This document shows positions 1 through 64,000 of a stretch of 64,000 nucleotides of DNA, piece by piece. Position numbers and translations under genes: made by a program. Position 1 is the first letter of the stretch. Each line of letters opens with the position of its first letter. The notes beneath the pieces were generated by a model. The model was not told where the DNA came from and made no database searches. It saw only the letters and a list, made by a program, of their open reading frames with translations. Origin of the DNA: an uncultured Verrucomicrobiota bacterium (GTDB lineage: Bacteria > Verrucomicrobiota > Verrucomicrobiia > Limisphaerales > UBA9464); assembly GCA_903907995.1 (NCBI GenBank), contig CAIVQH010000010.1, positions 1 through 64,000 on the forward strand, written 5' to 3'.

Positions 1-1
1 C

Positions 2-136
2 ATCCAGACCGTAAAGCGCAAAGCCCGCGGCTTCCGCTCCGTCGAGTACTTCTCCGCCATGATCTACCTCGTCGCCTCCCATCTGAAGTTCGACCTCCCT
101 GATCCCGTTCCAGCTACCCACACAAAGTCACCTTGA
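2..136 (+). pseudogene. C-terminal fragment of an ISL3-like transposase (cut by window edge)
   Basis: The reading frame is open from the window edge to a TGA at 134-136 and encodes about 44 residues. It contains the basic stretch TVKRKARGFRSVEYF followed by a hydrophobic MIYLVASHL segment. This resembles the extreme C-terminus of ISL3/IS204-type DDE transposases, which end in a KR-x-ARGFR-like motif. The family call rests on this short tail alone, so other DDE families are possible. Whether the rest of the gene is intact lies outside the window. It directly abuts a truncated phage-type kinase fragment, so it is probably the right edge of an inserted element. Confidence 0.5.
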
Positions 137-609
137 GGCCTTTTTTCAAGGATACCGGATGGACATGGAAACGAGCATGAAGCTTGGTTTGATGAAGCCT
201 CGAACCACTGGTTTAAGGCAACTTACGCAAATAGATTCGGCCTTGAATGGGGGCAGAATGATAGTGCAATTCCTTGCGCTTATCTAAATAGGCTTCTACT
301 TCAGAATAAGTTTTTTGGTGACGATATACAGCTTTTTGCATTGGCGAATTGCGGGCAAAAGCTTCGTGTAATCACTACTCAGCCTCATATTGATGGGGGA
401 CCGGCATCTTACTCGGAAATAGGCGCATGGTTTATAGCTCGCGGGTTTTTGAAAATCGAGTCGGATCTTGGCATAGCATGGTTTAGCCGTGAGTTCAGTC
501 TCCTGATCGCGGATGCGCACGAGGGGAACGTGATTAAAACCGCCGATGGAACGCTCGTGCCGATTGATTTAAACATCATCGAGGCGACTGGGGAATTTCT
601 GAAGTGGGC
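137..609 (+). pseudogene. 5'-truncated phage-type (polyvalent-like) protein kinase fragment
   Basis: Immediately after the transposase stop the same frame stays open and encodes a recognisable domain with no start codon: HGNEHEAWFDEASNHWFKAT, then a central FGDDI and LRVITTQPHI, and finally LLIADAHEGNVIKT and DGTLVPIDLNII. The D-x-H-x-x-N and PIDLN pieces look like kinase catalytic and metal-binding loops. The pattern matches my recollection of the putative polyvalent protein kinase domain of phage and mobile-element proteins. The 5' end is lost at the transposase junction and the 3' end at the integrase junction near 610. The DNA is clearly richer in A+T than its surroundings. It cannot be expressed as a normal gene, although a TTG at 341 could start a shorter product. 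Confidence 0.55.
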
Positions 610-1324
610 ATGTGGTGTGCGGTCGCTTCCCCTTCTGGATGAAAGTGATCTGTCCTCGGTCCAAGTCCACGTCGGCCCACGGCACCGCCGTCTCGGACAG
701 CCGGCACCCGGTGGCCATGGCCAAGTCGAAGCAGACCTGCATCCAGCGCGGTGCCTTTTCCAACGCCAGCCGGATTTTCGCCTCCTCCTCCAGCGTGATC
801 TCCGGCTTCACCTTGGCCGGCGCACGGCTGATGCCCAGGCTGCGGCAGGGGTTCTGCACGATCCAGCCCCGGTTATAGGCCTCGCCCAGCAGCAGACCCA
901 GCAGCTTGACCTCGTAGATGGCGGTGTTTCGTGCGGCTTTGTAGAGTCCGGTTCGCCGCTCCTGTCGCCAGGCCACATAATTCAAGCAGTCCTCCCGCCG
1001 CACTCCGCAGGGGATGTTGATGCTCTTCTCACGGAGGAAAAAGCGGATCGAGGTCCAGCCGTTGAGAAAGCGGGCCAAGGTGCGGGGACGGAGTTCGTAG
1101 CGAAGCTTGAGATAGGGCTCGACCCACTGGTCCCAGTTCATTTCTGCGACGGTTCCCCGCTGCGCCCTTTCAGTGAGGGTCAACTGCGCCGCCAGCTTCT
1201 GGGCCTTGCGGGTCTCTGCGGTCGAGGCGATGCGGAAGCTCGTCCGTTCTCGGTGCCAACTACCACTGGTCTTGGTCTGGATGTACCAAAACTGGCTGCC
1301 ATCACGAGCTACAAGGGATGCCAT
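610..1324 (-). pseudogene. Tyrosine recombinase/integrase, truncated at the C-terminus
   Basis: From an ATG at 1324 the frame encodes a SAM-like N-terminal core-binding domain (about residues 50-150). The start of the catalytic domain follows, including MATGCRLSE, which holds the first catalytic arginine, and a GKRPHTT strand. Phage-type integrases continue for about 100 more residues with the H-x-x-R box and nucleophilic tyrosine; neither is present. After about position 610 the frame runs into the antisense of the kinase fragment, so the 3' part was deleted or replaced. The gene starts about 140 bp from a tRNA 3'-end-like sequence, the usual position of an integrase beside its attachment site. 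It is presumably inactive. Confidence 0.75.
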
Positions 1325-1463
1325 AAATTAGCGGCATATGATGGCATGTTACGCGATTCACGAACACGCCTCTTTGTACCGCAATGCGCCCGGACGCTAC
1401 TGGCAACTCACTGGCACTCTTGTAAATGGCTTTTGGACAGCGTGTTATGCGTTGTTTTCTATC

Positions 1464-1491
1464 GCTGGTTCGATTCCGGCTCCAGCCACCA
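1464..1491 (+). repeat. tRNA 3'-end fragment, candidate attachment (att) site
   Basis: The 28 bp read as a T-arm (GCTGG, loop TTCGATT, CCGGC), then TCCAGCC, discriminator A and an encoded CCA. The stem pairs fully if one T-G pair is allowed. No matching 5' acceptor strand (GGCTGGA) or convincing D/anticodon arms lie in the 75 bp upstream. This is therefore a 3' fragment rather than a functional tRNA. Next to a truncated integrase it is most simply the duplicated att core left by integration into a tRNA gene elsewhere. Confidence 0.65.
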
Positions 1492-1538
1492 CGGTTTTTC
1501 CCTTCTTCAATTCCACGTCCCGGCAAATTGTCCGCCTC

Positions 1539-2105
1539 ATGAAAAGCGACAAACAGGAGCTGCCGCCGAAGACGCGGGCCAAACTGCTTACGGCTTTGCG
1601 GGCCCGTTTTGAGAAGCATCCCCAGCGCCACAAGGGGTTGGACTGGGCCAAGGTGCAGGCGCGTCTGGAGGCCAGTCCGGCCAAGCTGTGGGTGCTTCAG
1701 GAAATGGAACGGACCGGCGGGGAACCCGATGTGGTCGGTCACGACAAAATGACGGGCGAATACGTCTTCTTCGACTGTTCCCCGGAAAGTCCCAAGGGCC
1801 GCACCAGCGTCTGTTACGACCGGGAGGGCTGGGAATCGCGCAAGGAGCATCGGCCCGCCACTAACGCCATCGATTTGGCCAAGACGCTGGGCATCGAACT
1901 GCTCACGGAGGAGGAATACTTCGCGCTGCAGAAGCTCGGTGAGTTCGACCAGAAAACCTCGAGCTGGATCAAGACGCCGGCGGACATCCGGTCGCAGGGT
2001 GGGGCGCTGTATTGCGATCTCCGTTACGGCCGCGTGTTCGTCGGGCACAATGGGGCGCAGTCCTATTACGCCGCCCGGGGCTTCCGGGGCTCGCTGCGGG
2101 TCTGA
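1539..2105 (+). CDS. DUF4256 family protein
   Basis: The 188-residue product matches DUF4256 over its whole length. Highlights are MERTGGEPDVVG near residue 60, FFDCSPESPKGR, CYDREGWESRKEH, LGEFDQKTSSWIKTP, and the C-terminal GHNGAQSYYAARGFRGSLRV. The function of the family is unknown. It is soluble, with no signal peptide or membrane segment. I chose the ATG at 1539 (MKSDKQELP) because it gives the usual family length; the longer frame from 1338 would read through the tRNA-like att sequence. It begins 47 bp after that att-like site, so it marks the chromosomal side of the old integration. Confidence 0.9.
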   Translation: MKSDKQELPPKTRAKLLTALRARFEKHPQRHKGLDWAKVQARLEASPAKLWVLQEMERTGGEPDVVGHDKMTGEYVFFDCSPESPKGRTSVCYDREGWESRKEHRPATNAIDLAKTLGIELLTEEEYFALQKLGEFDQKTSSWIKTPADIRSQGGALYCDLRYGRVFVGHNGAQSYYAARGFRGSLRV

Positions 2106-2243
2106 TTTGGACCGCCGAAATCTGTGTGCGCCAGGGGCCTTCGTTCCGTCGCCTGACGCTGCGCTCGGCGACGGGGACGGCGACAGCGCGCCATCCCTAC
2201 TCGGACCGAGCGCGGCTCTGCGTACCGAAGCGCGCCGTTCTGT

Positions 2244-3098
2244 TCAACCGAACAGCCGCGTGAAGTTCGCCGCGACCTGCGTCGCCAGCGCCTCGACCGG
2301 TTCGCCGAAGAAATCGGAGACGTACTGGTAGATCGCGGCGAGGTTGGCCGGATGGTTCAGCGGCTGGCCGGTGGCCGGGTCGGTGAGCGGGTGGCGGTTG
2401 AGCGCGTCGGGGGGCAACTGGTCGGGCGCGTCCGTCTCGATCAGCAGGCGGTCGGGCGGCACGGCGCGGAAGACCTCGCGTTGGCGGGCCTTGCGTTCGT
2501 GGGCGAAGTAGCCGGGAAAGCTGAAGTAGGCCCCCAGCTTCGCGAATGGCGCGACCAGTTCGACCGGGCCGCCGTAGCTGTGCAGCAGGAAGCCGCGCGC
2601 GGGCCGGGGATTCGCCGACAACAACTCCTGCAGCCGGCCAAAGGCCTGGAGGCAGTGGATGCTCGCCGAGAGGTTGCGCTCGGCGGCGAGCTGGAGCTGG
2701 GCGGTGAAGGCGGCTTCCTGTTCGGCCATGGACGGCGGCACCGACCCGGCACCCGCCGCCCCGAGATAGGTGCGCCAGCGCTCCGGGTTTTCCAGCATCC
2801 AGCGGTCGATCCCGATCTCGCCGATGACTGCGCCGGGGGTGAGGTCAAGCTGGCGGACCAGTTCCTCGCGCCATTGCGGCGTGCGCTCACCCAGATACCA
2901 CGGATGACAGCCAAAGGCGGGCACGATCATCGTCGGATGCAAATCCGCCAGGGAAGCGACCTGCGGCCAGTCGGATTCCCCGGAGCCGTTCACCACCATG
3001 CGGGCGACCCCGGCCTGCACGGCCTCGGCCGCCAGCTCATCCTCCCGGCCGGCGAAGCGGTCGTCCTGCAGGTGGTTGTGGGCATCGCAAAGGTGCAT
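2244..3098 (-). CDS. TatD family metal-dependent hydrolase
   Basis: The 284-residue protein is a TatD-type amidohydrolase (TIM barrel). DAHNHLQD at residues 5-12 is the first metal-binding HxH box, GCHPW lies near residue 65, GEIGID supplies the bridging Glu, SIHCLQ and LLHSYGG carry further ligand histidines, and LIETDAPD near residue 225 carries the final metal-binding Asp. TatD proteins are 3'-5' exonucleases active on DNA and RNA and have been linked to repair and RNA quality control; which role applies here cannot be read from sequence. It lies 17 bp downstream of sufE on the same strand and is probably cotranscribed with it. The length is normal for the family. Confidence 0.88.
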   Translation of the reverse strand: MHLCDAHNHLQDDRFAGREDELAAEAVQAGVARMVVNGSGESDWPQVASLADLHPTMIVPAFGCHPWYLGERTPQWREELVRQLDLTPGAVIGEIGIDRWMLENPERWRTYLGAAGAGSVPPSMAEQEAAFTAQLQLAAERNLSASIHCLQAFGRLQELLSANPRPARGFLLHSYGGPVELVAPFAKLGAYFSFPGYFAHERKARQREVFRAVPPDRLLIETDAPDQLPPDALNRHPLTDPATGQPLNHPANLAAIYQYVSDFFGEPVEALATQVAANFTRLFG

Positions 3099-3115
3099 AC
3101 GGGATCATGCGGCGG

Positions 3116-3556
3116 CTAGGCCGGCGCTTGCGAGGCCGCAAAGGTGCGGATCTGTTCCGCGACGCGCAGGACGGTGGCGCGGCGGCTTTCGGCCAGCTGG
3201 CGTACCAGCCCCAGTTCGTCGAGGAAGGCGAAGTCCAAGCTGGCGATCTCGGCCGGAGTGGCCCCGGAGGCCAGCTCGCAGAGCAGGCCGGTCATGGCCT
3301 TGAGCGTGAGCGCGTCGGAATCGGTGCGAAACCAGCAGTGTCCGTCGCGGAACTCGGGCACGAACCACAGCCGCACCTGGCAGCCGGTGACCCGGTGGAC
3401 TTCGAGCCGCAGCTCCTCTGGCAGCGGCGCACGATGCCTGGCCTGTTCCACCGCCCACGCGAAGCGGGCTTGCGGATCGCGCAAACGCGCGAGGGCCGCG
3501 AGCAGCGCCTGCTGCTTCGCGGCCAGCGTGGGGATTTCCAAGGCTTCGGCGCTCAC
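3116..3556 (-). CDS. sufE: SufE family Fe-S cluster assembly protein
   Basis: A 146-residue SufE-fold protein. SufE accepts persulfide sulfur from the cysteine desulfurase SufS on a conserved cysteine and passes it to the SufBCD scaffold. The expected cysteine is visible in VTGCQVRLW (Cys59), where the family usually has V-x-GC-x-S-x-V-W. The rest (LPEELRLEVHRV, ALTLKAMTGLLCELASG, FLDELGLVRQL, RRATVLRVAEQIRTFA) follows the family pattern of an L-x-P sheet followed by helices. There are no suf neighbours in the window, so SufS and SufBCD must be encoded elsewhere. It is upstream of tatD on the same strand. Confidence 0.85.
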   Translation of the reverse strand: MSAEALEIPTLAAKQQALLAALARLRDPQARFAWAVEQARHRAPLPEELRLEVHRVTGCQVRLWFVPEFRDGHCWFRTDSDALTLKAMTGLLCELASGATPAEIASLDFAFLDELGLVRQLAESRRATVLRVAEQIRTFAASQAPA

Positions 3557-3614
3557 GAACGAGCCGAGCCTAGGCGGGAACCGCCTGAAGGGCGAGCGGG
3601 CAGGGGAAGGGAGA

Positions 3615-3698
3615 ATTTAATTTGGAACGCAGGAAAACAGGAACTCAGAAAGAACCGGTCTCCGTCTTCTTTCCTGCTTTCCTGTTTTCCAGATTCAA
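3615..3698. repeat. Intergenic palindrome, family A (AACAGGAAA type)
   Basis: An imperfect inverted repeat. The left arm, TTTGGAACGCAGGAAAACAG and on, faces a right arm, TTTCCTGCTTTCCTGTTTTC and on, around a CCGGTC centre. The same arm sequences recur at 50129-50310 and 56784-56845, always between genes. It lies upstream of sufE (minus strand) and has no coding sense. A small REP/MITE-like element is the simplest reading. Confidence 0.7.
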
Positions 3699-3759
3699 AC
3701 TGCCCGGCTGGCGGACCAGGCGGTCCGCGCTCCCGTTGCGCCCGGCCAGTGCGACGGAC

Positions 3760-3996
3760 TCAGGCCGGCATCAACCGGCGGGGTTCGGCGGTGCGACCGG
3801 CGAAAAAGTAGATCACCGAGCCGATGAACGGCAGGAACCAGATCAGCGCCGCCCACAGCACGCGGGCCGTGCCCGTGAGGTTGTCGTTGCGGATGGCATG
3901 GATGAGCGTCCACACCCAGAAGACAAAGCAGGCGAGGCCAAACGGGATGAGGAGCAGCAGCGCCAAAATTGCGAGAATGACCAGGAAAGCACTCAT
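3760..3996 (-). CDS. Small PLDc_N-type two-TM membrane protein (copy 2)
   Basis: A 78-residue protein of two transmembrane helices. The first (about residues 3-28) is very hydrophobic, the loop is WTLIHAIRNDN, and the second ends in WFLPFIGSVIYFFAGR. This is the pattern of the phospholipase-D/cardiolipin-synthase N-terminal membrane domain (PLDc_N), which occurs alone in many short proteins without enzymatic activity. I used the ATG at 3996 (MSAFLVI) instead of the longer frame to 4089, whose extra residues are not family-like. A paralogue with the same layout lies at 4774-5007. The two belong to duplicated gene blocks in this locus. Confidence 0.75.
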   Translation of the reverse strand: MSAFLVILAILALLLLIPFGLACFVFWVWTLIHAIRNDNLTGTARVLWAALIWFLPFIGSVIYFFAGRTAEPRRLMPA

Positions 3997-4045
3997 AATT
4001 CGTCTTTTGTTACGGTGATAACACCCGGCAAACCCCGCGAAAGTT

Positions 4046-4141
4046 TCAGTGGATTGCCATGGTTTGCGCGCACTGGGAAAGCCATTCACACGGGACCCCG
4101 AAGACCGTGAGCTCGGCGCGGCTGTCCGGCTCGTTGGTCAT
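4046..4141 (-). pseudogene. Decayed N-terminus of a second copy of the 143-aa membrane protein
   Basis: From an ATG at 4141 the minus strand reads MTNEPDSRAELTVFGV. This is nearly identical to MTDTPDNRAKLTVFAV, the start of the 143-aa gene at 5043-5474. Homology stops after about 16 codons, and the frame ends at 4046 within unrelated sequence. It sits between a DUF2500 gene and a PLDc_N gene, exactly where the intact copy sits in the neighbouring block. It is therefore the remnant of the middle gene in a duplicated three-gene unit. Confidence 0.7.
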
Positions 4142-4233
4142 GGTGGCTTCACAGGTTGGTCAGGCAAGGTGGTAATGACCCAACGCGTCGATTCATAGGC
4201 GGGACACGTGGACTGGCTGCCGGGACCACGCCC

Positions 4234-4632
4234 TTACAGTGGCCCAATCCATTTCGAGTCTGGCGGCGGGCCTTCGCGACGGTGCGATATGGGGGCGAAG
4301 CCCAACAATTCTTTGCCGCGATAGGTAAGGTTGCCGGTTTCATCCTCGCGCACACTGCTGTAAAAGGTGCCGCTCACGGCGAATTCCTGCCGCGAACCGT
4401 CGGCGGTGAGCTCGAAAGTCACGTAATACGAGGTGTAGATGGAGATGCCATTGCCGCCACCGACCTGCTCCCGTTTCGCGAAAACCCGGGTAGGCACCGT
4501 CACGGCCGGTCGGCTCCTTCGGACACGATCGAAAACGTACAACCCCAAAACCAAAATGAGAAACCCGCCAAGGAGCAGCCACGTTTTTATTTCCTCGGGC
4601 GACAGCCTGGAGGTGGATATTTGGGAGAACAT
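4234..4632 (-). CDS. DUF2500 family membrane-anchored protein (copy 2)
   Basis: The 132-residue protein has one N-terminal membrane segment (about residues 19-36, TWLLLGGFLILVLGLYVF). A DUF2500-type soluble domain follows: TRVFAKREQV, SYYVTFELTADGSRQEFAVS and EDETGNLTYRGKELLGF. DUF2500 (YhhM-like) proteins are small membrane-anchored beta-rich proteins of unknown function. A longer paralogue is at 5488-6009 and a broken third copy at 6230-6451. It is followed on the same strand by a decayed gene start and a PLDc_N gene, the same order as in the intact block. No catalytic residues are apparent. Confidence 0.75.
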   Translation of the reverse strand: MFSQISTSRLSPEEIKTWLLLGGFLILVLGLYVFDRVRRSRPAVTVPTRVFAKREQVGGGNGISIYTSYYVTFELTADGSRQEFAVSGTFYSSVREDETGNLTYRGKELLGFAPISHRREGPPPDSKWIGPL

Positions 4633-4705
4633 GCGGTTATTGATTCAAGTTAGAATCGTGAGGCATCGGCGGTTTCTAAAGGACCTGCCGTATGCCTTCA
4701 ATCTT

Positions 4706-4789
4706 TCAGATGGCCTTTCGGGGAGCAATTTCCCGCTTCAGGGCGGGCACCTGTTCGCGCATCTTCTCCAGTTTCACACCGACGGCGCC
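4706..4789 (-). pseudogene. Flotillin C-terminus remnant
   Basis: The minus strand reads AVGVKLEKMREQVPALKREI and then PRKAI-stop (4706-4708). It aligns with the end of the intact flotillin at 7065-8597, ALTGVKLEQLLAQVPALRKA. No upstream flotillin sequence remains. The 3' end of the PLDc_N gene at 4774-5007 runs into it, so the last residues of that protein (VGAPSV) come from this DNA in another frame. It marks the junction of a duplicated segment that once began with the flotillin 3' end. Confidence 0.7.
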
Positions 4790-5007
4790 CCGACCCGCGA
4801 ACGTCGCCCGAAGCACAGGTAAACCAACGCGCCCAGCACATGGGTGAGGCAGATGACGATGACCCAGATGAGGCGCTCGTTGTCCGACAGGCCACGGTTG
4901 CGGACACAGTCCACCAGCATCCAGAGCCAGAGGGCAAAGGCGCCGAGGGAGACCAGGAACACCAGGGTGATGAACAGCAGTTCGTACATTCCGATGAGGG
5001 CGAGCAT
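4774..5007 (-). CDS. Small PLDc_N-type two-TM membrane protein (copy 1)
   Basis: A 77-residue protein with two membrane helices: residues about 8-32, ending WLWMLVDCVRN, and about 43-66, WVIVICLTHVLGALVYLCFG. The D/N-E-R-L-I-W motif between them is typical of PLDc_N domains. It is paralogous to 3760-3996. The last residues (VGAPSV) overlap a flotillin-3' remnant in another frame, so the natural C-terminus was probably replaced during a duplication. It follows the 143-aa gene by 35 bp on the same strand and is probably cotranscribed with it. Confidence 0.75.
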   Translation of the reverse strand: MLALIGMYELLFITLVFLVSLGAFALWLWMLVDCVRNRGLSDNERLIWVIVICLTHVLGALVYLCFGRRSRVGAPSV

Positions 5008-5042
5008 AGGGATCAGGGGTTGGGGTTAGTGGGGCAGGAAGG

Positions 5043-5474
5043 TTATTCGTCCGGGACAGTTTCCAAGGTGGCGCAATCTTCCAGCCAGATCACGCCGTAG
5101 CTGAAATTGGAGCGGCAGACGGCGTGATGCCGACGACCCAGCAGATCGGTATAAACGACCACGAACTTGGTCGAGTTGGGCAGGTGGCCCGCCGAAGGGC
5201 GCCACCAATCCTGCTGCCGGAGGGGCAGTGCGCGCAGCGATTCCACGCGACCGCCGGTATCGGCCACGGTGTGGCGGATGCGCCGGCGGTTCGTCCAGGC
5301 CAGCAGCAGCGGCATCCCGACCAGGAGGCCGGGCAGGCCGACCCACGCCGCCACCCGCACGAGGTGCCGCGTGGTCTCGCCACTGGTGCCGAACACGACG
5401 ACCGTCACGAGCAACCAGCCCACCAGCACGGCGAAGACCGTCAGCTTGGCGCGGTTGTCGGGAGTGTCGGTCAT
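5043..5474 (-). CDS. Two-TM membrane protein of unknown function
   Basis: I do not recognise a named family. The 143-residue product (start ATG 5474, MTDTPDNRAKL) has two membrane helices, about residues 12-30 and 43-63. A soluble tail of about 75 residues follows, with FVVVYTDLLGRRHHAVCRSN and YGVIWLEDC. The longer frame upstream to 5765 overlaps the next gene and is rejected. A broken copy of its first 16 codons lies at 4046-4141. It is the middle gene of the DUF2500 / 143-aa / PLDc_N block downstream of flotillin. The tail resembles the short beta-rich domains of DUF2500 proteins only in general character. Confidence 0.6.
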   Translation of the reverse strand: MTDTPDNRAKLTVFAVLVGWLLVTVVVFGTSGETTRHLVRVAAWVGLPGLLVGMPLLLAWTNRRRIRHTVADTGGRVESLRALPLRQQDWWRPSAGHLPNSTKFVVVYTDLLGRRHHAVCRSNFSYGVIWLEDCATLETVPDE

Positions 5475-5487
5475 GGCTGATGGCGGT

Positions 5488-6009
5488 TCAGGCACTGACG
5501 GGGGCGGCGGCCCGCTGGGACGACCCGCAGGCGAGGCACTTGGGCGAATCCGGCGACACCGCACCGCCACAGTAGCCGCAGATCCAACTGGAAACGTGCG
5601 GTACCGTTGCGGGCGTCGGGGATGCAGCGAGGCGGCGCACCCGAAGGAAACCTTTGTACCGCGTCCCCTGGTAGGTGAGGTCGCCGGTATCGCCCTCGGC
5701 CAGCCCGCTGTAATCCACGCTACGCACGGAGAACTCCTGCCGCAGGCCGTCGGCGACCGTGTCAAAGGTCACGTAATACCAGGTGGAGGTGGAGCTGTCG
5801 TGCCCGCTGCCGCTGACATGCTGGCGCTTCGTGACCACCAGGGCCGGCACGGTACGCACCGGCTGGGCGTTGTTGCTCTGCCATTGGGCGATGCCCTTGA
5901 AGATCGTGACCGCAAACACGCCGATCACGAGCACGGCCACCATAAAAATGAACAGCGAGGCCAGGGTGAACATGAGAGTGAAAAGCATGTGCACAACCGT
6001 CCTAATCAT
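5488..6009 (-). CDS. DUF2500 protein with C-terminal zinc ribbon (copy 1)
   Basis: 173 residues. A membrane helix (about 10-38) is followed by a DUF2500 domain with VVTKRQHVSG, WYYVTFDTVADGLRQEF, and LAEGDTGDLTYQGTRYKGF. A C-terminal zinc ribbon (ICGYCGG, then KCLACGS) follows. The ribbon is absent from the paralogue at 4234-4632. The gene overlaps the upstream zinc-ribbon gene by 4 bp (ATGA), which suggests translational coupling. Function is unknown. The flotillin/NfeD context suggests a membrane-associated role, but that is inference. Confidence 0.75.
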   Translation of the reverse strand: MIRTVVHMLFTLMFTLASLFIFMVAVLVIGVFAVTIFKGIAQWQSNNAQPVRTVPALVVTKRQHVSGSGHDSSTSTWYYVTFDTVADGLRQEFSVRSVDYSGLAEGDTGDLTYQGTRYKGFLRVRRLAASPTPATVPHVSSWICGYCGGAVSPDSPKCLACGSSQRAAAPVSA

Positions 6010-6233
6010 CCCTCGCGGGCATACGACTCAAGAAAACCGCAGCCTTGGCACCGGAAGGTGATGACATCGAGTTTGGCACACCCGTCCAAATGCAATCCGG
6101 TCCAGCGGTACTTTACCGGTATTCCGGCGACCCATTGGGACACCGAGGCGTAATTGCCGTCGCCGCGATCGAATAGAAACCCCGGCTCAAAAACGCTACC
6201 CCCACATTTTGGACATTTGTTGGGTGCGTTCAT
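6006..6233 (-). CDS. Small zinc-ribbon protein
   Basis: A 75-residue soluble protein with two CxxC knuckles, CPKCGG near residue 8 and CQGCGF near residue 62. Between them is a beta-rich stretch with GFLFDRG, VAGIPVKYRW and LDVITFRC. This layout fits short zinc-ribbon proteins of unknown function that commonly accompany membrane-protein operons. It overlaps the DUF2500 gene downstream by 4 bp and the broken gene upstream by 4 bp. No enzymatic motif is seen. Confidence 0.65.
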   Translation of the reverse strand: MNAPNKCPKCGGSVFEPGFLFDRGDGNYASVSQWVAGIPVKYRWTGLHLDGCAKLDVITFRCQGCGFLESYAREG

Positions 6234-6451
6234 AGTTTACCCCTTCGGTTCGTCGCCCTTGTCCATCGCCTACCGTAGTGGGCACTTGTGCACACCGGCT
6301 GGGCATTGTTGCTCGAACATTGGGCGAGGCCCTTGGCGAAATTGACCGCGAACACTACTAGGATGAACAGCGGCATCAAGGTGAACATGAGAAGAAACAG
6401 GCAGCCCATGGGCCGAATGAGGTAACTTTGGAGGTGTTTTGAAATAGCCAA
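6230..6451 (-). pseudogene. Chimeric remnant: DUF2500 N-terminus joined to a flotillin 3' end
   Basis: The 73-codon frame starts with a membrane segment, LMFTLMPLFILVVFAVNFAK. It then has GLAQCSSNNAQPVCT, which closely matches the corresponding part of the intact DUF2500 protein at 5488-6009 (GIAQWQSNNAQPVRT). After that residue the DUF2500 homology stops. The DNA at about 6234-6285 instead matches the last codons of the flotillin gene (7065-7110), read in a different frame. It is therefore a fusion of two fragments from this same locus and unlikely to be functional, although the frame is open. Confidence 0.65.
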
Positions 6452-6452
6452 C

Positions 6453-7061
6453 CTAGTCCCATTTTACAGCCCCGTTAGCCTCGAGTGGGAACTTCGGATC
6501 AATAGTCAGCTTCAAGATATTTGTTCCCATTGTGTCGAGCACTCTCGACGCCAACTGCCACTGTCCCTCGATCTTTTTCAAGCGAACTTCTTGGGATAAA
6601 CGACCATTTCTGGCGCTAAAAAAGACATTCAACCTCACAGCATTCATTCCAATCACAGTAAGCTTTCCGATTGGGTAGACTGAGTTGGCCGGTAATTCAC
6701 CAACCGTAACTGTCTTGCCGATAAAATCCTGCGTTTTCTCGGCAGTATCTAAATCTAGAATTTGGACACGAACATCATACAATGGAAACGTGTCGCCACT
6801 GCCTACTAAGATAGCTAAATGATCAGTATCCCGATCACCGATTTCGAGAGATGGAAAATTCGTTCCTCCAGTAACACTGGACAAGGCATTCTGGGTTAAC
6901 CGAATTATTTCTTCATTCTTAAGATTCAGGAGGTTTTGATTTCTCGTTTGGTCTCTGTAATTTAGAAATGCCCCAATTGTGGCGCAGATAGCGCCAACGG
7001 CGACGAAGAACATCCCTAACTGACCTAGATCCAGTTTCATACGTGGCGCGATCGGGTTCAT
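6453..7061 (-). CDS. Hypothetical membrane-anchored protein, AT-rich
   Basis: No family recognised. The 202-residue protein has one N-terminal membrane helix (about residues 13-33) followed by a short helical stretch (RDQTRNQNLLNLKNEEIIRL). A soluble domain of about 140 residues follows, probably beta-rich, with DHLAILVGSG, YDVRVQILDLD, and VRLNVFFSARNGRLSQEVRL. The overall shape is a membrane-anchored Ig-like or NPxY-type domain, unproven. Base composition is visibly more A+T-rich than both neighbours, suggesting recent acquisition. It sits precisely between the intact flotillin gene (3 bp away) and the chimeric remnant, so it was probably inserted at the duplication junction. Confidence 0.6.
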   Translation of the reverse strand: MNPIAPRMKLDLGQLGMFFVAVGAICATIGAFLNYRDQTRNQNLLNLKNEEIIRLTQNALSSVTGGTNFPSLEIGDRDTDHLAILVGSGDTFPLYDVRVQILDLDTAEKTQDFIGKTVTVGELPANSVYPIGKLTVIGMNAVRLNVFFSARNGRLSQEVRLKKIEGQWQLASRVLDTMGTNILKLTIDPKFPLEANGAVKWD

Positions 7062-7064
7062 GGC

Positions 7065-8597
7065 TTACGCCTTCGGCTCGTCACCCTTGTCCATCGCCTT
7101 TCGCAGCGCGGGCACCTGGGCGAGCAGCTGTTCCAGCTTCACGCCGGTGAGCGCCTCGAGCACGGGCGGAAGCTGCGCCATGATCTGCGTGACGTCGCCG
7201 GTGAGCTTGCTCGCGCCGCCGCCGGGGCCGTTGCCGGAGTTGATGATGACCATCTTGTCCATCTTGGAGAGCGGTTCGCTGATGCGGCCGGCGATCTCGG
7301 GCAGCACCTTGACGAGCAGCTCGATGACGGCCGCCTCGTTGTACTCCTGGAAGGCCTCGGCCTTGAGCCGCGTGGCCTCGGCCGTGGCGCGTCCCTGCGC
7401 CTCGATGATGGCAGCCTGGGCGAGACCGCGGGCCTGGTTGGCCTCGGCCTCGGCGAGACCGGTGGCCCGGGCCACATCGGCCGCCGCGAAACCGTTCGCC
7501 TTCTGCGCGGAGGCGGCACCGGCGGCCTCGGCTTCCAGCTGGAACTTCCGGGCATTCGCCAGGGTCTCCACCTTGTAGCGCTCGGCGTCGGCGGGCTTTT
7601 GAACATTCGCCTCCAGTTCGCGCTGGCGGCGGAGAATCTCCTGCTGCTGCAGCTCGATCTGCTTCTGCTTCTCGATGATCTGCACCTGCACCTCCTCGGC
7701 CTTCACGAGCTGGCCGGTCTTGTACTTCTGCAGGTCATAGGCGAGGTCGGCCTCGGCCTTCTTCTGGTTCACGGCGGCCTGATATTGGGCGACATTGCTC
7801 TGATAGTCGCGTTGCGCCTCGGCGATGCGGGTGTCGGCGACGAACTTCGCCTCCTGTCCGGCCTGCGAGGCCTGCGAGGACTTGATCATCGCGTCGCGAT
7901 CCGCTTCGGCCTGGGCGATCTGCGCGTCGCGCTTCACCTGGGCGATGCGCGGCTTGCCAAGGGCTTCGAGGTAGCCCTGTCCATCGCGGATGTCGCGGAT
8001 GGTGAAGCTGACGATGCACAGGCCCATGTTGGCCATGTCCCCGGCGGCGACCTCCTGGACCTTCACGGCGAACATGTCGCGGTTCTGGTAGATCTCCTCG
8101 ACGCTGAGGGTGCCGAGGATCGCGCGCAGATGGCCCTCGAGGGTCTGCATGGCGATGTTCTGGATTTCCGGCGTGCCCTTGCTGAGGAACTGCTCGGCGG
8201 CGGTGCCGATGGAGATGTCATCGCCCTTGATCTTGATCTGGGCCACGCCGTCCACGCGTACCGGCACACCCTTGCTGGTGTAAACTTCCGGTGTGTTCAC
8301 ATCGATGGTGAGGAGTTCCAACGAAAGGATGTCCACCTTCTCGATGACCGGCCACACGAACGTGCCGCCGCCCTTCACGATGCGGAAGCCGCGGTCGAGC
8401 ACGTTGCCGCCCGGGTCGGTGACCCGATATCGGCGGCCGGAGATGACCAGCACCTCGTTGGGGCCGACCTTGGTGTAGCGGCTGGCCCAGACGGCGGCGA
8501 AAATGAAGAAGATGGCCAGGATGGCGACCCCCACCACGGCAGCGATGCTGTAGGTGCCGAGGTCCGTAAGGGCGAACAGGACTGAATTGGGATTCAT
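7065..8597 (-). CDS. Flotillin / SPFH-domain membrane scaffold protein
   Basis: The 510-residue protein (ATG 8597) begins with a membrane segment (about 15-35). A Band-7/SPFH domain follows with YTKVGPNEVLVISGRRYRV, GGTFVWPVIEKVD, and TIDVNTPEVYTSKGVPVRVD. Then comes a long Ala/Glu-rich coiled coil (about 250-450) rich in EAEA-type repeats, and a C-terminal domain with ELLVKVLPEIAGRISEPLSK and a glycine-rich GNGPGGGAS loop. Flotillins form oligomeric membrane microdomain scaffolds and are typically paired with NfeD, as here: the NfeD gene lies 46 bp upstream on the same strand. Fragments of its 3' end recur at 4706-4789 and 6234-6285. The longer upstream frame is rejected because it overlaps the NfeD gene. 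Confidence 0.9.
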   Translation of the reverse strand: MNPNSVLFALTDLGTYSIAAVVGVAILAIFFIFAAVWASRYTKVGPNEVLVISGRRYRVTDPGGNVLDRGFRIVKGGGTFVWPVIEKVDILSLELLTIDVNTPEVYTSKGVPVRVDGVAQIKIKGDDISIGTAAEQFLSKGTPEIQNIAMQTLEGHLRAILGTLSVEEIYQNRDMFAVKVQEVAAGDMANMGLCIVSFTIRDIRDGQGYLEALGKPRIAQVKRDAQIAQAEADRDAMIKSSQASQAGQEAKFVADTRIAEAQRDYQSNVAQYQAAVNQKKAEADLAYDLQKYKTGQLVKAEEVQVQIIEKQKQIELQQQEILRRQRELEANVQKPADAERYKVETLANARKFQLEAEAAGAASAQKANGFAAADVARATGLAEAEANQARGLAQAAIIEAQGRATAEATRLKAEAFQEYNEAAVIELLVKVLPEIAGRISEPLSKMDKMVIINSGNGPGGGASKLTGDVTQIMAQLPPVLEALTGVKLEQLLAQVPALRKAMDKGDEPKA

Positions 8598-8643
8598 GGG
8601 CAGGTATGGGCTGGAATGAAACGGAGGCAGAAAAGGGGAGCGG

Positions 8644-9210
8644 TCAGGCCGGCGTGACGAAAAATTCGGTGCCGACGATCCGGGTGATCCGGACGGTCGC
8701 GCCCGGCGGGACGGCCTGACCGCCTTCGGCCCGGGCCGGCGCGGTGTAACGCGTGCCGGCCTGCACATAGGCGATCTCGCCGACCCCGTTGACGGGAATG
8801 GACGTGTTCAACACGGCCGTCACCCCGACCAGCGAGGCCACGCGGCTTTCGCTGCTGCCCTGGGTCTTCCGAAAGACCGTGTTGAACACCCAGAACACCA
8901 GGGCCGCGACGGCCAGGGCACCGACCAGGGCCAATGGGGCGCTCAGGAACGGGCTGTGCGTCGCGGGCATGCTATGGAACACCATGCCGAAACCGCCAAA
9001 GGCGGTTACGAAGGTCGCCAGCGTCGTCGGGCTGAGTGGTGAGAAGCCGGGCATCTCATGGCTGGCAAAGCCGCCTTCCGCGTGGGTGTCCGCGACGTCG
9101 CCGTGATGCAGCTCGTGGCCCCCGAAGACGCCGCCGAGGATGCCGCTGACGACCGTGAACAGCAGGCCCACGCCGAAGCAGACGAGATAGATCAGAAAGG
9201 CCGTGTCCAT
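8644..9210 (-). CDS. NfeD-like membrane protein (flotillin partner)
   Basis: 188 residues. The N-terminal helix (5-28) is followed by a His-rich loop, GGHELHHGDVADTHAEGG. Two more membrane segments follow (about 60-80 and 90-112), then a C-terminal OB-fold-like domain with SLVGVTAVLNTSIPVNGVGEIAYV and PPGATVRITRIVGTEFFV. The OB domain is the hallmark of NfeD proteins, which lie beside flotillin or stomatin genes and interact with them. The His-rich periplasmic or cytoplasmic loop is notable and could bind metal. It is the first gene of the minus-strand operon leading into flotillin. The 256 bp upstream show no further gene. Confidence 0.8.
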   Translation of the reverse strand: MDTAFLIYLVCFGVGLLFTVVSGILGGVFGGHELHHGDVADTHAEGGFASHEMPGFSPLSPTTLATFVTAFGGFGMVFHSMPATHSPFLSAPLALVGALAVAALVFWVFNTVFRKTQGSSESRVASLVGVTAVLNTSIPVNGVGEIAYVQAGTRYTAPARAEGGQAVPPGATVRITRIVGTEFFVTPA

Positions 9211-9466
9211 CGGAGGAAAGGGGTTGGAAGCTGGTTCACAGTTAAACTTCAGGCTCCACGGCCAACAAGCCGGAATCCCGGCCGTTTTGTTTTTGACACA
9301 TGAAGCATTCCACCTCCTGAACCGAACCCGTTGGACAAAGTAACGGTCGCCGGAAAGAAACCGGCAGGTGTACGGGACGGGTTTGATTCATACGACGGCG
9401 CACAGAAAAGCTTCCGTCCCGGCCGCCCGCAGTTGGAATCTGGCCGCGCGATTCGAGCTGGCCCGA

Positions 9467-10921
9467 TCAGGCCAGAATGCTCTTCACCACGTTGCCATGC
9501 ACGTCGGTGAGGCGGAAATAGCGGCCCTGGAACTTGAAGGTAAGGCGTTCGTGATCAATGCCCAGCAGCCGTAGGATGGTCGCCTGGAAGTCGTGCACGT
9601 GGACGGGATTCTCCGCGACGTTGTAGCCGAACTCGTCCGTGGCCCCGTAGCTCATGCCCGGTTTTACGCCACCGCCGGCGAGCCACGCGGTGAAGCAGCG
9701 CGGGTGATGGTCCCGGCCGAAGTCGTCCTTGGTGAGCTTGCCCTGGCAATAGTTCGTCCGGCCAAATTCACCGCCCCATACCACCAGCGTCTCATCCAGC
9801 AGGCCGCGCTGCTTCAGGTCCGTGATGAGGCCGTAGCACGCCTGGTCGATGTCCTGGCATTGCCGCCGGATGCCCTTGGGCAGGCCACCGTGGTGATCCC
9901 AGCCCGGATGATAGAGCTGGATGAAGCGCACGTTGCGCTCGGCCATGCGACGGGCGAGCAGGCAGTTCGCGGCGAAGGAACCGGGGTTCTTCGCCTCGGG
10001 ACCATATAAATCCTTCACGCTGTCGGGTTCATGCGACACGTCCAGCGTGTCGGGTACGCTGGCCTGCATCCGGTAGGCCATCTCATACTGCGCCACGCGG
10101 GTGTTGATCTCGGGATCGCCGAGATCCTGGAACTGCTGCGTGTGCAGCTCGGCCAGCCGGTCGAGCATCTGGCGGCGTCCGGCACGCTCGATGCCATCGG
10201 GGTTCTGGAGGAAGAGCACCGGCTCCTTGCCGCTCCGGAACTGCACGCCCTGATGCAGGCTCGGCAGGAAGCCGTTGCCCCAGAGCCGCGCATAGAGGGG
10301 CTGGTCGATGCGGTCTTTCGAAATGAGCACCACGAAGGCCGGCAGGTTTTCGTTGGCGCTGCCGAGGCCGTAGCTCAGCCAGGCGCCCATGCTCGGCCGC
10401 CCGGCGATCTGTGAGCCGGTCTGGAAGAAGGTGATCGCGGGATCGTGGTTGATGGCTTCGGTGTGCAGTGATTTCACGAAGCACAGCTCGTCGGCGATCT
10501 TTGAAGTCCACGGCAGCAGTTCGCTCATCCACGCGCCGCCCTGGCCGTACTGGGCGAATTTGAAAGGCGAGCCCGCGATCGGCAGCGTGGCCTGGTTGGC
10601 CGACATGCCGGTGAGCCGCTGGCCCATGCGGACGCTCGCGGGCAGGTCCTGCCCCTGCATCTCATTCAGCTTGGGCTTGTGGTCGAACAGGTCCATCTGC
10701 GACGGCCCGCCGCTCATGAAGAGGTAGATGATCCGCTTGGCCTTCGGCGCAAAGTGCGGCGCATCCATCACGCCCTGGAAGGGATTGGTCGGCGATGGGG
10801 CCGGTGCGCCGAGCACGCGATCAGCCATCAGCCCGGTGAGCGCCACGCCACCCAACCCGAGCCCGAACCGCGCGAAGAAGTCGCGCCGGTTCATCTGAAA
10901 ATTGACGTGGGTGCAGTTCAT
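9467..10921 (-). CDS. DUF1501 secreted protein (Tat-type signal)
   Basis: A 484-residue member of DUF1501, a sulfatase/alkaline-phosphatase-like fold typical of Planctomycetes and Verrucomicrobia. Near the N-terminus [16 protein letters not shown] is a Tat-like signal, followed by a cleavage-like LGAPAPS. Family motifs seen are [15 protein letters not shown] near residue 65, [12 protein letters not shown] near residue 345, [14 protein letters not shown] near residue 385, and [17 protein letters not shown]. It is the last gene of a three-gene minus-strand operon, overlapping the upstream gene by 4 bp, which supports the start at 10921; MNRRDFF at 10894 is the alternative. DUF1501 proteins are usually encoded beside DUF1553 partners, as here, with function unproven. 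Confidence 0.88.
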
Positions 10922-11445
10922 GGGGAGAAACCGCTAATTGGCGCTGATGACTGCGGTAGGAAGGTTGGAGGCGCATTCTCGGCGTAACGCCCACGCCATT
11001 CTTCCAACGTGCGCAGGAGGTCGGGGGCCGTCATTCCATAGGTGTCCGGCAGGAATTTGTCGAAGGTCAGGTAGCGCCGCTTGATCCGGCGAACGCGTTC
11101 CTCACCCGGGATTCCTGCCCGCAACGTGACACAGACCTTCTCGCCAAAGCCCATGTTCAGGACGAGGAACTTCTCGATGTCGGTCCAACGGTAGAATCGC
11201 TGCCGGTGGAGCGGCCCATACTGAAACCCTGCGGAACTCAGCAGCAGACCCGTTCGGCTGGCGATGACACATCGGACATATAGGAACAAACCGAGACTGC
11301 TGATCAGGATGAGCAGCCCGCGACGCCACCACCGGTCTGACGAATCTCCAATCTCAAGGATGAGCAAAACAAAATAGAGGAGCCAGATGCTCCAGAATTT
11401 GAACTTGCTCGGTTTCAGACTCACGTTGGTGGCAGTTGGTTTCAT
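10918..11445 (-). CDS. Two-TM protein of unknown function between DUF1553 and DUF1501
   Basis: A 175-residue protein with two membrane helices (about residues 18-33 and 41-62). A PH-like soluble region follows with [28 protein letters not shown], a pattern in which a short beta-strand region after the TM pair senses or binds the membrane (STM3941-type proteins). The C-terminal part ends [14 protein letters not shown] do not recognise a named family with confidence. It begins 7 bp after the DUF1553 gene stop and overlaps the DUF1501 start, so all three are probably cotranscribed. A gene at this position is unusual, because DUF1553 and DUF1501 are normally adjacent. Confidence 0.65.
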
Positions 11446-11452
11446 GGTGGGC

Positions 11453-14400
11453 CTATCTCCGCATCACAGCTTCATCATGGCTGAACAGGGCCTGGGCCAG
11501 TACGGTGCCGGCAGCCAAATCGGGTGTCGGAAGGTCAGCGGAATTCTTGGTTTCGCCGACGGCCAGCAGCTTGGCCGCATCCGCCGGATCGGCCGTGAAG
11601 CGGGCCTGCTGCTCTTCCAAAAGCTGCTGCAGGATCGTGATCTCCTTTGCGGTCGGCGTGCGGCCGGTGACCAGGCGGAAGGCGAAGGTGACCTGCGCCT
11701 GTACGTTCGTGCCGCCCTCGCGGAGCATGCGTTCGCCGACGTGGCGCGCGGCCTCGACGATCTGCGTGTCGTTCAGCAGCGCGAGCGCCTGCAGGGGTGT
11801 GCTCGTGCTCTGCCGGCGCACGACGCACACGTTCCGCTCGGCCGCGTCGAAGGCGATCATCGCGGGTGGCGGCACCGTGCGCTTCCAGAAGGTGTAAAGG
11901 CTGCGCCGGTGCAGGTCAGCCCCGTGGCCGGTGTCGTAGGTGCCGCCCCAGGAGGATTCCCAGAGGCCGCCGGGCTGGTAGGGTTTCACGCTCGGTCCGC
12001 CGAGCTTCTCCGCGAGCAATCCGCCCGCCGCCAGCGCCTGGTCGCGGATCATCTCGGCGGTGAGCCGTTTGGCCGGGCCCCGCGCCAGCAGCAGGTTTTG
12101 CGGATCGTGCGCCAGCAGTTCCGGCGTGACCTTCGAGGACTGCCGGTAGGTCGCGGAGAGTGCCAGCTCGCGCAGCAGCGCCTTCCAGTTCCAGCCATGC
12201 CCGGCGAAGTCGCGGGCCAGCCAGTCGAGCAGTTCGGGATGCGTGGGCGGCGAGCCCTGCGAGCCGAGGTTGTCGCTGGTCTCCACGAGGCCGCGACCGA
12301 ACATCATCTGCCACGCACGGTTGACCGTGACGCGCGCCATCAGCGGGTTCTCCGGTGCCAGCAGCCATTGCGCGAGGCCGAGGCGGTTGCGCGGCGCCCC
12401 CGCCGGGAAGGGGGGCAGGAAATGCGGCGTGTCGCCGGACACCGGCTCACCGGGCGCGTCGTAGGCCCCGCGCTTGAGGATGAAGGCCGGTTTGGGCTGC
12501 GGCAGCTCCTGCATGGCCATGATGTCCTGGATGGACGTGACGAGCTTGTTCTGCTCGCGGCGCACGGTGGCCAGAGACTGGCGGAACTCCCGCGCTTCGG
12601 GCGCAAACGCGGCGAGGTAGTAATTAAACAGCGCGTCGGTCTGCTGTGGGGAGAGCGCTTCCGACGCCGTGTTGAGCGCCGCGTGCAGATCGTCGCGGCC
12701 GCCGAGATGCGCGGCCTCCAGGGCGCTCAGTTCACGGTCAAAGACGCGCAGGTCATCCACCGAACCACCCTTGAAGCCGGAGTCGCGCATCCGGTGGCCG
12801 AGGGTGAGGTTCGGTTCGTCGCCGCCGTAGGTGAAATCTTTCCACAGCCCGTCGCGGATGATTTCGACCGGGGCCAGTTCGCCTCCCACATAAACGTGCA
12901 CTCCGGCGGCGCGACTGGAGCCATCGTAGGTCACGGTGACGCTGGTCCAGGTGTTCGTCGGGATGACGGCGCGCGTGCGGACCTTGAGTGAGTTGCCTGG
13001 CCACATGTGGTGGAGCCCGACAGAGGCGTGGCCATCCTCGAGCAGCAGCTCGTAGCCCCGGCTGCCGGCATCCATCCACGCCTTGCTCTTGTGCAGCACG
13101 ACGAAGCGCGGTGCATGCACCGACGGGTTCAGCCACAGGCTGAAGCTGAAAGGGTCCGCGCGGGTGAACCCGCCGACGCCAAGGAAGGTTGCGCCGTTCT
13201 CGCCGTTGAGCTGGACGGCCTGGCCGGCGTGACCGGGCACGAGCACTGGGCCGTCATCGGCACTGGCGCTGTTTGTGCCGACGGTGTTGGCAAACCTGCC
13301 GTCCTTCAGCTCGTCAAAGTTGTAGGCACCGACCAGGCCGGGAAGCTCCGGTTCGGCGGGCCGGTGCTTCAGCCATTCCACAAAGCCCGCACGGGCTGCC
13401 TCGCGCACTGCCGGCAGTCGGGCCTGTTGCGCGGTGATATCGGTGCGAAGTTTTGCGAGTTGGCCATCCTGCTCGTCCGTGCTCAGGAGCAGCGCCGGCT
13501 CGGGCATCACGTCGCCGAAATAGACCGTCTGCCCCGACTCGTCGATGTTCTGGAACAGCGAGAACAGCGAGTAGTAATCCCGCTGGGTGATAGGGTCGTA
13601 TTTGTGATCGTGGCAGCGCGAGCATTCCATCGTGAGGCCGAGAAAGGCCGTGCCGAAGGTGTTCACGCGGTCCACCACGTAGCTCACGCGGAACTCCTCC
13701 TCGACGATGCCGCCTTCCTCGTTCTGCAGGTGATGGCGGTTGAAGGCAGTGGCGAGGCGCTGCTCCTTCGTGGCGTTCGGCAGCAGGTCGCCGGCAAGTT
13801 GCCAGGTTACGAACTGGTCGAACGGCAGGTTGCGATTGAAGGCCCCTATAACCCAGTCGCGCCACGGCCACATCGGACGGTAGCGGTCGGCCTGGTAGCC
13901 GTGCGTGTCGGAATAGCGGGCGAGGTCGAGCCATTCGGCAGCCATGCGCTCGCCGTAGCGGGGGGAATCCAGCAGGCGGTCCACGAGCTGTTCGTAAGCC
14001 GTGGGGGAGGGGTCATGGACAAAGGCGTCCACTTCGGCGGGCGTCGGCGGCAGCCCGGTGAGGTCAAAGGTCACCCGGCGGATGAGCCGTTCCCGGTCTG
14101 CTTCCTGAGCGGGCTTCATTCCTTCGCGCTCCAGTCGGGCGAGGATGAAGCGGTCAATCGGCGTGCGCGCCCAGTCCTGGCCCTTGCGGTCATGGAGCAC
14201 CGGCACCGCGGGATGGCTGATCGGCTGAAAGGCCCAATGCAGGCCCCACTTCGCGCCCTCATCGATCCACTTCCGCAGCGTCTCGACCTGCTGGGGCGTC
14301 ACGGTGCGATGCGACTCCGGCGGTGGCATCTGCACGTCGGGATCCTTGGCCAGGAGCCGCTGCACGAGCTCGCTCTCCGCGCCCTTACCGGGGGTTATGA

Positions 14401-14647
14401 CGGACTTGCCCTCCTTGTTCAGGCGGAACGCGCCTTCCTTGGTGTCAAAGCGCAGCTTGGCCTTGCGCGCCGGTTCGTCCGGGCCGTGGCAGTGGTAGCA
14501 CTTGTCCGAGAGGATCGGCTGCACGTCGCGCCCAAAATCCACGGCGGCCCCGGCGAGGAAGGGCCACCCCAGCAGGCCGGCCCCGGCCGCAACCACAGCG
14601 CGCACGAACAATCGTGCGCGGGGAAGGACGTCCATCGGAGGCTTCAT
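11453..14647 (-). CDS. PSD1 / DUF1549-LamG-DUF1553 cytochrome-type secreted protein
   Basis: The 1064-residue protein (ATG 14647, MKPPMDVLPRAR) starts with a signal helix. A planctomycete cytochrome-C domain follows, with one heme motif CYHCH near residue 55 and MPPPESHRTVT. Next is DUF1549 (PIDRFILARLEREGM, LTGLPPTPAEVDAF, WLDLARYSDTHGYQAD). A LamG/concanavalin-like domain is inserted at about residues 455-660 (FSFSLWLNP, WTSVTVTYDGSS, SVDDLRVFDREL). DUF1553 follows (NRLGLAQWLLAPENPLMARV, ALLNDTQIVEAARHVGERML). This architecture is typical of Planctomycetes/Verrucomicrobia and is thought to act in extracellular or periplasmic polysaccharide processing with an electron-transfer module; the exact reaction is unknown. 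It leads the operon to DUF1501. Confidence 0.9.
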   Translation of the reverse strand: MKPPMDVLPRARLFVRAVVAAGAGLLGWPFLAGAAVDFGRDVQPILSDKCYHCHGPDEPARKAKLRFDTKEGAFRLNKEGKSVITPGKGAESELVQRLLAKDPDVQMPPPESHRTVTPQQVETLRKWIDEGAKWGLHWAFQPISHPAVPVLHDRKGQDWARTPIDRFILARLEREGMKPAQEADRERLIRRVTFDLTGLPPTPAEVDAFVHDPSPTAYEQLVDRLLDSPRYGERMAAEWLDLARYSDTHGYQADRYRPMWPWRDWVIGAFNRNLPFDQFVTWQLAGDLLPNATKEQRLATAFNRHHLQNEEGGIVEEEFRVSYVVDRVNTFGTAFLGLTMECSRCHDHKYDPITQRDYYSLFSLFQNIDESGQTVYFGDVMPEPALLLSTDEQDGQLAKLRTDITAQQARLPAVREAARAGFVEWLKHRPAEPELPGLVGAYNFDELKDGRFANTVGTNSASADDGPVLVPGHAGQAVQLNGENGATFLGVGGFTRADPFSFSLWLNPSVHAPRFVVLHKSKAWMDAGSRGYELLLEDGHASVGLHHMWPGNSLKVRTRAVIPTNTWTSVTVTYDGSSRAAGVHVYVGGELAPVEIIRDGLWKDFTYGGDEPNLTLGHRMRDSGFKGGSVDDLRVFDRELSALEAAHLGGRDDLHAALNTASEALSPQQTDALFNYYLAAFAPEAREFRQSLATVRREQNKLVTSIQDIMAMQELPQPKPAFILKRGAYDAPGEPVSGDTPHFLPPFPAGAPRNRLGLAQWLLAPENPLMARVTVNRAWQMMFGRGLVETSDNLGSQGSPPTHPELLDWLARDFAGHGWNWKALLRELALSATYRQSSKVTPELLAHDPQNLLLARGPAKRLTAEMIRDQALAAGGLLAEKLGGPSVKPYQPGGLWESSWGGTYDTGHGADLHRRSLYTFWKRTVPPPAMIAFDAAERNVCVVRRQSTSTPLQALALLNDTQIVEAARHVGERMLREGGTNVQAQVTFAFRLVTGRTPTAKEITILQQLLEEQQARFTADPADAAKLLAVGETKNSADLPTPDLAAGTVLAQALFSHDEAVMRR

Positions 14648-14752
14648 GCGGCGGCAACATCGCCGAAGCAGAGCCGGGTGCGCAACCGGGAGCATGTGCT
14701 AATTCCTGACCGGCGACGGGCAACGCGCATTCACCACATCGCACGTCCGGGC

Positions 14753-15439
14753 TCAACGCTCGGCGGCGATAACCACCTCGCGCAATGGGCGCAGCGCCTG
14801 GCCAACCGCCCGGAGCAGGCGGAAGCCGGATTCGCCGGAACGCAGCCGTACCGCGAGCTTCGCGGCAAAACGGTCGTAGCCGTAACGGCGCAGGCCCGCA
14901 TCCCCCAGACGGAAGCCGGCCACCGTCACGAGGTTGCCGAGCGTCTGGACGTTCCAGGCGAAGAGGTGGTGATTGGGCTCCGCCGGATCGAAGCGCCGGT
15001 AACGCCGCTCATTCTCATAGGGCACCGCCAGCAGCAGCCGGCCTCCGGGTTTTAGCAAACGCCGCAGTTCGGCGAGCACGGAGAGCGGATCGGGCACATG
15101 CTCCAGCGCGTGATGGCAGATGGCTACGTCAAAGCTCGCATCGGCCAACGTCCCCACATCAGCTACGAATTCCGCGCCGGTGGCGACCGCATCCTCGCGC
15201 ACATTTTCGGCCACATCATGGCCGACACGGCGGGCGCAGCGCAGGGCGCCGAGATTCCAGCCGTAGCCGCAGCCGAACTCGAACACGGCATCGTCCGCCC
15301 CGACGTGCGGCTGGAAGAGCTCCGCCCGCGCCCGCGTCACCCAGGGCACGGCGAGCGGTGGCAACGCACGCTTGCCTTCGTGGTAGGCGCGGCCGGCAGC
15401 GCCACGATAGGCGTCCCGGGCGGCATCAACGGCGGACAT
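14753..15439 (-). CDS. Class I SAM-dependent methyltransferase
   Basis: A 228-residue Methyltransf_11-type enzyme. The SAM-binding glycine motif is VFEFGCGYGWNLGAL (about residues 53-67). An acidic strand follows, then DVAICHHALEHVPDPLSVLAEL near residue 105, the usual motif around the post-II loop. LLKPGGRLLLAVPYENERRY is the motif III region. The substrate cannot be told; such enzymes often act on lipids, glycans or quinones. It is transcribed away from the kdp operon and shares the 244-bp intergenic region with it. No signal peptide or membrane segments. Confidence 0.85.
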   Translation of the reverse strand: MSAVDAARDAYRGAAGRAYHEGKRALPPLAVPWVTRARAELFQPHVGADDAVFEFGCGYGWNLGALRCARRVGHDVAENVREDAVATGAEFVADVGTLADASFDVAICHHALEHVPDPLSVLAELRRLLKPGGRLLLAVPYENERRYRRFDPAEPNHHLFAWNVQTLGNLVTVAGFRLGDAGLRRYGYDRFAAKLAVRLRSGESGFRLLRAVGQALRPLREVVIAAER

Positions 15440-15528
15440 GGGAGCAGCATGGATAGAAAGTGGCCGCGCGACCAGCCTGCGCTCCGACCCACCAAAAATG
15501 GCTGCCGTAGGCGGCTGTTGATACTTTT

Positions 15529-15557
15529 TTGACGCCCCGGGGTCGGCTTTTGATTAC
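15529..15557 (+). promoter_or_regulatory. Possible sigma-70-like promoter of the kdp operon
   Basis: TTGACG at 15529-15534 and GATTAC at 15552-15557 are separated by 17 bp, about 125 bp upstream of the first kdp-linked ORF. The -10 match is poor, so this is a weak call. A GCCGGCC / GGCCGGC hairpin at 15638-15657 lies between it and the first start codon and could be a leader structure. Confidence 0.25.
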
Positions 15558-15683
15558 CGGACCCATCCGCCACGCCCGAAGCTGGCGGCATGAACGAACG
15601 CAACGGGACACTGCCGGAGCACCCTCCGGTCGCCTCCGCCGGCCAGCATCGGCCGGCCGGATTTCCCCGCAAGGACCACTCCT

Positions 15684-15767
15684 ATGTCTGACCTCATCTA
15701 TCTCGCCGCCATGCTGCTCTTCTTCGTGGCCGCCGCGCTCTATGCGCGCTGGTGCGAAGAACTCTGA
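15684..15767 (+). CDS. 27-residue single-TM leader protein of the kdp operon
   Basis: This ORF starts at ATG 15684, has an AAGGA ribosome site 9 bp upstream, and ends at TGA 15767. The product is one hydrophobic helix (LAAMLLFFVAAALYARW) followed by CEEL. It ends 9 bp before kdpF. Tiny hydrophobic ORFs of this type directly upstream of kdpF are something I recall from other genomes, where they are usually unannotated. A role as an additional small Kdp subunit, parallel to KdpF, is inferred from position and shape only. Confidence 0.7.
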   Translation: MSDLIYLAAMLLFFVAAALYARWCEEL

Positions 15768-15776
15768 AGGATACCT

Positions 15777-15860
15777 ATGGAAACCCTCATCGTCGGCGTC
15801 ATCGCCCTGCTGCTCTTCATCTACCTGTTCGTCGCCATGATCTGGCCCGAGAAGTTTTAA
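15777..15860 (+). CDS. kdpF: KdpF, small subunit of the K+-transporting ATPase
   Basis: A 27-residue single-helix protein: METLIVGVIALLLFIYLF, then VAMIWPEKF. The ending with a tryptophan, proline and phenylalanine (W-P-E-x-F) is the KdpF signature. KdpF stabilises the KdpABC complex in the membrane. A GAAGGA ribosome site precedes the ATG, and kdpA starts 9 bp after the stop. Confidence 0.93.
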   Translation: METLIVGVIALLLFIYLFVAMIWPEKF

Positions 15861-15869
15861 GGAACCACC

Positions 15870-17786
15870 ATGCACTCTTCCGACTGGCTGCAACTGGCCA
15901 TCTATATGGCCGCGCTCCTGGCCATCACCAAGCCGATGGGCCTCTACCTCATGCAGGTGCTGGATGCCAATGGCCGCACCTGGCTCGACCCGGTGATCCG
16001 CCCGTTCGAACGGCTCACCTACCGGGTGATGGGCGTGGACCGCACCCGGGAACACGGCTGGAAGCAGTACACCTTCGCCATGCTGCTTTTCAGCCTGGTG
16101 AGCTGCGTCTTTACCTACGCGATCCTGCGGCTCCAGCACCTGCTGCCGCTCAACCCGCAGGGGCTCGGGCCGCTTTCGCCCGACCTGGCCTTCAACACCG
16201 CCGTCAGCTTCACCACCAACACCAACTGGCAGAGCTACGGCGGCGAGGGGACGATGTCCTACCTCTCCCAGATGGTGGCGCTGACCATCCATAACTTCGC
16301 CTCGGCCGCCACGGGCATCGCCATCGCGGCGGCGTTGGTGCGGGCGATTGCGCGGAACTCGATGGCGACGCTGGGCAACTTCTGGGTCGATCTGGTCCGC
16401 ACCACCTACTATCTGCTGCTGCCGCTCTGCCTCGTCTTCGCGGTCGTCCTCGTATCGCAGGGCATGATCCAGAACTTCAACGGCTATACGAAGGCCAAGC
16501 TGACCGAGCCGTACACCATCCAGGTTCCCAAGCTGGATGACAAAGGCCAGCCGGTCACCACCAACGCGCCCGTGCTGGTGCAGGCGCCCAAGCTGGACGC
16601 TGCGGGCAAGCCGGTGCTGGCCAATGGTGTGGCCGTCATGCTGGACGTGCCGAAGCTCGACGAGAAAGGCCAGCCGATGACCACGAACCTGCCGGTCATG
16701 GTGGATCAGGTGGTCGATGAGCAGGTGATCGCCCAGGGGCCGATGGCTTCGCAGGTCGCGATCAAGATGCTGGGCACCAACGGTGGCGGCTTCACCAACG
16801 CCAACGCCGCGCATCCCTTTGAGAACCCGACTCCGCTGTCCAACTTCCTCCAGATGCTCTCGATCTTCGCGATCGGCAGCGGCCTCACCTACTACCTCGG
16901 CCGCATGACGAAGAACCAGGCGCACGGCTGGTCGGTCTGGGGCGCCATGATGGCGATGTTCCTCGCCGGCGTGCTCGTCTGCTGGTGGGCCGAGGCGCGG
17001 GGCAATTCCATTCATCAGGCGCTCGGCCTGGTCGCCACGGATGGCAACATGGAGGGCAAGGAAGTCCGCTTCGGCATCTTCAACAGCTCCCTGTTTGCCG
17101 CCATCACCACGGCGGCCTCCTGCGGCGCGGTGAACGCCATGCACGACTCCTTCACCGCCATCGGCGGCCTCGTACCGCTGTTCAACATCGAGCTGGGCGA
17201 GGTGGTCGTCGGCGGTGTCGGCGCGGGCCTCTACGGCATGCTGGTGTTCGTGGTGCTCGCCGTGTTCATCGCCGGCCTGATGGTCGGGCGCACGCCCGAG
17301 TACCTAGGCAAAAAGATCGGCGCTTACGAGGTGAAAATGGCCATGCTCGCGTTGCTGGTGCTCACGCTCAGCATCCTCGGCTTCAGCGCCTGGGCGCTGG
17401 TCAGCCAGTGGGGCCTGGCCGGCCTGAACAACGCCGGGCCGCATGGGCTCAGCGAGATCCTCTACGCCTTCAGCTCGGCCACGGGCAACAACGGCAGCGC
17501 CTTCGCCGGCCTCACCGCGAACACGCCCTGGTACAATGTCACCCTCGGCCTCGCGATGCTCATCGGGCGCTTCCTCATGATCGTGCCGATCATGGCGCTG
17601 GCCGGCTCGCTGGTGCGGAAGAAGATTTCGCCGCCGAGCGCCGGCACGTTCCCCGTCTCGGGCGGCACGTTCATCCTGCTGCTCGTCGGCACGGTGCTGC
17701 TCATCGGCGCGCTGAACTTCCTGCCCGCCCTGGCCCTCGGCCCCGTCGTTGAGCACTTCCTCACCGCCCAGGGCAAACTGTTCTAA
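15870..17786 (+). CDS. kdpA: KdpA, K+-translocating subunit, with a repeat insertion
   Basis: The 638-residue channel-like subunit of the high-affinity KdpFABC potassium pump. Selectivity-filter regions of the four repeats are visible: NTAVSFTTNTNWQSYGGEG near residue 111, KMLGTNGGGFTNANAAHPFENP near 300, the region around MHDSFTAIGGLVPLFN near 425, and SATGNNGSAFAGL near 537. About ten membrane helices are expected. KdpA is usually about 560 residues. The excess is explained by an insertion of three related ~20-residue units at residues 219-280, between MIQNFNGY and QGPMASQVAIKM, in a non-cytoplasmic loop just before the second filter. An AAGGA ribosome site precedes the ATG. Confidence 0.96.
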   Translation: MHSSDWLQLAIYMAALLAITKPMGLYLMQVLDANGRTWLDPVIRPFERLTYRVMGVDRTREHGWKQYTFAMLLFSLVSCVFTYAILRLQHLLPLNPQGLGPLSPDLAFNTAVSFTTNTNWQSYGGEGTMSYLSQMVALTIHNFASAATGIAIAAALVRAIARNSMATLGNFWVDLVRTTYYLLLPLCLVFAVVLVSQGMIQNFNGYTKAKLTEPYTIQVPKLDDKGQPVTTNAPVLVQAPKLDAAGKPVLANGVAVMLDVPKLDEKGQPMTTNLPVMVDQVVDEQVIAQGPMASQVAIKMLGTNGGGFTNANAAHPFENPTPLSNFLQMLSIFAIGSGLTYYLGRMTKNQAHGWSVWGAMMAMFLAGVLVCWWAEARGNSIHQALGLVATDGNMEGKEVRFGIFNSSLFAAITTAASCGAVNAMHDSFTAIGGLVPLFNIELGEVVVGGVGAGLYGMLVFVVLAVFIAGLMVGRTPEYLGKKIGAYEVKMAMLALLVLTLSILGFSAWALVSQWGLAGLNNAGPHGLSEILYAFSSATGNNGSAFAGLTANTPWYNVTLGLAMLIGRFLMIVPIMALAGSLVRKKISPPSAGTFPVSGGTFILLLVGTVLLIGALNFLPALALGPVVEHFLTAQGKLF

Positions 17787-17798
17787 CTCCCGCCTTCC

Positions 17799-19868
17799 AT
17801 GACCTCCAAAGCTACCTCCCTGTTTGACGCCAAGATCGCCGGCCCCGCCGTGGGCGAGGCCTTCCGCAAGCTCGACCCGCGCCTGATGGTCAAGAACCCG
17901 GTGATGTTCGTGACGCAGGTCGGCGCCGTGCTCACCACCGTGGGCATCTTCACGGCGACGGCCGATCGCGGTTTCATCGCGCAGCTCGCGGTGTGGCTCT
18001 GGTTCACGGTGCTCTTCGCCAACTTCGCCGAAGCCGTGGCCGAGGGCCGCGGCAAGGCGCAGGCCGACAGTCTCCGCAAGGCCCGCAAGGACACGATGGC
18101 CCGCCGGCTCCGCGACGGGCGCGAGGAACGCGTGACCGCACCGGAGCTGGTGAAGGGCGACCTGGTCGTCTGCGAGACCGGCGATGTCATCCCCGCCGAC
18201 GGCGAGGTCATCGAGGGCATCGCGAGTGTGGATGAGGCGGCCATCACCGGCGAGTCGGCACCCGTCGTCCGCGAGAGCGGCGGCGACCGCAGCGCCGTCA
18301 CGGGCGGCACCAAGGTGATCAGCGACTGCATCGTCATCCGGGTGACGTCCGAGAAGGGCAACACCTTCCTCGACCGCATGATCGCGATGGTCGAGGGCGC
18401 GAAGCGGCAGAAGACGCCCAACGAGATCGCCCTCACCATCCTGCTTTCGGCGCTCACCCTCGTGTTCCTGCTGGTGTGCTTCACACTGAAGCCGTTCGGC
18501 ATCTACTCCGCCACGGTGTTCTCCGTGCCGGTGCTGATCGCCCTGCTGGTGTGCCTGATTCCTACCACCATTGGCGGCCTGCTCAGCGCCATCGGCATCA
18601 GCGGCATCGACCGGCTCATCCGCCGCAACGTGATGGCGACCAGCGGCCGGGCCGTGGAGGCCGCCGGCGACATCGACGTGCTGCTGCTCGACAAGACCGG
18701 CACCATCACGCTCGGCAACCGCATGGCCAGCGAGTTCATTCCCGCGCCCGGCGTGACGGTGGAACGGCTCGCGGATGCCGCGCAGCTCGCCTCGCTCGCC
18801 GACGAGACGCCTGAGGGCCGCAGCATCGCCGTGCTGGCGAAGGAAAAGTTCCAGCTGCGCGGCCGCGAGGTGGCCGACACGCACGCCAAGTTTGTCCCCT
18901 TCACCGCGCAGACGCGCATGAGCGGCGTGGATCTGGACCCGAGCACCGCCGCACCGGCGGGGAAGAGCCCGCGCCAGGGGGATGGAGTTCGCCGCATTCG
19001 CAAGGGCGCGGCGGATTCGGTGCGCCAGTGGGTGCTTAACCAGGGCGGCAGCTATCCCGACGCGGTGGCCCGCACGGTGGAAGAGGTCTCCCGCCAGGGT
19101 GGCACGCCGCTGGTCGTGGCCGATGGCGGCGAGGTTCTCGGTGTGATCCACCTCAAGGACGTGGTCAAGGGCGGCATCAAGGAACGCTTCGCCCAGCTCC
19201 GGAAGATGGGCATCCGCACCGTGATGATCACCGGCGACAACCCGCTCACCGCCGCCGCCATCGCCGCCGAGGCAGGTGTGGATGACTTCATGGCCCAGGC
19301 CACGCCGGAGCAGAAGCTCAAGCGCATCCGTGACGAACAGGCCGCCGGCCACCTGGTGGCCATGACCGGTGACGGCACCAACGACGCGCCCGCACTGGCG
19401 CAGGCCGATGTCGGCGTCGCGATGAACACCGGCACGCAGGCGGCGCGCGAAGCCGGCAACATGGTCGATCTCGACAGTAATCCGACGAAGCTCATCGAGA
19501 TCGTTGAGATCGGGAAACAGCTCCTGATGACGCGCGGCTCGCTGACCACCTTCAGCATCGCCAACGACGTGGCCAAGTACTTCGCCATCATCCCGGCGAT
19601 GCTGATGGTCACCTTCCCTGCCATCGCGCCGCTGAACATCATGCATCTGCAAAGCCCGAACAGCGCGATCCTCAGCGCCATCATTTTCAACGCGCTGATC
19701 ATCATCGCGCTCATCCCCCTCGCCCTGAAGGGCGTCGCGTACCGGCCCGTCGGCGCGCTTGCGATCCTGCAGCGCAATCTCCTGATTTACGGCCTGGGCG
19801 GCATCCTGCTGCCCTTCGCCGGGATCAAGGTCATCGATGTCGCCATCACCTCACTCCACCTCGTTTGA
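17799..19868 (+). CDS. kdpB: KdpB, P-type ATPase subunit of the K+ pump
   Basis: A 689-residue P1A-type ATPase that hydrolyses ATP to drive K+ import through KdpA. The phosphorylation motif DKTGTIT has its aspartate at D298, TGES lies in the actuator domain near residue 150, and [18 protein letters not shown] near residue 525 is the hinge motif. [17 protein letters not shown] in TM4 is the KdpB version of the ion-path motif. The length is normal for the family. The gene starts 12 bp after kdpA and ends 3 bp before kdpC. Confidence 0.97.
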
Positions 19869-19871
19869 TTT

Positions 19872-20453
19872 ATGAAAACCTTCCTCTCTGAACTTCGTGG
19901 CGCCGTCATGGTCACCCTGGCTCTGGCGGTGGTGACCTGCGGACTCTACCCGCTCGCCGTCTGGGGCATCGCGCAGGTGGCCTTCCGGGACAAGGCCAAT
20001 GGCAGCCTGATCGTGGAACACGGTGTGTTGCGCGGCTCACGGCTGATCGCCCAGGCCTTCATCGGTGAAAAATATTTCCACCCCCGCCCCAGCGCCGCCG
20101 GGGCCAACGGCTACGACGCGACCAGCTCCGGCGGGAGCAACTTTGGCCCGACCTCGCAGAAGCTGAACGACGCCATCAAGGACCGCATCGCCACCTATCG
20201 CACGGAGAACGGACTGAAGGAAGGCACTCCGGTGCCTGCCGATGCGGTCACCGCCTCCGCCAGCGGCCTGGACCCGCACATCAGTCCCGCCAACGCCGAG
20301 CTGCAGATCGCCCGGGTCGCCAAGGCCCGGAACCTGCCGGTCGCGAAGGTGCGGGAGCTGGTGGCGGCCAACACCGCCACGGCGGATTTCAGCATCTTTG
20401 GCGATGCGGGTGTGAACGTCCTGGAACTGAACCTCACGCTCGACCGTCTGTGA
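19872..20453 (+). CDS. kdpC: KdpC, K+-transporting ATPase subunit C
   Basis: 193 residues. One N-terminal membrane helix (about 10-32) is followed by a periplasmic domain with NGSLIV, GSRLIAQAFIGEKYFHPRPSAA, TSGGSNFGPTSQKL-type sequence, and DPHISPANAELQIARVAKAR, all KdpC signatures. KdpC bridges KdpA and KdpB and affects ATP affinity. Its TGA overlaps the GTG of the following small ORF. Confidence 0.97.
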   Translation: MKTFLSELRGAVMVTLALAVVTCGLYPLAVWGIAQVAFRDKANGSLIVEHGVLRGSRLIAQAFIGEKYFHPRPSAAGANGYDATSSGGSNFGPTSQKLNDAIKDRIATYRTENGLKEGTPVPADAVTASASGLDPHISPANAELQIARVAKARNLPVAKVRELVAANTATADFSIFGDAGVNVLELNLTLDRL

Positions 20454-20764
20454 ACCTCCCTGGAGTCATCGAGCTGCTCGCCGGAATCCTCGCCTGGACC
20501 GGCTTCCTGCTGAGCCTTCCGATTTTCGGGTGGCTCGTGTGGGGAGTGCTGTGCCGGGGCCGGGAATTCGTTCGCAGCTCGCCAGAGTCCGACGGCGGAA
20601 GCCCGGAGGTCTCAACCGGCCGCTTGCTTCGGCGGGCGGGAAAGTCGGACGACGGGAGTGTCTCGCGCACGCTGCTTTTCCTCGCGTCTGCGACTGACCC
20701 GCGGCTGACCTTCCGCGCTGCGGCCGACGGCAGGGTGCGCCGGCTGGGAACCTATCCGCGATGA
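20450..20764 (+). CDS. Small single-TM protein between kdpC and kdpD
   Basis: A 104-residue frame starting at GTG 20450, overlapping the kdpC stop by 4 bp, the classic coupling arrangement. One membrane helix (about residues 8-32, LAGILAWTGFLLSLPIFGWL) is followed by a basic cytoplasmic-looking tail. The tail has FLASATDPRLTFRAAADGRV near the end and low complexity before it. I recognise no family. Its stop overlaps the start of a second tiny ORF. Position inside the kdp operon argues that it is real, but the sequence itself is only weakly convincing. Confidence 0.5.
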   Translation: MNLPGVIELLAGILAWTGFLLSLPIFGWLVWGVLCRGREFVRSSPESDGGSPEVSTGRLLRRAGKSDDGSVSRTLLFLASATDPRLTFRAAADGRVRRLGTYPR

Positions 20765-20925
20765 ACGGCTGGGTTGCAGTCCTGGTGGTGTTGGGATGCG
20801 CCGCGACTGCGCCCGTGCTGGGCTGGCTGTTCGTCCGTCCGTTTCTGCCGAAATCGCGGCGATCGCCGGAGACACGGGAGCCCGACAACAGTACTGATTC
20901 AGCAACCGAAAACCGCTGCCGGTGA
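20761..20925 (+). CDS. 54-residue single-TM protein before kdpD
   Basis: An ATG at 20761 overlaps the previous stop (ATGA). The product has one hydrophobic helix (VAVLVVLGCAATAPVLGWLF) and a short charged tail ending ENRCR. It ends 45 bp before kdpD. Family unknown. It is the third tiny membrane ORF of this kdp operon besides kdpF, and its overlap suggests translational coupling with the ORF before it. Confidence 0.45.
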   Translation: MNGWVAVLVVLGCAATAPVLGWLFVRPFLPKSRRSPETREPDNSTDSATENRCR

Positions 20926-20970
20926 TAATAACCCGCTGGGAAAACTGAGACCGCTACCTAGGCTTGGACC

Positions 20971-23691
20971 ATGTCTGACGACTTTCGCCCCGATCCCGAC
21001 GCGCTGCTCGCGGCGATCTCGCGCGCGGAGCGGGCCGAAGGCTCGCCGACACGCGGCCGGCTGAAGGTCTTTCTCGGTATGAGCGCGGGCGTGGGCAAGA
21101 CCTACGCGATGCTCGAGGCCGCGCAGAAGGCGAAGCGCGAGGGGCGCGACGTGGTCATCGGCTACGTCGAATCCCACGGTCGCAAGGAGACCGACGCGCT
21201 GACCGAGGGGCTGCCGGTCATCCCCCGACGGACCGTCGAACATGGCGGCGTCACCCTGAGCGAGATGGACCTGGACGCGGTGCTGGCACGCCGGCCCGAG
21301 CTGGCGCTGGTGGATGAGCTGGCCCACAGCAACGCACCGGGCTCACGCCACCCGAAGCGCTGGCAGGATGTGGCGGAAATTCTGGCTGCGGGCATCGACG
21401 TGTTCACCACGCTCAATGTCCAGCACATCGAGAGCCGCACCGACACCGTCCGCCAGATCACCGGCTCGACCATCTACGAGACCGTGCCGGACCGCGTGCT
21501 GGATGGCGCGGAGATCGAGCTGGTGGACCTGCCGCCCGAGGAGCTGATGAAGCGCCTGGCCACCGGCAAGGTCTATCAGGGCGAGCGGGCGGAGGCGGCG
21601 CTCTTCAACTTCTTCCGCGAGGGCAACCTCACCGCGCTCCGCGAGATCGCGCTGCGTTACGCCGCCGGCCGGGTCGGGCGCGATGTGCAGGATTACCTGC
21701 AGGCGATGCAGATCGAGGGGCCGTGGAAGACCGGCGACCGTCTGCTCGTGGCGGTGAGCGCGAGCCCGCTGTCCGCCCAGCTCATCCGCTGGACGCGCCG
21801 CATGGCCGACAGCCTGCACACGGAGTGGCTGGCGGTGCATGTCGAGTCGGCCCGCAACGCCGTCGGCCCGGCTCCGCCACAGCTGACCAAGAACCTGGCC
21901 CTCGCCCGGGAGCTGGGGGCCGAGGTGGTGACCACCGCCGACGAGGAGTTCTCGCGGGGCCTGCTGCGGGTCGCCCGCCAGCACAACGTGGCGCAGATCG
22001 TCGTCGGCAAACCCGGCGGCACCTGGTTCGCGCAATGGCGCGGCATGCGCCGCCTGCAACGGCTCCTGCGGCAAAGCGGCAGCGTGGACATCCTGGTCGT
22101 CCGCGCCGATGAGCTGCCGGCGACTGCCGCCGGGCCGGAAGCCGTCGCCCGGCCCGCCGCCTCCCAGCCCGTCGCGTTCGAGCGCGATGTGGACCGCTCC
22201 AGGGCCGAGCAGTACGGCACCGCCATCGGCATCATCGCGGCGGTCAGCTTCGCCAATGCCTTCCTCGCCCCCCTGCTGGGCTACCGGTCAGTTGCGCTGA
22301 CGTATCTGTTCAGTGTCGTCGGGCTCGCGATGTTTCTCGGGCGCGGCCCCATCCTGGTCGCCGCCGGCCTGAGCGCGCTGCTGTGGAACTTCTTCTTCCT
22401 GCCGCCGACCTACACGTTCTACATCACCAACGTGGAGGACGGCCTGATGTTCGGCCTCTACTTCGTGGTGGCGGCCGTGCTGGGCCAGCTGGTCGCCAAG
22501 GTGCGCGGACAGGAACAGGCCAACCGTCGCCGTGAGGAGCGGGCCACCGCGCTCTACCTCCTCACCCGCGACCTCGCCGAGGCCGCCTCCGCGGACGAGG
22601 TGGTGCGGACGGTGGCGAAGCGGATTGGCGAAGTCTTCCACGCCCGCGCGGCGCTGCTGCCCACGGATTCCCAGGGACGCCTGGAGGGCAAACCGCATCC
22701 CGCCAGCACGCTGATGATCAGCGACAAGGAACATGGGGTGGCGGCCTGGGCCCATCACCACGGGCAGGCGGCGGGCCGCTTCACCGACAACCTGCCGCTG
22801 GCGGAGGCGCTGCACCTGCCCCTGCGGGCGGGCGGACGGCCCGTCGGCGTGCTGAGCGTGCAACTGGATGCCCCATCGCCGCCCTCGCTCGACCAGCGTG
22901 ACCTGCTGGAGGCGTTTGCCCGCCAGACCGCCCTCATGCTGGACCGCGAGCGCCTGCGCGACTCGGAGCAGAGCAGCCGGCTCGTCGCCGAATCGGAGCG
23001 GCTGGGCAAAACCCTGCTCAACTCCATCTCCCACGAGCTGCGCACCCCGCTCGCGGCCATCACCAGCGCGACCAGCGGCCTGCGCCAGGCGGGTCCGCTG
23101 ACACCGGTGCAGGTGGCGCTGGCGGGCGAGATTGCCGAAGCCTCCGACCGGCTGAACCGGCTCGTCCGCAATCTGCTCGACGTGGCCCGGCTCGAAGCCG
23201 GCCATCTCCAGCCCCACCTCGACTGGTGCGACCCCGCCGATCTCTGCCAGGTCGCGCTGAAGAACGTCTGGCCGCAGCTGGCCGGCCGGCCGGTGGTGGT
23301 GAACCTCCCCTCCGGATTGCCGCTGGTGAAGGCGGATTTCGTGCTCCTCGACCAGGCGCTCAGCAATCTGCTCGCCAATGTCGCGGTCCATACCCCGCCC
23401 GGCACGGCGGTGGAGCTGACCGCCCGCCTGGGCGGAAAGGAACTGCTCATCGAGGTTGCCGACCACGGTCCCGGATTGGCTCCCGAGGATCTCCCGAGGG
23501 TTTTTGAGAAGTTCTACCGCGCCGGCTCCGCCAAAGCCGGCGGCACCGGCTTGGGGCTTTCCATTGTGAAGGGCTTCGTGGAAGCCAACGGAGGACGGGT
23601 CGAGGTGGCCAACCGGCCCGGGGGCGGCGCGGTCTTTACCATTCGACTGCCGGTCGGGGACGCGCCTAGTTTGCCGGCCGAACTGGCATGA
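20971..23691 (+). CDS. kdpD: KdpD, K+ sensor histidine kinase
   Basis: A 906-residue membrane sensor kinase. The N-terminal KdpD domain has a Walker-A-like GMSAGVGKT at residues 36-44 and DELAHSNAPGSRH near 112. A USP-like domain follows (about 250-375, VGKPGGTWFAQWRG). About four membrane helices (about 410-515), a GAF-like region, and the HisKA box SHELRTPLAAIT with phospho-acceptor H688 come next. The HATPase domain follows with SNLLANVAVHTPPGT, DHGPGLAPEDL, and GTGLGLSIVKGF. KdpD activates KdpE under K+ limitation. It overlaps kdpE by 4 bp. The length is close to that of E. coli KdpD. Confidence 0.96.
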   Translation: MSDDFRPDPDALLAAISRAERAEGSPTRGRLKVFLGMSAGVGKTYAMLEAAQKAKREGRDVVIGYVESHGRKETDALTEGLPVIPRRTVEHGGVTLSEMDLDAVLARRPELALVDELAHSNAPGSRHPKRWQDVAEILAAGIDVFTTLNVQHIESRTDTVRQITGSTIYETVPDRVLDGAEIELVDLPPEELMKRLATGKVYQGERAEAALFNFFREGNLTALREIALRYAAGRVGRDVQDYLQAMQIEGPWKTGDRLLVAVSASPLSAQLIRWTRRMADSLHTEWLAVHVESARNAVGPAPPQLTKNLALARELGAEVVTTADEEFSRGLLRVARQHNVAQIVVGKPGGTWFAQWRGMRRLQRLLRQSGSVDILVVRADELPATAAGPEAVARPAASQPVAFERDVDRSRAEQYGTAIGIIAAVSFANAFLAPLLGYRSVALTYLFSVVGLAMFLGRGPILVAAGLSALLWNFFFLPPTYTFYITNVEDGLMFGLYFVVAAVLGQLVAKVRGQEQANRRREERATALYLLTRDLAEAASADEVVRTVAKRIGEVFHARAALLPTDSQGRLEGKPHPASTLMISDKEHGVAAWAHHHGQAAGRFTDNLPLAEALHLPLRAGGRPVGVLSVQLDAPSPPSLDQRDLLEAFARQTALMLDRERLRDSEQSSRLVAESERLGKTLLNSISHELRTPLAAITSATSGLRQAGPLTPVQVALAGEIAEASDRLNRLVRNLLDVARLEAGHLQPHLDWCDPADLCQVALKNVWPQLAGRPVVVNLPSGLPLVKADFVLLDQALSNLLANVAVHTPPGTAVELTARLGGKELLIEVADHGPGLAPEDLPRVFEKFYRAGSAKAGGTGLGLSIVKGFVEANGGRVEVANRPGGGAVFTIRLPVGDAPSLPAELA

Positions 23692-24404
23692 GTGATTCCG
23701 TCCCCCACGCCGCCAAGCCGCTCGTGTTGGTGATCGACGACGAGCCGCAGATCCGCCGTCTGCTCACGCTCACGCTGGAGGCCAACGGCTACCGCGTGGT
23801 GACCGCGGAGCGCGGGCAGGAAGGCCTGGTGCTCGCCGCCCAGCAGGCTCCCGCGCTGATCCTGCTCGATCTCGGCCTCCCCGATCTGCCCGGCACCGAA
23901 ATCCTCCGCCGTCTGCGCGAGTGGACCGCCGTGCCGGTGATCATCCTGTCCGTGCTGGACGACGAAACCGGCAAGATCGCGGCCCTCGATGCGGGCGCCG
24001 ATGACTACGTGACCAAGCCGTTCAACAGCGGCGAACTGCTGGCGCGCATCCGGGTGGCGCTGCGTCACGCCGAGAAGAAATCCGAGCCGCCGGTTTTTCA
24101 CACGGGCCACCTGGTGGTGGACCTGGCCAGCCGCCGGGTCACTTCCGGCGGGCAGGAAGTTTCACTGACAGCCACCGAATACAACCTGCTGCGGCTGTTC
24201 GTGCGCCACGCCGGCAAGGTGCTCACGCACCGGCAGATTCTGCGGGAGGTCTGGGGCCCCAATGCCGAGACCCAGACGCACTACCTCCGCGTCTATCTGG
24301 CGCGGCTGCGGGAAAAACTGGAGCGCGACCCGTCGCAGCCGGAGCTGTTCGTGACGGAGGCCGGTGTGGGCTACCGGCTGGTGCCGGTGCCGGAACCGGC
24401 CTAG
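23688..24404 (+). CDS. kdpE: KdpE, OmpR-type response regulator
   Basis: A 238-residue regulator. The receiver domain has the acidic pair DD at residues 17-18, phospho-acceptor D61 in LILLDLGLPDLPG, and YVTKPF with the conserved Lys. A C-terminal winged-helix DNA-binding domain follows (LTATEYNLLRLFVRHAGKVL, LREVWGPNAETQTHYLRVYL). It is translationally coupled to kdpD. It is expected to bind upstream of the kdp operon, but no site can be named from sequence alone. Confidence 0.95.
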   Translation: MSDSVPHAAKPLVLVIDDEPQIRRLLTLTLEANGYRVVTAERGQEGLVLAAQQAPALILLDLGLPDLPGTEILRRLREWTAVPVIILSVLDDETGKIAALDAGADDYVTKPFNSGELLARIRVALRHAEKKSEPPVFHTGHLVVDLASRRVTSGGQEVSLTATEYNLLRLFVRHAGKVLTHRQILREVWGPNAETQTHYLRVYLARLREKLERDPSQPELFVTEAGVGYRLVPVPEPA

Positions 24405-24580
24405 CAGCGTGCAAACGCGCCCGCCTGCGAGCGCTCCCTTTGACCTCATGTGGCCAGTGATCCGGGTCAGCCCCTGACTTTGTTAGCAGCATAACCGGGT
24501 GATTTGGAGGCCCGCAGAATCCCGATCGTTTTTCCTGTCCGCTTTTCCTCGTTGGCGGCTTTAAGCAACATGAAGACACG

Positions 24581-26011
24581 ATGGACACCGACCGGGAACT
24601 TCTAGACCGATATGTCGCCCTTGGCGATGAAGCCGCCTTCGGTGAGATCGTGGCGCGACAACTGAATCTGGTGTATTCCGCCGCCCTGCGGCAGACCAGC
24701 ACCCGGGCCGCCGCCGCCGATGTCGCCCAGCAGGTCTTCAGCAACCTTGCGCGGAAAGCCGGCCAGGTCCCCCACGACGTGGCACTGGCGGCGTGGCTGC
24801 ACCGGGCCACGCGATTCGCCGCCGCCCAGCAACGTCGTACCGAACAGCGGCGGCAACTGCGGGAACAGGAGGCCCACACCATGCAGCAGCGCGATCACGA
24901 ACATCCTGAGCCCGTCTGGGACGAGGCTCGCGGCCTGCTCGATGAATCGCTGGATGAACTGCTCACGGAAGACCGCACCGCGCTCCTGCTCCGCTTCTTC
25001 GAACAGCATGATTTCGCGGATGTGGGCGCCGCCCTCGGCACCACAGCCGAGGCGGCCCGCAAGCGCGTGGATCGCGCACTGGACCGGCTCCGCGAATCCC
25101 TGGCCCGACGCGGGGTGACCACCACGGCGGCGGCGTTGGGCGGCGCGCTCACGGCCCATGCCGTGCAGGTCGCCCCCGCCGGACTGGTCGTCACACTCAC
25201 CCAAAGTGCCCTGGCCGCAGGCGCGACCGCAGTGGCCGGAACTGGCTGGCTTTTTCAACTCCCTCTCCTCGCTTCCATGAAAGCCAAAACCATCCTGGCG
25301 GGCGCAGTCCTTTCCGTCGCGCTGTTGGTGCCACTTGTCCGGCAGGAAAACGCCCTGGCCAACGCCCGGGTGGAACAACAGGACCTGACCCGGGCGCAAT
25401 CAGCCGTGGGCATGCCCGCAGCCGCTTCTGCATCAACCCGGGGCGCCCCGACTGACAACGACCGCAATGACCTGAGCCGCCTGCGTGAAGAATACGCGGC
25501 CTTGCGGGCGCGCCTCGCTGGCTTGAACCGTCAGGCGGCCGAAGCACAGCCTGCGTCCGGGAAGGAAGCTGCCCCAGCCCTCGCCACGATCACCCTCGCC
25601 AACGCGCGGGACGCAGGCGAAGCCACTCCGGCCGCGCTGCTGGAGACCCAGGCCTGGGCAATGCTGCACGGAGAAACCAACCGGCTGGCCCAGCTGGCAG
25701 TGGCTCCGCCGGGGATGAATCCGGACCTGTTCAACGACCAGCTGGTCGAATTGAAAAAGGAATCTGCCCAAGGGCCGGAGCACCTGCTCGCCACGACACC
25801 CATACGTGAAATCCGCATTCTGGAAATGCTGCCGGCTGCGGAGCCCACCGACCGCTGGATGGTGAGCGAGTTCGTCACAGAGCAGGGGGGGAGTCGCAAT
25901 GGGGTCAGAAACCGGACGCTTGTTCGTCAGACCGACGCCGGCTGGCGGTTGGTCCTGGGCCTGGATGGCTCGCCCGTCAGCCAGGAACCTCAGCCGGATT
26001 CCCAACCCTGA
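24581..26011 (+). CDS. ECF-type sigma factor with a membrane-anchored C-terminal tail
   Basis: 476 residues. Residues about 5-90 match sigma-70 region 2 (LLDRYVALGDEAAFGEIVAR, TRAAAADVAQQVFSNLARKA) and about 120-170 match region 4 (DRTALLLRFFEQHDFADVGA, TAEAARKRVDRALDRLR). A Gly/Ala-rich linker (175-225) leads to a membrane helix (about 230-255). A coiled coil with VRQENALANARVEQQ-type heptads and a C-terminal soluble domain (about 330-470) follow. Tailed sigma factors of this kind are frequent in Verrucomicrobia and Planctomycetes and probably carry their own regulatory domain. No anti-sigma gene is next to it; the gene 8 bp downstream is a likely partner. Confidence 0.85.
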   Translation: MDTDRELLDRYVALGDEAAFGEIVARQLNLVYSAALRQTSTRAAAADVAQQVFSNLARKAGQVPHDVALAAWLHRATRFAAAQQRRTEQRRQLREQEAHTMQQRDHEHPEPVWDEARGLLDESLDELLTEDRTALLLRFFEQHDFADVGAALGTTAEAARKRVDRALDRLRESLARRGVTTTAAALGGALTAHAVQVAPAGLVVTLTQSALAAGATAVAGTGWLFQLPLLASMKAKTILAGAVLSVALLVPLVRQENALANARVEQQDLTRAQSAVGMPAAASASTRGAPTDNDRNDLSRLREEYAALRARLAGLNRQAAEAQPASGKEAAPALATITLANARDAGEATPAALLETQAWAMLHGETNRLAQLAVAPPGMNPDLFNDQLVELKKESAQGPEHLLATTPIREIRILEMLPAAEPTDRWMVSEFVTEQGGSRNGVRNRTLVRQTDAGWRLVLGLDGSPVSQEPQPDSQP

Positions 26012-26019
26012 AATCAGCC

Positions 26020-26862
26020 ATGCTTCGCCAATTCTCCTTGGGTTTGTGGGCCATCGCCCTGCTCGCCGGTCTGGCCTGGCTGCTTTGGCGCAATCAGGAG
26101 CTGAAAAGCATCCGCCAGGCCAGCGCCTCCATGCGCGAACAGGTCGCGGCCCGGAGTGGGCTGGCTGAAAGCGACTCAAATCAGCCTTGTGCCGGGACCG
26201 GCAAGCGGGTCGAACTGCCTGACAATTCCACCGGGAAGATTGCCGGGGCCTCTCCTGCCGCTTCGTCCACCAACGGAGACCTTTCTCCCCGGACTGGATC
26301 ACTGACTGCCGAGGAACACATCGAATTGCTGAGGCTGCGTGGACAGGTCGGTCTTCTGCGTCGGGAGGTGGCCGAAGCAGTCGGGCGACAGGCACCAAAG
26401 ACCCGCTCGACAAAAATGAACGCGACCAATGATGCCCTGCCCGCGGGCTTCCCATCGTCGGCGAACCTTCCCACCGAGCACTATGGGCCGGGCCTGCCGA
26501 TGGCGACCTTGGAAATCAGCAACCTGATTCACCGGCAGCTTGAGCAAAATGGCGGAAAGGTGCCGGCCGCTCTCCCGCCGGAGCTGACGGCCCAGCTCGG
26601 CGCCGAGGCTGCCGAATTGTTGGGCCGGCTGGAACTGTTGCCGGGCGAAACCATCACGCCGGAAACGGACTGCTGCATCTTTACCGCCCGTGAACGCGAG
26701 GCACGCCGGACTGCGGACGGCAGATGGGTGCGACTCTACTTCATGGCGAACGGCAGCTACACCATGGCCGGCCCCTTGACGAATCCTGACTGGGAACGCT
26801 GGGAACGCCAACGCCTCGGGATGCTGCGCGAATCGCTCCGCCGTCGGATGCAGCCGCACTGA
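26020..26862 (+). CDS. Membrane-anchored coiled-coil protein, partner of the tailed sigma factor
   Basis: A 280-residue protein of unknown family. It has an N-terminal membrane helix (about 7-24). A coiled-coil stretch (RNQELKSIRQASASMREQV) follows, then a Ser/Pro-rich linker, a second helical stretch (HIELLRLRGQVGLLRREV) and a C-terminal domain with PPELTAQLGAEAAELLGRLE and WVRLYFMANGSYTMAGPLTN. It starts 8 bp after the sigma gene. The TM-plus-coiled-coil design echoes the tail of the sigma factor, suggesting the two interact; this is inference. Confidence 0.65.
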   Translation: MLRQFSLGLWAIALLAGLAWLLWRNQELKSIRQASASMREQVAARSGLAESDSNQPCAGTGKRVELPDNSTGKIAGASPAASSTNGDLSPRTGSLTAEEHIELLRLRGQVGLLRREVAEAVGRQAPKTRSTKMNATNDALPAGFPSSANLPTEHYGPGLPMATLEISNLIHRQLEQNGGKVPAALPPELTAQLGAEAAELLGRLELLPGETITPETDCCIFTAREREARRTADGRWVRLYFMANGSYTMAGPLTNPDWERWERQRLGMLRESLRRRMQPH

Positions 26863-27074
26863 GCTGGTTTGGGGTGCTTTCGATCAGCGCGCTCCCCGGT
26901 ACCGTCAGCCGGGATGTAGTGACCTTGCGCCGCAGGTCAGCCAGTCGCCGGGAACGATGTGAGAAATCTCCATCTTTCCATCTGCGTCCAACTTCATCCT
27001 GCGTAAGCCAAACAGCGCGAGACTCGTCACCTCGTCTCCCGCCAGTGCTTGGGTATTATGGGGGGACCTGCCCC

Positions 27075-27518
27075 TCAGGGCTTGGCCTTGGCGGCGGCCG
27101 GGCGGCGGGCGGGTGCTTTTGCAGCTTTCGGGGCGGCTTTCGTCGCCTTGGGCGCGGTCTTGGCCGCCGTTTTGGCACGGGGCGCAGTGGCCGGCTTCTT
27201 GGTCGTGGCGGCTTTGGCAGGATTGTTCAGCTGGAGCAGCCAGGACTCCGGATCGCCGACCGCGGCGGTCCAGGAACCCCGGCCCGGGCGCGTGATCACG
27301 AATTCTCCGGATCGGACGCCGAGCAGGATCTCCCGCTGATGCAATGACCGTGTAGAGCCAGCCACGTCACGCCGGTAGCGGACATAGTAGCCATCCATTC
27401 CTGTCACCTCAAAACGCAGACCATCAGTCACACGCTGAAGTTCATCACCCTTACGAAACAGATTGATAAGGTGGCTAGTTTGCCTGAATGCGGGGGAAAA
27501 TGCAAAGGTTTGTGACAA
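27075..27518 (-). CDS. Small protein with a lysine/alanine-rich, histone-H1-like tail
   Basis: About 147 residues from a TTG at 27518; the exact start is uncertain. The N-terminal half looks like a short SH3-like beta domain (FRKGDELQRVTDGLRFEVTG, YYVRYRRDVAG, ILLGVRSGEFVI). The last 50 residues are nearly all K, A, P, R and T (KTAAKTAPKATKAAPKAAKA). Such tails bind nucleic acid in bacterial H1-like proteins. No family name can be assigned. It is flanked by about 200 bp of empty sequence on each side and is convergent with the upstream sigma locus. Confidence 0.6.
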   Translation of the reverse strand: MSQTFAFSPAFRQTSHLINLFRKGDELQRVTDGLRFEVTGMDGYYVRYRRDVAGSTRSLHQREILLGVRSGEFVITRPGRGSWTAAVGDPESWLLQLNNPAKAATTKKPATAPRAKTAAKTAPKATKAAPKAAKAPARRPAAAKAKP

Positions 27519-27710
27519 CTTGAAATCAACCTGGCCCTATCCGGCGGCAGCACACCTGTCGCAAGGGCTTTCCCAAGGACCTTGCGCCGGGTGCAAAATC
27601 CAGCCCGCAAACCCCTTGGAACGGCGGCGGAAAAATCACGTAAGGCCGTGAATTGAACTTAGTTCGGCCTTCCGCTTGGTCATCAAGTTGCTTAAACTCT
27701 CATTTTCAAG

Positions 27711-29573
27711 ATGTGGGGAAAATCCCAGTGGGACGAATTTTGTGAGCGCGCCATCACCGCGCTGTTGCTGGTCATGGTCGCGGTCACCGTGCTGCTGTTT
27801 GGCGGCACGATGAACCCCGAACTGCGGGGTTTTGCCCTGCTGGCGCTGCCGCTCTGGCTGGTACGCCTGTGGCTGGGCCGGTCCAACCGCGTGCTGCTGC
27901 ACCCGGCCATCTGGCCGGCGCTGGCCTTTCTGCTCTATGCCATCTGGCGGGCCTTCCACGTGGAGGTGACCTATCCGGCGCGCATGGAGCTGTTCGAGCT
28001 GTCGGTGACCGCGCTGGTGGTCGTGCTGGCCATGCACAACCTGCAACGGCAGGAAATCACCCCCTGGGTGGTGCATACGCTGGCCACCGTGGGCGGCCTC
28101 GTGGCCGCCTACGCCATCGTCCAGCTGCTCCGGCAGTCCGATCATATCCTGTGGCTCAGCCAACCCGCCAGTTACGCGCACCGGGCGGGGGGCACGTTCA
28201 TCAACCCGAACCATCTGGCGGCCTTCCTGGTGACCGTCTTCCCGCTCTCGGCGGCGCAGGTGTTCCTTGGCCGGGAAAAGCCGATCGTCAAGGTGCTCCA
28301 CGGCTACGCCGCGCTGATGATGCTCGGCGGCATCGCCGTGACGATGTCACGGGGCGGCTGGGCGGCGGCGGTGCTGGCGCTGCTGCTCCTGCTGGGCTGG
28401 CTCTTCTGGAAGCGCCGGGAACTGCGCCTCCCGCTGGCCGGTCTGGCCGTGGCACTGCTGCTGGGCGGGGTGGTCTTTCTCCTCAGCGTCGAGAAGGCCC
28501 GCGCGCGGATCGAAAACATCGGGGCCACGAACAATGCCGATGCCGGATCCTCCCGCCAATGGCTGTGGGAGACGGCGATGCGGATGTGGCATGACCATCC
28601 CTGGCTGGGGGTCGGCCCCGGCGAGTTCGCCACCCGCTTCCCGGCCTACCGCTCCTGGGTCATCCAGCTCAACCCCGGCTGGGTGCATAACGAATATCTG
28701 AACCTGCTGGTGGATTACGGGCTCGTCGGCGGCCTGCTGTTTGCCGCCGCCGCCGGCCTGCTCATCTGGTGGGCGGTGCGGACCAGCAAGTACGTCGAGC
28801 GCGGCTCGGACCTGGGCTGGAAGTCGAGCAACCGCTCGGCCCATTTCACCGGCCAGGTCGTGGGCCTCTCGGCGCTGGCGTTCCACTCCCTGGTGGAGTT
28901 CAACCTGCACGTCCCTGCCATCGCCCTCACGGCGGCGGTCCTCGTGGGCCTGCTCGCCGCCAACGTGCGCCATGCCACCGAACGCTTCTGGCTCGGCTCG
29001 GGGCTTTGGAGCCGCCTGCTCATCAGCGTGGCCGGAGTGGCCGCGCTCGTTTGGCTCGTGCCGACCACCTACCGCGCCGCCGCCGAAAGTTACCATCTGA
29101 ACCGCGCCGCGGGGGCGAAGAGCATCACCATCGGGCTGATGCAGGACCTGGAGGAGGCGTCGAAATATCAGCCGGACAACCCGCGCACGGCCTACGAGCT
29201 CGGCGACAACCTCCGCCGGCTGAGCGCCCAGGGCCGGTCGGACTGGGAGAAGGAGGGCAAAACCGCCGTCCAATGGCTCGAATACAGCGCCAAGCTGGAC
29301 CCGTTCAACGCCCGCACCCTGATCAGCCTGGGCCGCACCCGCCACTGGCTCAACGACACGAACGCCGCCGCCGCCAACTTCGACCAGGCCCTGAAACTCG
29401 GTCCCAACGACGTGACCGTGAACAACTACGTCGCCTGGAACTACCTCACCCGGGGCCGCACCAACGAGGCGGAGGCGCTGCTGAAGCAATCGCGGGAGTG
29501 GAACCCCTGGAACAACTGGATGGCGCTCCATTATCTTGAGGAAATCGAGGCCGCCAAAAAGGCGGCGCGTTGA
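27711..29573 (+). CDS. O-antigen ligase-like (Wzy_C) membrane protein with TPR tail
   Basis: 620 residues. Some ten to twelve membrane helices span about residues 15-460. The Wzy_C/O-antigen-ligase signature sits in the large loop: HRAGGTFINPNHLAAFL near residue 160 and WLGVGPGEFATRFPAYRSW near 300, with VHNEYLNLLVDYGLVGGLLF near 325. The last 130 residues are TPR-like helices (RTAYELGDNLRRL, ARTLISLGRTRHWLNDTNAA, NNYVAWNYLTRGRTNEAEAL). Such proteins polymerise or ligate surface glycans in the envelope; the exact substrate is unknown. No polysaccharide cluster surrounds it. Confidence 0.85.
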   Translation: MWGKSQWDEFCERAITALLLVMVAVTVLLFGGTMNPELRGFALLALPLWLVRLWLGRSNRVLLHPAIWPALAFLLYAIWRAFHVEVTYPARMELFELSVTALVVVLAMHNLQRQEITPWVVHTLATVGGLVAAYAIVQLLRQSDHILWLSQPASYAHRAGGTFINPNHLAAFLVTVFPLSAAQVFLGREKPIVKVLHGYAALMMLGGIAVTMSRGGWAAAVLALLLLLGWLFWKRRELRLPLAGLAVALLLGGVVFLLSVEKARARIENIGATNNADAGSSRQWLWETAMRMWHDHPWLGVGPGEFATRFPAYRSWVIQLNPGWVHNEYLNLLVDYGLVGGLLFAAAAGLLIWWAVRTSKYVERGSDLGWKSSNRSAHFTGQVVGLSALAFHSLVEFNLHVPAIALTAAVLVGLLAANVRHATERFWLGSGLWSRLLISVAGVAALVWLVPTTYRAAAESYHLNRAAGAKSITIGLMQDLEEASKYQPDNPRTAYELGDNLRRLSAQGRSDWEKEGKTAVQWLEYSAKLDPFNARTLISLGRTRHWLNDTNAAAANFDQALKLGPNDVTVNNYVAWNYLTRGRTNEAEALLKQSREWNPWNNWMALHYLEEIEAAKKAAR

Positions 29574-29761
29574 GAGATTTCCTGACCTAATCGCCCTGTT
29601 TTCCGCGATTTGGATTACGAGGAAGACCAAGATTAGGACAGAGAGGCCCAACGTGGCGCTTGACCCGTCTCCCAAGGAATACCTAGTTTCCCCGCTCTTT
29701 GCCGGCCCGCCCCTGTGGCGGCGCGTCGGCGCGTCCGAACGTCAGTTGAAAGGAAATCATT

Positions 29762-31090
29762 GTGAACGTGTCCGTTGAACCGCTGGGTCCGTGCAAGAAG
29801 CTCCTCCGTGTCGAGGTGCCCGTCGAGAAGGTGAACGCCGCCTTTGACGAGCTGACTGCCCTGTTTCAGAAACAGGCCCAGCTCCCCGGCTTCCGTCCTG
29901 GCAAGGCGCCCAAGCACATCGTTGTGAAGTCCTACGAGGGCCGCATCAACGAGGAGACGCGCAAGAAGCTCTTCGAGGATTCCTATCGCCAGGCCGCCAA
30001 CGACCAGAAGCTCCGCGTCATCGTCACCATCGACGTCGAGGAGCAGTCCTTCGGCCGCGGCGTGCCCTTCGGCTACACCGTCACCCTCGAGCACACGCCC
30101 GAGTTCGAGGTGCCCAGCTACAAGGGCCTCGCCGCCAAGCGCGAGACCACCCTGGCGACCGATGCCGACGTGGACCGCGCCCTCGGCATCCTGCGCGAGC
30201 AGCAGGTGAAGTATAACGACGTCAACCGCGGCGCGCAGACCGGTGACGCCGTGGTGCTGAACTACAAGGGCACTTCCGAGGGCAAGCCCCTCACCGATTT
30301 CAACCCCACCGCCAAGGGGCTCACCGAGAAGCAGAACACCTGGATGATGATCGCCGAGGGTTCCTTCATCCCCGGCTTCACCGAGCAGCTCGTCGGTGCC
30401 AGCGCCGGCGACAAGCGCACGGTCACGCTCACCTTCCCGGCGGATTTCGTCGTCAGCGAGGTCGCGGGCAAGCCCGGCAGCTTCGAGGTCGAGATCGTGG
30501 GCGTGAAGGAGAAGATCCTGCCCGAGGTGAACGACGACTTTGCCAAGGGCTTTGGCGCTCCCAACACCGAGGCGCTGCTCCAGGGCATCCGCCGCGACCT
30601 GCAGAACGAGCTCGATTTCCGCCAGAAGCGCGCCGTGCGCGACCAGCTGCTCAAGCAGTTGCTGGAGCAGGTGAGCTTCGAGCTGCCCGAGAGCGTCGTC
30701 GTCAGCGAGACCAAGAACCTCGTTTACAACATCGTCAACGAGAACCAGCAGCGCGGCGTCGCCAAGGAGATCATCGAGGCCAAGAAGGACGAGATCTTCG
30801 CGAGCGCGCAGACCAGCGCCAAGGACCGCGTGAAGGCCGCCTTCATCCTCAACCGCATCGCCGAGGCCGAGAAGATCGGCGTGAGCCAGCAGGATGTCTC
30901 CCAGCGCGTCGTCGCGCTCGCCCAGCAGAACAACCAGACCCCCGAGAAGATGGTCAAGGTCCTGCAGGAGCGGAACGCCTTCCCCGAAATCCAGCAGGAC
31001 ATCCTGACCGGCAAGGTGCTCGACTTCATCGAGCTGAACGCCGCGATCCAGGAAGTGGCTCCCACGGCTACGGTCGCCCCGGCTGCCTGA
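29762..31090 (+). CDS. tig: Trigger factor, ribosome-associated chaperone and PPIase
   Basis: 442 residues, normal length. The N-terminal ribosome-binding domain has the signature GFRPGKAP at residues 43-50. The FKBP-type PPIase domain (about 165-255) has GDAVVLNYKG, EGSFIPGFTEQLVGA and GDKRTVTLTFPADF. The helical C-terminal substrate domain follows (LPEVNDDFAKGFG, LPESVVVSETKNLVYNI). The start is a GTG (29762) with AAAGGAA upstream. Unlike in many bacteria no clpP or clpX follows; a strong terminator lies 30 bp after the stop. Confidence 0.96.
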   Translation: MNVSVEPLGPCKKLLRVEVPVEKVNAAFDELTALFQKQAQLPGFRPGKAPKHIVVKSYEGRINEETRKKLFEDSYRQAANDQKLRVIVTIDVEEQSFGRGVPFGYTVTLEHTPEFEVPSYKGLAAKRETTLATDADVDRALGILREQQVKYNDVNRGAQTGDAVVLNYKGTSEGKPLTDFNPTAKGLTEKQNTWMMIAEGSFIPGFTEQLVGASAGDKRTVTLTFPADFVVSEVAGKPGSFEVEIVGVKEKILPEVNDDFAKGFGAPNTEALLQGIRRDLQNELDFRQKRAVRDQLLKQLLEQVSFELPESVVVSETKNLVYNIVNENQQRGVAKEIIEAKKDEIFASAQTSAKDRVKAAFILNRIAEAEKIGVSQQDVSQRVVALAQQNNQTPEKMVKVLQERNAFPEIQQDILTGKVLDFIELNAAIQEVAPTATVAPAA

Positions 31091-31119
31091 GCCGGTTAAC
31101 CGCTCACCAGTTTTCAAAC

Positions 31120-31153
31120 AAAGCCCCGGATGTTCGCATCCGGGGCTTTTTTA
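31120..31153 (+). terminator. Rho-independent terminator of tig
   Basis: AAGCCCCGGATG, loop TTCG, and CATCCGGGGCTT form a perfect 12-bp stem with a UUCG tetraloop followed by a run of T. It lies 30 bp after the tig stop and is the clearest terminator in the window. Confidence 0.95.
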
Positions 31154-31160
31154 GGAGGCA

Positions 31161-31243
31161 CCGCTGATCTGCACTCATCTGCACTGATAAAGAAATGGCG
31201 GCCGGAAACGTGTTTATCAGCGCAGATGAGTGCGGAGCAGCGG
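31161..31243. repeat. Long inverted repeat (CACTCATCTGC type)
   Basis: The 31-bp arms 31161-31191 and 31213-31243 pair at 28 of 31 positions around a 21-bp loop. The core is CACTCATCTGC(A/G)CTGATAAA. It sits between the tig terminator and the end of the convergent gene at 31260. A mobile palindromic element is likely; a bidirectional terminator is possible but there is no T-run. Confidence 0.75.
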
Positions 31244-31259
31244 TTTTAAAATTTTTCCC

Positions 31260-33449
31260 TCAGAATTCGATGCTCAGCGTGCGCGGAGTGGCCTCGTTCG
31301 GGAAACGCACCCGCAGCAGCCCTTCCTTTTCCTCGAAATCGTGGCTGGTGAGCCGTTGACCTTCCAAGGTCACCGAGCGGGGTGCCCGCTTGGCCGAGAA
31401 CAGGAGGATGGCCTGCGTATTGCCGACGCCTTCGACGGTCCAGGAATAAGTGGTCGCCTTTTGCCGGACGAACAACGCCTTGCAGGCCGAGGCGAGGAGA
31501 CGCGGCATGGGCGAACGGACGGCGTCGATATCCAGCAGGAAGACGCGCGCCCCGGGCTTGAGGGGGACTTCGCGCTGCACCTTCAGTTCAGGATCGAAGA
31601 GATTCACGAAGCGTCCGGAGATGCTCTTGGTCGTTGAAAGATCCGTCTCATCAAGGCCGGCCCCGACCCAGTAGGGCCCGCGCTTCAGGGCGAGATAGTT
31701 GCGCTCCTGCCAGTCCAGCCCGGCGCGTTGGGCGGCGAGCTTCAGCGCGGCGACCAGCCGGCCATCGCCTTCCTTGGTGAGGGCAAAGCGCACGGGATTT
31801 TCGCGCAACCAAAGCACCGCACCCCGGCCGACTTTGACGACCGAGGTCCCGTCCGGTTGGAAGCTCGTGTCTGCCACCCCAAGCCGCTCGAAGAGGTCCT
31901 GCCGGGGAATGCGCGACGTCTTGCCGTCGTCGTTCCACCACTCGCGGACGTGGTTGTAGGGATCCTTGTCGTCATCGAGCATTACGAGCACACCACCCTG
32001 CTTTACCCAGCTAGCGAGGGCCACATGCACCTCGGCCGTGAGCGGTTTCTGGCCCTGGTACGTGAGCAGCAGGACGCGCTGGTCCGTCAGGAAGTGGCGC
32101 AGGCCGACATTCTCCAGCTGAACCGGCGTCACCGGCAGGCCGCGTTTCAACAGCGGCAGCAGCTGGCCGTAAAGCTGGGCCATGTTCGGATCGCTGGGGG
32201 TGGGCTGTTCCCGCTGGAACATCATCGAGTCGCTGATGAGCACGCCGAGGCCGCGTGTGCCGGCGTCCCACTGGACCGAGGCCTGCTTCATGTTGCCGAG
32301 GGCGTTCATGACCACCTGGAGTTCGGTGCCGTACTCCGCCGGGATGCCCTTGCGCTGCTCTTTGGGGGCGTCCTGTGGATACGTGCCGCCAAACACACGC
32401 TCGGGCCATGGCGAGACCTCGTAGCGCCACACGTCCGGCTGCAGCAGCGAGGCGGTGAGGGTGGATTCCCAGTTGCTCCGGTAATCCGTCCAGTCGTGGC
32501 GAGGGTTGTCCTCCACCGGATCATTCAGATACCAGACCGTGCGGCCCGTGGAGCGCACCAGGTTCTGCATCGCGCCATACTCAAGAAAAGCCGTTTCGAA
32601 AGTGCGCTCCTTGCGCTGGCCCTGAAAATGATTCGGTGTGCGCGAGGTGCCGGTCCAGACCTGGGCGATGTAGCCGTCGCACCCGTCGATGGTGGCCAGG
32701 CTCGACTGCGGGCTCACGATACACCAGTGGGCGTAATTGATGAGGCTGTGCGTCGGCACGTAACACTTCACCTCGCGGCCAGTCCGCTTGTTGTACTCCT
32801 GCACGTGATGGAAGACCTGCTGCAATGCCCGGCGGTAGAGAAAGTACTTCAGCTTCGAAGCCCGCCACTGGCCGTCTACGGATTCATGAGGTGCCTGCCA
32901 GGGCTCGTGATAAAAGCTCTGCCACTCCCGCTTAAAACCTTCCGAGTAACCGGCCCGTGCCCAAAACTCGGGTTCCTCCAAGTGGACGGCTTCCACCCCG
33001 GCGTCGAGGCCGCGCTGCACGCCCACGCTCAGGTATTCCCCGTAATTCTCGGCCGGGCACATGTAGTACACGTCGCCGCCGTGGCTGATCTTGTTCCCGT
33101 TGCGGTCGGTCTGCGCGTTGTCCACATGGTTCGTGCCGTCGAACGTTCCGTAGAGGTAGTCCTGATAATGCCCCCACGAAACCCCGGTCATCAGGTGTAC
33201 GCGGTAACCGCGGTCGCGCCAACTTTTGACGCGGTCAGGCAGGCTGCTGTCGATGCCGTAAACTATGGCCACGTCCGAGCGCAGGTTGCCCAGCGGGCTC
33301 CACGGCTTCGATGTCTGGAAACTCGTCCGCTCCAAGATCTGATCAGGATCGGTCGGAAAGGCCGGCGCGTTCGTGGTGTCCGCCTTGACTGAGCTGACGG
33401 AAACAAACGCGGCCAACACCGGCAGCAAGGTCTTCGAGGTCAAAAACAT
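31260..33449 (-). CDS. Putative secreted glycoside-hydrolase-like protein
   Basis: 729 residues from ATG 33449 (MFLTSKTLLPVLAAFVS), which starts a signal peptide; the longer frame upstream crosses a palindromic repeat and is rejected. The first half looks like a TIM-barrel glycosidase: VYGIDSSLPDRVKSW, VHLMTGVSWGHYQDY, and AVHLEEPEFWARAGY, a strand-end Glu pair that could be catalytic. The middle has a glutamine-amidotransferase-like fold as in GH42-type enzymes (RVLLLTYQGQKPL, WVKQGGVLVMLDDDKDPY). The C-terminus is beta-rich (LRVRFPNEATPRTLSIEF). I cannot name a GH family. Confidence 0.55.
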   Translation of the reverse strand: MFLTSKTLLPVLAAFVSVSSVKADTTNAPAFPTDPDQILERTSFQTSKPWSPLGNLRSDVAIVYGIDSSLPDRVKSWRDRGYRVHLMTGVSWGHYQDYLYGTFDGTNHVDNAQTDRNGNKISHGGDVYYMCPAENYGEYLSVGVQRGLDAGVEAVHLEEPEFWARAGYSEGFKREWQSFYHEPWQAPHESVDGQWRASKLKYFLYRRALQQVFHHVQEYNKRTGREVKCYVPTHSLINYAHWCIVSPQSSLATIDGCDGYIAQVWTGTSRTPNHFQGQRKERTFETAFLEYGAMQNLVRSTGRTVWYLNDPVEDNPRHDWTDYRSNWESTLTASLLQPDVWRYEVSPWPERVFGGTYPQDAPKEQRKGIPAEYGTELQVVMNALGNMKQASVQWDAGTRGLGVLISDSMMFQREQPTPSDPNMAQLYGQLLPLLKRGLPVTPVQLENVGLRHFLTDQRVLLLTYQGQKPLTAEVHVALASWVKQGGVLVMLDDDKDPYNHVREWWNDDGKTSRIPRQDLFERLGVADTSFQPDGTSVVKVGRGAVLWLRENPVRFALTKEGDGRLVAALKLAAQRAGLDWQERNYLALKRGPYWVGAGLDETDLSTTKSISGRFVNLFDPELKVQREVPLKPGARVFLLDIDAVRSPMPRLLASACKALFVRQKATTYSWTVEGVGNTQAILLFSAKRAPRSVTLEGQRLTSHDFEEKEGLLRVRFPNEATPRTLSIEF

Positions 33450-33517
33450 CAGCCCTCTATCGACGCCCCTGGCGCTCCAGGCATTCAGCGGCAGAGGTCG
33501 GGGCAGCCGATGAGTGG

Positions 33518-33591
33518 AACAACCAAGAAACGAAGGAACTAAGAAGGGCAGGGCCCGTCTCTGTACTTGGTTCCTTCGTTCCTTGGTTGTT
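33518..33591. repeat. Intergenic palindrome, family B (AACAACC...GGTTGTT)
   Basis: The left arm AACAACCAAGAAACGAAGGA (33518-33537, extending to 33541) pairs with the right arm GTTCCTTCGTTCCTTGGTTG (33570-33589) and flanks. The centre is GC-rich (GGGCAGGGCCCG). It lies in the 207-bp divergent intergenic region. Related ends are seen inside the nested repeat at 50129-50310. Confidence 0.7.
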
Positions 33592-33656
33592 AACACTTCC
33601 CCTTTGGACCGCTTCTCTGCTGGCCGCTCACCCTCGATTCCGCCTAGCCTCACGGC

Positions 33657-34907
33657 ATGATACGCCGTTGCTGGTTCCTGCCGTTGATGCTCGCCGCCTG
33701 CCGCGTCGCCGCGCTCGACTGGCCGGAGTTTCGCGGACCCGACGGCAACGGCCACAGCGCCGCCACCCACGTCCCGCTGCACTGGGACGCCACCAACAAT
33801 GTCGCGTGGAAAACGGCCATTCCGGGCAGCGGCTGGTCTTCACCGGTGCTCGTGGGTGAAAACCTCTATCTCACCACCGCCGCGCCCATCGAAAACTCGG
33901 GCGACCTGTCCTTGCGGACCCTCTGTCTCAAGGCGGCGGATGGGGAAATCCTCTGGGACACCGAGGTGTTCCGCGAGGAAAAGGGCAAGGCCCCGAGCAT
34001 CCACCAGAAGAACGGCCACGCCAGCCCCACGCCGCTCGTGCTGGATGGGCGGGTGTACGTGCATTTCGGCCACATGGGCACGGCGTGCCTCGATACGGCG
34101 GGCAAGGTCATCTGGCGGCAGGACACGCTGAAATACATCCCCATCCACGGCAGCGGCGGCTCCCCCATCGCGGTCGGCGACATGCTCTACTTCAGCTGTG
34201 ACGGCGGCAGCGATCCCTTCGTGGTCGCCCTCGACCGCGCCACCGGAGCCGTCCGCTGGAAGCAGCCGCGCGTGACCACCGCCAAGAAGACCTTTTCCTT
34301 CAGCACCGCCCAGCTCATCGAGGTGGACGGGCAGAAGCAGATCATCAGCCCCGGCAGCGGCGCGGTCGTGGCCTATTCGCCCAAGGATGGCTCCGAACTC
34401 TGGCGCGTGCGCTACGGCGAGGGCTATTCGGTGATCCCGCGCCCGGTTTACGGGCATGGCCTGCTCTTCCTCGGCACCGGCTACGACCGACCGCTCGTCT
34501 ATGCCATCCGCCCCGGCAAACCCAGCGAGACCGGCGACCTGACTGACACCCACGTCGCTTGGACCCTCACCAAGGGCGCGCCAAACACGCCTTCACTGCT
34601 GCTGGAGGGTGACGAGCTGTATTTCGTGTCCGACGCCGGCATCGCCACCTGCGTGGACGCCGAGACCGGCAAGGTCCATTGGAGCGAACGCCTCGGCGGC
34701 GACTTCTCGGCCTCGCCGGTGCTGGCGGAGGGCCGCCTGTATTTCCAGAACGAGTCCGGCGTGGGCTTCGTGGTGAAACCGGGCAAGCAATTCGAGCTGC
34801 TGGCCAAGAACGACCTCGGCGAACGCTCCCTCGCCAGCTACGCCGTGACCGACGGCGCCCTGTTCATCCGCACCGCCGAACATCTCTACCGAATCGGCGC
34901 GAAGTAA
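33657..34907 (+). CDS. Secreted PQQ-like beta-propeller protein
   Basis: 416 residues. The signal peptide spans residues 1-20 and is followed by DWPEFRGPDGNGHSA, the usual opening of Planctomycetes/Verrucomicrobia PQQ-propeller proteins. Repeated blades are visible: NVAWKTAIPGSGWSSPVL, CLDTAGKVIWRQDTLKY, DRATGAVRWKQPR, and VDAETGKVHWSERLGGDFSA. The family includes BamB-like proteins and quinoprotein dehydrogenases. No catalytic or PQQ-binding residues typical of dehydrogenases were recognised, so a structural or binding role is more likely. Confidence 0.85.
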   Translation: MIRRCWFLPLMLAACRVAALDWPEFRGPDGNGHSAATHVPLHWDATNNVAWKTAIPGSGWSSPVLVGENLYLTTAAPIENSGDLSLRTLCLKAADGEILWDTEVFREEKGKAPSIHQKNGHASPTPLVLDGRVYVHFGHMGTACLDTAGKVIWRQDTLKYIPIHGSGGSPIAVGDMLYFSCDGGSDPFVVALDRATGAVRWKQPRVTTAKKTFSFSTAQLIEVDGQKQIISPGSGAVVAYSPKDGSELWRVRYGEGYSVIPRPVYGHGLLFLGTGYDRPLVYAIRPGKPSETGDLTDTHVAWTLTKGAPNTPSLLLEGDELYFVSDAGIATCVDAETGKVHWSERLGGDFSASPVLAEGRLYFQNESGVGFVVKPGKQFELLAKNDLGERSLASYAVTDGALFIRTAEHLYRIGAK

Positions 34908-34983
34908 GCCTGCAGTTGGCCAAAGGAAACGGTCCCGTCGTCCGGCGACCACGGCGGCAACGCGGCTGCTCCCGGGATCACTT

Positions 34984-36393
34984 TTAAAGAAGCGCGCTCA
35001 ACACCGGCAAACTCGCCGCCGCGACCGCCTGGCCGTGGCGCTTGTCATGTTCATCAGGCGTGTGGAAGCGGACGCGTTCGAACAGCGCGGGAAACTCCGC
35101 CTTCAGCACGCGGCGGGCCGCGTCGAGGATGATGTCGCCGCCCACGCCAGTGGTTACGCGCCCCAGCACCAGCACATGCTCAAACGCGTAGAAATCCGCA
35201 TCGTGCGCCAGGCCATAACCGAGATAGGTGCCGATGGTGTCGTAGATGCGGGCGGCGCGCACGTCGCCGTTCTCCTTGATCAGCGACTGCACCAGCTTGA
35301 GCTTCTCGGGCAGCGGCAGCTTCGGGTCGCACTCGATGCCGGCGGGCCCGATCAGGCGGCCGATGGCCTGCTGGGAGAAGTATTGGGAGCCGACGCCGAA
35401 GTCGCCGCTCCACTCGTCGCGCGGCGCGGCGGGATTGTAATCGGCGGGATTGAAGGCCAGCTCGTTCAGCCACGAGGTGATGTTGCCATCGGCGGTGACG
35501 AAGCCCGCCGCCGTGCTGGTCCCCATCGCGATGCCGAGCACCGAGTCCACCCCGAGGGACATCGAGGCCGCCAGCGCGGTGACTTCGCCGTCATTGACCA
35601 CGTCGAAGGGGATGCCCTTCCACTCGCGGCGCAGCTCCAGGAAGAGATCCTTCACGCGGGAGTTGAACAGATCCGGTGGCACGCCCCGGAAGAGTGAGGC
35701 GACCTTCACGCGGTTGTTCACGTACACCCCGGCGGCGCTGCCCCCGATGGCATCCACGCGGGGCAGGTGCGCGGCGGCCTTGCGGAGTGAATCCATCACG
35801 CCGTCGAAGTGATACTGCGGATCGGGCTGGAAATAGGGGTCCCAGACGGTCTCCTCGCTGAAGACGCAGCGGCCGTCGATGACGGCGGCCACTTTGCGGT
35901 CGCTGCCGCCCAGATCAAAGCCTATGCGGCAGCCTTCCCAGTGCCGGCCCAGCGGCGCGGTCACGGAGCGCGGCGCCGGCAGGTCGGCGAGGGTGGGGGC
36001 GTGAACGACCTCGATGGGGCGGTCGTAGATGCGCTGGCCGATGATCTCGGAATCAAAGCGGCCCGTGGCCGTGTCGGTGTAGTGGCGGCGCAGCGCGTCC
36101 GCGAGTTCCACGGGCCCGGCCACATGGATGCGCCAGCCGCCGTAGGCCCAGAGCAGGAATTTCACGAGCCGCTCGACGAAGAACGGGTTGGCCTCGGCCG
36201 CGTCGGGATGCGTGGCGGCGAGCACGCTCATGGTGTGGTGGAAGACCGAGCCGTCGGCCTGTTCCAGCCCCAGCGTGATGGGCACCGTGGCTTCCGCCGC
36301 GAACGCGCGAGTGGCGAGCGAGGCGGGACGGAACTGCGGATCAAGCACCGGCACGCAGCGCGGCGCGATGAGGAAGCGGTCGAGCGAACTCAT
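34984..36393 (-). CDS. ROK-like sugar kinase / ASKHA-fold protein
   Basis: 469 residues. The ATPase fold is evident from GFDLGGSDRKVAAVIDG near residue 165 (phosphate-1 motif), VDAIGGSAAGVYVNN near 235, VVNDGEVTALAASM near 280 and IAMGTSTAAGFV near 310. The N-terminal 150 residues form an extra domain. The zinc motif of classical ROK proteins (CxCGxxGC) is absent. It is longer than ordinary glucokinases, which fits an unusual ROK subgroup. It is divergent from the SSS symporter gene, so a sugar or sugar-acid uptake pair is plausible. Confidence 0.6.
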   Translation of the reverse strand: MSSLDRFLIAPRCVPVLDPQFRPASLATRAFAAEATVPITLGLEQADGSVFHHTMSVLAATHPDAAEANPFFVERLVKFLLWAYGGWRIHVAGPVELADALRRHYTDTATGRFDSEIIGQRIYDRPIEVVHAPTLADLPAPRSVTAPLGRHWEGCRIGFDLGGSDRKVAAVIDGRCVFSEETVWDPYFQPDPQYHFDGVMDSLRKAAAHLPRVDAIGGSAAGVYVNNRVKVASLFRGVPPDLFNSRVKDLFLELRREWKGIPFDVVNDGEVTALAASMSLGVDSVLGIAMGTSTAAGFVTADGNITSWLNELAFNPADYNPAAPRDEWSGDFGVGSQYFSQQAIGRLIGPAGIECDPKLPLPEKLKLVQSLIKENGDVRAARIYDTIGTYLGYGLAHDADFYAFEHVLVLGRVTTGVGGDIILDAARRVLKAEFPALFERVRFHTPDEHDKRHGQAVAAASLPVLSALL

Positions 36394-36446
36394 GAACAGG
36401 GGGAGGCTGGCGGAGCGGGCGCCCGGGTGGCAAGTCCCTCAGAGCC

Positions 36447-36476
36447 GGTCTGAAAACCCTTCCCCAATTTCAGACC
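36447..36476. promoter_or_regulatory. Perfect inverted repeat between the ROK and symporter genes
   Basis: GGTCTGAAA (36447-36455) and TTTCAGACC (36468-36476) form a 9-bp perfect palindrome with a 12-bp spacer, 53 bp upstream of the ROK-like start. It could be an operator shared by the divergent genes or a small palindromic repeat. No T-run follows on either strand, so it is not a standard terminator. Confidence 0.4.
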
Positions 36477-36649
36477 GTCTCTCAGACGCGCGATGGCCCG
36501 CCTCCTGCGAGGCAGAAGGCATATTCCATAAAAAGAATGTCTGCCGGCAGCGGACCTGCAGCTCCGGTTACATCTAGGCAACGCTAAGGTAGATTCCTTA
36601 GGAACGAGTATGCTGCAATTTGCACCAGCGCATTCCCCAACAGCTTTTA

Positions 36650-38443
36650 ATGCATCTCACATCTTTGGACTGGGCCATTATGGCGGTGGCTTTTGCGGTC
36701 TATCTGGCGATCGGATTGATCGCCGGAAAATCCGCCGGCAAGGATTACGGAAGCTATTTTCTTTCAGGGCGTTCCATGCCCTGGTGGCTGCTGGGCACTT
36801 CCATGGTCGCGACCACCTTTGCGACCGACACCCCCAACCTCATCGCCGGCATTGTCCGGCGCGACGGTGTGTTCGGGAACTGGATCTGGTGGTCGTTCCT
36901 GCTGACCGGCACCACGACGGCGTTTCTCTATGCGAAGCTCTGGCGTCGCAGCGGGCTGCTGACGGATATCGAGCTCTATGAGCTGCGCTATTCAGGCAAG
37001 CCGGCGGCATTTCTGCGCGGCTTCCGGGCGCTCTATGCCGGGGTCTTTTTCAACCTCATCATCATGGCCAATGTCACGCTGGCGGCGGTGAAGCTCGGCG
37101 GCGTGCTGCTCGGCCTGACGCCGCTCCAGACGATCGCCATCGTCTCCGTGGTGACCGTGGCCTACGGCATGATCGGCGGGTTGACCGGCGTGCTGCTCAC
37201 GAGCCTGGTGCAGTTCATTGTGGCGATGGTCGGGGCGATCTGGGCGGCCGTGTATGTGGTGCAGCTGCCGCAGGTCGGCGGACTGTCCAAACTCCTGGCC
37301 CATCCCAACGTGGTGCCGCATTTCCACATGCTGCCGGATTTTTCGGTGCCCTCGGCAGACAGTTTCGGCGCGCTGTTCTTTTTTCCGCTGCTGGTGCAGT
37401 GGTGGTCGGCCTGCTCCCCCGGCGCGGAACCGGGCGGCGGCGGAGCCGTCGTGCAGCGCGTGCTGGCGGCGAAGAACGAGAAGCATGCCGTGGGGGCGGT
37501 GCTCTTCTTCAATGTCCTGCACTATGCGCTGCGGCCCTGGCCGTGGATCCTGGTGGCGCTGGCCTCACTGATCGTCTTCCCCGACCTCGCCTCGCTCCGG
37601 GCGGCCTTCCCGCAGATGGACCCCAAAATCGTCCAGCATGACATGGCCTATCCGGCCATGCTCACCTTCCTGCCGGCAGGCCTGCTGGGCCTCGTGGTCA
37701 CCTCGCTCATTGCCGCCTACATGAGCACCATGTCCACCCAGCTGAACTGGGGTTCCAGCGTCCTGGTGAACGACCTCTACAAGCGCTTCTTAAAACCTGA
37801 AGCCTCCGAGCGCGAGCTGGTCTGGGTCGGCCGGTTGGCCACACCCGTGCTGATGCTGGCCGCATGCGCCCTCGCCCTGGTGCTGCGCGACGCGCTCAGC
37901 TCGTTCGAGCTGCTCCTGCAAATCGGTTCCGGCACGGGGCTGGTGCTGCTGCTGCGCTGGTTTTGGTGGCGCGTGAACGCGCTGGCGGAGATCACCGCGA
38001 TGATCGTCTCGTTTCTGGTGGCTGTCTTGTTCCAGCTGACCAAAGGCGGCGATGGCGGCGATTTTTCCGCCACGGAACAGCTGCTGATCGGTGTGGGCGT
38101 GACCACGGTGGCCTGGGTGCTGGTGGCGTTTTTCACCGCGCCCACCGACCCGGAGGTGCTGCGGAACTTCTACCGGCGTGTGCAGCCCGGCGAGCGGGGC
38201 TGGAAGCAGGTGCTGGAGGATGCGGAGCACGAACGGGTGCAGATGCGCGACGTGAAGCTCCATAGCGACTTGCCGACCGGCCTGCTGGCGGCGGCCTGTG
38301 CGAGTGTCGCGATCTGGGCGCTCATCTATGCCACCGGCTACTGGCTCTATGGTCGGCCGCTCTGGGCGCTGGGCATGGCGGCCGTCGCTTTGGCGGCCAG
38401 TACCGGCGTCGCGCTCTGCTGGCGGCGGCTTTCGCTGCGCTGA
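36650..38443 (+). CDS. Sodium:solute symporter family (SSS) transporter
   Basis: 597 residues from ATG 36650 (MHLTSLDWAIM). About 13-15 membrane helices. SSS hallmarks are YFLSGRSMPWWLLGTSMVAT near residue 45, with TDTPNLIAGIVRRDGVFGNW, and GGLTGVLLTSLVQFIVAM near residue 185. Also seen are WSACSPGAEPGGGGAVVQRVLAAK near residue 255 and GLLGLVVTSLIAAYMSTMSTQLNWGSS near residue 355. SSS proteins import sugars, amino acids or carboxylates with Na+. Divergence from a ROK-like kinase suggests a sugar-type substrate. The TTG at 36620 is an alternative but unlikely start. Confidence 0.9.
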   Translation: MHLTSLDWAIMAVAFAVYLAIGLIAGKSAGKDYGSYFLSGRSMPWWLLGTSMVATTFATDTPNLIAGIVRRDGVFGNWIWWSFLLTGTTTAFLYAKLWRRSGLLTDIELYELRYSGKPAAFLRGFRALYAGVFFNLIIMANVTLAAVKLGGVLLGLTPLQTIAIVSVVTVAYGMIGGLTGVLLTSLVQFIVAMVGAIWAAVYVVQLPQVGGLSKLLAHPNVVPHFHMLPDFSVPSADSFGALFFFPLLVQWWSACSPGAEPGGGGAVVQRVLAAKNEKHAVGAVLFFNVLHYALRPWPWILVALASLIVFPDLASLRAAFPQMDPKIVQHDMAYPAMLTFLPAGLLGLVVTSLIAAYMSTMSTQLNWGSSVLVNDLYKRFLKPEASERELVWVGRLATPVLMLAACALALVLRDALSSFELLLQIGSGTGLVLLLRWFWWRVNALAEITAMIVSFLVAVLFQLTKGGDGGDFSATEQLLIGVGVTTVAWVLVAFFTAPTDPEVLRNFYRRVQPGERGWKQVLEDAEHERVQMRDVKLHSDLPTGLLAAACASVAIWALIYATGYWLYGRPLWALGMAAVALAASTGVALCWRRLSLR

Positions 38444-38534
38444 GTCCGGCACGAGGGACAATTGCGGTTCCCAAGGATTGCCAGGGTGAATCTGCGACCC
38501 ACCTTGTGCGTCGTTAGCCGCGCCTTTGACCGCC

Positions 38535-40406
38535 ATGTCCCGCCTGCACCAGCTCATTTGGGTCGCCCTGTCCACCGCCACGTTGGCGATGGGCGCGGAC
38601 GATGCCTATGTGCGCGAGCTCCGGCCGCAGCTCGACAAGTACTGCCTCGACTGCCACGGCGGGAAGAAAACCAAGGGCGGGGTGAACCTGGTCGGTTTCA
38701 CCAACACCGTGTCGCTCTTTCACGAACCGGCGCTGTGGGACAAGGTGGTCCGCCAAATTGAGGAGCGGCAGATGCCCCCGGAGGACAAGCCCCAGCCGTC
38801 CGCCAACGAACGTCTGCACCTCGTCGAAGGGCTGAAGAAGGTGCTGGATGACCCGGACCCGGCGCTTGTGCCCCGCGATCCCGGTTCGGTGGTCGCGCAC
38901 CGGCTGAACCGCAACGAGTACAACCTGACCATCCGCGACCTGCTCGGCGTGGACACGCGGCCGGCGGACAATTTCCCCGTGGATGGCGGCGGTGGCGGCG
39001 GCTTCGACAACAACGCCGACACGCTCTTCGTGCCGCCCATCCTGATGGAGAAATACCTCGCCGCCGCCGAGGACGTCCTGGCTGCCGCGAAACCGGAACG
39101 GCTTTTTGTCCTGCTGCCGACCTGGTGGCGGCGCGACCGCAGTGTGGCCGAGGACAATCTGCGCTGGTTCGCCAGCCGGGCCTTCCGCCGGCCGGTGTCG
39201 GCCGACGAGGTGGCGCGGCTGCTGCCCCTGTACGATGCGGCCCAGGCGCATGGGCAGCCGTTTGAGGTCGCGGTGAAGTCGGCCTACAAGGCCGTGCTGG
39301 TGTCGCCATACTTCCTCTTCCGCCTCGAGCATGAGCCGGCGGGCAAGGCCCCGGCGCGCTTAAATGATTACGAGCTGGCGACCCGCCTGAGCTACTTCCT
39401 CTGGTCCTCCATGCCCGACGACGAGCTGTTCGCGGCGGCGGACGCGGGCCGGCTGTCGGATGCAAAGGTGCTGGAGGCGCAGGTGCGGCGGATGCTCGCC
39501 GATCCCAAGTCGCGGGCGCTGGCGGAACAATTCACCAGCCAGTGGCTGGGCACGAAATCCCTGGCCACCACGTCCAATCCAGATCGCGGACGCTTCCCGC
39601 AATACAACGACCCGCTGCGCAACGCGATGATGGCGGAGCCGGTGGAGTTCTTCGCCGCGCTGCTGCGGGAGGACAGCAGCCTGCTGCAGCTCCTGGACGC
39701 CAATTTCACCTACGCCAACGCCGACCTCGCCCGGCTCTACGGCATCTCCAACGTCACTTCGACCAACTTTGTGCGCGTGACGCTGCCGGACCGCCGCCGG
39801 GGCGGCATCGTGGGCATGGCCGCCGTGCTCACCAAGACGAGCTACCCGCTCCGCACCAGCCCGGTGCTCCGGGGAAAGTGGATTCTCGAGGAAATCCTCG
39901 GTACACCGCCGCCGCCGCCGCCGCCATTGGTTAAGACGCTGCCGCCGAACGACGAGAAACATGACGGGCTGACGTTCCGCCAGCAGCTCGAACAGCACCG
40001 GAAGGACCCCAACTGCGCCGGCTGCCATTCGCGCATGGACCCGCTCGGCTTCGCGCTGGAGAACTTTGACGCCATCGGCGGCTGGCGCGACCAGGTCGCC
40101 GGCCAGCCGGTGGATGCCTCGGGCACACTGGTCGGCGGCGACAAGGTGGACGGTGTCATTGGCCTGAAGGACGCGCTGCTCGCGCGGAAGGCGCTGTTCC
40201 TGCGCCACCTCGCCGGCAAGATGCTGGCCTACGGGCTGGGCCGCGGCCTGGAATATTACGATGCTCCGGCGGTGAAGCAGATCGCCGAACACCTCGGCCA
40301 GCGTGACTGCCGCGCGACTGCGCTGATCCTGGAAGTCGTGAACAGCTACCCCTTCCAATGGCGTCGTGGCGAGGATGCCCCGAAGGATGTGGTGACCAGC
40401 CCCTAG
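38535..40406 (+). CDS. DUF1592/DUF1587/DUF1588/DUF1585 cytochrome-type secreted protein
   Basis: 623 residues from ATG 38535 (MSRLHQL), beginning with a signal peptide. An N-terminal planctomycete cytochrome-C domain has one heme motif CLDCHGG near residue 38 and IEERQMPPEDKPQP. DUF1587 follows with RLNRNEYNLTIRDLLGVD. DUF1595/DUF1592 follow (FRRPVSADEVARLLPLYDA, RLSYFLWSSMPDDELFAAA, FTSQWLGTKSL). DUF1588 contains a poly-proline stretch (residues ~455-461) and a second heme-like CAGCHSRMDPLGFALENFDA. DUF1585 ends the protein. This family is normally encoded beside DUF1552, which here comes one gene later. The function is unproven. Confidence 0.9.
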   Translation: MSRLHQLIWVALSTATLAMGADDAYVRELRPQLDKYCLDCHGGKKTKGGVNLVGFTNTVSLFHEPALWDKVVRQIEERQMPPEDKPQPSANERLHLVEGLKKVLDDPDPALVPRDPGSVVAHRLNRNEYNLTIRDLLGVDTRPADNFPVDGGGGGGFDNNADTLFVPPILMEKYLAAAEDVLAAAKPERLFVLLPTWWRRDRSVAEDNLRWFASRAFRRPVSADEVARLLPLYDAAQAHGQPFEVAVKSAYKAVLVSPYFLFRLEHEPAGKAPARLNDYELATRLSYFLWSSMPDDELFAAADAGRLSDAKVLEAQVRRMLADPKSRALAEQFTSQWLGTKSLATTSNPDRGRFPQYNDPLRNAMMAEPVEFFAALLREDSSLLQLLDANFTYANADLARLYGISNVTSTNFVRVTLPDRRRGGIVGMAAVLTKTSYPLRTSPVLRGKWILEEILGTPPPPPPPLVKTLPPNDEKHDGLTFRQQLEQHRKDPNCAGCHSRMDPLGFALENFDAIGGWRDQVAGQPVDASGTLVGGDKVDGVIGLKDALLARKALFLRHLAGKMLAYGLGRGLEYYDAPAVKQIAEHLGQRDCRATALILEVVNSYPFQWRRGEDAPKDVVTSP

Positions 40407-40515
40407 GCTGCGTTCGATCTGCGAGTCAACAGAGCACATTGCTGCTGAGGTGAAACATGAGGAGGAGTTGCCCGGCCTCCCGCGGTGTGATCCCGTCGGG
40501 TTCAGCCATCTTTCC

Positions 40516-41580
40516 ATGAAACCAACCGCTCGGTTCTCTTTTGGCGCGGCCGCCGTAACTTTCTTCCGGTGTGTCGCGGCACTCCTCCTGCCCAACTTTC
40601 CGACGGCACTGGCGCAGGGGCCGGGGCCGTTTCCTTTCACCGTCGAAGAAACGGCGGACCGCATCACGCTGCGCGGGGATACGCTGGAAGCGTCCATCCG
40701 GAAGCGGGGATATGTCAGTGGGGTCGAGGCGGGGAGCTTGCTCGACCGGAAGACCGGAGCGCACGACCTCGGCTTCGGCCTCGATATCCAGGATTGGATC
40801 ATGGAGCCGGGCAGCGATGCGGCCTGGCGCAGCCAGCTCCCCGGCGATCTGCCGTATGACTTCAACAACGCCTACCACGGCAAGACGCCGAAGCGCAGCA
40901 TTGAAGGGCCACAAATCTGCGCGCAGGCAAAGGAACTCCGGCCGCGTGTCATCCAAGGCAGGGATTTCGTGGCCATCGAGCAAAGCTGGAACTACACCCT
41001 CGCCGCGCCAGGAAAACGGACCGGCTCGGAGTGGAAGCAGACCCTCGTCTTTCCCGCCGGCAAACGGTATTTTATCTCTTCCGACCGCATTCTCAGCCGC
41101 AATTCGGGCGCGGCGCTTTTCTTCCGCCAGGACATGCCCGGACACCTGAAACACAAGGGCGGTGACACCTTCAGCGAGGTCTATCTGAGTTATCGGGGGA
41201 AGATCCCGGTCAGCGAGTTCGCGGCGGACTTTGCGCCGGACGAAAAGTTCAACTACCGCCGCGACCGCGACGGCGTGCCGAAGCGGATGATCCGCGCCTA
41301 CCACACGCGCGACCCGAAGACCGGCGCGGATGGTCCATGGCTGGCGGGTATGACGCTGAATCCCGGCGACACCTCCGAGGCGTGGTGCCATGAGCGTACC
41401 GGCTACGTGTGCTTCATCCACGAGGTCGGCGAACGGCCCGTGAAGGCGGGCGAGTCGTTCGGTGCAGCCTACATCGTCGGCTGGTTCGACAGCATCGGGG
41501 AGATGGAGCGTGTTTATGACCAATACCGCGGCCATAGCGCGCTGGCGGTGACGTCGAAGGGCTGGAAACTGATTCGGTAG
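40516..41580 (+). CDS. Secreted protein of unknown function in the DUF1592/DUF1552 cluster
   Basis: 354 residues from ATG 40516. It has a signal peptide (about 1-35). The rest is beta-rich: FTVEETADRITLRGDTLEAS, GFGLDIQDWIMEPGSD, YHGKTPKRSIEGPQICAQ and WLAGMTLNPGDTSEAWCHER. The C-terminus has AYIVGWFDSIGEMERVYDQY. It resembles galactose-mutarotase-like beta sandwiches in general style, but I recognise no named family. It sits between the DUF1592 gene and its usual DUF1552 partner on the same strand, so it is likely part of the same unit. Confidence 0.65.
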   Translation: MKPTARFSFGAAAVTFFRCVAALLLPNFPTALAQGPGPFPFTVEETADRITLRGDTLEASIRKRGYVSGVEAGSLLDRKTGAHDLGFGLDIQDWIMEPGSDAAWRSQLPGDLPYDFNNAYHGKTPKRSIEGPQICAQAKELRPRVIQGRDFVAIEQSWNYTLAAPGKRTGSEWKQTLVFPAGKRYFISSDRILSRNSGAALFFRQDMPGHLKHKGGDTFSEVYLSYRGKIPVSEFAADFAPDEKFNYRRDRDGVPKRMIRAYHTRDPKTGADGPWLAGMTLNPGDTSEAWCHERTGYVCFIHEVGERPVKAGESFGAAYIVGWFDSIGEMERVYDQYRGHSALAVTSKGWKLIR

Positions 41581-41688
41581 GGCGTCCCACCGTTGCTCAG
41601 CCCGAAGAACTGAATCCGGCATCTTTTTGCGCCGTCCAAGGCCAAGACCGCTTGCGGGCTGAATCCGCAGGCCTATAACCAACTCCGT

Positions 41689-43119
41689 ATGCCCGCCCAG
41701 CCCATCTCCCGCCGCACCCTGCTCAAGGGCATGGGGGTCACCATGGCCCTGCCGCTCTTGGAGGCGATGCAGCCGCTGAACGCGTGGGGCGAGGTCATCG
41801 CCAAGGCCACCGGTACCGCCGCCGCGAAGCCGCCCGTGCGCTTCGCCGCGCTCTACATGGCCAACGGGGCGAACATGGCGCAGTGGACGCCCAAGGGCTT
41901 CGGCCGGAACTTCGAGCTGTCGCCCAGCCTCGCGCCGCTGTCGCCGTTCAAGGACGACCTACTGGTCCTGTCGAATCTCTGGAACGCCGCCACCGACACG
42001 GGCGACGGCCACTACGTGAAAACGGGCGGCTGGCTCACCGGCACCACCATCACGCGCACGACCGGGGCCAACATCTGCGCCGGCAACACCTCGATGGACC
42101 AGGTGATCGCGCGCAAGATTGGCAACCTCACGCCGCTGCCGTCGCTGGAGCTGGGCATCGAGCCGCCGGCCACGGGCGTGGACACCAACGTCGGTTTCAC
42201 GCAGCTCTACGGCGCGCACATTTCCTGGAGCACGCCCACCACGCCGCTGACGAAGGAGATCAATCCCAAGCTGGCCTTTGACCGCCTGTTCCGCTCAACC
42301 GCCGCCGCGCGCGTCAATGCGCTGGGTGACGACCAGAGCGTGCTCGATCTCGTGGCCGAGGATGCCCGGGCCCTGCAGAAGCGGCTGGGCCGCGCCGACC
42401 GGCAGAAGCTGGGCGAGTATTTCGACAGCGTCCGCGCCGTGGAGCGCCGGATCGAGTTCGACCGCAAGCGCAAGTCCTCCGAGAACATGGAGGACGCGCT
42501 GGTGCGTGCCGAGATCGAGCGGCTGGGGCGCGAGGTGGACCTCTACGCCGACCCGGCCAAAGTCAGCGAGCGGCGCGACAACCACACCCAGCAGGTGCGG
42601 CTGATGCTCGACATCATGGCGCTGGGCTTCTGGAGCGATTCCACGCGCGTCTCGACCTTCATGTTCGGCAACTCGGTGAGCGGGCGGAACTTCTCCTTCC
42701 TCGAGCCGGGGCTGGGCAGCCACCACGAGAATTCGCACCACGAGCACAAGGCGGAGAAGCTGGAGCGTTACCACAAGATCAACCGCTGGCACGTCGCCCA
42801 ATACGCCTACTTCCTCGACCGCCTGCGCGGCTACAAGGAGGGCGGCGGCAATGTGCTGGAAAACTCCATGATCCTCTTCGGCGCGGGCATGAGCGACGGC
42901 AATGCGCACGATCCGCACAACCTGCCGCTGCTGCTGGCGGGCCAGGGCGGCGGCACGCTCGCCACCGGGCGCCACCTCAGCTACGCGAAGAACTCGCCGA
43001 TGGCCAACCTGCACGTGTCCCTGCTGAACCGCATGGGCGCGCCGATGGAGAAGTTCGCCGACAGCACCGGCGAACTGGCGGGCCTGAACGATCCGGATTT
43101 TCAGGGCCCAAAGGCCTGA
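41689..43119 (+). CDS. DUF1552 secreted protein (Tat-type signal)
   Basis: 476 residues with ISRRTLLKGMGVTMALPLLE at the N-terminus, the family's Tat-type signal. DUF1552 motifs follow: VRFAALYMANGANMAQWTPK near residue 47, DDLLVLSNLWNAATDTGDGH, TMSMDQ-like CAGNTSMDQVIARKIG, and LMLDIMALGFWSDSTRVSTF near 305. SHHENSHHEHKAEKLERYHKIN near 345 is the conserved histidine-rich segment, followed by ENSMILFGAGMSDGNAHDPH. This family pairs with DUF1592 proteins in Planctomycetes and Verrucomicrobia. Function unknown; the histidine-rich motif suggests a metal site. Confidence 0.92.
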   Translation: MPAQPISRRTLLKGMGVTMALPLLEAMQPLNAWGEVIAKATGTAAAKPPVRFAALYMANGANMAQWTPKGFGRNFELSPSLAPLSPFKDDLLVLSNLWNAATDTGDGHYVKTGGWLTGTTITRTTGANICAGNTSMDQVIARKIGNLTPLPSLELGIEPPATGVDTNVGFTQLYGAHISWSTPTTPLTKEINPKLAFDRLFRSTAAARVNALGDDQSVLDLVAEDARALQKRLGRADRQKLGEYFDSVRAVERRIEFDRKRKSSENMEDALVRAEIERLGREVDLYADPAKVSERRDNHTQQVRLMLDIMALGFWSDSTRVSTFMFGNSVSGRNFSFLEPGLGSHHENSHHEHKAEKLERYHKINRWHVAQYAYFLDRLRGYKEGGGNVLENSMILFGAGMSDGNAHDPHNLPLLLAGQGGGTLATGRHLSYAKNSPMANLHVSLLNRMGAPMEKFADSTGELAGLNDPDFQGPKA

Positions 43120-43361
43120 ACTGGAGCGGCTTTCGCACCCGCCACGGAGAAATGCGCGGTTCGGAGACAGGCGTGCCTGCCCTGCGGTAAACACCCCATG
43201 GCCGCCTCACCCTGAGCGCCCCAGGCTCAGTCTATGGGCCATGGCAGAACTTCGCGAGGTCACACCGGATGGATTGAATCCATGGGCGGTGGAAAACCAG
43301 GTTGTGCCTTCACCAATATCCGGTTGGCGCCGGTACCGGTCACTCGGCGATACCAGTGACC

Positions 43362-45098
43362 ATGAAAAAAGAGGAAACAGGTCGGACCGGCCCAATTTTC
43401 AATCCACTGGGGAGTGCCATCGCCGTGTTGGGGCTGCTGATGCTCGGCGGCAGCTCGGCCCGGGCCAGCGTTGCTTACGGGTCGATCAACAATTTCGACA
43501 CTGTTAATGACACCGGAGTCGAGTGCCATGGCTTTGAGATCGAGTTGGTGGACATCCACAGCGCGGACATCACCTACACCTACAGCTGGAATCACTACGG
43601 CACGCCGGGAATCACGGAGGACAACTCCGACCCGCTGCACCCGAAGGTGCGTGTCCGCTACGAGAGTGCGAAGAAGCCGGACGGCACTTGGGCGGCCTAC
43701 ACTGCCATTCCCTCCGGCCCCATCGCACCGACCCAAGGGCATCAGTTCACCGATCCCACCGTGAATTTCGGCGGCGAACACTTCGGTACGGGCTACCGCG
43801 GCACGCCGTCGAGCATCAACTATCACTGGCTCATCGACAGTGGCGGTACGCTGGCACTCGGGCCGGCGGTGAACATCGCCACCCCGACCTTCACCTACAA
43901 TCCGCCCGCCGCCGGTGCTCCGGCGCAAGTCCAGGCGGCGATTGTTCCGCCGCCGCCGCCGATGCCGGATCCGTTGGAATTTGGCGGCGCTTCCTGGGTC
44001 AAAGAGATCCGCACGACCGCCCACAACAGCAACGAGGTGAGGCTCCGCGACCTGGTGTCAGACGATCCCGCTGATCCGAACGACAAAAACTGGCGCAACG
44101 GCGAGCCCGATGAGGTCGAGGTCGAGTGGCAAATCCTCCAGGTTGACCACAACTCCGCCAACGGCGGTCCGAACGGCCAGCTGGTGGGCGCGCCGGAAAA
44201 TTTGAACCACGGCGATGAGGTCATCACGCGCCGCTACGAGTTCTACCGCTACGCCGGCCCGCTCGACCCGGACACCGGAGAAGCGTTGGGCGCAACCGTG
44301 GGCCCGGACGGAATCCATGGCGTGGGGGCGTACACGAACACCGTCGTGGTCGGCGATTTCTTCGGCGCGCAGATGTCGGCCTATGACAACGAACTGCCGG
44401 TCGGACTGGTCGATCATCTGCCCGACGGCGCGATCAACGAATTCTACGCCACGCGCGCACTCGTGATCTCCGCGGTCCCGTTCACGGCCACGCTAACCGG
44501 CCCGCTGCCGGTGGGACTGAGCTTCAACGCCGCGACCGGTGAACTGTCCGGCGCTCCGACGGTCAGCGGTATCTTCACGTTCCAGGTGCGCCTCGTGGCC
44601 ACGAACAACCCGGTGCTGGTGAAGACCTACACCATCGCCATCGCGGCAGCCGGCGAAGCCTTGCCCCCGCACAGCACCGTGGACACCGCCGTGTCACCGC
44701 TCGACAGCGGCACCACCACCGGCGACGGCTTCTACACCAACAGCACGCCGGCAACCGTCACCGCCACACCGGCCGCCGGATTTGCGTTTGCGAACTGGAC
44801 GGACAACGGAAGAGCCGTGAGCAGTTCCGCCAGCTACACCTTCACCAATCTCGTCAACCGTTCGCTGGTCGCGACCTTCGTGCCGATGCCTCCGCTGTTC
44901 TTCTCCCTGCCGCAGCCCGGCACGCTGGCCCTCGGCTGGCCGACCAACGAGACCAGCCTGGTGCTGCAACAGAACACGGATCTCGGCATGGCGAACTGGG
45001 TGCCGGTCAACGAAGCAGCGACGGTCGTCGGGACGAACAACCGGGTGACGATCTCACCGCTGGTTGGCAACCGGTTTTTCCGGCTGATCCGCCCATGA
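43362..45098 (+). CDS. Large secreted protein with Ig-like and InlB-type repeats
   Basis: 578 residues from ATG 43362 (MKKEETG). The signal helix (about 20-40) ends ARAS. The middle contains beta-rich segments. A putative-Ig (He_PIG-like) unit TGPLPVGLSFNAATGELSGA follows near residue 380, then an InlB_B_2-like repeat (FANWTDNGRAVSSSASYTFT, SLVATFVP) near residue 470. The C-terminal module (LVLQQNTDLGMANWVPVNEA, ending NRFFRLIRP) recurs in the secreted protein at 51653-53041. A surface or matrix role is likely. No catalytic motif was recognised. Confidence 0.75.
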   Translation: MKKEETGRTGPIFNPLGSAIAVLGLLMLGGSSARASVAYGSINNFDTVNDTGVECHGFEIELVDIHSADITYTYSWNHYGTPGITEDNSDPLHPKVRVRYESAKKPDGTWAAYTAIPSGPIAPTQGHQFTDPTVNFGGEHFGTGYRGTPSSINYHWLIDSGGTLALGPAVNIATPTFTYNPPAAGAPAQVQAAIVPPPPPMPDPLEFGGASWVKEIRTTAHNSNEVRLRDLVSDDPADPNDKNWRNGEPDEVEVEWQILQVDHNSANGGPNGQLVGAPENLNHGDEVITRRYEFYRYAGPLDPDTGEALGATVGPDGIHGVGAYTNTVVVGDFFGAQMSAYDNELPVGLVDHLPDGAINEFYATRALVISAVPFTATLTGPLPVGLSFNAATGELSGAPTVSGIFTFQVRLVATNNPVLVKTYTIAIAAAGEALPPHSTVDTAVSPLDSGTTTGDGFYTNSTPATVTATPAAGFAFANWTDNGRAVSSSASYTFTNLVNRSLVATFVPMPPLFFSLPQPGTLALGWPTNETSLVLQQNTDLGMANWVPVNEAATVVGTNNRVTISPLVGNRFFRLIRP

Positions 45099-45152
45099 TT
45101 CCGCAACCCATCGGATGTACCCGGCGCGAAACAACCCGTTGAAGCACTCGCC

Positions 45153-46136
45153 ATGAAACCGAAGCACGCGAAACGGCCCGAAGCTCCGCAGCGCAAGGCT
45201 GCCGCCCCAGCCAAACCACCGGTCGTTGAACGGATTCTGGCCACGACCGACTTTTCGGACGCGTCCCGGGCCGGCGTGCGGTATGCGCTTTCGTTGGCCA
45301 AAAGGATCGGCGCTTCGGTAGAGCTCCTTCACGTTGTCGAACCGCGCTCATGGGCGTCCGGGATGGGTTCCGTGCTGCCGGCCCGTGATGACTCCGCAGT
45401 GGTTGCCTCGGCCCGCGCCCGATTGGCAGCCATGGCGGCGCGTGGGACGAAGAGTGGTGTAGCGGTAACCGGCTCTGTCTCCGTGCGTCCGGGGAATGCG
45501 TTCCATGCCATCATCACGGCCGCCCGCGAGCGCTCGGTGGAGCTGATTGTCATCTCCACTCACGGTTACACAGGCCTCGAGCGCGTGCTCCTGGGCAGCA
45601 CGGCTGAGCGGGTCGTGCGTCATGCCCCCTGCCCGGTGCTGACGGTTCCCGGCCGGCTTGGCCGGCTGCCCCCTTTCCGACTCAGGAAAATTCTCGTCCC
45701 GCTGGATTTCTCGAATCTCTCTATGGATGCGTTGCCCTATGCCACCCTCTTGGCCGCGAAGTTTGGGGCGGAGGTAACCCTCCTCCACGTCGTTGAAAAG
45801 TTTCCCATCGACTACCTTTTGGGCGGTGGGCTGCTGAATGAGTTGTTCGTACCCCTGATGAAGCAGGCCGAAGCGGACTTGGAAGGCATCGCCCAAGGTC
45901 TGGAGGCAGGCGCCAAATTGAAGGTCTCAACCGCTGTCCGGGAAGGTTCGCCTTACGAGGAGATTTGCCAGGCGGCCAAGTCGTTGGAGGCGGACCTGGT
46001 GGTTCTGACCACGCACGGTCACACGGGACTGAAACAGTTTTGGCTCGGCAGCACCGCCGAGCGTGTCGTGCGGCACTCGCCTTGCCCCGTGCTGTCGGTG
46101 CGTGAATTGGATCGGAGGCCATTGCCGATCCAGTAA
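45153..46136 (+). CDS. Tandem universal stress protein (two UspA domains)
   Basis: 327 residues. After a basic N-terminal extension (about 1-20), two UspA domains follow: residues about 27-165 (ILATTDFSDASRAGVRYALS, LIVISTHGYTGLERVLLGST, VRHAPCPVLTVP) and about 175-320 (ILVPLDFSNLSMDALPYAT, LVVLTTHGHTGLKQFWLGST, VRHSPCPVLSV). Both have the G-x-x-G-S-x-A-E-R-V-V-R-H nucleotide-binding motif (GSTAERVVRH). Tandem USPs bind ATP or AMP under stress. It is upstream of a four-TM protein and a metal ATPase on the same strand. Confidence 0.93.
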   Translation: MKPKHAKRPEAPQRKAAAPAKPPVVERILATTDFSDASRAGVRYALSLAKRIGASVELLHVVEPRSWASGMGSVLPARDDSAVVASARARLAAMAARGTKSGVAVTGSVSVRPGNAFHAIITAARERSVELIVISTHGYTGLERVLLGSTAERVVRHAPCPVLTVPGRLGRLPPFRLRKILVPLDFSNLSMDALPYATLLAAKFGAEVTLLHVVEKFPIDYLLGGGLLNELFVPLMKQAEADLEGIAQGLEAGAKLKVSTAVREGSPYEEICQAAKSLEADLVVLTTHGHTGLKQFWLGSTAERVVRHSPCPVLSVRELDRRPLPIQ

Positions 46137-46232
46137 ACCAGCAAGATGCGACCCCGCGCAGTGGTCGGATGGTGCACTCAGGGATGACTCCTGATCCTGC
46201 AGTCTTTCGCCCCTCCCAACACTTCAAACCCC

Positions 46233-46712
46233 ATGAACGCCACCCATCTCCATCTCATCCTCAACCATCTCCCTGTCCTCGGCACCGCCTTTGGGCTGGG
46301 ACTGCTGCTCTTCGGTCTTTGGCGAAGAAGCAGCGAGCTGAAGAAGACGGCGCTCGGAATCTTCGTCCTCGTCGCGCTGGCCGCCGTGCCGGTCTATCTC
46401 ACGGGAGAGCCGGCCGAAGACGGAGTCGAATCGCTTCCCGGCGTCTCCAAGCCCGGTATCGGGCATCATGAGAAGGCAGCGGGTGTCGCCTTAACCGGAG
46501 CCGTGGTGCTGGGCCTGGGTTCGCTGGGCGGCCTGATCTGCTTTCGTCGCGGCAGGCTGTTGCCCGCCTGGTTCACCATTTCCTTGCTCGTTCCCGCGTT
46601 GACTGTCAGCGGCCTCTTCTTATGGACCGCCAACCTGGGCGGGCAGATCCGACACTCTGAAATTCGCGCCGGCAGTAGCTTGCCCGCGGTAACCGGCGGA
46701 GAGCACCGCTAG
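46233..46712 (+). CDS. Four-TM membrane protein, family not named
   Basis: 159 residues with four membrane helices (about 8-27, 38-58, 78-102 and 108-132). Histidines cluster at the membrane faces: HLHLILNH at the N-terminus, GIGHHEKAAG between TM2 and TM3, and GGQIRHSEIR after TM4, with VYLTGEPAEDGVE in the loop. This pattern could bind heme or metal. I recall similar uncharacterised proteins in Bacteroidetes and Verrucomicrobia but cannot name the family. It lies 42 bp before the metal ATPase, so a shared role in metal or redox handling is plausible. Confidence 0.65.
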   Translation: MNATHLHLILNHLPVLGTAFGLGLLLFGLWRRSSELKKTALGIFVLVALAAVPVYLTGEPAEDGVESLPGVSKPGIGHHEKAAGVALTGAVVLGLGSLGGLICFRRGRLLPAWFTISLLVPALTVSGLFLWTANLGGQIRHSEIRAGSSLPAVTGGEHR

Positions 46713-46754
46713 CAACCCGCCCGGTCGAGAAACAAGTCTACCTCCAATTTTGAA

Positions 46755-48701
46755 ATGGAAATTATGCAGGGAACAGGACCTGGAAATGTGCGGAACGGCC
46801 CGCCGCAGCCGACGCCTGATCCGGTCTCGTCGGCTCAGCCCTGGTATACCCCGGCCAAACTCTGGCATCGGAAGTCCGCGGTCATCGCGGCGTTTTCGGT
46901 TGTGGCCATCTTGTTGCATCTGGGGTTGCGCTTCGGCTTCAAGTTGGACCCGTCCGTGTACCGGATCCCCCTATACGTCACGCTGGTGCTCGGTGGCCTG
47001 CCGCAGCTCTACGATCTGCTGCAGAAGGTGCTGAAGCGGGAGTTTGGTTCCGATCTGCTGGGCGGCATCGCGATCATCACGTCGGTCCTGCTCGGTGAAT
47101 ACCTCGCGGGTGCGATCATTGTACTGATGCTTTCCGGCGGCGAAGCCCTGGAGAATTACGCCCTGCGCAGCGCCTCCTCGGTGCTGGCCGCCCTGGCCAA
47201 GCGGATGCCGTCCATCGCGCACCGGAAGCGGAAGGCCGAAATCGCGGATGTGGCGCTGGCCGACGTTGCCTTGGGCGACATCCTGGTGATCTATCCGCAC
47301 GACATCTGCCCGGTGGACGGCACCGTGATCGAGGGGCACGGCACGATGGATGAATCGTACCTGACGGGCGAGCCGTTCCAGATCACCAAGACCTCCGGCT
47401 CGGCGGTGATCTCGGGCGCGATCAATGGCGAGTCGGTGCTGACCATCCGCGCCACGCAACTCGCCGCCGATTCGCGTTACGCCAAGATCATGGAAGTGAT
47501 GCGGGAGTCGGAGGCGAAACGGCCGAACCTGCGCCGGCTCGGGGACACGCTCGGCGCGATCTATACGCCGGTGGCGCTGGTCGTGGCCGCCCTGGCCTGG
47601 GCCGTCAGCGGAGAGTCGGTCCGCTTTCTGGCGGTGCTGGTCATCGCCACGCCCTGCCCGCTGCTGCTCGCGATCCCCATCGCCATCATCGGGTCGATCT
47701 CCCTCTGCGCCCGCCGGGCGATCATCGTGAAAAGTCCCGTCGTCCTCGAACAGATCGCCGAATGCCGCGTCGCGATCTTCGACAAGACCGGGACGCTCAC
47801 CTACGGCGAGCCGGCTCTGACCGAACAGCTCATCGCCCCGGGCTTTGTACAGCCGGAAGTGCTGACGCTTGTGGCGAGCCTGGAGCGCTACTCCAAGCAT
47901 CCGCTGGCGCGCGCGATTCTGGCGGCGGCGAAAGAAGCCGGAGTGACGCTTCCGGAGGCCACCGAGGTGGGCGAGCAACCGGGCCGTGGCTTGCAGGGAA
48001 CCGTCTCCGGCCACCTCGTGCAGATCACCAGCCGCAACAAGCTGCTGGCCGGAAATGTTCCCGGGGCCGACCAGCTTCCTCCGGTGGCCGGCGGGCTGGA
48101 ATGCGTGGTGGTGATTGACGGACGCTACGCAGCGGCCCTGCGCTTTCGCGATGCCCCGCGCGCGGAGAGCCGCTCCTTCGTGAAGCATCTCGGTCCGAAA
48201 CACCACTTCCAGCGCGTGCTGATCGTGTCCGGCGACCGGGAGTCGGAGGTCCGCTACCTCGCGGAGCAGGTCGGCATCACCGAAATCCATGCCGAGCAGA
48301 GTCCGGAGCAGAAACTCGCGCTGGTCCGCGCCGAAACCGCGAAGGCAAAGACGCTCTACGTCGGCGACGGCATCAACGACGCCCCGGCCATGATGGCCGC
48401 GACCGTCGGGATGGCCATCGGCCAGAACAGCGACGTGACGGCGGAGGCGGCGGGGGTGGTGATCATGGACAACTCGCTGAGGAAGGTGGACGAGTTCATG
48501 CACATCAGCCGCCGCATGCGCCGCATCGCCCTCCAGAGCGCGGTGGGCGGCATGGCGCTCAGCGTCATCGGCATGCTGTTCGCCGCGACGGGCCACCTGA
48601 CGCCGGTTGCCGGTGCCATCGCCCAGGAGGTCATCGACGTGCTGGCGGTGCTGAACGCGTTGCGCGCCGCGTTCCCGCCCAAAGTCATCCATGATCTCTG
48701 A
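46755..48701 (+). CDS. P1B-type metal ATPase with TPC motif
   Basis: 648 residues. It lacks an N-terminal heavy-metal-associated (MXCXXC) domain; the N-terminus is Gly/Pro-rich. The phosphorylation motif DKTGTLTYG has its aspartate at D343, the ion-path motif is [11 protein letters not shown] (T299-P300-C301), TGEPF lies in the actuator domain, and HPLARAI is the HP motif of the nucleotide domain. [17 protein letters not shown] is the hinge motif. TPC in the membrane helix is characteristic of P1B-5-like pumps, some of which export Ni or Fe; the actual substrate is unknown. No hemerythrin tail is present. Confidence 0.85.
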
Positions 48702-48763
48702 CGGCACTCGGACGCCACCAGTTCCTGTGCCCGTCAAGGCTGCGCGCTTTGCCGCCCGTGGGC

Positions 48764-49057
48764 CTAGTCGCCCAGCAGTGACTTCAAAGCCGACCGGGCG
48801 GCGTCTTCGCGGGAATTCTTCACCGCACCGCCCCAGGTGCGGCGGGCGAACTCGAAGAATTCGCAGAAATTCGCCTGCTCCTTGTTGGCCTCGGGTTCGG
48901 CCCGGCGTTCGCGGCACTGGTGCGCGGCCCGCAGGTCGTAGTAGGTGCAGTTCACGCAGGCGCGGAGGTCGGCCCGGCATTGGGGACAGGTTTCGCTGCG
49001 GCCGGGCTGCCCCTTGAGGGTCCATTCCCAGCCGCACTGATGACAGTGGCGCGTCAT
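48764..49057 (-). CDS. Small multi-cysteine zinc-ribbon protein
   Basis: 97 residues from ATG 49057 (MTRHCHQCGWEW); the longer frame has no support. It contains CHQCG near residue 5, CPQCRADLRACVNCTYYD at about 30-47, CRERR near 55, and FCEFFEF near 70. These form probable zinc ribbons. The tail ends in RSALKSLLGD. The conserved CVNCTYYD-type core is known from short uncharacterised proteins. Function unknown; it is downstream of a terminator-like hairpin on the same strand. Confidence 0.7.
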   Translation of the reverse strand: MTRHCHQCGWEWTLKGQPGRSETCPQCRADLRACVNCTYYDLRAAHQCRERRAEPEANKEQANFCEFFEFARRTWGGAVKNSREDAARSALKSLLGD

Positions 49058-49097
49058 GGGAGCCAAGCGTGCCAGAAGGCCGGGGGAAAAGAAAGAA

Positions 49098-49117
49098 GGC
49101 CGGCCTTTCGGCCGGCC
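49098..49117 (-). terminator. Terminator-like hairpin on the minus strand
   Basis: An 8-bp GC stem (GGCCGGCC with CCGGCCGG-type partner, 49098-49105 and 49110-49117) is followed on the minus strand by TTCTTTCTTTT, a T-rich tail. It could end the pgl transcript, or the candidate small RNA just upstream, before the next start codon at 49057. Confidence 0.55.
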
Positions 49118-49120
49118 CCC

Positions 49121-49272
49121 CAGTGATGAGGTCTTAATACGCACTCACCAGTGCGCTCAGATCAGCGGCAGGGCCAACTGGAGACAGTGTCCGCACCCCG
49201 CCGCAAGCCAGACCCCTCTGCCAACCCTTAGCGGACACTGAACCAACCAACACAGTGTAAGATTACACGGTG
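49121..49272 (-). ncRNA. Candidate small structured RNA or regulated leader (unproven)
   Basis: This stretch of the 305-bp gene-free region holds three inverted repeats: 49140-49155 (CGCACT/AGTGCG with a 4-nt loop), 49185-49240 (10-bp perfect arms CAGTGTCCGC/GCGGACACTG 36 nt apart), and 49251-49272 around GTGTAA/TTACAC. The minus strand ends in the terminator-like hairpin at 49098-49117. The GTGTAA palindrome could be an operator near a promoter. I cannot match it to a known RNA family; 6S, SRP, tmRNA and RNase P RNA were considered and lack their core motifs. Confidence 0.3.
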
Positions 49273-49362
49273 TCGAAAATGTTCAAAAACGCTTCGGCCA
49301 GGCTGACGCCACGGCTGCTTGCTCTTGCAGAGCCAACGGACGTCGGGGAGGTTACAAAAAAT

Positions 49363-50070
49363 TCAACGGGCCAGAAAAATTGTGGCCAAATGGCTCCTAA
49401 GAACCCGGGCGAGCGGGGTGTCCGCTCCGGGGGCAAGCGATTGGAGCAGAACGGCTTCCTTGCCGGTGCCGGAGACCAGCACCCAGATCATGCGGGCGGC
49501 CTGAATGGTGTGAAAGGTCAGCGTGAGCCGTTGGGGCGGCGGTTTCGGCCCAATGACGGGCAGGTAACAAGCGGTGCTTTCTGCAACACTCGCCGGGGCT
49601 CCGGGGAACAGGGAGGCCACATGGGCATCTTCCCCCATGCCGAGCAGCACCAGGTCGAGCACTGGTCGCCCCTGTGCGTCCGCCGGGCAGATTGCGCGCA
49701 ATTCCGCCTCGGCTTCGCGGGCGGCAGTGGCCGGGTGGGCCTCACCCTTGAGGCGATGGATGCGCTGGGCGGGAATGCCCAGCGGCTTGAGGAGGTTTTC
49801 CTCGGCGAGCAGGTAGTTGCTGTCCACATGGTCCGGCGGCACGCAACGCTCATCGCCCCAGAAGAAATCCACGGCGTCCGGCGACAAGCGCCGGCGGCGA
49901 GCCTCGACGGCCACCGCAGCCATGAAATCCTTCGCGACGCGACCGCCAGAGAGCGCGACGCGGAAGGGCATGTTCCGGGCGGCGGCGTTGGCGGCCTCAT
50001 CCACCCAGCGCCGGGCGACGTCGGCGGCGAGGGCGGCGGCATTGGGAAAGTCGAACAGTTCAGGTTGCAT
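49363..50070 (-). CDS. pgl: 6-phosphogluconolactonase
   Basis: 235 residues from ATG 50070 (MQPELFDFP). This is the pentose-phosphate-pathway enzyme that hydrolyses 6-phosphogluconolactone. Signature motifs are FRVALSGGRVAKDFM near residue 37, FFWGDERCVPPDHVDSNYL near 70, IHRLKGE near 102, and VLLGMGEDAHVASLFPGAP near 140 (the G-M-G-x-D-G-H-x-A-S-L-F-P box with Glu-Asp here). It is isolated from zwf and gnd in this window. The 3' side faces a structured intergenic region. Confidence 0.92.
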   Translation of the reverse strand: MQPELFDFPNAAALAADVARRWVDEAANAAARNMPFRVALSGGRVAKDFMAAVAVEARRRRLSPDAVDFFWGDERCVPPDHVDSNYLLAEENLLKPLGIPAQRIHRLKGEAHPATAAREAEAELRAICPADAQGRPVLDLVLLGMGEDAHVASLFPGAPASVAESTACYLPVIGPKPPPQRLTLTFHTIQAARMIWVLVSGTGKEAVLLQSLAPGADTPLARVLRSHLATIFLAR

Positions 50071-50128
50071 GCAGTCGGGGCCGCGAGATTCCGCGAGCAC
50101 CGGAAATGAGGCAAGCGGGGCGGTGATG

Positions 50129-50310
50129 AATTTGGAAAACAGGAAAGGGCCGCTAAACGGCAGTTTCGAAGAAACAACCGGAAATTAGCCAAAGACGCAG
50201 TGTCTGGCTAATTTCTTGGTTCACTCTGCGCCCTGTCCATTGGCTGGTCGCGATTGAAAATTTGAAATGGGATCGGCCTTTTCCTTCCTGTTTTCCTGCT
50301 TTCCAAATTC
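50129..50310. repeat. Nested palindromes: family A element containing a family B-like hairpin
   Basis: The outer arms are AATTTGGAAAACAGGAAAGG (from about 50130) and the complementary TTCCTTCCTGTTTTCCTGCT...CCAAATTC (about 50280-50310), the family A sequence. Inside lies a perfect 11-bp hairpin GAAATTAGCCA / TGGCTAATTTC (50181-50191, 50205-50215) flanked by AACAACC and TTGGTT ends, as in family B at 33518-33591. One element probably inserted into another. Confidence 0.65.
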
Positions 50311-50435
50311 ATCCCGCCCTCGTTTTTTTTCCGTGGTTGTCGAGTCACCCTCAGAACATTCTTGCCAGCCGGGCGTTTCGGGTGATTCCTCTTGGGCGTT
50401 CTTTGAGCCCGCCGGCCCTTCGGAGCCGGCATCGT

Positions 50436-50592
50436 TTCAAAACAACACTGGAAGTGCGGGAACCCCGTGAGAATCGGGGACGGTAGCGCCACTGTATCGG
50501 GACACAAACCCCCAGGTCGCAAGACAGCCACTGGATGCAAGTCTGGGAAGGCGGGGATGAGGTTTACGCCCGGAGTCAGGACATCGCGCCAG
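50436..50592 (+). promoter_or_regulatory. Cobalamin (B12) riboswitch
   Basis: The conserved core elements are in order: GGGAACCCCGTGAGAATCGG (50458-50477), GCGCCACTGTA (50486-50496), AGCCACTGG (50526-50534), TGGGAAGGC (50544-50552) and CGGAGTCAGGACA (50570-50582). These match the cobalamin riboswitch consensus, including the B12 box and the kissing-loop arm. The outer P1 boundaries are approximate. About 230 bp of leader follow before the first start codon (ATG 50823). There CCGGGC/GCCCGG (50656-50680) can form a stem, with no clear T-tract terminator. It should repress or activate the downstream genes according to cobalamin level. Confidence 0.93.
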
Positions 50593-50822
50593 GGTTGCTC
50601 GTCAGGCCGTGCCTTGAGTGCGGCCGCTTCGCCGCCAAGCGAAGGATGAGGCCAGCCGGGCCGCCTGTCTGCGCGCCCGGACTTGTGGATGCCACACGCC
50701 TTCATTCTCGGTCTTGCGGGAGGGAGGCGTTTTCGTTTTTTACGGAGGCGTTTTTCCACCGCGACTGGTCTCTGGACATCAAAACCGCCCCGGCTGGGAA
50801 CACCCGGGGCCGCAGAGAAACC

Positions 50823-51641
50823 ATGACCATGCAGTACAGAACCCTCGCGCTGGCGCTTGCCGCCGCGCTCTCCCCGCTCGCCGTCCGCGCGCAATACGCC
50901 AGCTCGGTCACGAGCTACATCGCCGGTACGGGCGTCACCGCCGGCTATACCGATCCCACCTCTGCGCTGGGGGAACCCAGCCGCGTCACGCCCGGCCAGT
51001 TTGGCGGGCCGGTCGATCCCTTCGACTCCGCCTATCTCGGCTCCCAGCTCGTCGGCATCGGCACGGGCGGCTCGCTCACCGTGCATTTTGATGCGCCGGT
51101 GCGGGACAACCCGGCCAACGCCTTCGGCCTCGATTTCCAGGTGTTCGGCAACTCGTTCTTCGTCGTGACTAACGCGACCGACGCCAATTTCAACTACATC
51201 GGCACGCCGAAGACGGATGGCTCGGTGTTCGTGGCGGATGGGGTGTCCACCCGCGTGTCGGTGAGCAAGGACGGGCAGACCTTCTTCACGCTCACGCCCT
51301 CGCTCGCGCCGGTGCTCAAAAACCTGTTCCCCACGGACGGCAGCGGGAGCTTCACCGTGCCCGTGAACCCCGCGCTGAAGAACGCCGACTTCGCCGGGCT
51401 CTCGCTCGACCAGATCCGTGCGAAGTACGGCGGCAGCGGCGGCGGCGCCGGCTTTGACCTCGCCTGGGCACGTGATGCTCAGGGCAACCCGGTCACGCTC
51501 GACCAGATCAGCTACGTGCGGATCGAGGTGCTCACCGGCACGGTCCAGATCGACGGTTTGAGCGTGGTGCCTGAGCCGTCCACTTGGGCGCTGCTGGGCC
51601 TCGGTCTGGGGGCGCTGGCGTATTCCCGCCGTCGCCACTGA
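50823..51641 (+). CDS. Secreted PEP-CTERM protein under cobalamin riboswitch
   Basis: 272 residues. An N-terminal signal (MQYRTLALALAAALSPLAVR) ends in AQYASS. The mature domain is beta-rich: GYTDPTSALGEPSRVTPGQF near residue 40, LVGIGTGGSLTVHFDAPV near 80, NPANAFGLDFQVFGNSFFVV near 100. The C-terminal PEP-CTERM tail is VPEPSTWALLGLGLGALAYS followed by RRRH. I recall this domain in uncharacterised cell-surface proteins, sometimes near cobalamin loci. It lies 231 bp after the riboswitch and is its first gene; the following gene starts 12 bp after its stop. A role in corrinoid capture or use is inferred from regulation only. Confidence 0.85.
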   Translation: MTMQYRTLALALAAALSPLAVRAQYASSVTSYIAGTGVTAGYTDPTSALGEPSRVTPGQFGGPVDPFDSAYLGSQLVGIGTGGSLTVHFDAPVRDNPANAFGLDFQVFGNSFFVVTNATDANFNYIGTPKTDGSVFVADGVSTRVSVSKDGQTFFTLTPSLAPVLKNLFPTDGSGSFTVPVNPALKNADFAGLSLDQIRAKYGGSGGGAGFDLAWARDAQGNPVTLDQISYVRIEVLTGTVQIDGLSVVPEPSTWALLGLGLGALAYSRRRH

Positions 51642-51652
51642 ACGCTCATCCC

Positions 51653-53041
51653 TTGGACGCTTCCGCTCCAACTTCCGCGACGGGCAGCGCGTGTGACACC
51701 GCGCGCTGCCCGCTTTGCGGTGGCCCCAATGGCTGCCAGCTCACCACCACCGGCGCCTACAAGGGCCTTTGCTGGTGCGAGCGGACGCAGATTCCCGAGT
51801 CGCTGCTGGCGCGCGTGCCAGCGGAGCTGCAACGGCGCGTGTGCATCTGCGCGCGCTGTGTGGAGCAGGAACTCGGTCGGGCACCGGCACCCGAGGCGGA
51901 GGCGGGTGATTTCTATCGGGATGGGGCAACCGGGGCCGTGGTGTTCACCGAGGGCTATCACCGCCGGCGTGGCTACTGCTGTGGCAACGGCTGCCGGCAT
52001 TGTCCGTTCGACCATTGCGCGGTCCCGGGCAAAGGCGGCGGGCTGGTGGCGACGATAGCGGGCCAATCCGCCATGATGCTGGCCCTGTTGATCTGGCTGC
52101 TGGCACTCATGCCGCAGGCCGGCCACGCGGACGTGGTCACGGAGGAGTTTGCCACCGATCCGTTCGCCCGGGGCTGGCAGGTGGTGGGCGATACGAACCT
52201 CTGCCAGTGGGATGCCGTCCACCAGAATGTCGCGGTGACCTGGGATTCCTCCCGCTCCAACAGTTTCCTCATGCTGCCGCTGGGCACCGAGCTGACCACG
52301 GCGGATGATTTTGCGTTCAGCTTCGACCTGCAGCTCGCGGATGCCGCCGTGCGTGATCCCGAAAACCGCCCGGCCGCCGTTCAGATTGGTTTGGGGCTGG
52401 TGCGGCAGTCGCGGTTGCCCGACGGCAATCCGACACGGCTGGCGGGCACCGCGCAGGATCTGGTTGAGTTCGACTGGTTCGCCGACAGCTTCATCCCCGG
52501 CTTTGGCGATAATCCGGCCACCATCGGTCCGGCGGTCTTTGGTGCGAACGGCAGCCGGGCGTTCAGCTTCAACAATTTCTTCGATCTGTCGGATGGCGCG
52601 ACTTGGCGGGTGCGCTGCGCCTATGCCGCGACCAACCGCCAGCTCACGATCACGCTGCTGCGTGATGGCGTGGACGCTGGCCCCGTGAACCCCGTGAAGC
52701 TCGCGACAACTTTCCAGAGCTTCACGGTGGACGCCTTCGCCGTGATTGCATGGAGCGAGAACGGCACCACCACGGATTCCCTGCTCGCCCACGGCACACT
52801 CGACCACGTGGTGCTCGAACTGCCGGACACGCCCATCGGCGCGCTCACGTTGGTCGGCCTGGGTGCGGTCGAATTCAGCAGCCTGACTGGCTGGCACTAC
52901 ACGCTCGAAGCCAGCGGCGACCTGCAAACGTGGGCCGGCACGGTCACGGCAGATGGCACGGGCGGACGCCTCCAGCTCGCCGATCCGCGCGACGTGGTGC
53001 TGCCGCGCCAATTTTACCGCGTACGCGCCGCCCGGCCATGA
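51653..53041 (+). CDS. CWC/DUF5522 cysteine-rich module fused to a secreted beta-rich domain
   Basis: One open frame, TTG-started (51653; start uncertain, no clear ribosome site). The N-terminal cysteine-rich CWC domain has [29 protein letters not shown] and [15 protein letters not shown]5522 segment follows, ending [13 protein letters not shown] at about 51974-52012. Then comes [19 protein letters not shown] (from 52073), which is a perfect signal peptide, and a 300-residue beta-rich domain ([32 protein letters not shown]). The C-terminus is the [14 protein letters not shown] ... [11 protein letters not shown] module. CWC and DUF5522 are cytosolic families in other genomes, so two genes may simply share a frame, with an internal start at 52073 (322 residues). 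It overlaps the pseudopilin gene by 4 bp. Confidence 0.7.
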
Positions 53042-53835
53042 ACCGTATTCCTCTGTCAGCCGGTCGATTCTCAGGGGTGCGTTCGCCCCATCTGCCAACT
53101 CCTATCTCCCCTCTGCGTGCCGCCTTCACGCTGATCGAGCTGCTGGTGGTCATCGCGATCATCGCGGTGCTGGCCGGACTGCTCCTGCCCACGCTGGCGC
53201 AGGCGCGGAAGGCCGCGAACGGCGCGCGTTGCGTGTCGAATCTCCGCCAGCTCGGCCTGGCGACGCAGCTCTACTGGGACGACCACGGCAACCGCACGTT
53301 TGTCGATCGCACCGTGCGGACGAACAATGGCTGGCGTTACTGGTTCGGCTGGCTGGGCGACGGCAGTGAGGGCGAGCGCGATTTCGATCCGACGCAGGGC
53401 GCGCTATGGCCCTATTTCCAAGGGCGGGGCGTGGAAATCTGTCCCGCGCTAAACCGCGCCAATCCCAATTTCAAGTCCAAGGCCCGGGGCGCGGCCTACG
53501 GCTACGCCTACAACCTGCTCGCCGGGCCGCGCGGGACGGCAGGGCTGCCGGTGAACCAGTTCTCGCACCCGACCGACCTGGCCCTGTTCACCGATGGCGG
53601 ACAGGTGAACGATTTCCAGGAGCCGGCCTCACCGGAGCATCCGTTGTTGGAGGAGTTTTATTATTTCGACACCAACACGCTGTCCGCCACGGTCCATTTC
53701 CGGCACCAGCGCCGAGCACAGGCGTGGTTTGGCGACGGACATGTGGGCGTCGAATCCCCCGATCCGGCCTCGCTGGATACCCGATTGCCCGGCGAGGTGG
53801 TCGGTCGCCTGCGCCCCGCGATCGTCGTGCCGTGA
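53038..53835 (+). CDS. Type II/IV pseudopilin-like secreted protein
   Basis: 265 residues. The prepilin N-terminal motif [20 protein letters not shown] (residues ~29-48) has alanine instead of the usual glycine before the cleavage-site phenylalanine, still tolerated by prepilin peptidases. A helical stretch ([20 protein letters not shown]) and a globular domain follow, with [19 protein letters not shown] and, near the end, the H-x9-D-G-like [19 protein letters not shown]. Verrucomicrobia carry many such stand-alone pseudopilins. The ATGA overlap couples it to the preceding gene, so it belongs to the riboswitch operon. Confidence 0.85.
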
Positions 53836-54075
53836 GGCATGCGGGAGCGCCGATGTGCTGCCGATAGACCGCACGGGACAGCGTGAGCGGGAAAGCGCTC
53901 CGATAAGGGGGTGTATCTTTTCATCGTGGCCGTCCCCCCCTCACCCCGGCCCGCTCCCGCCGTATGGACTTGGGACATGGTGGGCGGGTGTGCGGGGGAA
54001 AGGGAGTCAACGCACGGCAATACGGTCGGAAACGCTTGAAGTGTATCGACCACCTTCCTCACCAGTACCCCTTGC

Positions 54076-55830
54076 TCACTTCGCTTTCGCCCGCTTTTTC
54101 GCCAACTCTTCGCGCAGCTTTGCGAGCGGCAGCGTGTTGATAACATCCGCCTTGGTAAGCCAGCCCTTGCGCGCGATGCCGGTGCCGAGGCGGAGCCACT
54201 GGACGTGTTCGAGACGATGCGCGTCGCAGTTGATGACGCATTTCACGCCCTTGTCCTTGGCGTAGTGCCAGAGCCGCCAGTCGAGGTCAAAGCGGTAGGG
54301 CGAGGCGTTCAGCTCGATCCACGTGCCGGTGGCCGCGCAGGCGTCAATGACCGCATGCTGGTTGATCTTATAGGCGTCGCGTTCTAGCAACAGGCGACCG
54401 CTCAGGTGGCCGAGCATGTGGACGAATGGATTTTCCGCCGCGCGGATGAAGTGCTTCGTGTTCTCCGCCTCGTCGCTCGAAGGCACATGCAGGCTCGCCA
54501 CGACCACGTCGAGTTCGGCCAGCAGCTCGTCGGGGAAATCGAGGCCGTCCTTGAGGATGTCCACCTCGCTGCCGGTGAGTAGGCGGAAGTCGCTGCCCTC
54601 GTCCGCATACGACTTGTTCACCTCGGCGACGGCTTTGAGCTGCTGGCGCACACGGGCCTCGTCCAGACCATTGGCCTGGTAGCTCGCGCGCGAATGGTCG
54701 GTGATGGCCCAGTATTCGAGGCCCAGCTCGTGCATCTGCGCCGCAATATCCTCGAGGGTGTTGCGGCCGTCGCTCCAGTTGGAGTGGTTGTGCAGGGAGC
54801 CCTTCAGGTCGGTCCACTCGACGAGACGCGGTAGCGCGTCGGCCTCGCCGGCCTTGAATTCACCGTGATCCTCGCGCAACTCAGGCGTGATGTAGGGCAG
54901 GCCCAGCTCGGCGAAGATGTCCTTCTCATCGTGACATTCCACGCGCAGCGCCGGGTCGCGTGTTTCTTCCTTGCTGCGGTAGAGGCCGTATTCGTTGAGC
55001 CGCAAGCCGCGCGAAATCGCCCGTTGGCGCATGACGATGTTGTGCTCCTTGCTGCCTGTGAAGTAGGCGAGCGCAAACGGATACTCCACATCGCTCACGA
55101 CCCGCAGGTCCGCCTGGATGCCGTCGCCCAGAATGACACTGGCCTTGGTGTCGCCCTTGGCCATGACGGTGTGGATGCCTGGCTGGCTGACGAAAAATTC
55201 GATCACGCTCGTCGGGTTCTTGGACGAGACGAGGAAGTCGATGTCGCCGATGACCTCCTTCCAGCGCCGCAAACTGCCGGCAGTGCTGCAACGGATCACG
55301 TCGGGATGCCCGCGCAGCGATTCCAGCACCGGTTCCGCGACCACGAGCGCATCGACCAGCCGGTGCCGCGAGGCGAACTGCCGGCGAAACGCGATGGCCT
55401 CGAGGATCTTCGCCTGCGACTTCTCGCCAAAGCCGTCGAGCACGGCGATCTTGTTGTCCTTGCAGGCGGCTTCGAGCTGCTCGATGGACTGGATGCCCAG
55501 CTCGTCATAGAGGCGCTTTACCTTCTTCGGCCCCACCCCTTGCAGGCCGAGCATCTCGACCAGGCCGGGCGGCAGCGACGCCTTGAGCGTCTCGTAATAG
55601 GGCAGCCGGCCGGTGGTCACGAGCGTCGTGACCTTCTCCTGCAGCGCCTCGCCGAAGCCCTTCAGCTCGCCGAGCCGGTTTTCCGCAACGATCTTTTCCA
55701 GAGGTTCAGTGAGACCCTCGAGCGTGCGCGCGCCATTGGTGTAGGCGCGGGTCTTGAACGGGTTCTCGCCCTTCAGCTCCAGCAGCGTGCCGATCTCCAC
55801 AAGAATGGCGGCGACTTGATCCTTATCCAT
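54076..55830 (-). CDS. polX: PolX: X-family DNA polymerase with PHP domain
   Basis: 584 residues from ATG 55830 (MDKDQVAAIL); the longer frame through the pseudopilin gene is rejected. The N-terminal HhH region has LLELKGENPFKTRAYTNGAR, LQGVGPKKVKRLYDELG and VLDGFGEKSQAKILEAI. The polymerase palm follows, with CSTAGSLRRWKEVIGDIDFL carrying the metal aspartates. The C-terminal PHP phosphoesterase domain has LKGSLHNHSNWSDGRNTLED, WAITDHSRAS, GSEVDIL and CVINCDAHRLEH. Bacterial PolX fills gaps and has 3'-5' exonuclease activity from the PHP part in repair. It is isolated from other repair genes. Confidence 0.93.
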   Translation of the reverse strand: MDKDQVAAILVEIGTLLELKGENPFKTRAYTNGARTLEGLTEPLEKIVAENRLGELKGFGEALQEKVTTLVTTGRLPYYETLKASLPPGLVEMLGLQGVGPKKVKRLYDELGIQSIEQLEAACKDNKIAVLDGFGEKSQAKILEAIAFRRQFASRHRLVDALVVAEPVLESLRGHPDVIRCSTAGSLRRWKEVIGDIDFLVSSKNPTSVIEFFVSQPGIHTVMAKGDTKASVILGDGIQADLRVVSDVEYPFALAYFTGSKEHNIVMRQRAISRGLRLNEYGLYRSKEETRDPALRVECHDEKDIFAELGLPYITPELREDHGEFKAGEADALPRLVEWTDLKGSLHNHSNWSDGRNTLEDIAAQMHELGLEYWAITDHSRASYQANGLDEARVRQQLKAVAEVNKSYADEGSDFRLLTGSEVDILKDGLDFPDELLAELDVVVASLHVPSSDEAENTKHFIRAAENPFVHMLGHLSGRLLLERDAYKINQHAVIDACAATGTWIELNASPYRFDLDWRLWHYAKDKGVKCVINCDAHRLEHVQWLRLGTGIARKGWLTKADVINTLPLAKLREELAKKRAKAK

Positions 55831-55914
55831 GGACGCAGAGTAACCAGAGGTTCGCCCCGCCAAAAGCGGAACTATCACTCCTGACATTGGAATAAAAATC
55901 GCTACCCTGCGCCT

Positions 55915-56739
55915 GTGTTTCACCGCAGGCAGCGCCAGGATGCCGGAAGTCGGGGCGCCTTTACGCTCATCGAGCTGCTCGTGGTCATCGCGATCATTGC
56001 GATCCTGGCCGCGCTGCTCCTGCCCGCCCTCTCCCGCGCCAAGGCCCAGGCACTGCGCACCCAATGCCTGAGCAACGAACGGCAACTGGCCCTCGCCGGC
56101 CAGCTCTATACCGGCGATCACGCCGACTACCTGCCGCCGAACGGCTACGGACTGCCGACCGATCTTGCGGGGCAGAAACTGTGGGTGCTCGGTGAGCAGC
56201 ACCTCCACCCGGAGGCATTCACCAACCGCAGCTACCTGCTGGATACCAGCCTCGCCGCCTTTGCGTCCTACATGCCCACGGCCGCGATCTACAAGTGCCC
56301 GGCCGACCGGTTCACCTTCCTGCTGGGCAAGGAGACGGTGCGCAAGGTCCGCAGCTATTCCCTGAACCACTGGCTGGGCTGGATCGCGCCGGCCGATGCC
56401 TTCAGCTCCGACACCTCCGTCTCGTTCGTGAAGGCGAGCGACCTTGCGCCCGCCTCGCCGAGCCAGATTTTTACCTTCCTCGACGTGGGGCCGGACAGCC
56501 TCTGCTATCCCGGATTTGTCATTCTCCGGGGCAACACGGGGCTGTTCTACCATTTCCCCTCGGCCGAGCATGAGAACAGCGGCAACGTGGCTTTCGCCGA
56601 CGGGCACGTGGAAAGCCATCGCTGGATGTCTCAGGACACAATCCGCGAGTCGCGCATCGACGGCGCCAACCACTTCCGCTTCTTCCCGGGCAATCCCGAC
56701 CTCCTGTGGCTGCAGCAGCACGCTACCATCGCCCGGTGA
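55915..56739 (+). CDS. Second pseudopilin-like secreted protein
   Basis: 274 residues, starting at GTG 55915 (MFHRRQRQ). The prepilin motif is [20 protein letters not shown] near residue 18, again with alanine before phenylalanine. The helix continues [20 protein letters not shown]. The globular part has [27 protein letters not shown], and the C-terminal [18 protein letters not shown] of the H-x9-DG type. It is divergent from polX. Paralogous in shape to 53038-53835, but there is no pilus or type II secretion gene in the window. Confidence 0.82.
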
Positions 56740-56783
56740 AAGCCAAAGTCAGCTCCGCGCGCATTACAAGTCGGCAGAGATTT

Positions 56784-56845
56784 AATTTGGAAAACAGGAA
56801 AGCAGGAAGGGATCGGCCCTTTCCTGTTTTCCTGCTTTCCAAATT
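56784..56845. repeat. Intergenic palindrome, family A, well conserved
   Basis: AATTTGGAAAACAGGAAAGC (56784-56803, continuing AGGAA) pairs with TTCCTGTTTTCCTGCTTTCC (56821-56840, continuing AAATT) around GGGATCGGCCC. It is the best copy of the family also at 3615-3698 and 50129-50310. It is followed by a short tandem of AACTCGT units (about 56848-56868). Confidence 0.8.
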
Positions 56846-56876
56846 CGCAACTCGTAACTCGTAACTCGAAATTCCA

Positions 56877-57224
56877 TCACCTCACCTGCGCCGCGAAGAT
56901 ATTGGCCTCAGTCTCGGTGATCTTGCCGTCGCGGTTGGTGTCGGCGCGGGCCACGGCCTCGTTGAACGCGGTGTTCGGGCCGCGGACGGTCTTGGTGCGG
57001 TGCTCAAAGACGAGCGGCACTTCCACATCCACCGAGCTTTCGCGGTGCTGGCCGCTGCCGGGCATTTTGCTCAGCGCCTCGTAGAAGATCCGGCCGGCGG
57101 CCTCGTTTTCAAAGGAGATGGGCACCCGTGACTCATCGCGGGTCACGGTTTCTTCGGTGTGGATGCAGCCGGCGGATACCAGGGCGGCAAAGGCGGCGAG
57201 CGACAGGGGCAGGATGGCTTTCAT
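56877..57224 (-). CDS. EF-hand lipoprotein
   Basis: 115 residues from ATG 57224 (MKAILPLSLAAFAALVSAG), with a lipobox SAGC giving lipidation at the cysteine after about 19 residues. The mature part has VPISFENEAAGRIFYEAL and VPLVFEHRTKTV. At the C-terminus DTNRDGKITETEA is a single EF-hand-like calcium-binding loop. Function unknown. It is expected at a membrane surface. The 5' side faces the cupin gene divergently. Confidence 0.75.
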   Translation of the reverse strand: MKAILPLSLAAFAALVSAGCIHTEETVTRDESRVPISFENEAAGRIFYEALSKMPGSGQHRESSVDVEVPLVFEHRTKTVRGPNTAFNEAVARADTNRDGKITETEANIFAAQVR

Positions 57225-57428
57225 TTCGTCAGTGCTGATCGGCGCGGAAAAATCCTCCGAAACCCTTCGGCCCGTTGGTTTCACCACGCCTTACCGGTTT
57301 CATTACCCGGCCTTGGACGGAAAGTTTCGCCGAATCTTCATCCGGCGGTTTTCCGTTGGCAGCGGCTCCGTGCCTGCCGCTAACCTCAGGGCACGCTTTC
57401 ACGCAACATCGCATCCGCATCGCCGCAC

Positions 57429-58694
57429 ATGAACACCGTCCAACAACTTAAGACCGTCAAGTCCAACACCGCCGCCAAGGTCGGGGCCGAACTCTCCCGC
57501 ACCGGGGGCCTCCTGCGCCTCGCCCCCGCCTGGGTGCCGCGCTCCTTCCTCCAGCCCGGCCTGCGCATCAAGCTCCATCCCGACGACACCTACGCCTACG
57601 GCCTGAACCGCGGCGGCATCGACGAACGCTGGTTCGCCTCCACCACCCCCACGGCCAACGAGGGCCGCGCCTGGGACGAGGGTCTGAACTACTGCGTCGT
57701 CGGCAAGGAGCGCTTCACGCTCGCGCAGGCGGTGGCCGATGCGGGCGCAACGCTCGTGGGCAAGGCGATCTGGAAGAAGTACGGCAAGTGGCCGGTGTAC
57801 TCGAAGTTCTTCGACAACATGGGGCCGATCCCCCACCACATGCACCAGTCGGCCAAGCAGGCCAAGCTCGTCGGCCAGGAAGGCAAGCCCGAGAGCTACT
57901 ACTTCCCGCCGCAGCACAACAACGTCGGCAACAACTTCCCCTACACGTTTATGGGCTTCGAGCCCGGCACGACCAAGGCCCAGGTCCGCAAGTGCCTGGA
58001 AAACTGGAACAAGGGGGACAACGGCATCCTCGACCTCTCCAAGGCCTACCGCCTCAAGGTCGGTTCCGGCTGGCTCATCGATCCCTGCATCCTCCACGCG
58101 CCCGGCAGCCTCTGCACCTACGAGCCGCAGTGGGGCTCGGACGTCTTCGGCATGTACCAGAACCTCGTGGAGGGCCGCGAAGTTCCCTGGAGCCTGCTGG
58201 TCAAGGACATGCCCAAGAGCAAGCACAAGGACCTCGACTTCATCGTGGACCAGCTCGACTGGGAGAAGAACGTGGACCCGAACTTCAAGGACAACCACTA
58301 CCTCGAGCCCGTCCCGGTCGCCGACACCCGCAAGGAAGGCTTTGTGGACCGCTGGATCGTGTACGGCAAGGTCGATGGCGAGCAGCTCTTCACCGCCAAG
58401 GAGCTCACCCTCGAGCCTGGCACCAAGTGCACCATCAAGGACACCGGCGCCTACGGCCTCATCTGCGTGCAGGGCACCGGCAAGATCAACGGCCAGCCGC
58501 TGGTCAGCCCGAAGCTCATCCGTTTCAACGAGCTGACCGAGGACGAATACTTCTGCACCGAGGACGGCGCGAAGAACGGCGTGACCTTCGAGAACACCAG
58601 CGAGACCGAACCGCTCGTGACCCTGCGCTACTTCGGCCCCGAGGTGAACCCCGACGCCCCGGCGATGGGCGCCTACCGGAACAACAAGTTCTGA
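57429..58694 (+). CDS. Cupin / class I mannose-6-phosphate isomerase-like protein
   Basis: 421 residues, no signal peptide. The cupin fold is suggested by GPIPHHMHQS near residue 135 (H-x-H metal ligands) and WLIDPCILHAPGSLCTYEPQ near 215. ELTLEPGTKCTIKDTGAYGL in the second half resembles the second beta-barrel. The layout resembles zinc-dependent type I phosphomannose isomerases and related sugar isomerases. The family assignment is moderate, and other cupin functions are possible. It is followed by a divergent-free 190-bp gap and the FAD gene on the same strand. Confidence 0.6.
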   Translation: MNTVQQLKTVKSNTAAKVGAELSRTGGLLRLAPAWVPRSFLQPGLRIKLHPDDTYAYGLNRGGIDERWFASTTPTANEGRAWDEGLNYCVVGKERFTLAQAVADAGATLVGKAIWKKYGKWPVYSKFFDNMGPIPHHMHQSAKQAKLVGQEGKPESYYFPPQHNNVGNNFPYTFMGFEPGTTKAQVRKCLENWNKGDNGILDLSKAYRLKVGSGWLIDPCILHAPGSLCTYEPQWGSDVFGMYQNLVEGREVPWSLLVKDMPKSKHKDLDFIVDQLDWEKNVDPNFKDNHYLEPVPVADTRKEGFVDRWIVYGKVDGEQLFTAKELTLEPGTKCTIKDTGAYGLICVQGTGKINGQPLVSPKLIRFNELTEDEYFCTEDGAKNGVTFENTSETEPLVTLRYFGPEVNPDAPAMGAYRNNKF

Positions 58695-58884
58695 GCGTCA
58701 CGGGCCAATGGCCCGATCTTTCAAGAAGTGGCGGCGGGCGGAAACGTACGCCGCCCTTTGTAGAGTCCGCGATCACATTGTCGCCAGCCTGTTACGCAGT
58801 TTAGCGGCAGCCCTGGGTGCCACCTCTTGCCGCGAGGAGTTGGACTTGTATGAGGGGTGCCCTCTGGGTGTGTAAACTCCAGGC

Positions 58885-60597
58885 ATGAACCGCCGCCGCT
58901 TTGTCCAGCTTGGAGCCGCCCTGGCCGCCACGGCCCCGCTGCTTTCCTTGGGCACGGGCACGGCGCGGGCCGCCGACGAACGCGTCGCCGGCCGCCTGGG
59001 CCAAGGCGGTTTCCGGTGCGACGTCGCCATCATCGGCGGCGGACTCGGAGGCATCGCCGCCGCGTTATCGGCGTTGAAGTCCGGCTTGAAGGTCGTGCTG
59101 ACCGAGGAGACCGATTGGATCGGCGGGCAGCTCACGTCCCAGGCCGTGCCGCCGGATGAACACCGCTGGATCGAATCGCAGGGCTGCACGAAGACCTATC
59201 GGCAACTCCGCCACGGCATCCGCGACTACTACCGGCGCCACTACCCGCTGACCGACGCCGCCAAGGCCCGGGTGGATCTCAATCCCGGAAACGGCTCCGT
59301 CTCCGCGCTCTGCCACGAACCGCGCGTCGCGCTCGCCGAGCTGGAAGGGTTGCTCGCCCCCTACGTCCCGGACGGTCGGCTGGTCCTCCTGCGGGAACAC
59401 CGGCCCGTCTCCGCCGTCGCCGAGGCCGACCGCGTCCAGCAGGTCACCGTCCGCAATCTGCGCACCGGCAGGGACGTTTCGCTCGAAGCCCCGTGGTTCA
59501 TCGATGCCACCGAACTCGGCGATCTTCTGCCGCTGACCGGAACCGAATTCGTCACCGGCGCCGAGGCTGGCACCGGCGAACTGCACGCGTCGGCCCGCCC
59601 CGGCCCGTCCAACCAGCAGTCCTTCGTCTCCTGCTTCATCATCGACCATGTGCCGGGCGAGGAGCACGTCATTGACCCGCCGCGCGACTGGGCCTTCTGG
59701 AAGAACCACGTGCCGAACCTCACGCCGGCCTGGCCGGGACGACTGCTGGACCTGACCTACTTCCATCCGCAGCGCCGCGTGCCCGTGACCCTCGGCTTCA
59801 ATCCGGAAGGCGACACCCCGGGCGTTCCGCTGAATCTCTGGCGCTACCGCCGCATTGCCGCGAAGGCGAACTTCCAGCCCGGCACCTATCCCGGCGACGT
59901 CTCGCTCATCAACTGGCCGCAGAACGACTATATGCTCGGCAACCTCGTCGGCGTGTCCGAGGCCGAGGCGCAGAAGCATGTCGCCAGCGCCAAGCAGCTC
60001 AGTCTCTCGCTGCTCTATTGGCTCCAGACCGGAGTGCCGCGTCCCGATGGCGGCCAGGGCTGGCCAGGGCTGCGGTTGCGCAAGGATCTCGTCGGCACGG
60101 AAGATGGTTTGGCCAAGTCCTGTTATGTGCGCGAGGCCCGTCGCATCCGGGCGCGCTTCACGGTCCTGGAACAGCACGTCGGCCTGGCCATGAGGGCCAA
60201 AGCAACGGGTGTGAAGGAAGCGGAAGCCAAGGCCGCCGAGTTCGCCGACACCGTCGGCATCGGCAGCTACCCGATCGATCTGCATCCCAGCAGCGCGGGC
60301 GACAACTACACCGACTTCCCGACCGCCCCGTTCCAAATCCCCCTCGGTGCGCTGTTGCCGGTGCGGATGAAGAACCTCCTCCCCGCCTGCAAGAACATCG
60401 GCACCACCCACGTGACCAACGGCTGCTACCGCCTGCATCCCGTCGAGTGGAACATCGGCGAAGCCGTCGGCGCCGCCGTGGCGTTGGCTTTACGCAAGAA
60501 GCTTGGAACGTCCGAGGCCTTGGCGAAGAGGAACACGGTCGGCGAGTTGCAGGCCGATTTGGTGAAGCTGGGCGTTGAGCTGGCCTGGAAAGCGTGA
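58885..60597 (+). CDS. FAD-dependent oxidoreductase with Tat-type signal
   Basis: 570 residues. MNRRRFVQLGAALAATAPLL is a Tat-like signal, followed by TARAADERVA. The FAD_oxidored (PF12831-like) domain starts VAIIGGGLGGIAAALSAL near residue 47 (dinucleotide-binding glycines) and has VVLTEETDWIGGQLTSQ, then FIDATELGDLLPLTGTEF near 205. HPSSAGDNYTDFPTAPFQIP near 475 and NLLPACKNIGTTHVTNGCYR near 500 are the substrate/FAD end motifs. Such proteins are exported oxidoreductases of unknown substrates common in Planctomycetes and Verrucomicrobia. The next gene is a GH43-like protein. Confidence 0.85.
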   Translation: MNRRRFVQLGAALAATAPLLSLGTGTARAADERVAGRLGQGGFRCDVAIIGGGLGGIAAALSALKSGLKVVLTEETDWIGGQLTSQAVPPDEHRWIESQGCTKTYRQLRHGIRDYYRRHYPLTDAAKARVDLNPGNGSVSALCHEPRVALAELEGLLAPYVPDGRLVLLREHRPVSAVAEADRVQQVTVRNLRTGRDVSLEAPWFIDATELGDLLPLTGTEFVTGAEAGTGELHASARPGPSNQQSFVSCFIIDHVPGEEHVIDPPRDWAFWKNHVPNLTPAWPGRLLDLTYFHPQRRVPVTLGFNPEGDTPGVPLNLWRYRRIAAKANFQPGTYPGDVSLINWPQNDYMLGNLVGVSEAEAQKHVASAKQLSLSLLYWLQTGVPRPDGGQGWPGLRLRKDLVGTEDGLAKSCYVREARRIRARFTVLEQHVGLAMRAKATGVKEAEAKAAEFADTVGIGSYPIDLHPSSAGDNYTDFPTAPFQIPLGALLPVRMKNLLPACKNIGTTHVTNGCYRLHPVEWNIGEAVGAAVALALRKKLGTSEALAKRNTVGELQADLVKLGVELAWKA

Positions 60598-60717
60598 GCT
60601 GCAAGCCATCGCTAATCGCGGTCCGAAACCCTGGCGCGTACCTCAATGGCTCCCGGATTGCGGTTCCCTCACGACCGATGGCGACACCGGGGATTTTTTC
60701 CGGCAACGTGCGGCGAC

Positions 60718-61662
60718 ATGCTGCGTTGGCTGATTTTCTGGACCCTTTGCGCGGGACTCGTGCGGGCGGAGGACGTGCGTTTGCCGAATCCGCTGCTGCC
60801 GCACGGGGCGGACCCTTCGGTCGTCTTTCACCGGGGCGAGTTTCTGCTCATCCAGTCGGAGCAGGCCCGCGATTTCGTGCTGCGCCGGGCGACGAATGTC
60901 GCCGGTCTGGCCACCGCGCCGAAGGTATCCATCGCGCCGCCGCTGTGCTGCAACGTGTGGGCACCCGAACTCGTCTGGTTGCGCGGGCGCTGGTGGATCT
61001 ATTACGCCAAGGACGACGGCACCAACGCGAACCACCGGATGTACGCCATGGAGAGTGTTGGCGAAGATCCCGCCGGTCCTTACGTGGAGCGTGGCAAGCT
61101 GGCCGATGCCAGCAACGACCTGTGGGCGATTGACGGGGCGCCGTTCGAGTTCGGCGAGAAGCTCTACTTTGTGTGGTCGGGTTGGCCGGTGAACCACGAC
61201 GGCCAGCAGAATCTCTACCTCGCGCCTATGAGCGATCCGGCGATGATTTCCGGTCCGCGCGTGCTCCTGTCCCAGCCGGATCAGCCGTGGGAACGCCACG
61301 GGCTGCCGTTGCAGGAGGGGCCGGAACCGCTCCCCCGCGATGGCCACCTGTTCATTGTGTATTCCGCGAGCGGCAGCTGGACCGATGATTATTGCCTCGG
61401 CCTGCTCACCTTCAAGGGCGGCGATCCCCTCGATCCGAAACAGTGGGTGAAGTCGCCGCAACCGGTGTTCGCCAAGGCCAACGGCACGTTCGGTCCCGGC
61501 CATAACTCCATGGTGCAGGACGCCACCGGTTCCTGGTGGAATGTGTATCACGCCATCGATGAAGCCGGCGGCGGCTGGAAGCTTCGGAGCATCCGCGCGC
61601 AACCCTTCACCTGGGATGCCCAAAGCGCACCGGTGTTCGGGATACCTCGGGCACGCGACTGA
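60718..61662 (+). CDS. Secreted GH43-like five-bladed propeller glycoside hydrolase
   Basis: 314 residues from ATG 60718 (MLRWLIFWTL), with a signal peptide ending VRAED. Propeller features are HGADPSVVFHRGEFLL with a catalytic-like Asp near residue 36, CCNVWAPELVWLRGRWWIYY near 80, WAIDGAPFEFGEKLYFVWSG near 140, and LQEGPEPLPRDGHLFIVYSA near 195. These are the landmarks of GH43/GH62-type enzymes (Asp-Asp-Glu triad). The substrate is probably a plant-type arabinan or xylan, inferred from family only. It starts 121 bp after the FAD gene. Confidence 0.8.
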   Translation: MLRWLIFWTLCAGLVRAEDVRLPNPLLPHGADPSVVFHRGEFLLIQSEQARDFVLRRATNVAGLATAPKVSIAPPLCCNVWAPELVWLRGRWWIYYAKDDGTNANHRMYAMESVGEDPAGPYVERGKLADASNDLWAIDGAPFEFGEKLYFVWSGWPVNHDGQQNLYLAPMSDPAMISGPRVLLSQPDQPWERHGLPLQEGPEPLPRDGHLFIVYSASGSWTDDYCLGLLTFKGGDPLDPKQWVKSPQPVFAKANGTFGPGHNSMVQDATGSWWNVYHAIDEAGGGWKLRSIRAQPFTWDAQSAPVFGIPRARD

Positions 61663-61706
61663 AACTCGGTGGTCATCGGCAGGGCTGAAAGCCTGGCCGA
61701 GCGGTG

Positions 61707-61879
61707 CCTGGGGTGGAGCGAGCGTCGCGAGCGCAGCCCCAGGTTGTGTGAGCAACGAGGTCGAGCGCTGTAAGCGCGTTCCCAAAGGGCCGATTGCGTT
61801 GGGACGGGCCTTCAGCCCTCGGGTCGATCGGGAGAGCATATCCCTGGGGCTGCGCTCACGGTGTTCGCTCCACCCCAGG
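61707..61879. repeat. Large inverted repeat of CCTGGGG-ended hairpins
   Basis: CCTGGGGTGGAGCGAGCGTC (61707-61726, to 61743) and the inverted second copy (61843-61879) are almost identical in complement. Each is itself palindromic (CCTGGGG ... CCCCAGG). They bracket a 100-bp spacer in the 446-bp gene-free region 61663-62108, which otherwise has no gene I can support. A short interspersed (REP/REPIN-like) element is likely. Confidence 0.75.
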
Positions 61880-62108
61880 CATTACTCGGGCGCGCTTTCA
61901 GCGCTTCGGCGGACAGTCGGGTGGGAGTCGCGGTCCGCGCTTGTAGCTGGGTTTTGGCGTGGAAGCGTTGGCCAATGGTTCCAAGCCGGGAACGGGGCGA
62001 AACCGCGTCGCGCTCAAACTGGATGGGTGAATTTCGTCCCAATCTTTTATGCTTCGGGCCTGAATTTTGGCTTCGGCAGGCGGTCCATCTGCGGTCACTA
62101 TCACTCCG

Positions 62109-64000
62109 ATGCCCCGTCCCCGTTCAGCGGGATTCCGGACCGGCCAGCCGTCGCGCCTTGCGGCAGTGGCCGGCCTGCTGTTTTCCGCGTGGCCGGTCCT
62201 GGCCGGCGGATCGCTGCAGGTGCTGCCCGCGACGATTGAACTGCGCGGGGCGGACGACGCTCATGGGCTCTTGGCGAGCCTGGCCAGTTCGGATCACTCG
62301 GAAGACGTCACTCGGAGGAGCACCTATCTTTCCACCGACGCGAAGATCCTCACCGTGGACACCAACGGGGTGGTGCGACCGGTCAGTGATGGTGCGGCCG
62401 CCGTGCTGACGATGTACGCCGGCGAGACCAACCGCGTCGCCGTGACGGTGCGCGACGCCCAGACGCAGTTCACGCCGTCGTTCCGGCAGGACATCGAGCC
62501 GTTGCTCACCCGGGCCGGCTGCAACATGGGGGCCTGCCACGGCAAGCTTGCCGGGCAAAACGGTTTCAAACTTTCGCTGCGCGGTTACGCGCCGGAACTG
62601 GATTTCGGCTGGCTTACCGACGACGTCGGCGCCCGGCGCATCAACCCGGCCGTGCCGGAGGAGTCGTTGCTCGTCACCAAGCCGCTCGGGACCATTCCGC
62701 ATGAGGGCAAAGTTCGTTTCGCCGAAGGCTCACGCTATCACCGCACGCTCGTGGAGTGGATTGCTGCCCGCGCGCCTGGCCCGCAGGCCGCCGATGCGGA
62801 GGCCGACGCCTCCAAACTGGAGATCCTGCCGGGCGACCGGACGCTTCGTCCCGGCGACACCCAGCAACTGCTCGCCCGGGCGCAATGGCCCGACGGACAC
62901 ACCCGCGACGTCACCTGGCTGGCGCAGTTTTTCTCCAACGACGAGACAACAGTGACAGTCACGCCTGATGGTCTGGTGAAGGCCATCCGTCCCGGTGCGA
63001 CTTCGGTGCGGGCGCATTTCCAGGGGCAGGTCGAGGTTGTCCGAATCACGATTCCGGCCACCAATGTCATCGAGGACTGGAAGTTCGCCCGCGGCCAGAA
63101 CGCGGTGGATGAACCGGTCTTCGCCCGTCTCAAAGCCCTGCGCATCCCGCCGTCGCCACGCTGCGACGATGCCACCTTCCTGCGCCGCGCGATGCTGGAC
63201 ACGCTCGGCACGCTGCCGACTTCGGACGAGGTCCGTGACTTCCTCGGGAATCCGGCCAAGGACAAGCGCGCGAAGCTGGTCGAGGCGCTGTTGCAGCGGC
63301 CGGAGTTCGCGGACTACTGGACGCTCCAGCTCGCCGACCTGTTCCAGAACCGCAAGGAGCGCGACCACGATGTGCGCGGCGCGAAGAACGTCCGCGCCTT
63401 CCACAGCTGGTTGCACGACCAGGTCGCGGCGAACCGTCCGTGGGATGCGCTGGTGCGCGATGTGCTCACGGCGAGCGGCAATTCGGTGAGCACGCCGCAG
63501 ATCGGCTACTACACCTATCTGGTCGGCGAGAAGAACCCGACCGAGAGCGAGGTCACCGATGCGGTGGCGCAGGCTTTCCTCGGCACGCGCATCGGCTGCG
63601 CCCGTTGCCACAATCATCCGCTCGAAAAATATACGCAGGATGACTTCTACCACTTCGCCGCGTTCTTCGACCGGCTGACCCTCGACCGCAAGGAACCTGC
63701 GGCTGGCGCGACGACACTGTTCGCGGTCAGCCACGACGAGCACGAGCGACAGCAGCGGCTCGATGAGTCGGAGAAGAAGTTGAAGGACGCCGAAGCGAAG
63801 CTGCTGCAAGCCGAGGCCAAGGACACCGAGGCGGCCACGAAGGAATTTGCCGACCGCAAACACGAATATGCGGACCGGAAGCGCGAGCTGACCGAGGCAC
63901 AGGCTCGTCAGCCGCATGCGTGGCAGCCACGCACGCATCGCGATGTGGAGGCACGTCCGCTCGACCGTCACGCGATGGACTTTTCCGGCGGGGCCGATCC
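62109..64000 (+). CDS. DUF1549-type cytochrome/Ig protein (partial, cut by window edge)
   Basis: The frame is open from ATG 62109 to the window edge (630 codons). The N-terminus has a signal helix (LAAVAGLLFSAWPVLAGG), a heme-like motif GCNMGACHGKLAG near residue 141, a BIG2-like Ig domain (SNDETTVTVTPDGLVKAIRP, near 280), and DUF1549 landmarks: KALRIPPSPRCDDATFLRRA near 340, LADLFQNRKERD near 410, IGCARCHNHPLEKYTQDDFY near 500. A charged coiled coil lies at about 545-600. It is related to the DUF1553 protein at 11453-14647 but with a different N-terminal plan. The C-terminal DUF1553 part is presumably beyond the edge. Confidence 0.85.
   Translation, partial: MPRPRSAGFRTGQPSRLAAVAGLLFSAWPVLAGGSLQVLPATIELRGADDAHGLLASLASSDHSEDVTRRSTYLSTDAKILTVDTNGVVRPVSDGAAAVLTMYAGETNRVAVTVRDAQTQFTPSFRQDIEPLLTRAGCNMGACHGKLAGQNGFKLSLRGYAPELDFGWLTDDVGARRINPAVPEESLLVTKPLGTIPHEGKVRFAEGSRYHRTLVEWIAARAPGPQAADAEADASKLEILPGDRTLRPGDTQQLLARAQWPDGHTRDVTWLAQFFSNDETTVTVTPDGLVKAIRPGATSVRAHFQGQVEVVRITIPATNVIEDWKFARGQNAVDEPVFARLKALRIPPSPRCDDATFLRRAMLDTLGTLPTSDEVRDFLGNPAKDKRAKLVEALLQRPEFADYWTLQLADLFQNRKERDHDVRGAKNVRAFHSWLHDQVAANRPWDALVRDVLTASGNSVSTPQIGYYTYLVGEKNPTESEVTDAVAQAFLGTRIGCARCHNHPLEKYTQDDFYHFAAFFDRLTLDRKEPAAGATTLFAVSHDEHERQQRLDESEKKLKDAEAKLLQAEAKDTEAATKEFADRKHEYADRKRELTEAQARQPHAWQPRTHRDVEARPLDRHAMDFSGGAD

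Follow-up and report, generated by a model that had tools for sequence, protein, structure and literature searches.

A three-unit periplasmic loop in KdpA of an uncultured Verrucomicrobiota bacterium and its apparent exchange between KdpA backbones

The KdpA protein encoded in the window (the whole stretch of 64,000 nucleotides analysed here, from an uncultured Verrucomicrobiota bacterium) is an otherwise ordinary KdpA bearing an enlarged loop, in which three units of about 20 residues follow the first helix of the second filter repeat and precede its pore helix. This three-unit loop is a real and conserved variant of a common KdpA loop. The explanation that we favor, with modest confidence, is that it is a beta arm whose three units were derived from one, that it has been exchanged between KdpA backbones as a cassette, and that it serves as an accessory contact surface. 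The apparent exchange between backbones is the surprising element and goes beyond what the initial annotation of this DNA had proposed. KdpFABC serves as a model of how a channel became part of a pump, and no settled role has been assigned to its periplasmic side; a KdpA loop that falls into length classes, is fixed in length, and is seemingly mobile offers a natural experiment on that side.

The kdp operon and the enlarged loop

The kdp operon lies on the forward strand in the order 27-codon mini-ORF, kdpF (15777..15860; PF09604, 35.2 bits against a cut-off of 21.2, and TIGR02115), kdpA (15870..17786, 638 aa), kdpB (17799..19868; TIGR01497, 1040.3 bits, cut-off 527.9), and kdpC (19872..20453; NF001454, 220.8 bits, cut-off 178), with a kdpD-like sensor gene farther downstream. 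The window's KdpA exceeds both curated models of its family (PF03814, 764.3 bits, cut-off 22.6; TIGR00680, 710.9 bits, cut-off 387.7), its partners kdpF, kdpB, and kdpC are all present next to it, and the encoded KdpC, at 193 aa, is of ordinary length. The four filters of KdpA have the conserved stretches TNTNWQ, GTNGGG, SCGAVN, and NNGSAFAG. In the alignment with Escherichia coli KdpA, the TNTNWQ, GTNGGG, and NNGSAFAG stretches are identical and the remaining one reads SCGAVN in the window versus SCGAVI in E. coli. Residues 290-307, which span the pore helix region and the second filter, are encoded at 16737..16790; GTNGGG comprises residues 302-307, and Gly305 corresponds to Gly232 of E. coli. 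The E. coli KdpA of KdpFABC (PDB 5mrw, 6hra, and 7nnp) has the same channel fold, filter motifs, and operon partners, and a VIA-align comparison with the model of the window's KdpA gave Z scores of 51.8-53.6 with 556 residues aligned.

The whole loop, delimited by the anchors F203 and G290 with 86 residues between them, is encoded at 16476..16739. Sequence comparison by phmmer matches E. coli KdpA through residue 209 and resumes at residue 284 (204 and 211 of the E. coli chain). The 74 residues in between (210-283; 16497..16718) replace 6 residues (205-210) of the 557-residue E. coli protein, which has no repeat units there, and make the loop 68 residues longer. Within the unmatched segment, comparisons of DNA repeats and of unit identity delimit unit 1 (residues 219-238; 16524..16583), unit 2 (residues 239-259; 16584..16646), and unit 3 (residues 260-279; 16647..16706). 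They read VPKLDDKGQPVTTNAPVLVQ, APKLDAAGKPVLANGVAVMLD, and VPKLDEKGQPMTTNLPVMVD and are 20, 21, and 20 residues long, unit 2 having one residue more (Gly253). Both the phmmer gap and the position of the units agree with the initial annotation, which had described a three-unit insert at these coordinates of KdpA, and homology to KdpA of known structure bears out its assignment to a loop on the periplasmic side, adjacent to the second filter.

The structure of the window's KdpA was predicted with AlphaFold2 from an alignment of 73 sequences (the window and 72 of the 74 readable rows from named genomes, L055 and L085 being omitted), with a mean pLDDT of 86.3 and a pTM of 0.85. The loop is predicted to be all beta (block pLDDT 81-93 across residues 201-290), and confidence is lower for the filter stretch at residues 301-320 (60-62). 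It is placed between helices 171-196 and 292-303, the latter leading into GTNGGG. Two strands form the predicted stem (residues 206-220, 16485..16529; residues 277-288, 16698..16733), and between them are repeat strands at residues 230-234, 236-240, 257-261, and 271-275, each unit having a five-residue turn. A similar stem is predicted for the one-unit protein L029 (strands 207-220 and 238-248), and in these models the extra units appear to be located at the end of a hairpin that was already present. Beta solenoids, among them the left-handed beta helices, consist of parallel coils of equal length stacked on one another. As in such folds, the window's loop has a period of 20-21 residues and the predicted strand breaks recur at the same unit positions; however, an antiparallel meander fits the strand string equally well in this comparison, which concerns the secondary-structure string alone, and the prediction is thus compatible with a small stacked solenoid and a meander alike. 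In whole-model fold searches, the top ranks go to KdpA and its relatives within the same K+ transporter superfamily, a result that concerns the chain as a whole.

Loop length classes among KdpA proteins

Loop length was taken as the number of residues separating the positions equivalent to F203 and G290, and it was determined for 174 distinct KdpA sequences, drawn from relatives as well as named bacterial genomes. KdpA matches were found in 77 of 293 genomes of the window's order and in 60 of 337 genomes of its phylum, and loci were retrieved for 30 of the phylum matches, the window included. Six of the 80 named-genome loci gave no loop by script; three of these (L030, L059, and L104) were then readable and three were not. 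Loops of 47 residues are the most frequent (79 proteins), followed by those of 86 (29) and 18 (27) and by single proteins with 67 and 71, and the remaining 37 are spread over sixteen other lengths; these counts are not natural frequencies, since the named-genome sample, the 80 top matches out of at least 588, is skewed toward the query.

The 47-residue class spans Pseudomonadota (for example L057 and L092), Acidobacteriota (L094), Nitrospirota (L073), Thermodesulfobacteriota, and Verrucomicrobiota (L029). Its members share with the window the position of the loop, the D-x-x-G turn motif, and a predicted two-strand stem, but usually have two closely spaced turns (69 of 79), whereas the window has three turns 20-21 residues apart in 86 residues and therefore falls outside this class. 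The repeat motif had been described as absent from ordinary KdpA. This is not the case, since at least one D/N/G-x-x-G turn is found in all 79 loops of 47 residues and the form PK-x-D/G-x-x-G-x-P/A/V occurs once in 30 of them, as in PKLDAAGQPLL (L092) and PKMDAQGNPLK (L057). The initial annotation had also named ordinary KdpA with the same loop as grounds against its proposal, and such proteins exist in part: one unit is often present, and three units in 86 residues were seen only in the window's order. Nearly all 18-residue loops (26 of 27) lack a D/N/G-x-x-G turn.

All 29 rows of the 86-residue class belong to 13 families of the window's order, and none of the rows read from other orders has a loop of this length. 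Three turns are present in 26 of these loops and two in the other 3, only 5 of the 29 show the full PK form in each of the three units, and 12 of the 86 positions are invariant throughout. Because 29 distinct rows over 13 families have an identical loop length, an assembly artefact is unlikely; an assembly error, which had been put forward as a possible source of the repeats, was ruled out by these independent genomes. Within the window's genus, the loop has 86 residues in two genomes, 47 in one, and 18 in two (a different KdpA lineage), and three further genomes have no KdpA match. Intermediate loops outside the three-unit set were seen in L176 (67 residues, a member of another family in the class), L032 (71 residues, a Spartobacteria MAG), and L030 (read by eye). 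Those of L176 and L032 have the same position and motif as the window's loop but a shorter unit spacing.

Searches for the loop outside KdpA gave no relative in the window's own genome at E 10. With a loop profile against 58 genomes, every match below E 0.05 was at a KdpA locus, and matches elsewhere had E values of 0.054 or worse. The best match among PDB sequences had an E value of 0.71, and no Pfam family exceeded its cut-off. KdpA structures matched in the PDB correspond to E. coli-type chains of 557 residues, which do not have the loop, and among the titles and opening lines of abstracts listed for KdpA and KdpFABC, none describes this loop.

Age of the units and history of the loop

The repetition is visible in the DNA, where copies of the units are 74-77% alike over 35-57 nt and a 35-nt family has spacings of 60 and 63 nt, although Tandem Repeats Finder reported no array at the unit region at a score of 30. 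The initial annotation had attributed this to tandem duplication. The likeness of the copies stands, but a duplication is not recognizable in the present gene: units within one protein are 0.46-0.57 identical, versus 0.46-0.56 for non-equivalent units of different proteins, while equivalent units across proteins are 0.58-0.74 identical. Codon identity at shared residues is likewise near background (0.49-0.53 within a gene and 0.46-0.47 between genes). These values exclude a recent tandem duplication, and the DNA-visible repeat is mainly conserved protein sequence combined with biased codons. Since likeness within a protein is no higher than between proteins, the duplication of the units is older than the divergence of the three-unit genes. 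A one-unit loop, common in KdpA, would thus have been extended to three units before the present three-unit genes diverged, and its length would then have been fixed at exactly 86 residues.

Phylogenetic trees of the KdpA core, constructed without the loop, have the three-unit genes scattered among one-unit genes, with at least 11 changes of loop type over 171 rows (3 of the original 174, whose cores fall short of 400 aa, were excluded). Five of these changes are forced by well-supported branches in a tree where 47 of 168 inner branches are weak. Monophyly of the three-unit genes was rejected by the AU test on trees without the loop, both overall (p 4.9e-31; 62 rows, 27 vs 35) and within the main clade (p 1.9e-4; 49 rows, 23 vs 26). 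Between a deep lineage (L016, L127, L172, and L173) and the main three-unit genes, identity is 0.455 in the core and 0.602 in the loop. By segment, identity between deep and main genes is 0.39 in helix 171-196 and 0.54, 0.65, and 0.71 in the three units; the corresponding unit identities within the main clade are 0.70, 0.58, and 0.75. Separate accretion of units in the two groups is disfavored because, in 93 of 100 deep-main pairs, the units correspond best when kept in the order 1-2-3. Part of the likeness between deep and main loops is general, since main one-unit loops, too, have an identity of 0.48-0.51 with deep loops over residues 206-238 and 260-279, and codon identity at shared residues is only slightly raised in the loop (0.513, versus 0.453 in the core).

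At the nucleotide level, the window and L004, a 47-residue gene of the same genus, are 0.90 and 0.87 identical in the flanks and 0.63-0.71 in the alignable loop; for L109, an 86-residue gene of another family, the values are 0.83 and 0.83 in the flanks and 0.67-0.83 in the loop. Summed over stem sites, 24 of 25 main-clade rows favor other 86-residue genes over the nearest 47-residue gene, in a comparison where the core preference for the 47-residue partner is built in by the choice of partner and where selection on loop type could mimic exchange. The window's own stem sites are near balance (332 for the 47-residue partner and 356 for 86-residue genes). Recombination is the simplest reading of this conflict between loop and core. 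Exchange within the conserved codons on either side would have carried the loop, as a cassette, from one KdpA backbone to another, even where the cores of the two lineages are no more than about 45% identical.

Strictly vertical inheritance, in which a three-unit loop is ancestral and was shortened to one unit or none many times without exchange, appears unlikely. Loss of units through deletion between repeats is a common event, and L169 (46 residues), sister to the deep three-unit rows, has a single unit that resembles a shortened three-unit loop. Further, the 86-residue gene L123 pairs with the 47-residue gene L029, and because the two stems are alike, with no mosaic pattern in any of 24 comparisons, units were gained or lost inside a native stem in this case, which accords with vertical descent and counts against exchange there. 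However, the loop changes faster than the core within the main clade, where its identity exceeds that of the core in only 12 of 300 pairs, and yet it is the more alike of the two across the deep split (88 of 100 deep-main pairs). Most 47-residue loops are, moreover, of the type found in other phyla and not cut-down three-unit loops, which also argues against repeated shortening.

Both KdpA lineages coexist in three genomes (G032, G123, and G273). One locus of G032 (L171; contig 109, 9000-25500) has two kdpA genes of different lineages arranged tail to tail about 7 kb apart, both bearing an 86-residue loop. Recent gene conversion within the two-lineage genomes is unsupported, as the loop pairs from the same genome (L016-L009, 0.65; L172-L114, 0.69; L173-L118, 0.63) are not the most alike.

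Possible roles of the arm

On the periplasmic side, the loop connects helix 171-196 with the second filter's pore helix. The arm may lie close to the mouth of the filter and to KdpC's periplasmic domain, where it would act as an accessory contact surface and not as a part of ion conduction. A role outside ion conduction is suggested because unit-less KdpA proteins with the same filter motif are common. Such a surface could stabilize KdpC or dock another component of the cell envelope. One article (PMC6255902) places the periplasmic domain of E. coli KdpC near the filter, mentions that it had been proposed as a pore cap, describes KdpC as immobile between states, and expresses uncertainty about its role; another (PMC9651954) states that the function of KdpC is still unknown. 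KdpC shows no length change that follows the loop, with median lengths of 197, 194, and 192 aa beside 86-residue loops (25 proteins), loops of 35-48 residues (68), and shorter loops (22), single cases being truncated. Among main-clade KdpC proteins (20 vs 20), no residue was clearly associated with loop type, the best value being reached in 56 of 1000 label shuffles. KdpC was accordingly set aside as a co-evolving partner of the loop. An electrostatic funnel for K+ was ruled out by the median net charge of the loop, which is -1 in the 86-, 47-, and 18-residue classes alike, and a rule of odd unit numbers based on strand parity was dropped in view of the two turns of most 47-residue loops.

The initial annotation had proposed that the loop caps the pore, folding over the filter mouth or KdpC and modulating access of K+. 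Its position adjoining the second filter, its confidently predicted beta fold, and the earlier proposal of KdpC itself as a pore cap are in line with this idea, but the equal charge across loop classes, the lack of co-variation with KdpC, and an immobile KdpC, contrary to gating, are not; a regulating cap is possible but unsupported, and we consider it improbable. Still harder to accept is neutral growth of a linker, a surface loop that tolerates extra units and has no function. The unit-less 18-residue KdpA proteins (27 of 174) and the decayed repeat sequences of L010, L012, L013, and L015 would be expected of such a loop. Nonetheless, a length of exactly 86 residues and 12 invariant positions in all 29 rows make a neutral linker less likely, and the confident predicted fold also speaks against it, leaving this reading very improbable. 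An arm with an accessory contact role remains the preferred account.

A broader proposal, which we regard as speculative and rather doubtful, is that the arm is a portable periplasmic domain, moved by recombination and useful to the cell, for example by anchoring Kdp to some further envelope component or by allowing escape from a loop-binding ligand. If true, a loop cassette crosses two lineages with cores about 45% identical, which coexist in some genomes, and the ligand escaped would be one that binds periplasmic loops of inner-membrane proteins. The apparent swap of a three-unit loop between differing pump genes hints at a part that is useful in its own right.

The mini-ORF at the start of the operon (15684-15767, forward strand) encodes a single-helix peptide of 27 aa, MSDLIYLAAMLLFFVAAALYARWCEEL, immediately upstream of kdpF. 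It matched neither Pfam nor NCBIfam models and is possibly a small, unannotated Kdp subunit. Of 170 distinct stretches upstream of kdp, 63 contain, ahead of kdpA, an ORF with its motif (loosely defined as hydrophobic with C-D/E/Q and then L close to the C-terminus), compared with none of 679 controls. In a motif search, the deep lineage (L016, L127, L172, and L173) had no kdpF-like ORF or mini-ORF upstream. The stop codons of ORFs of this type lie a median of 99 nt upstream of kdpA, and 58 of the 63 stretches that have one also contain a kdpF-like ORF, identified by motif.
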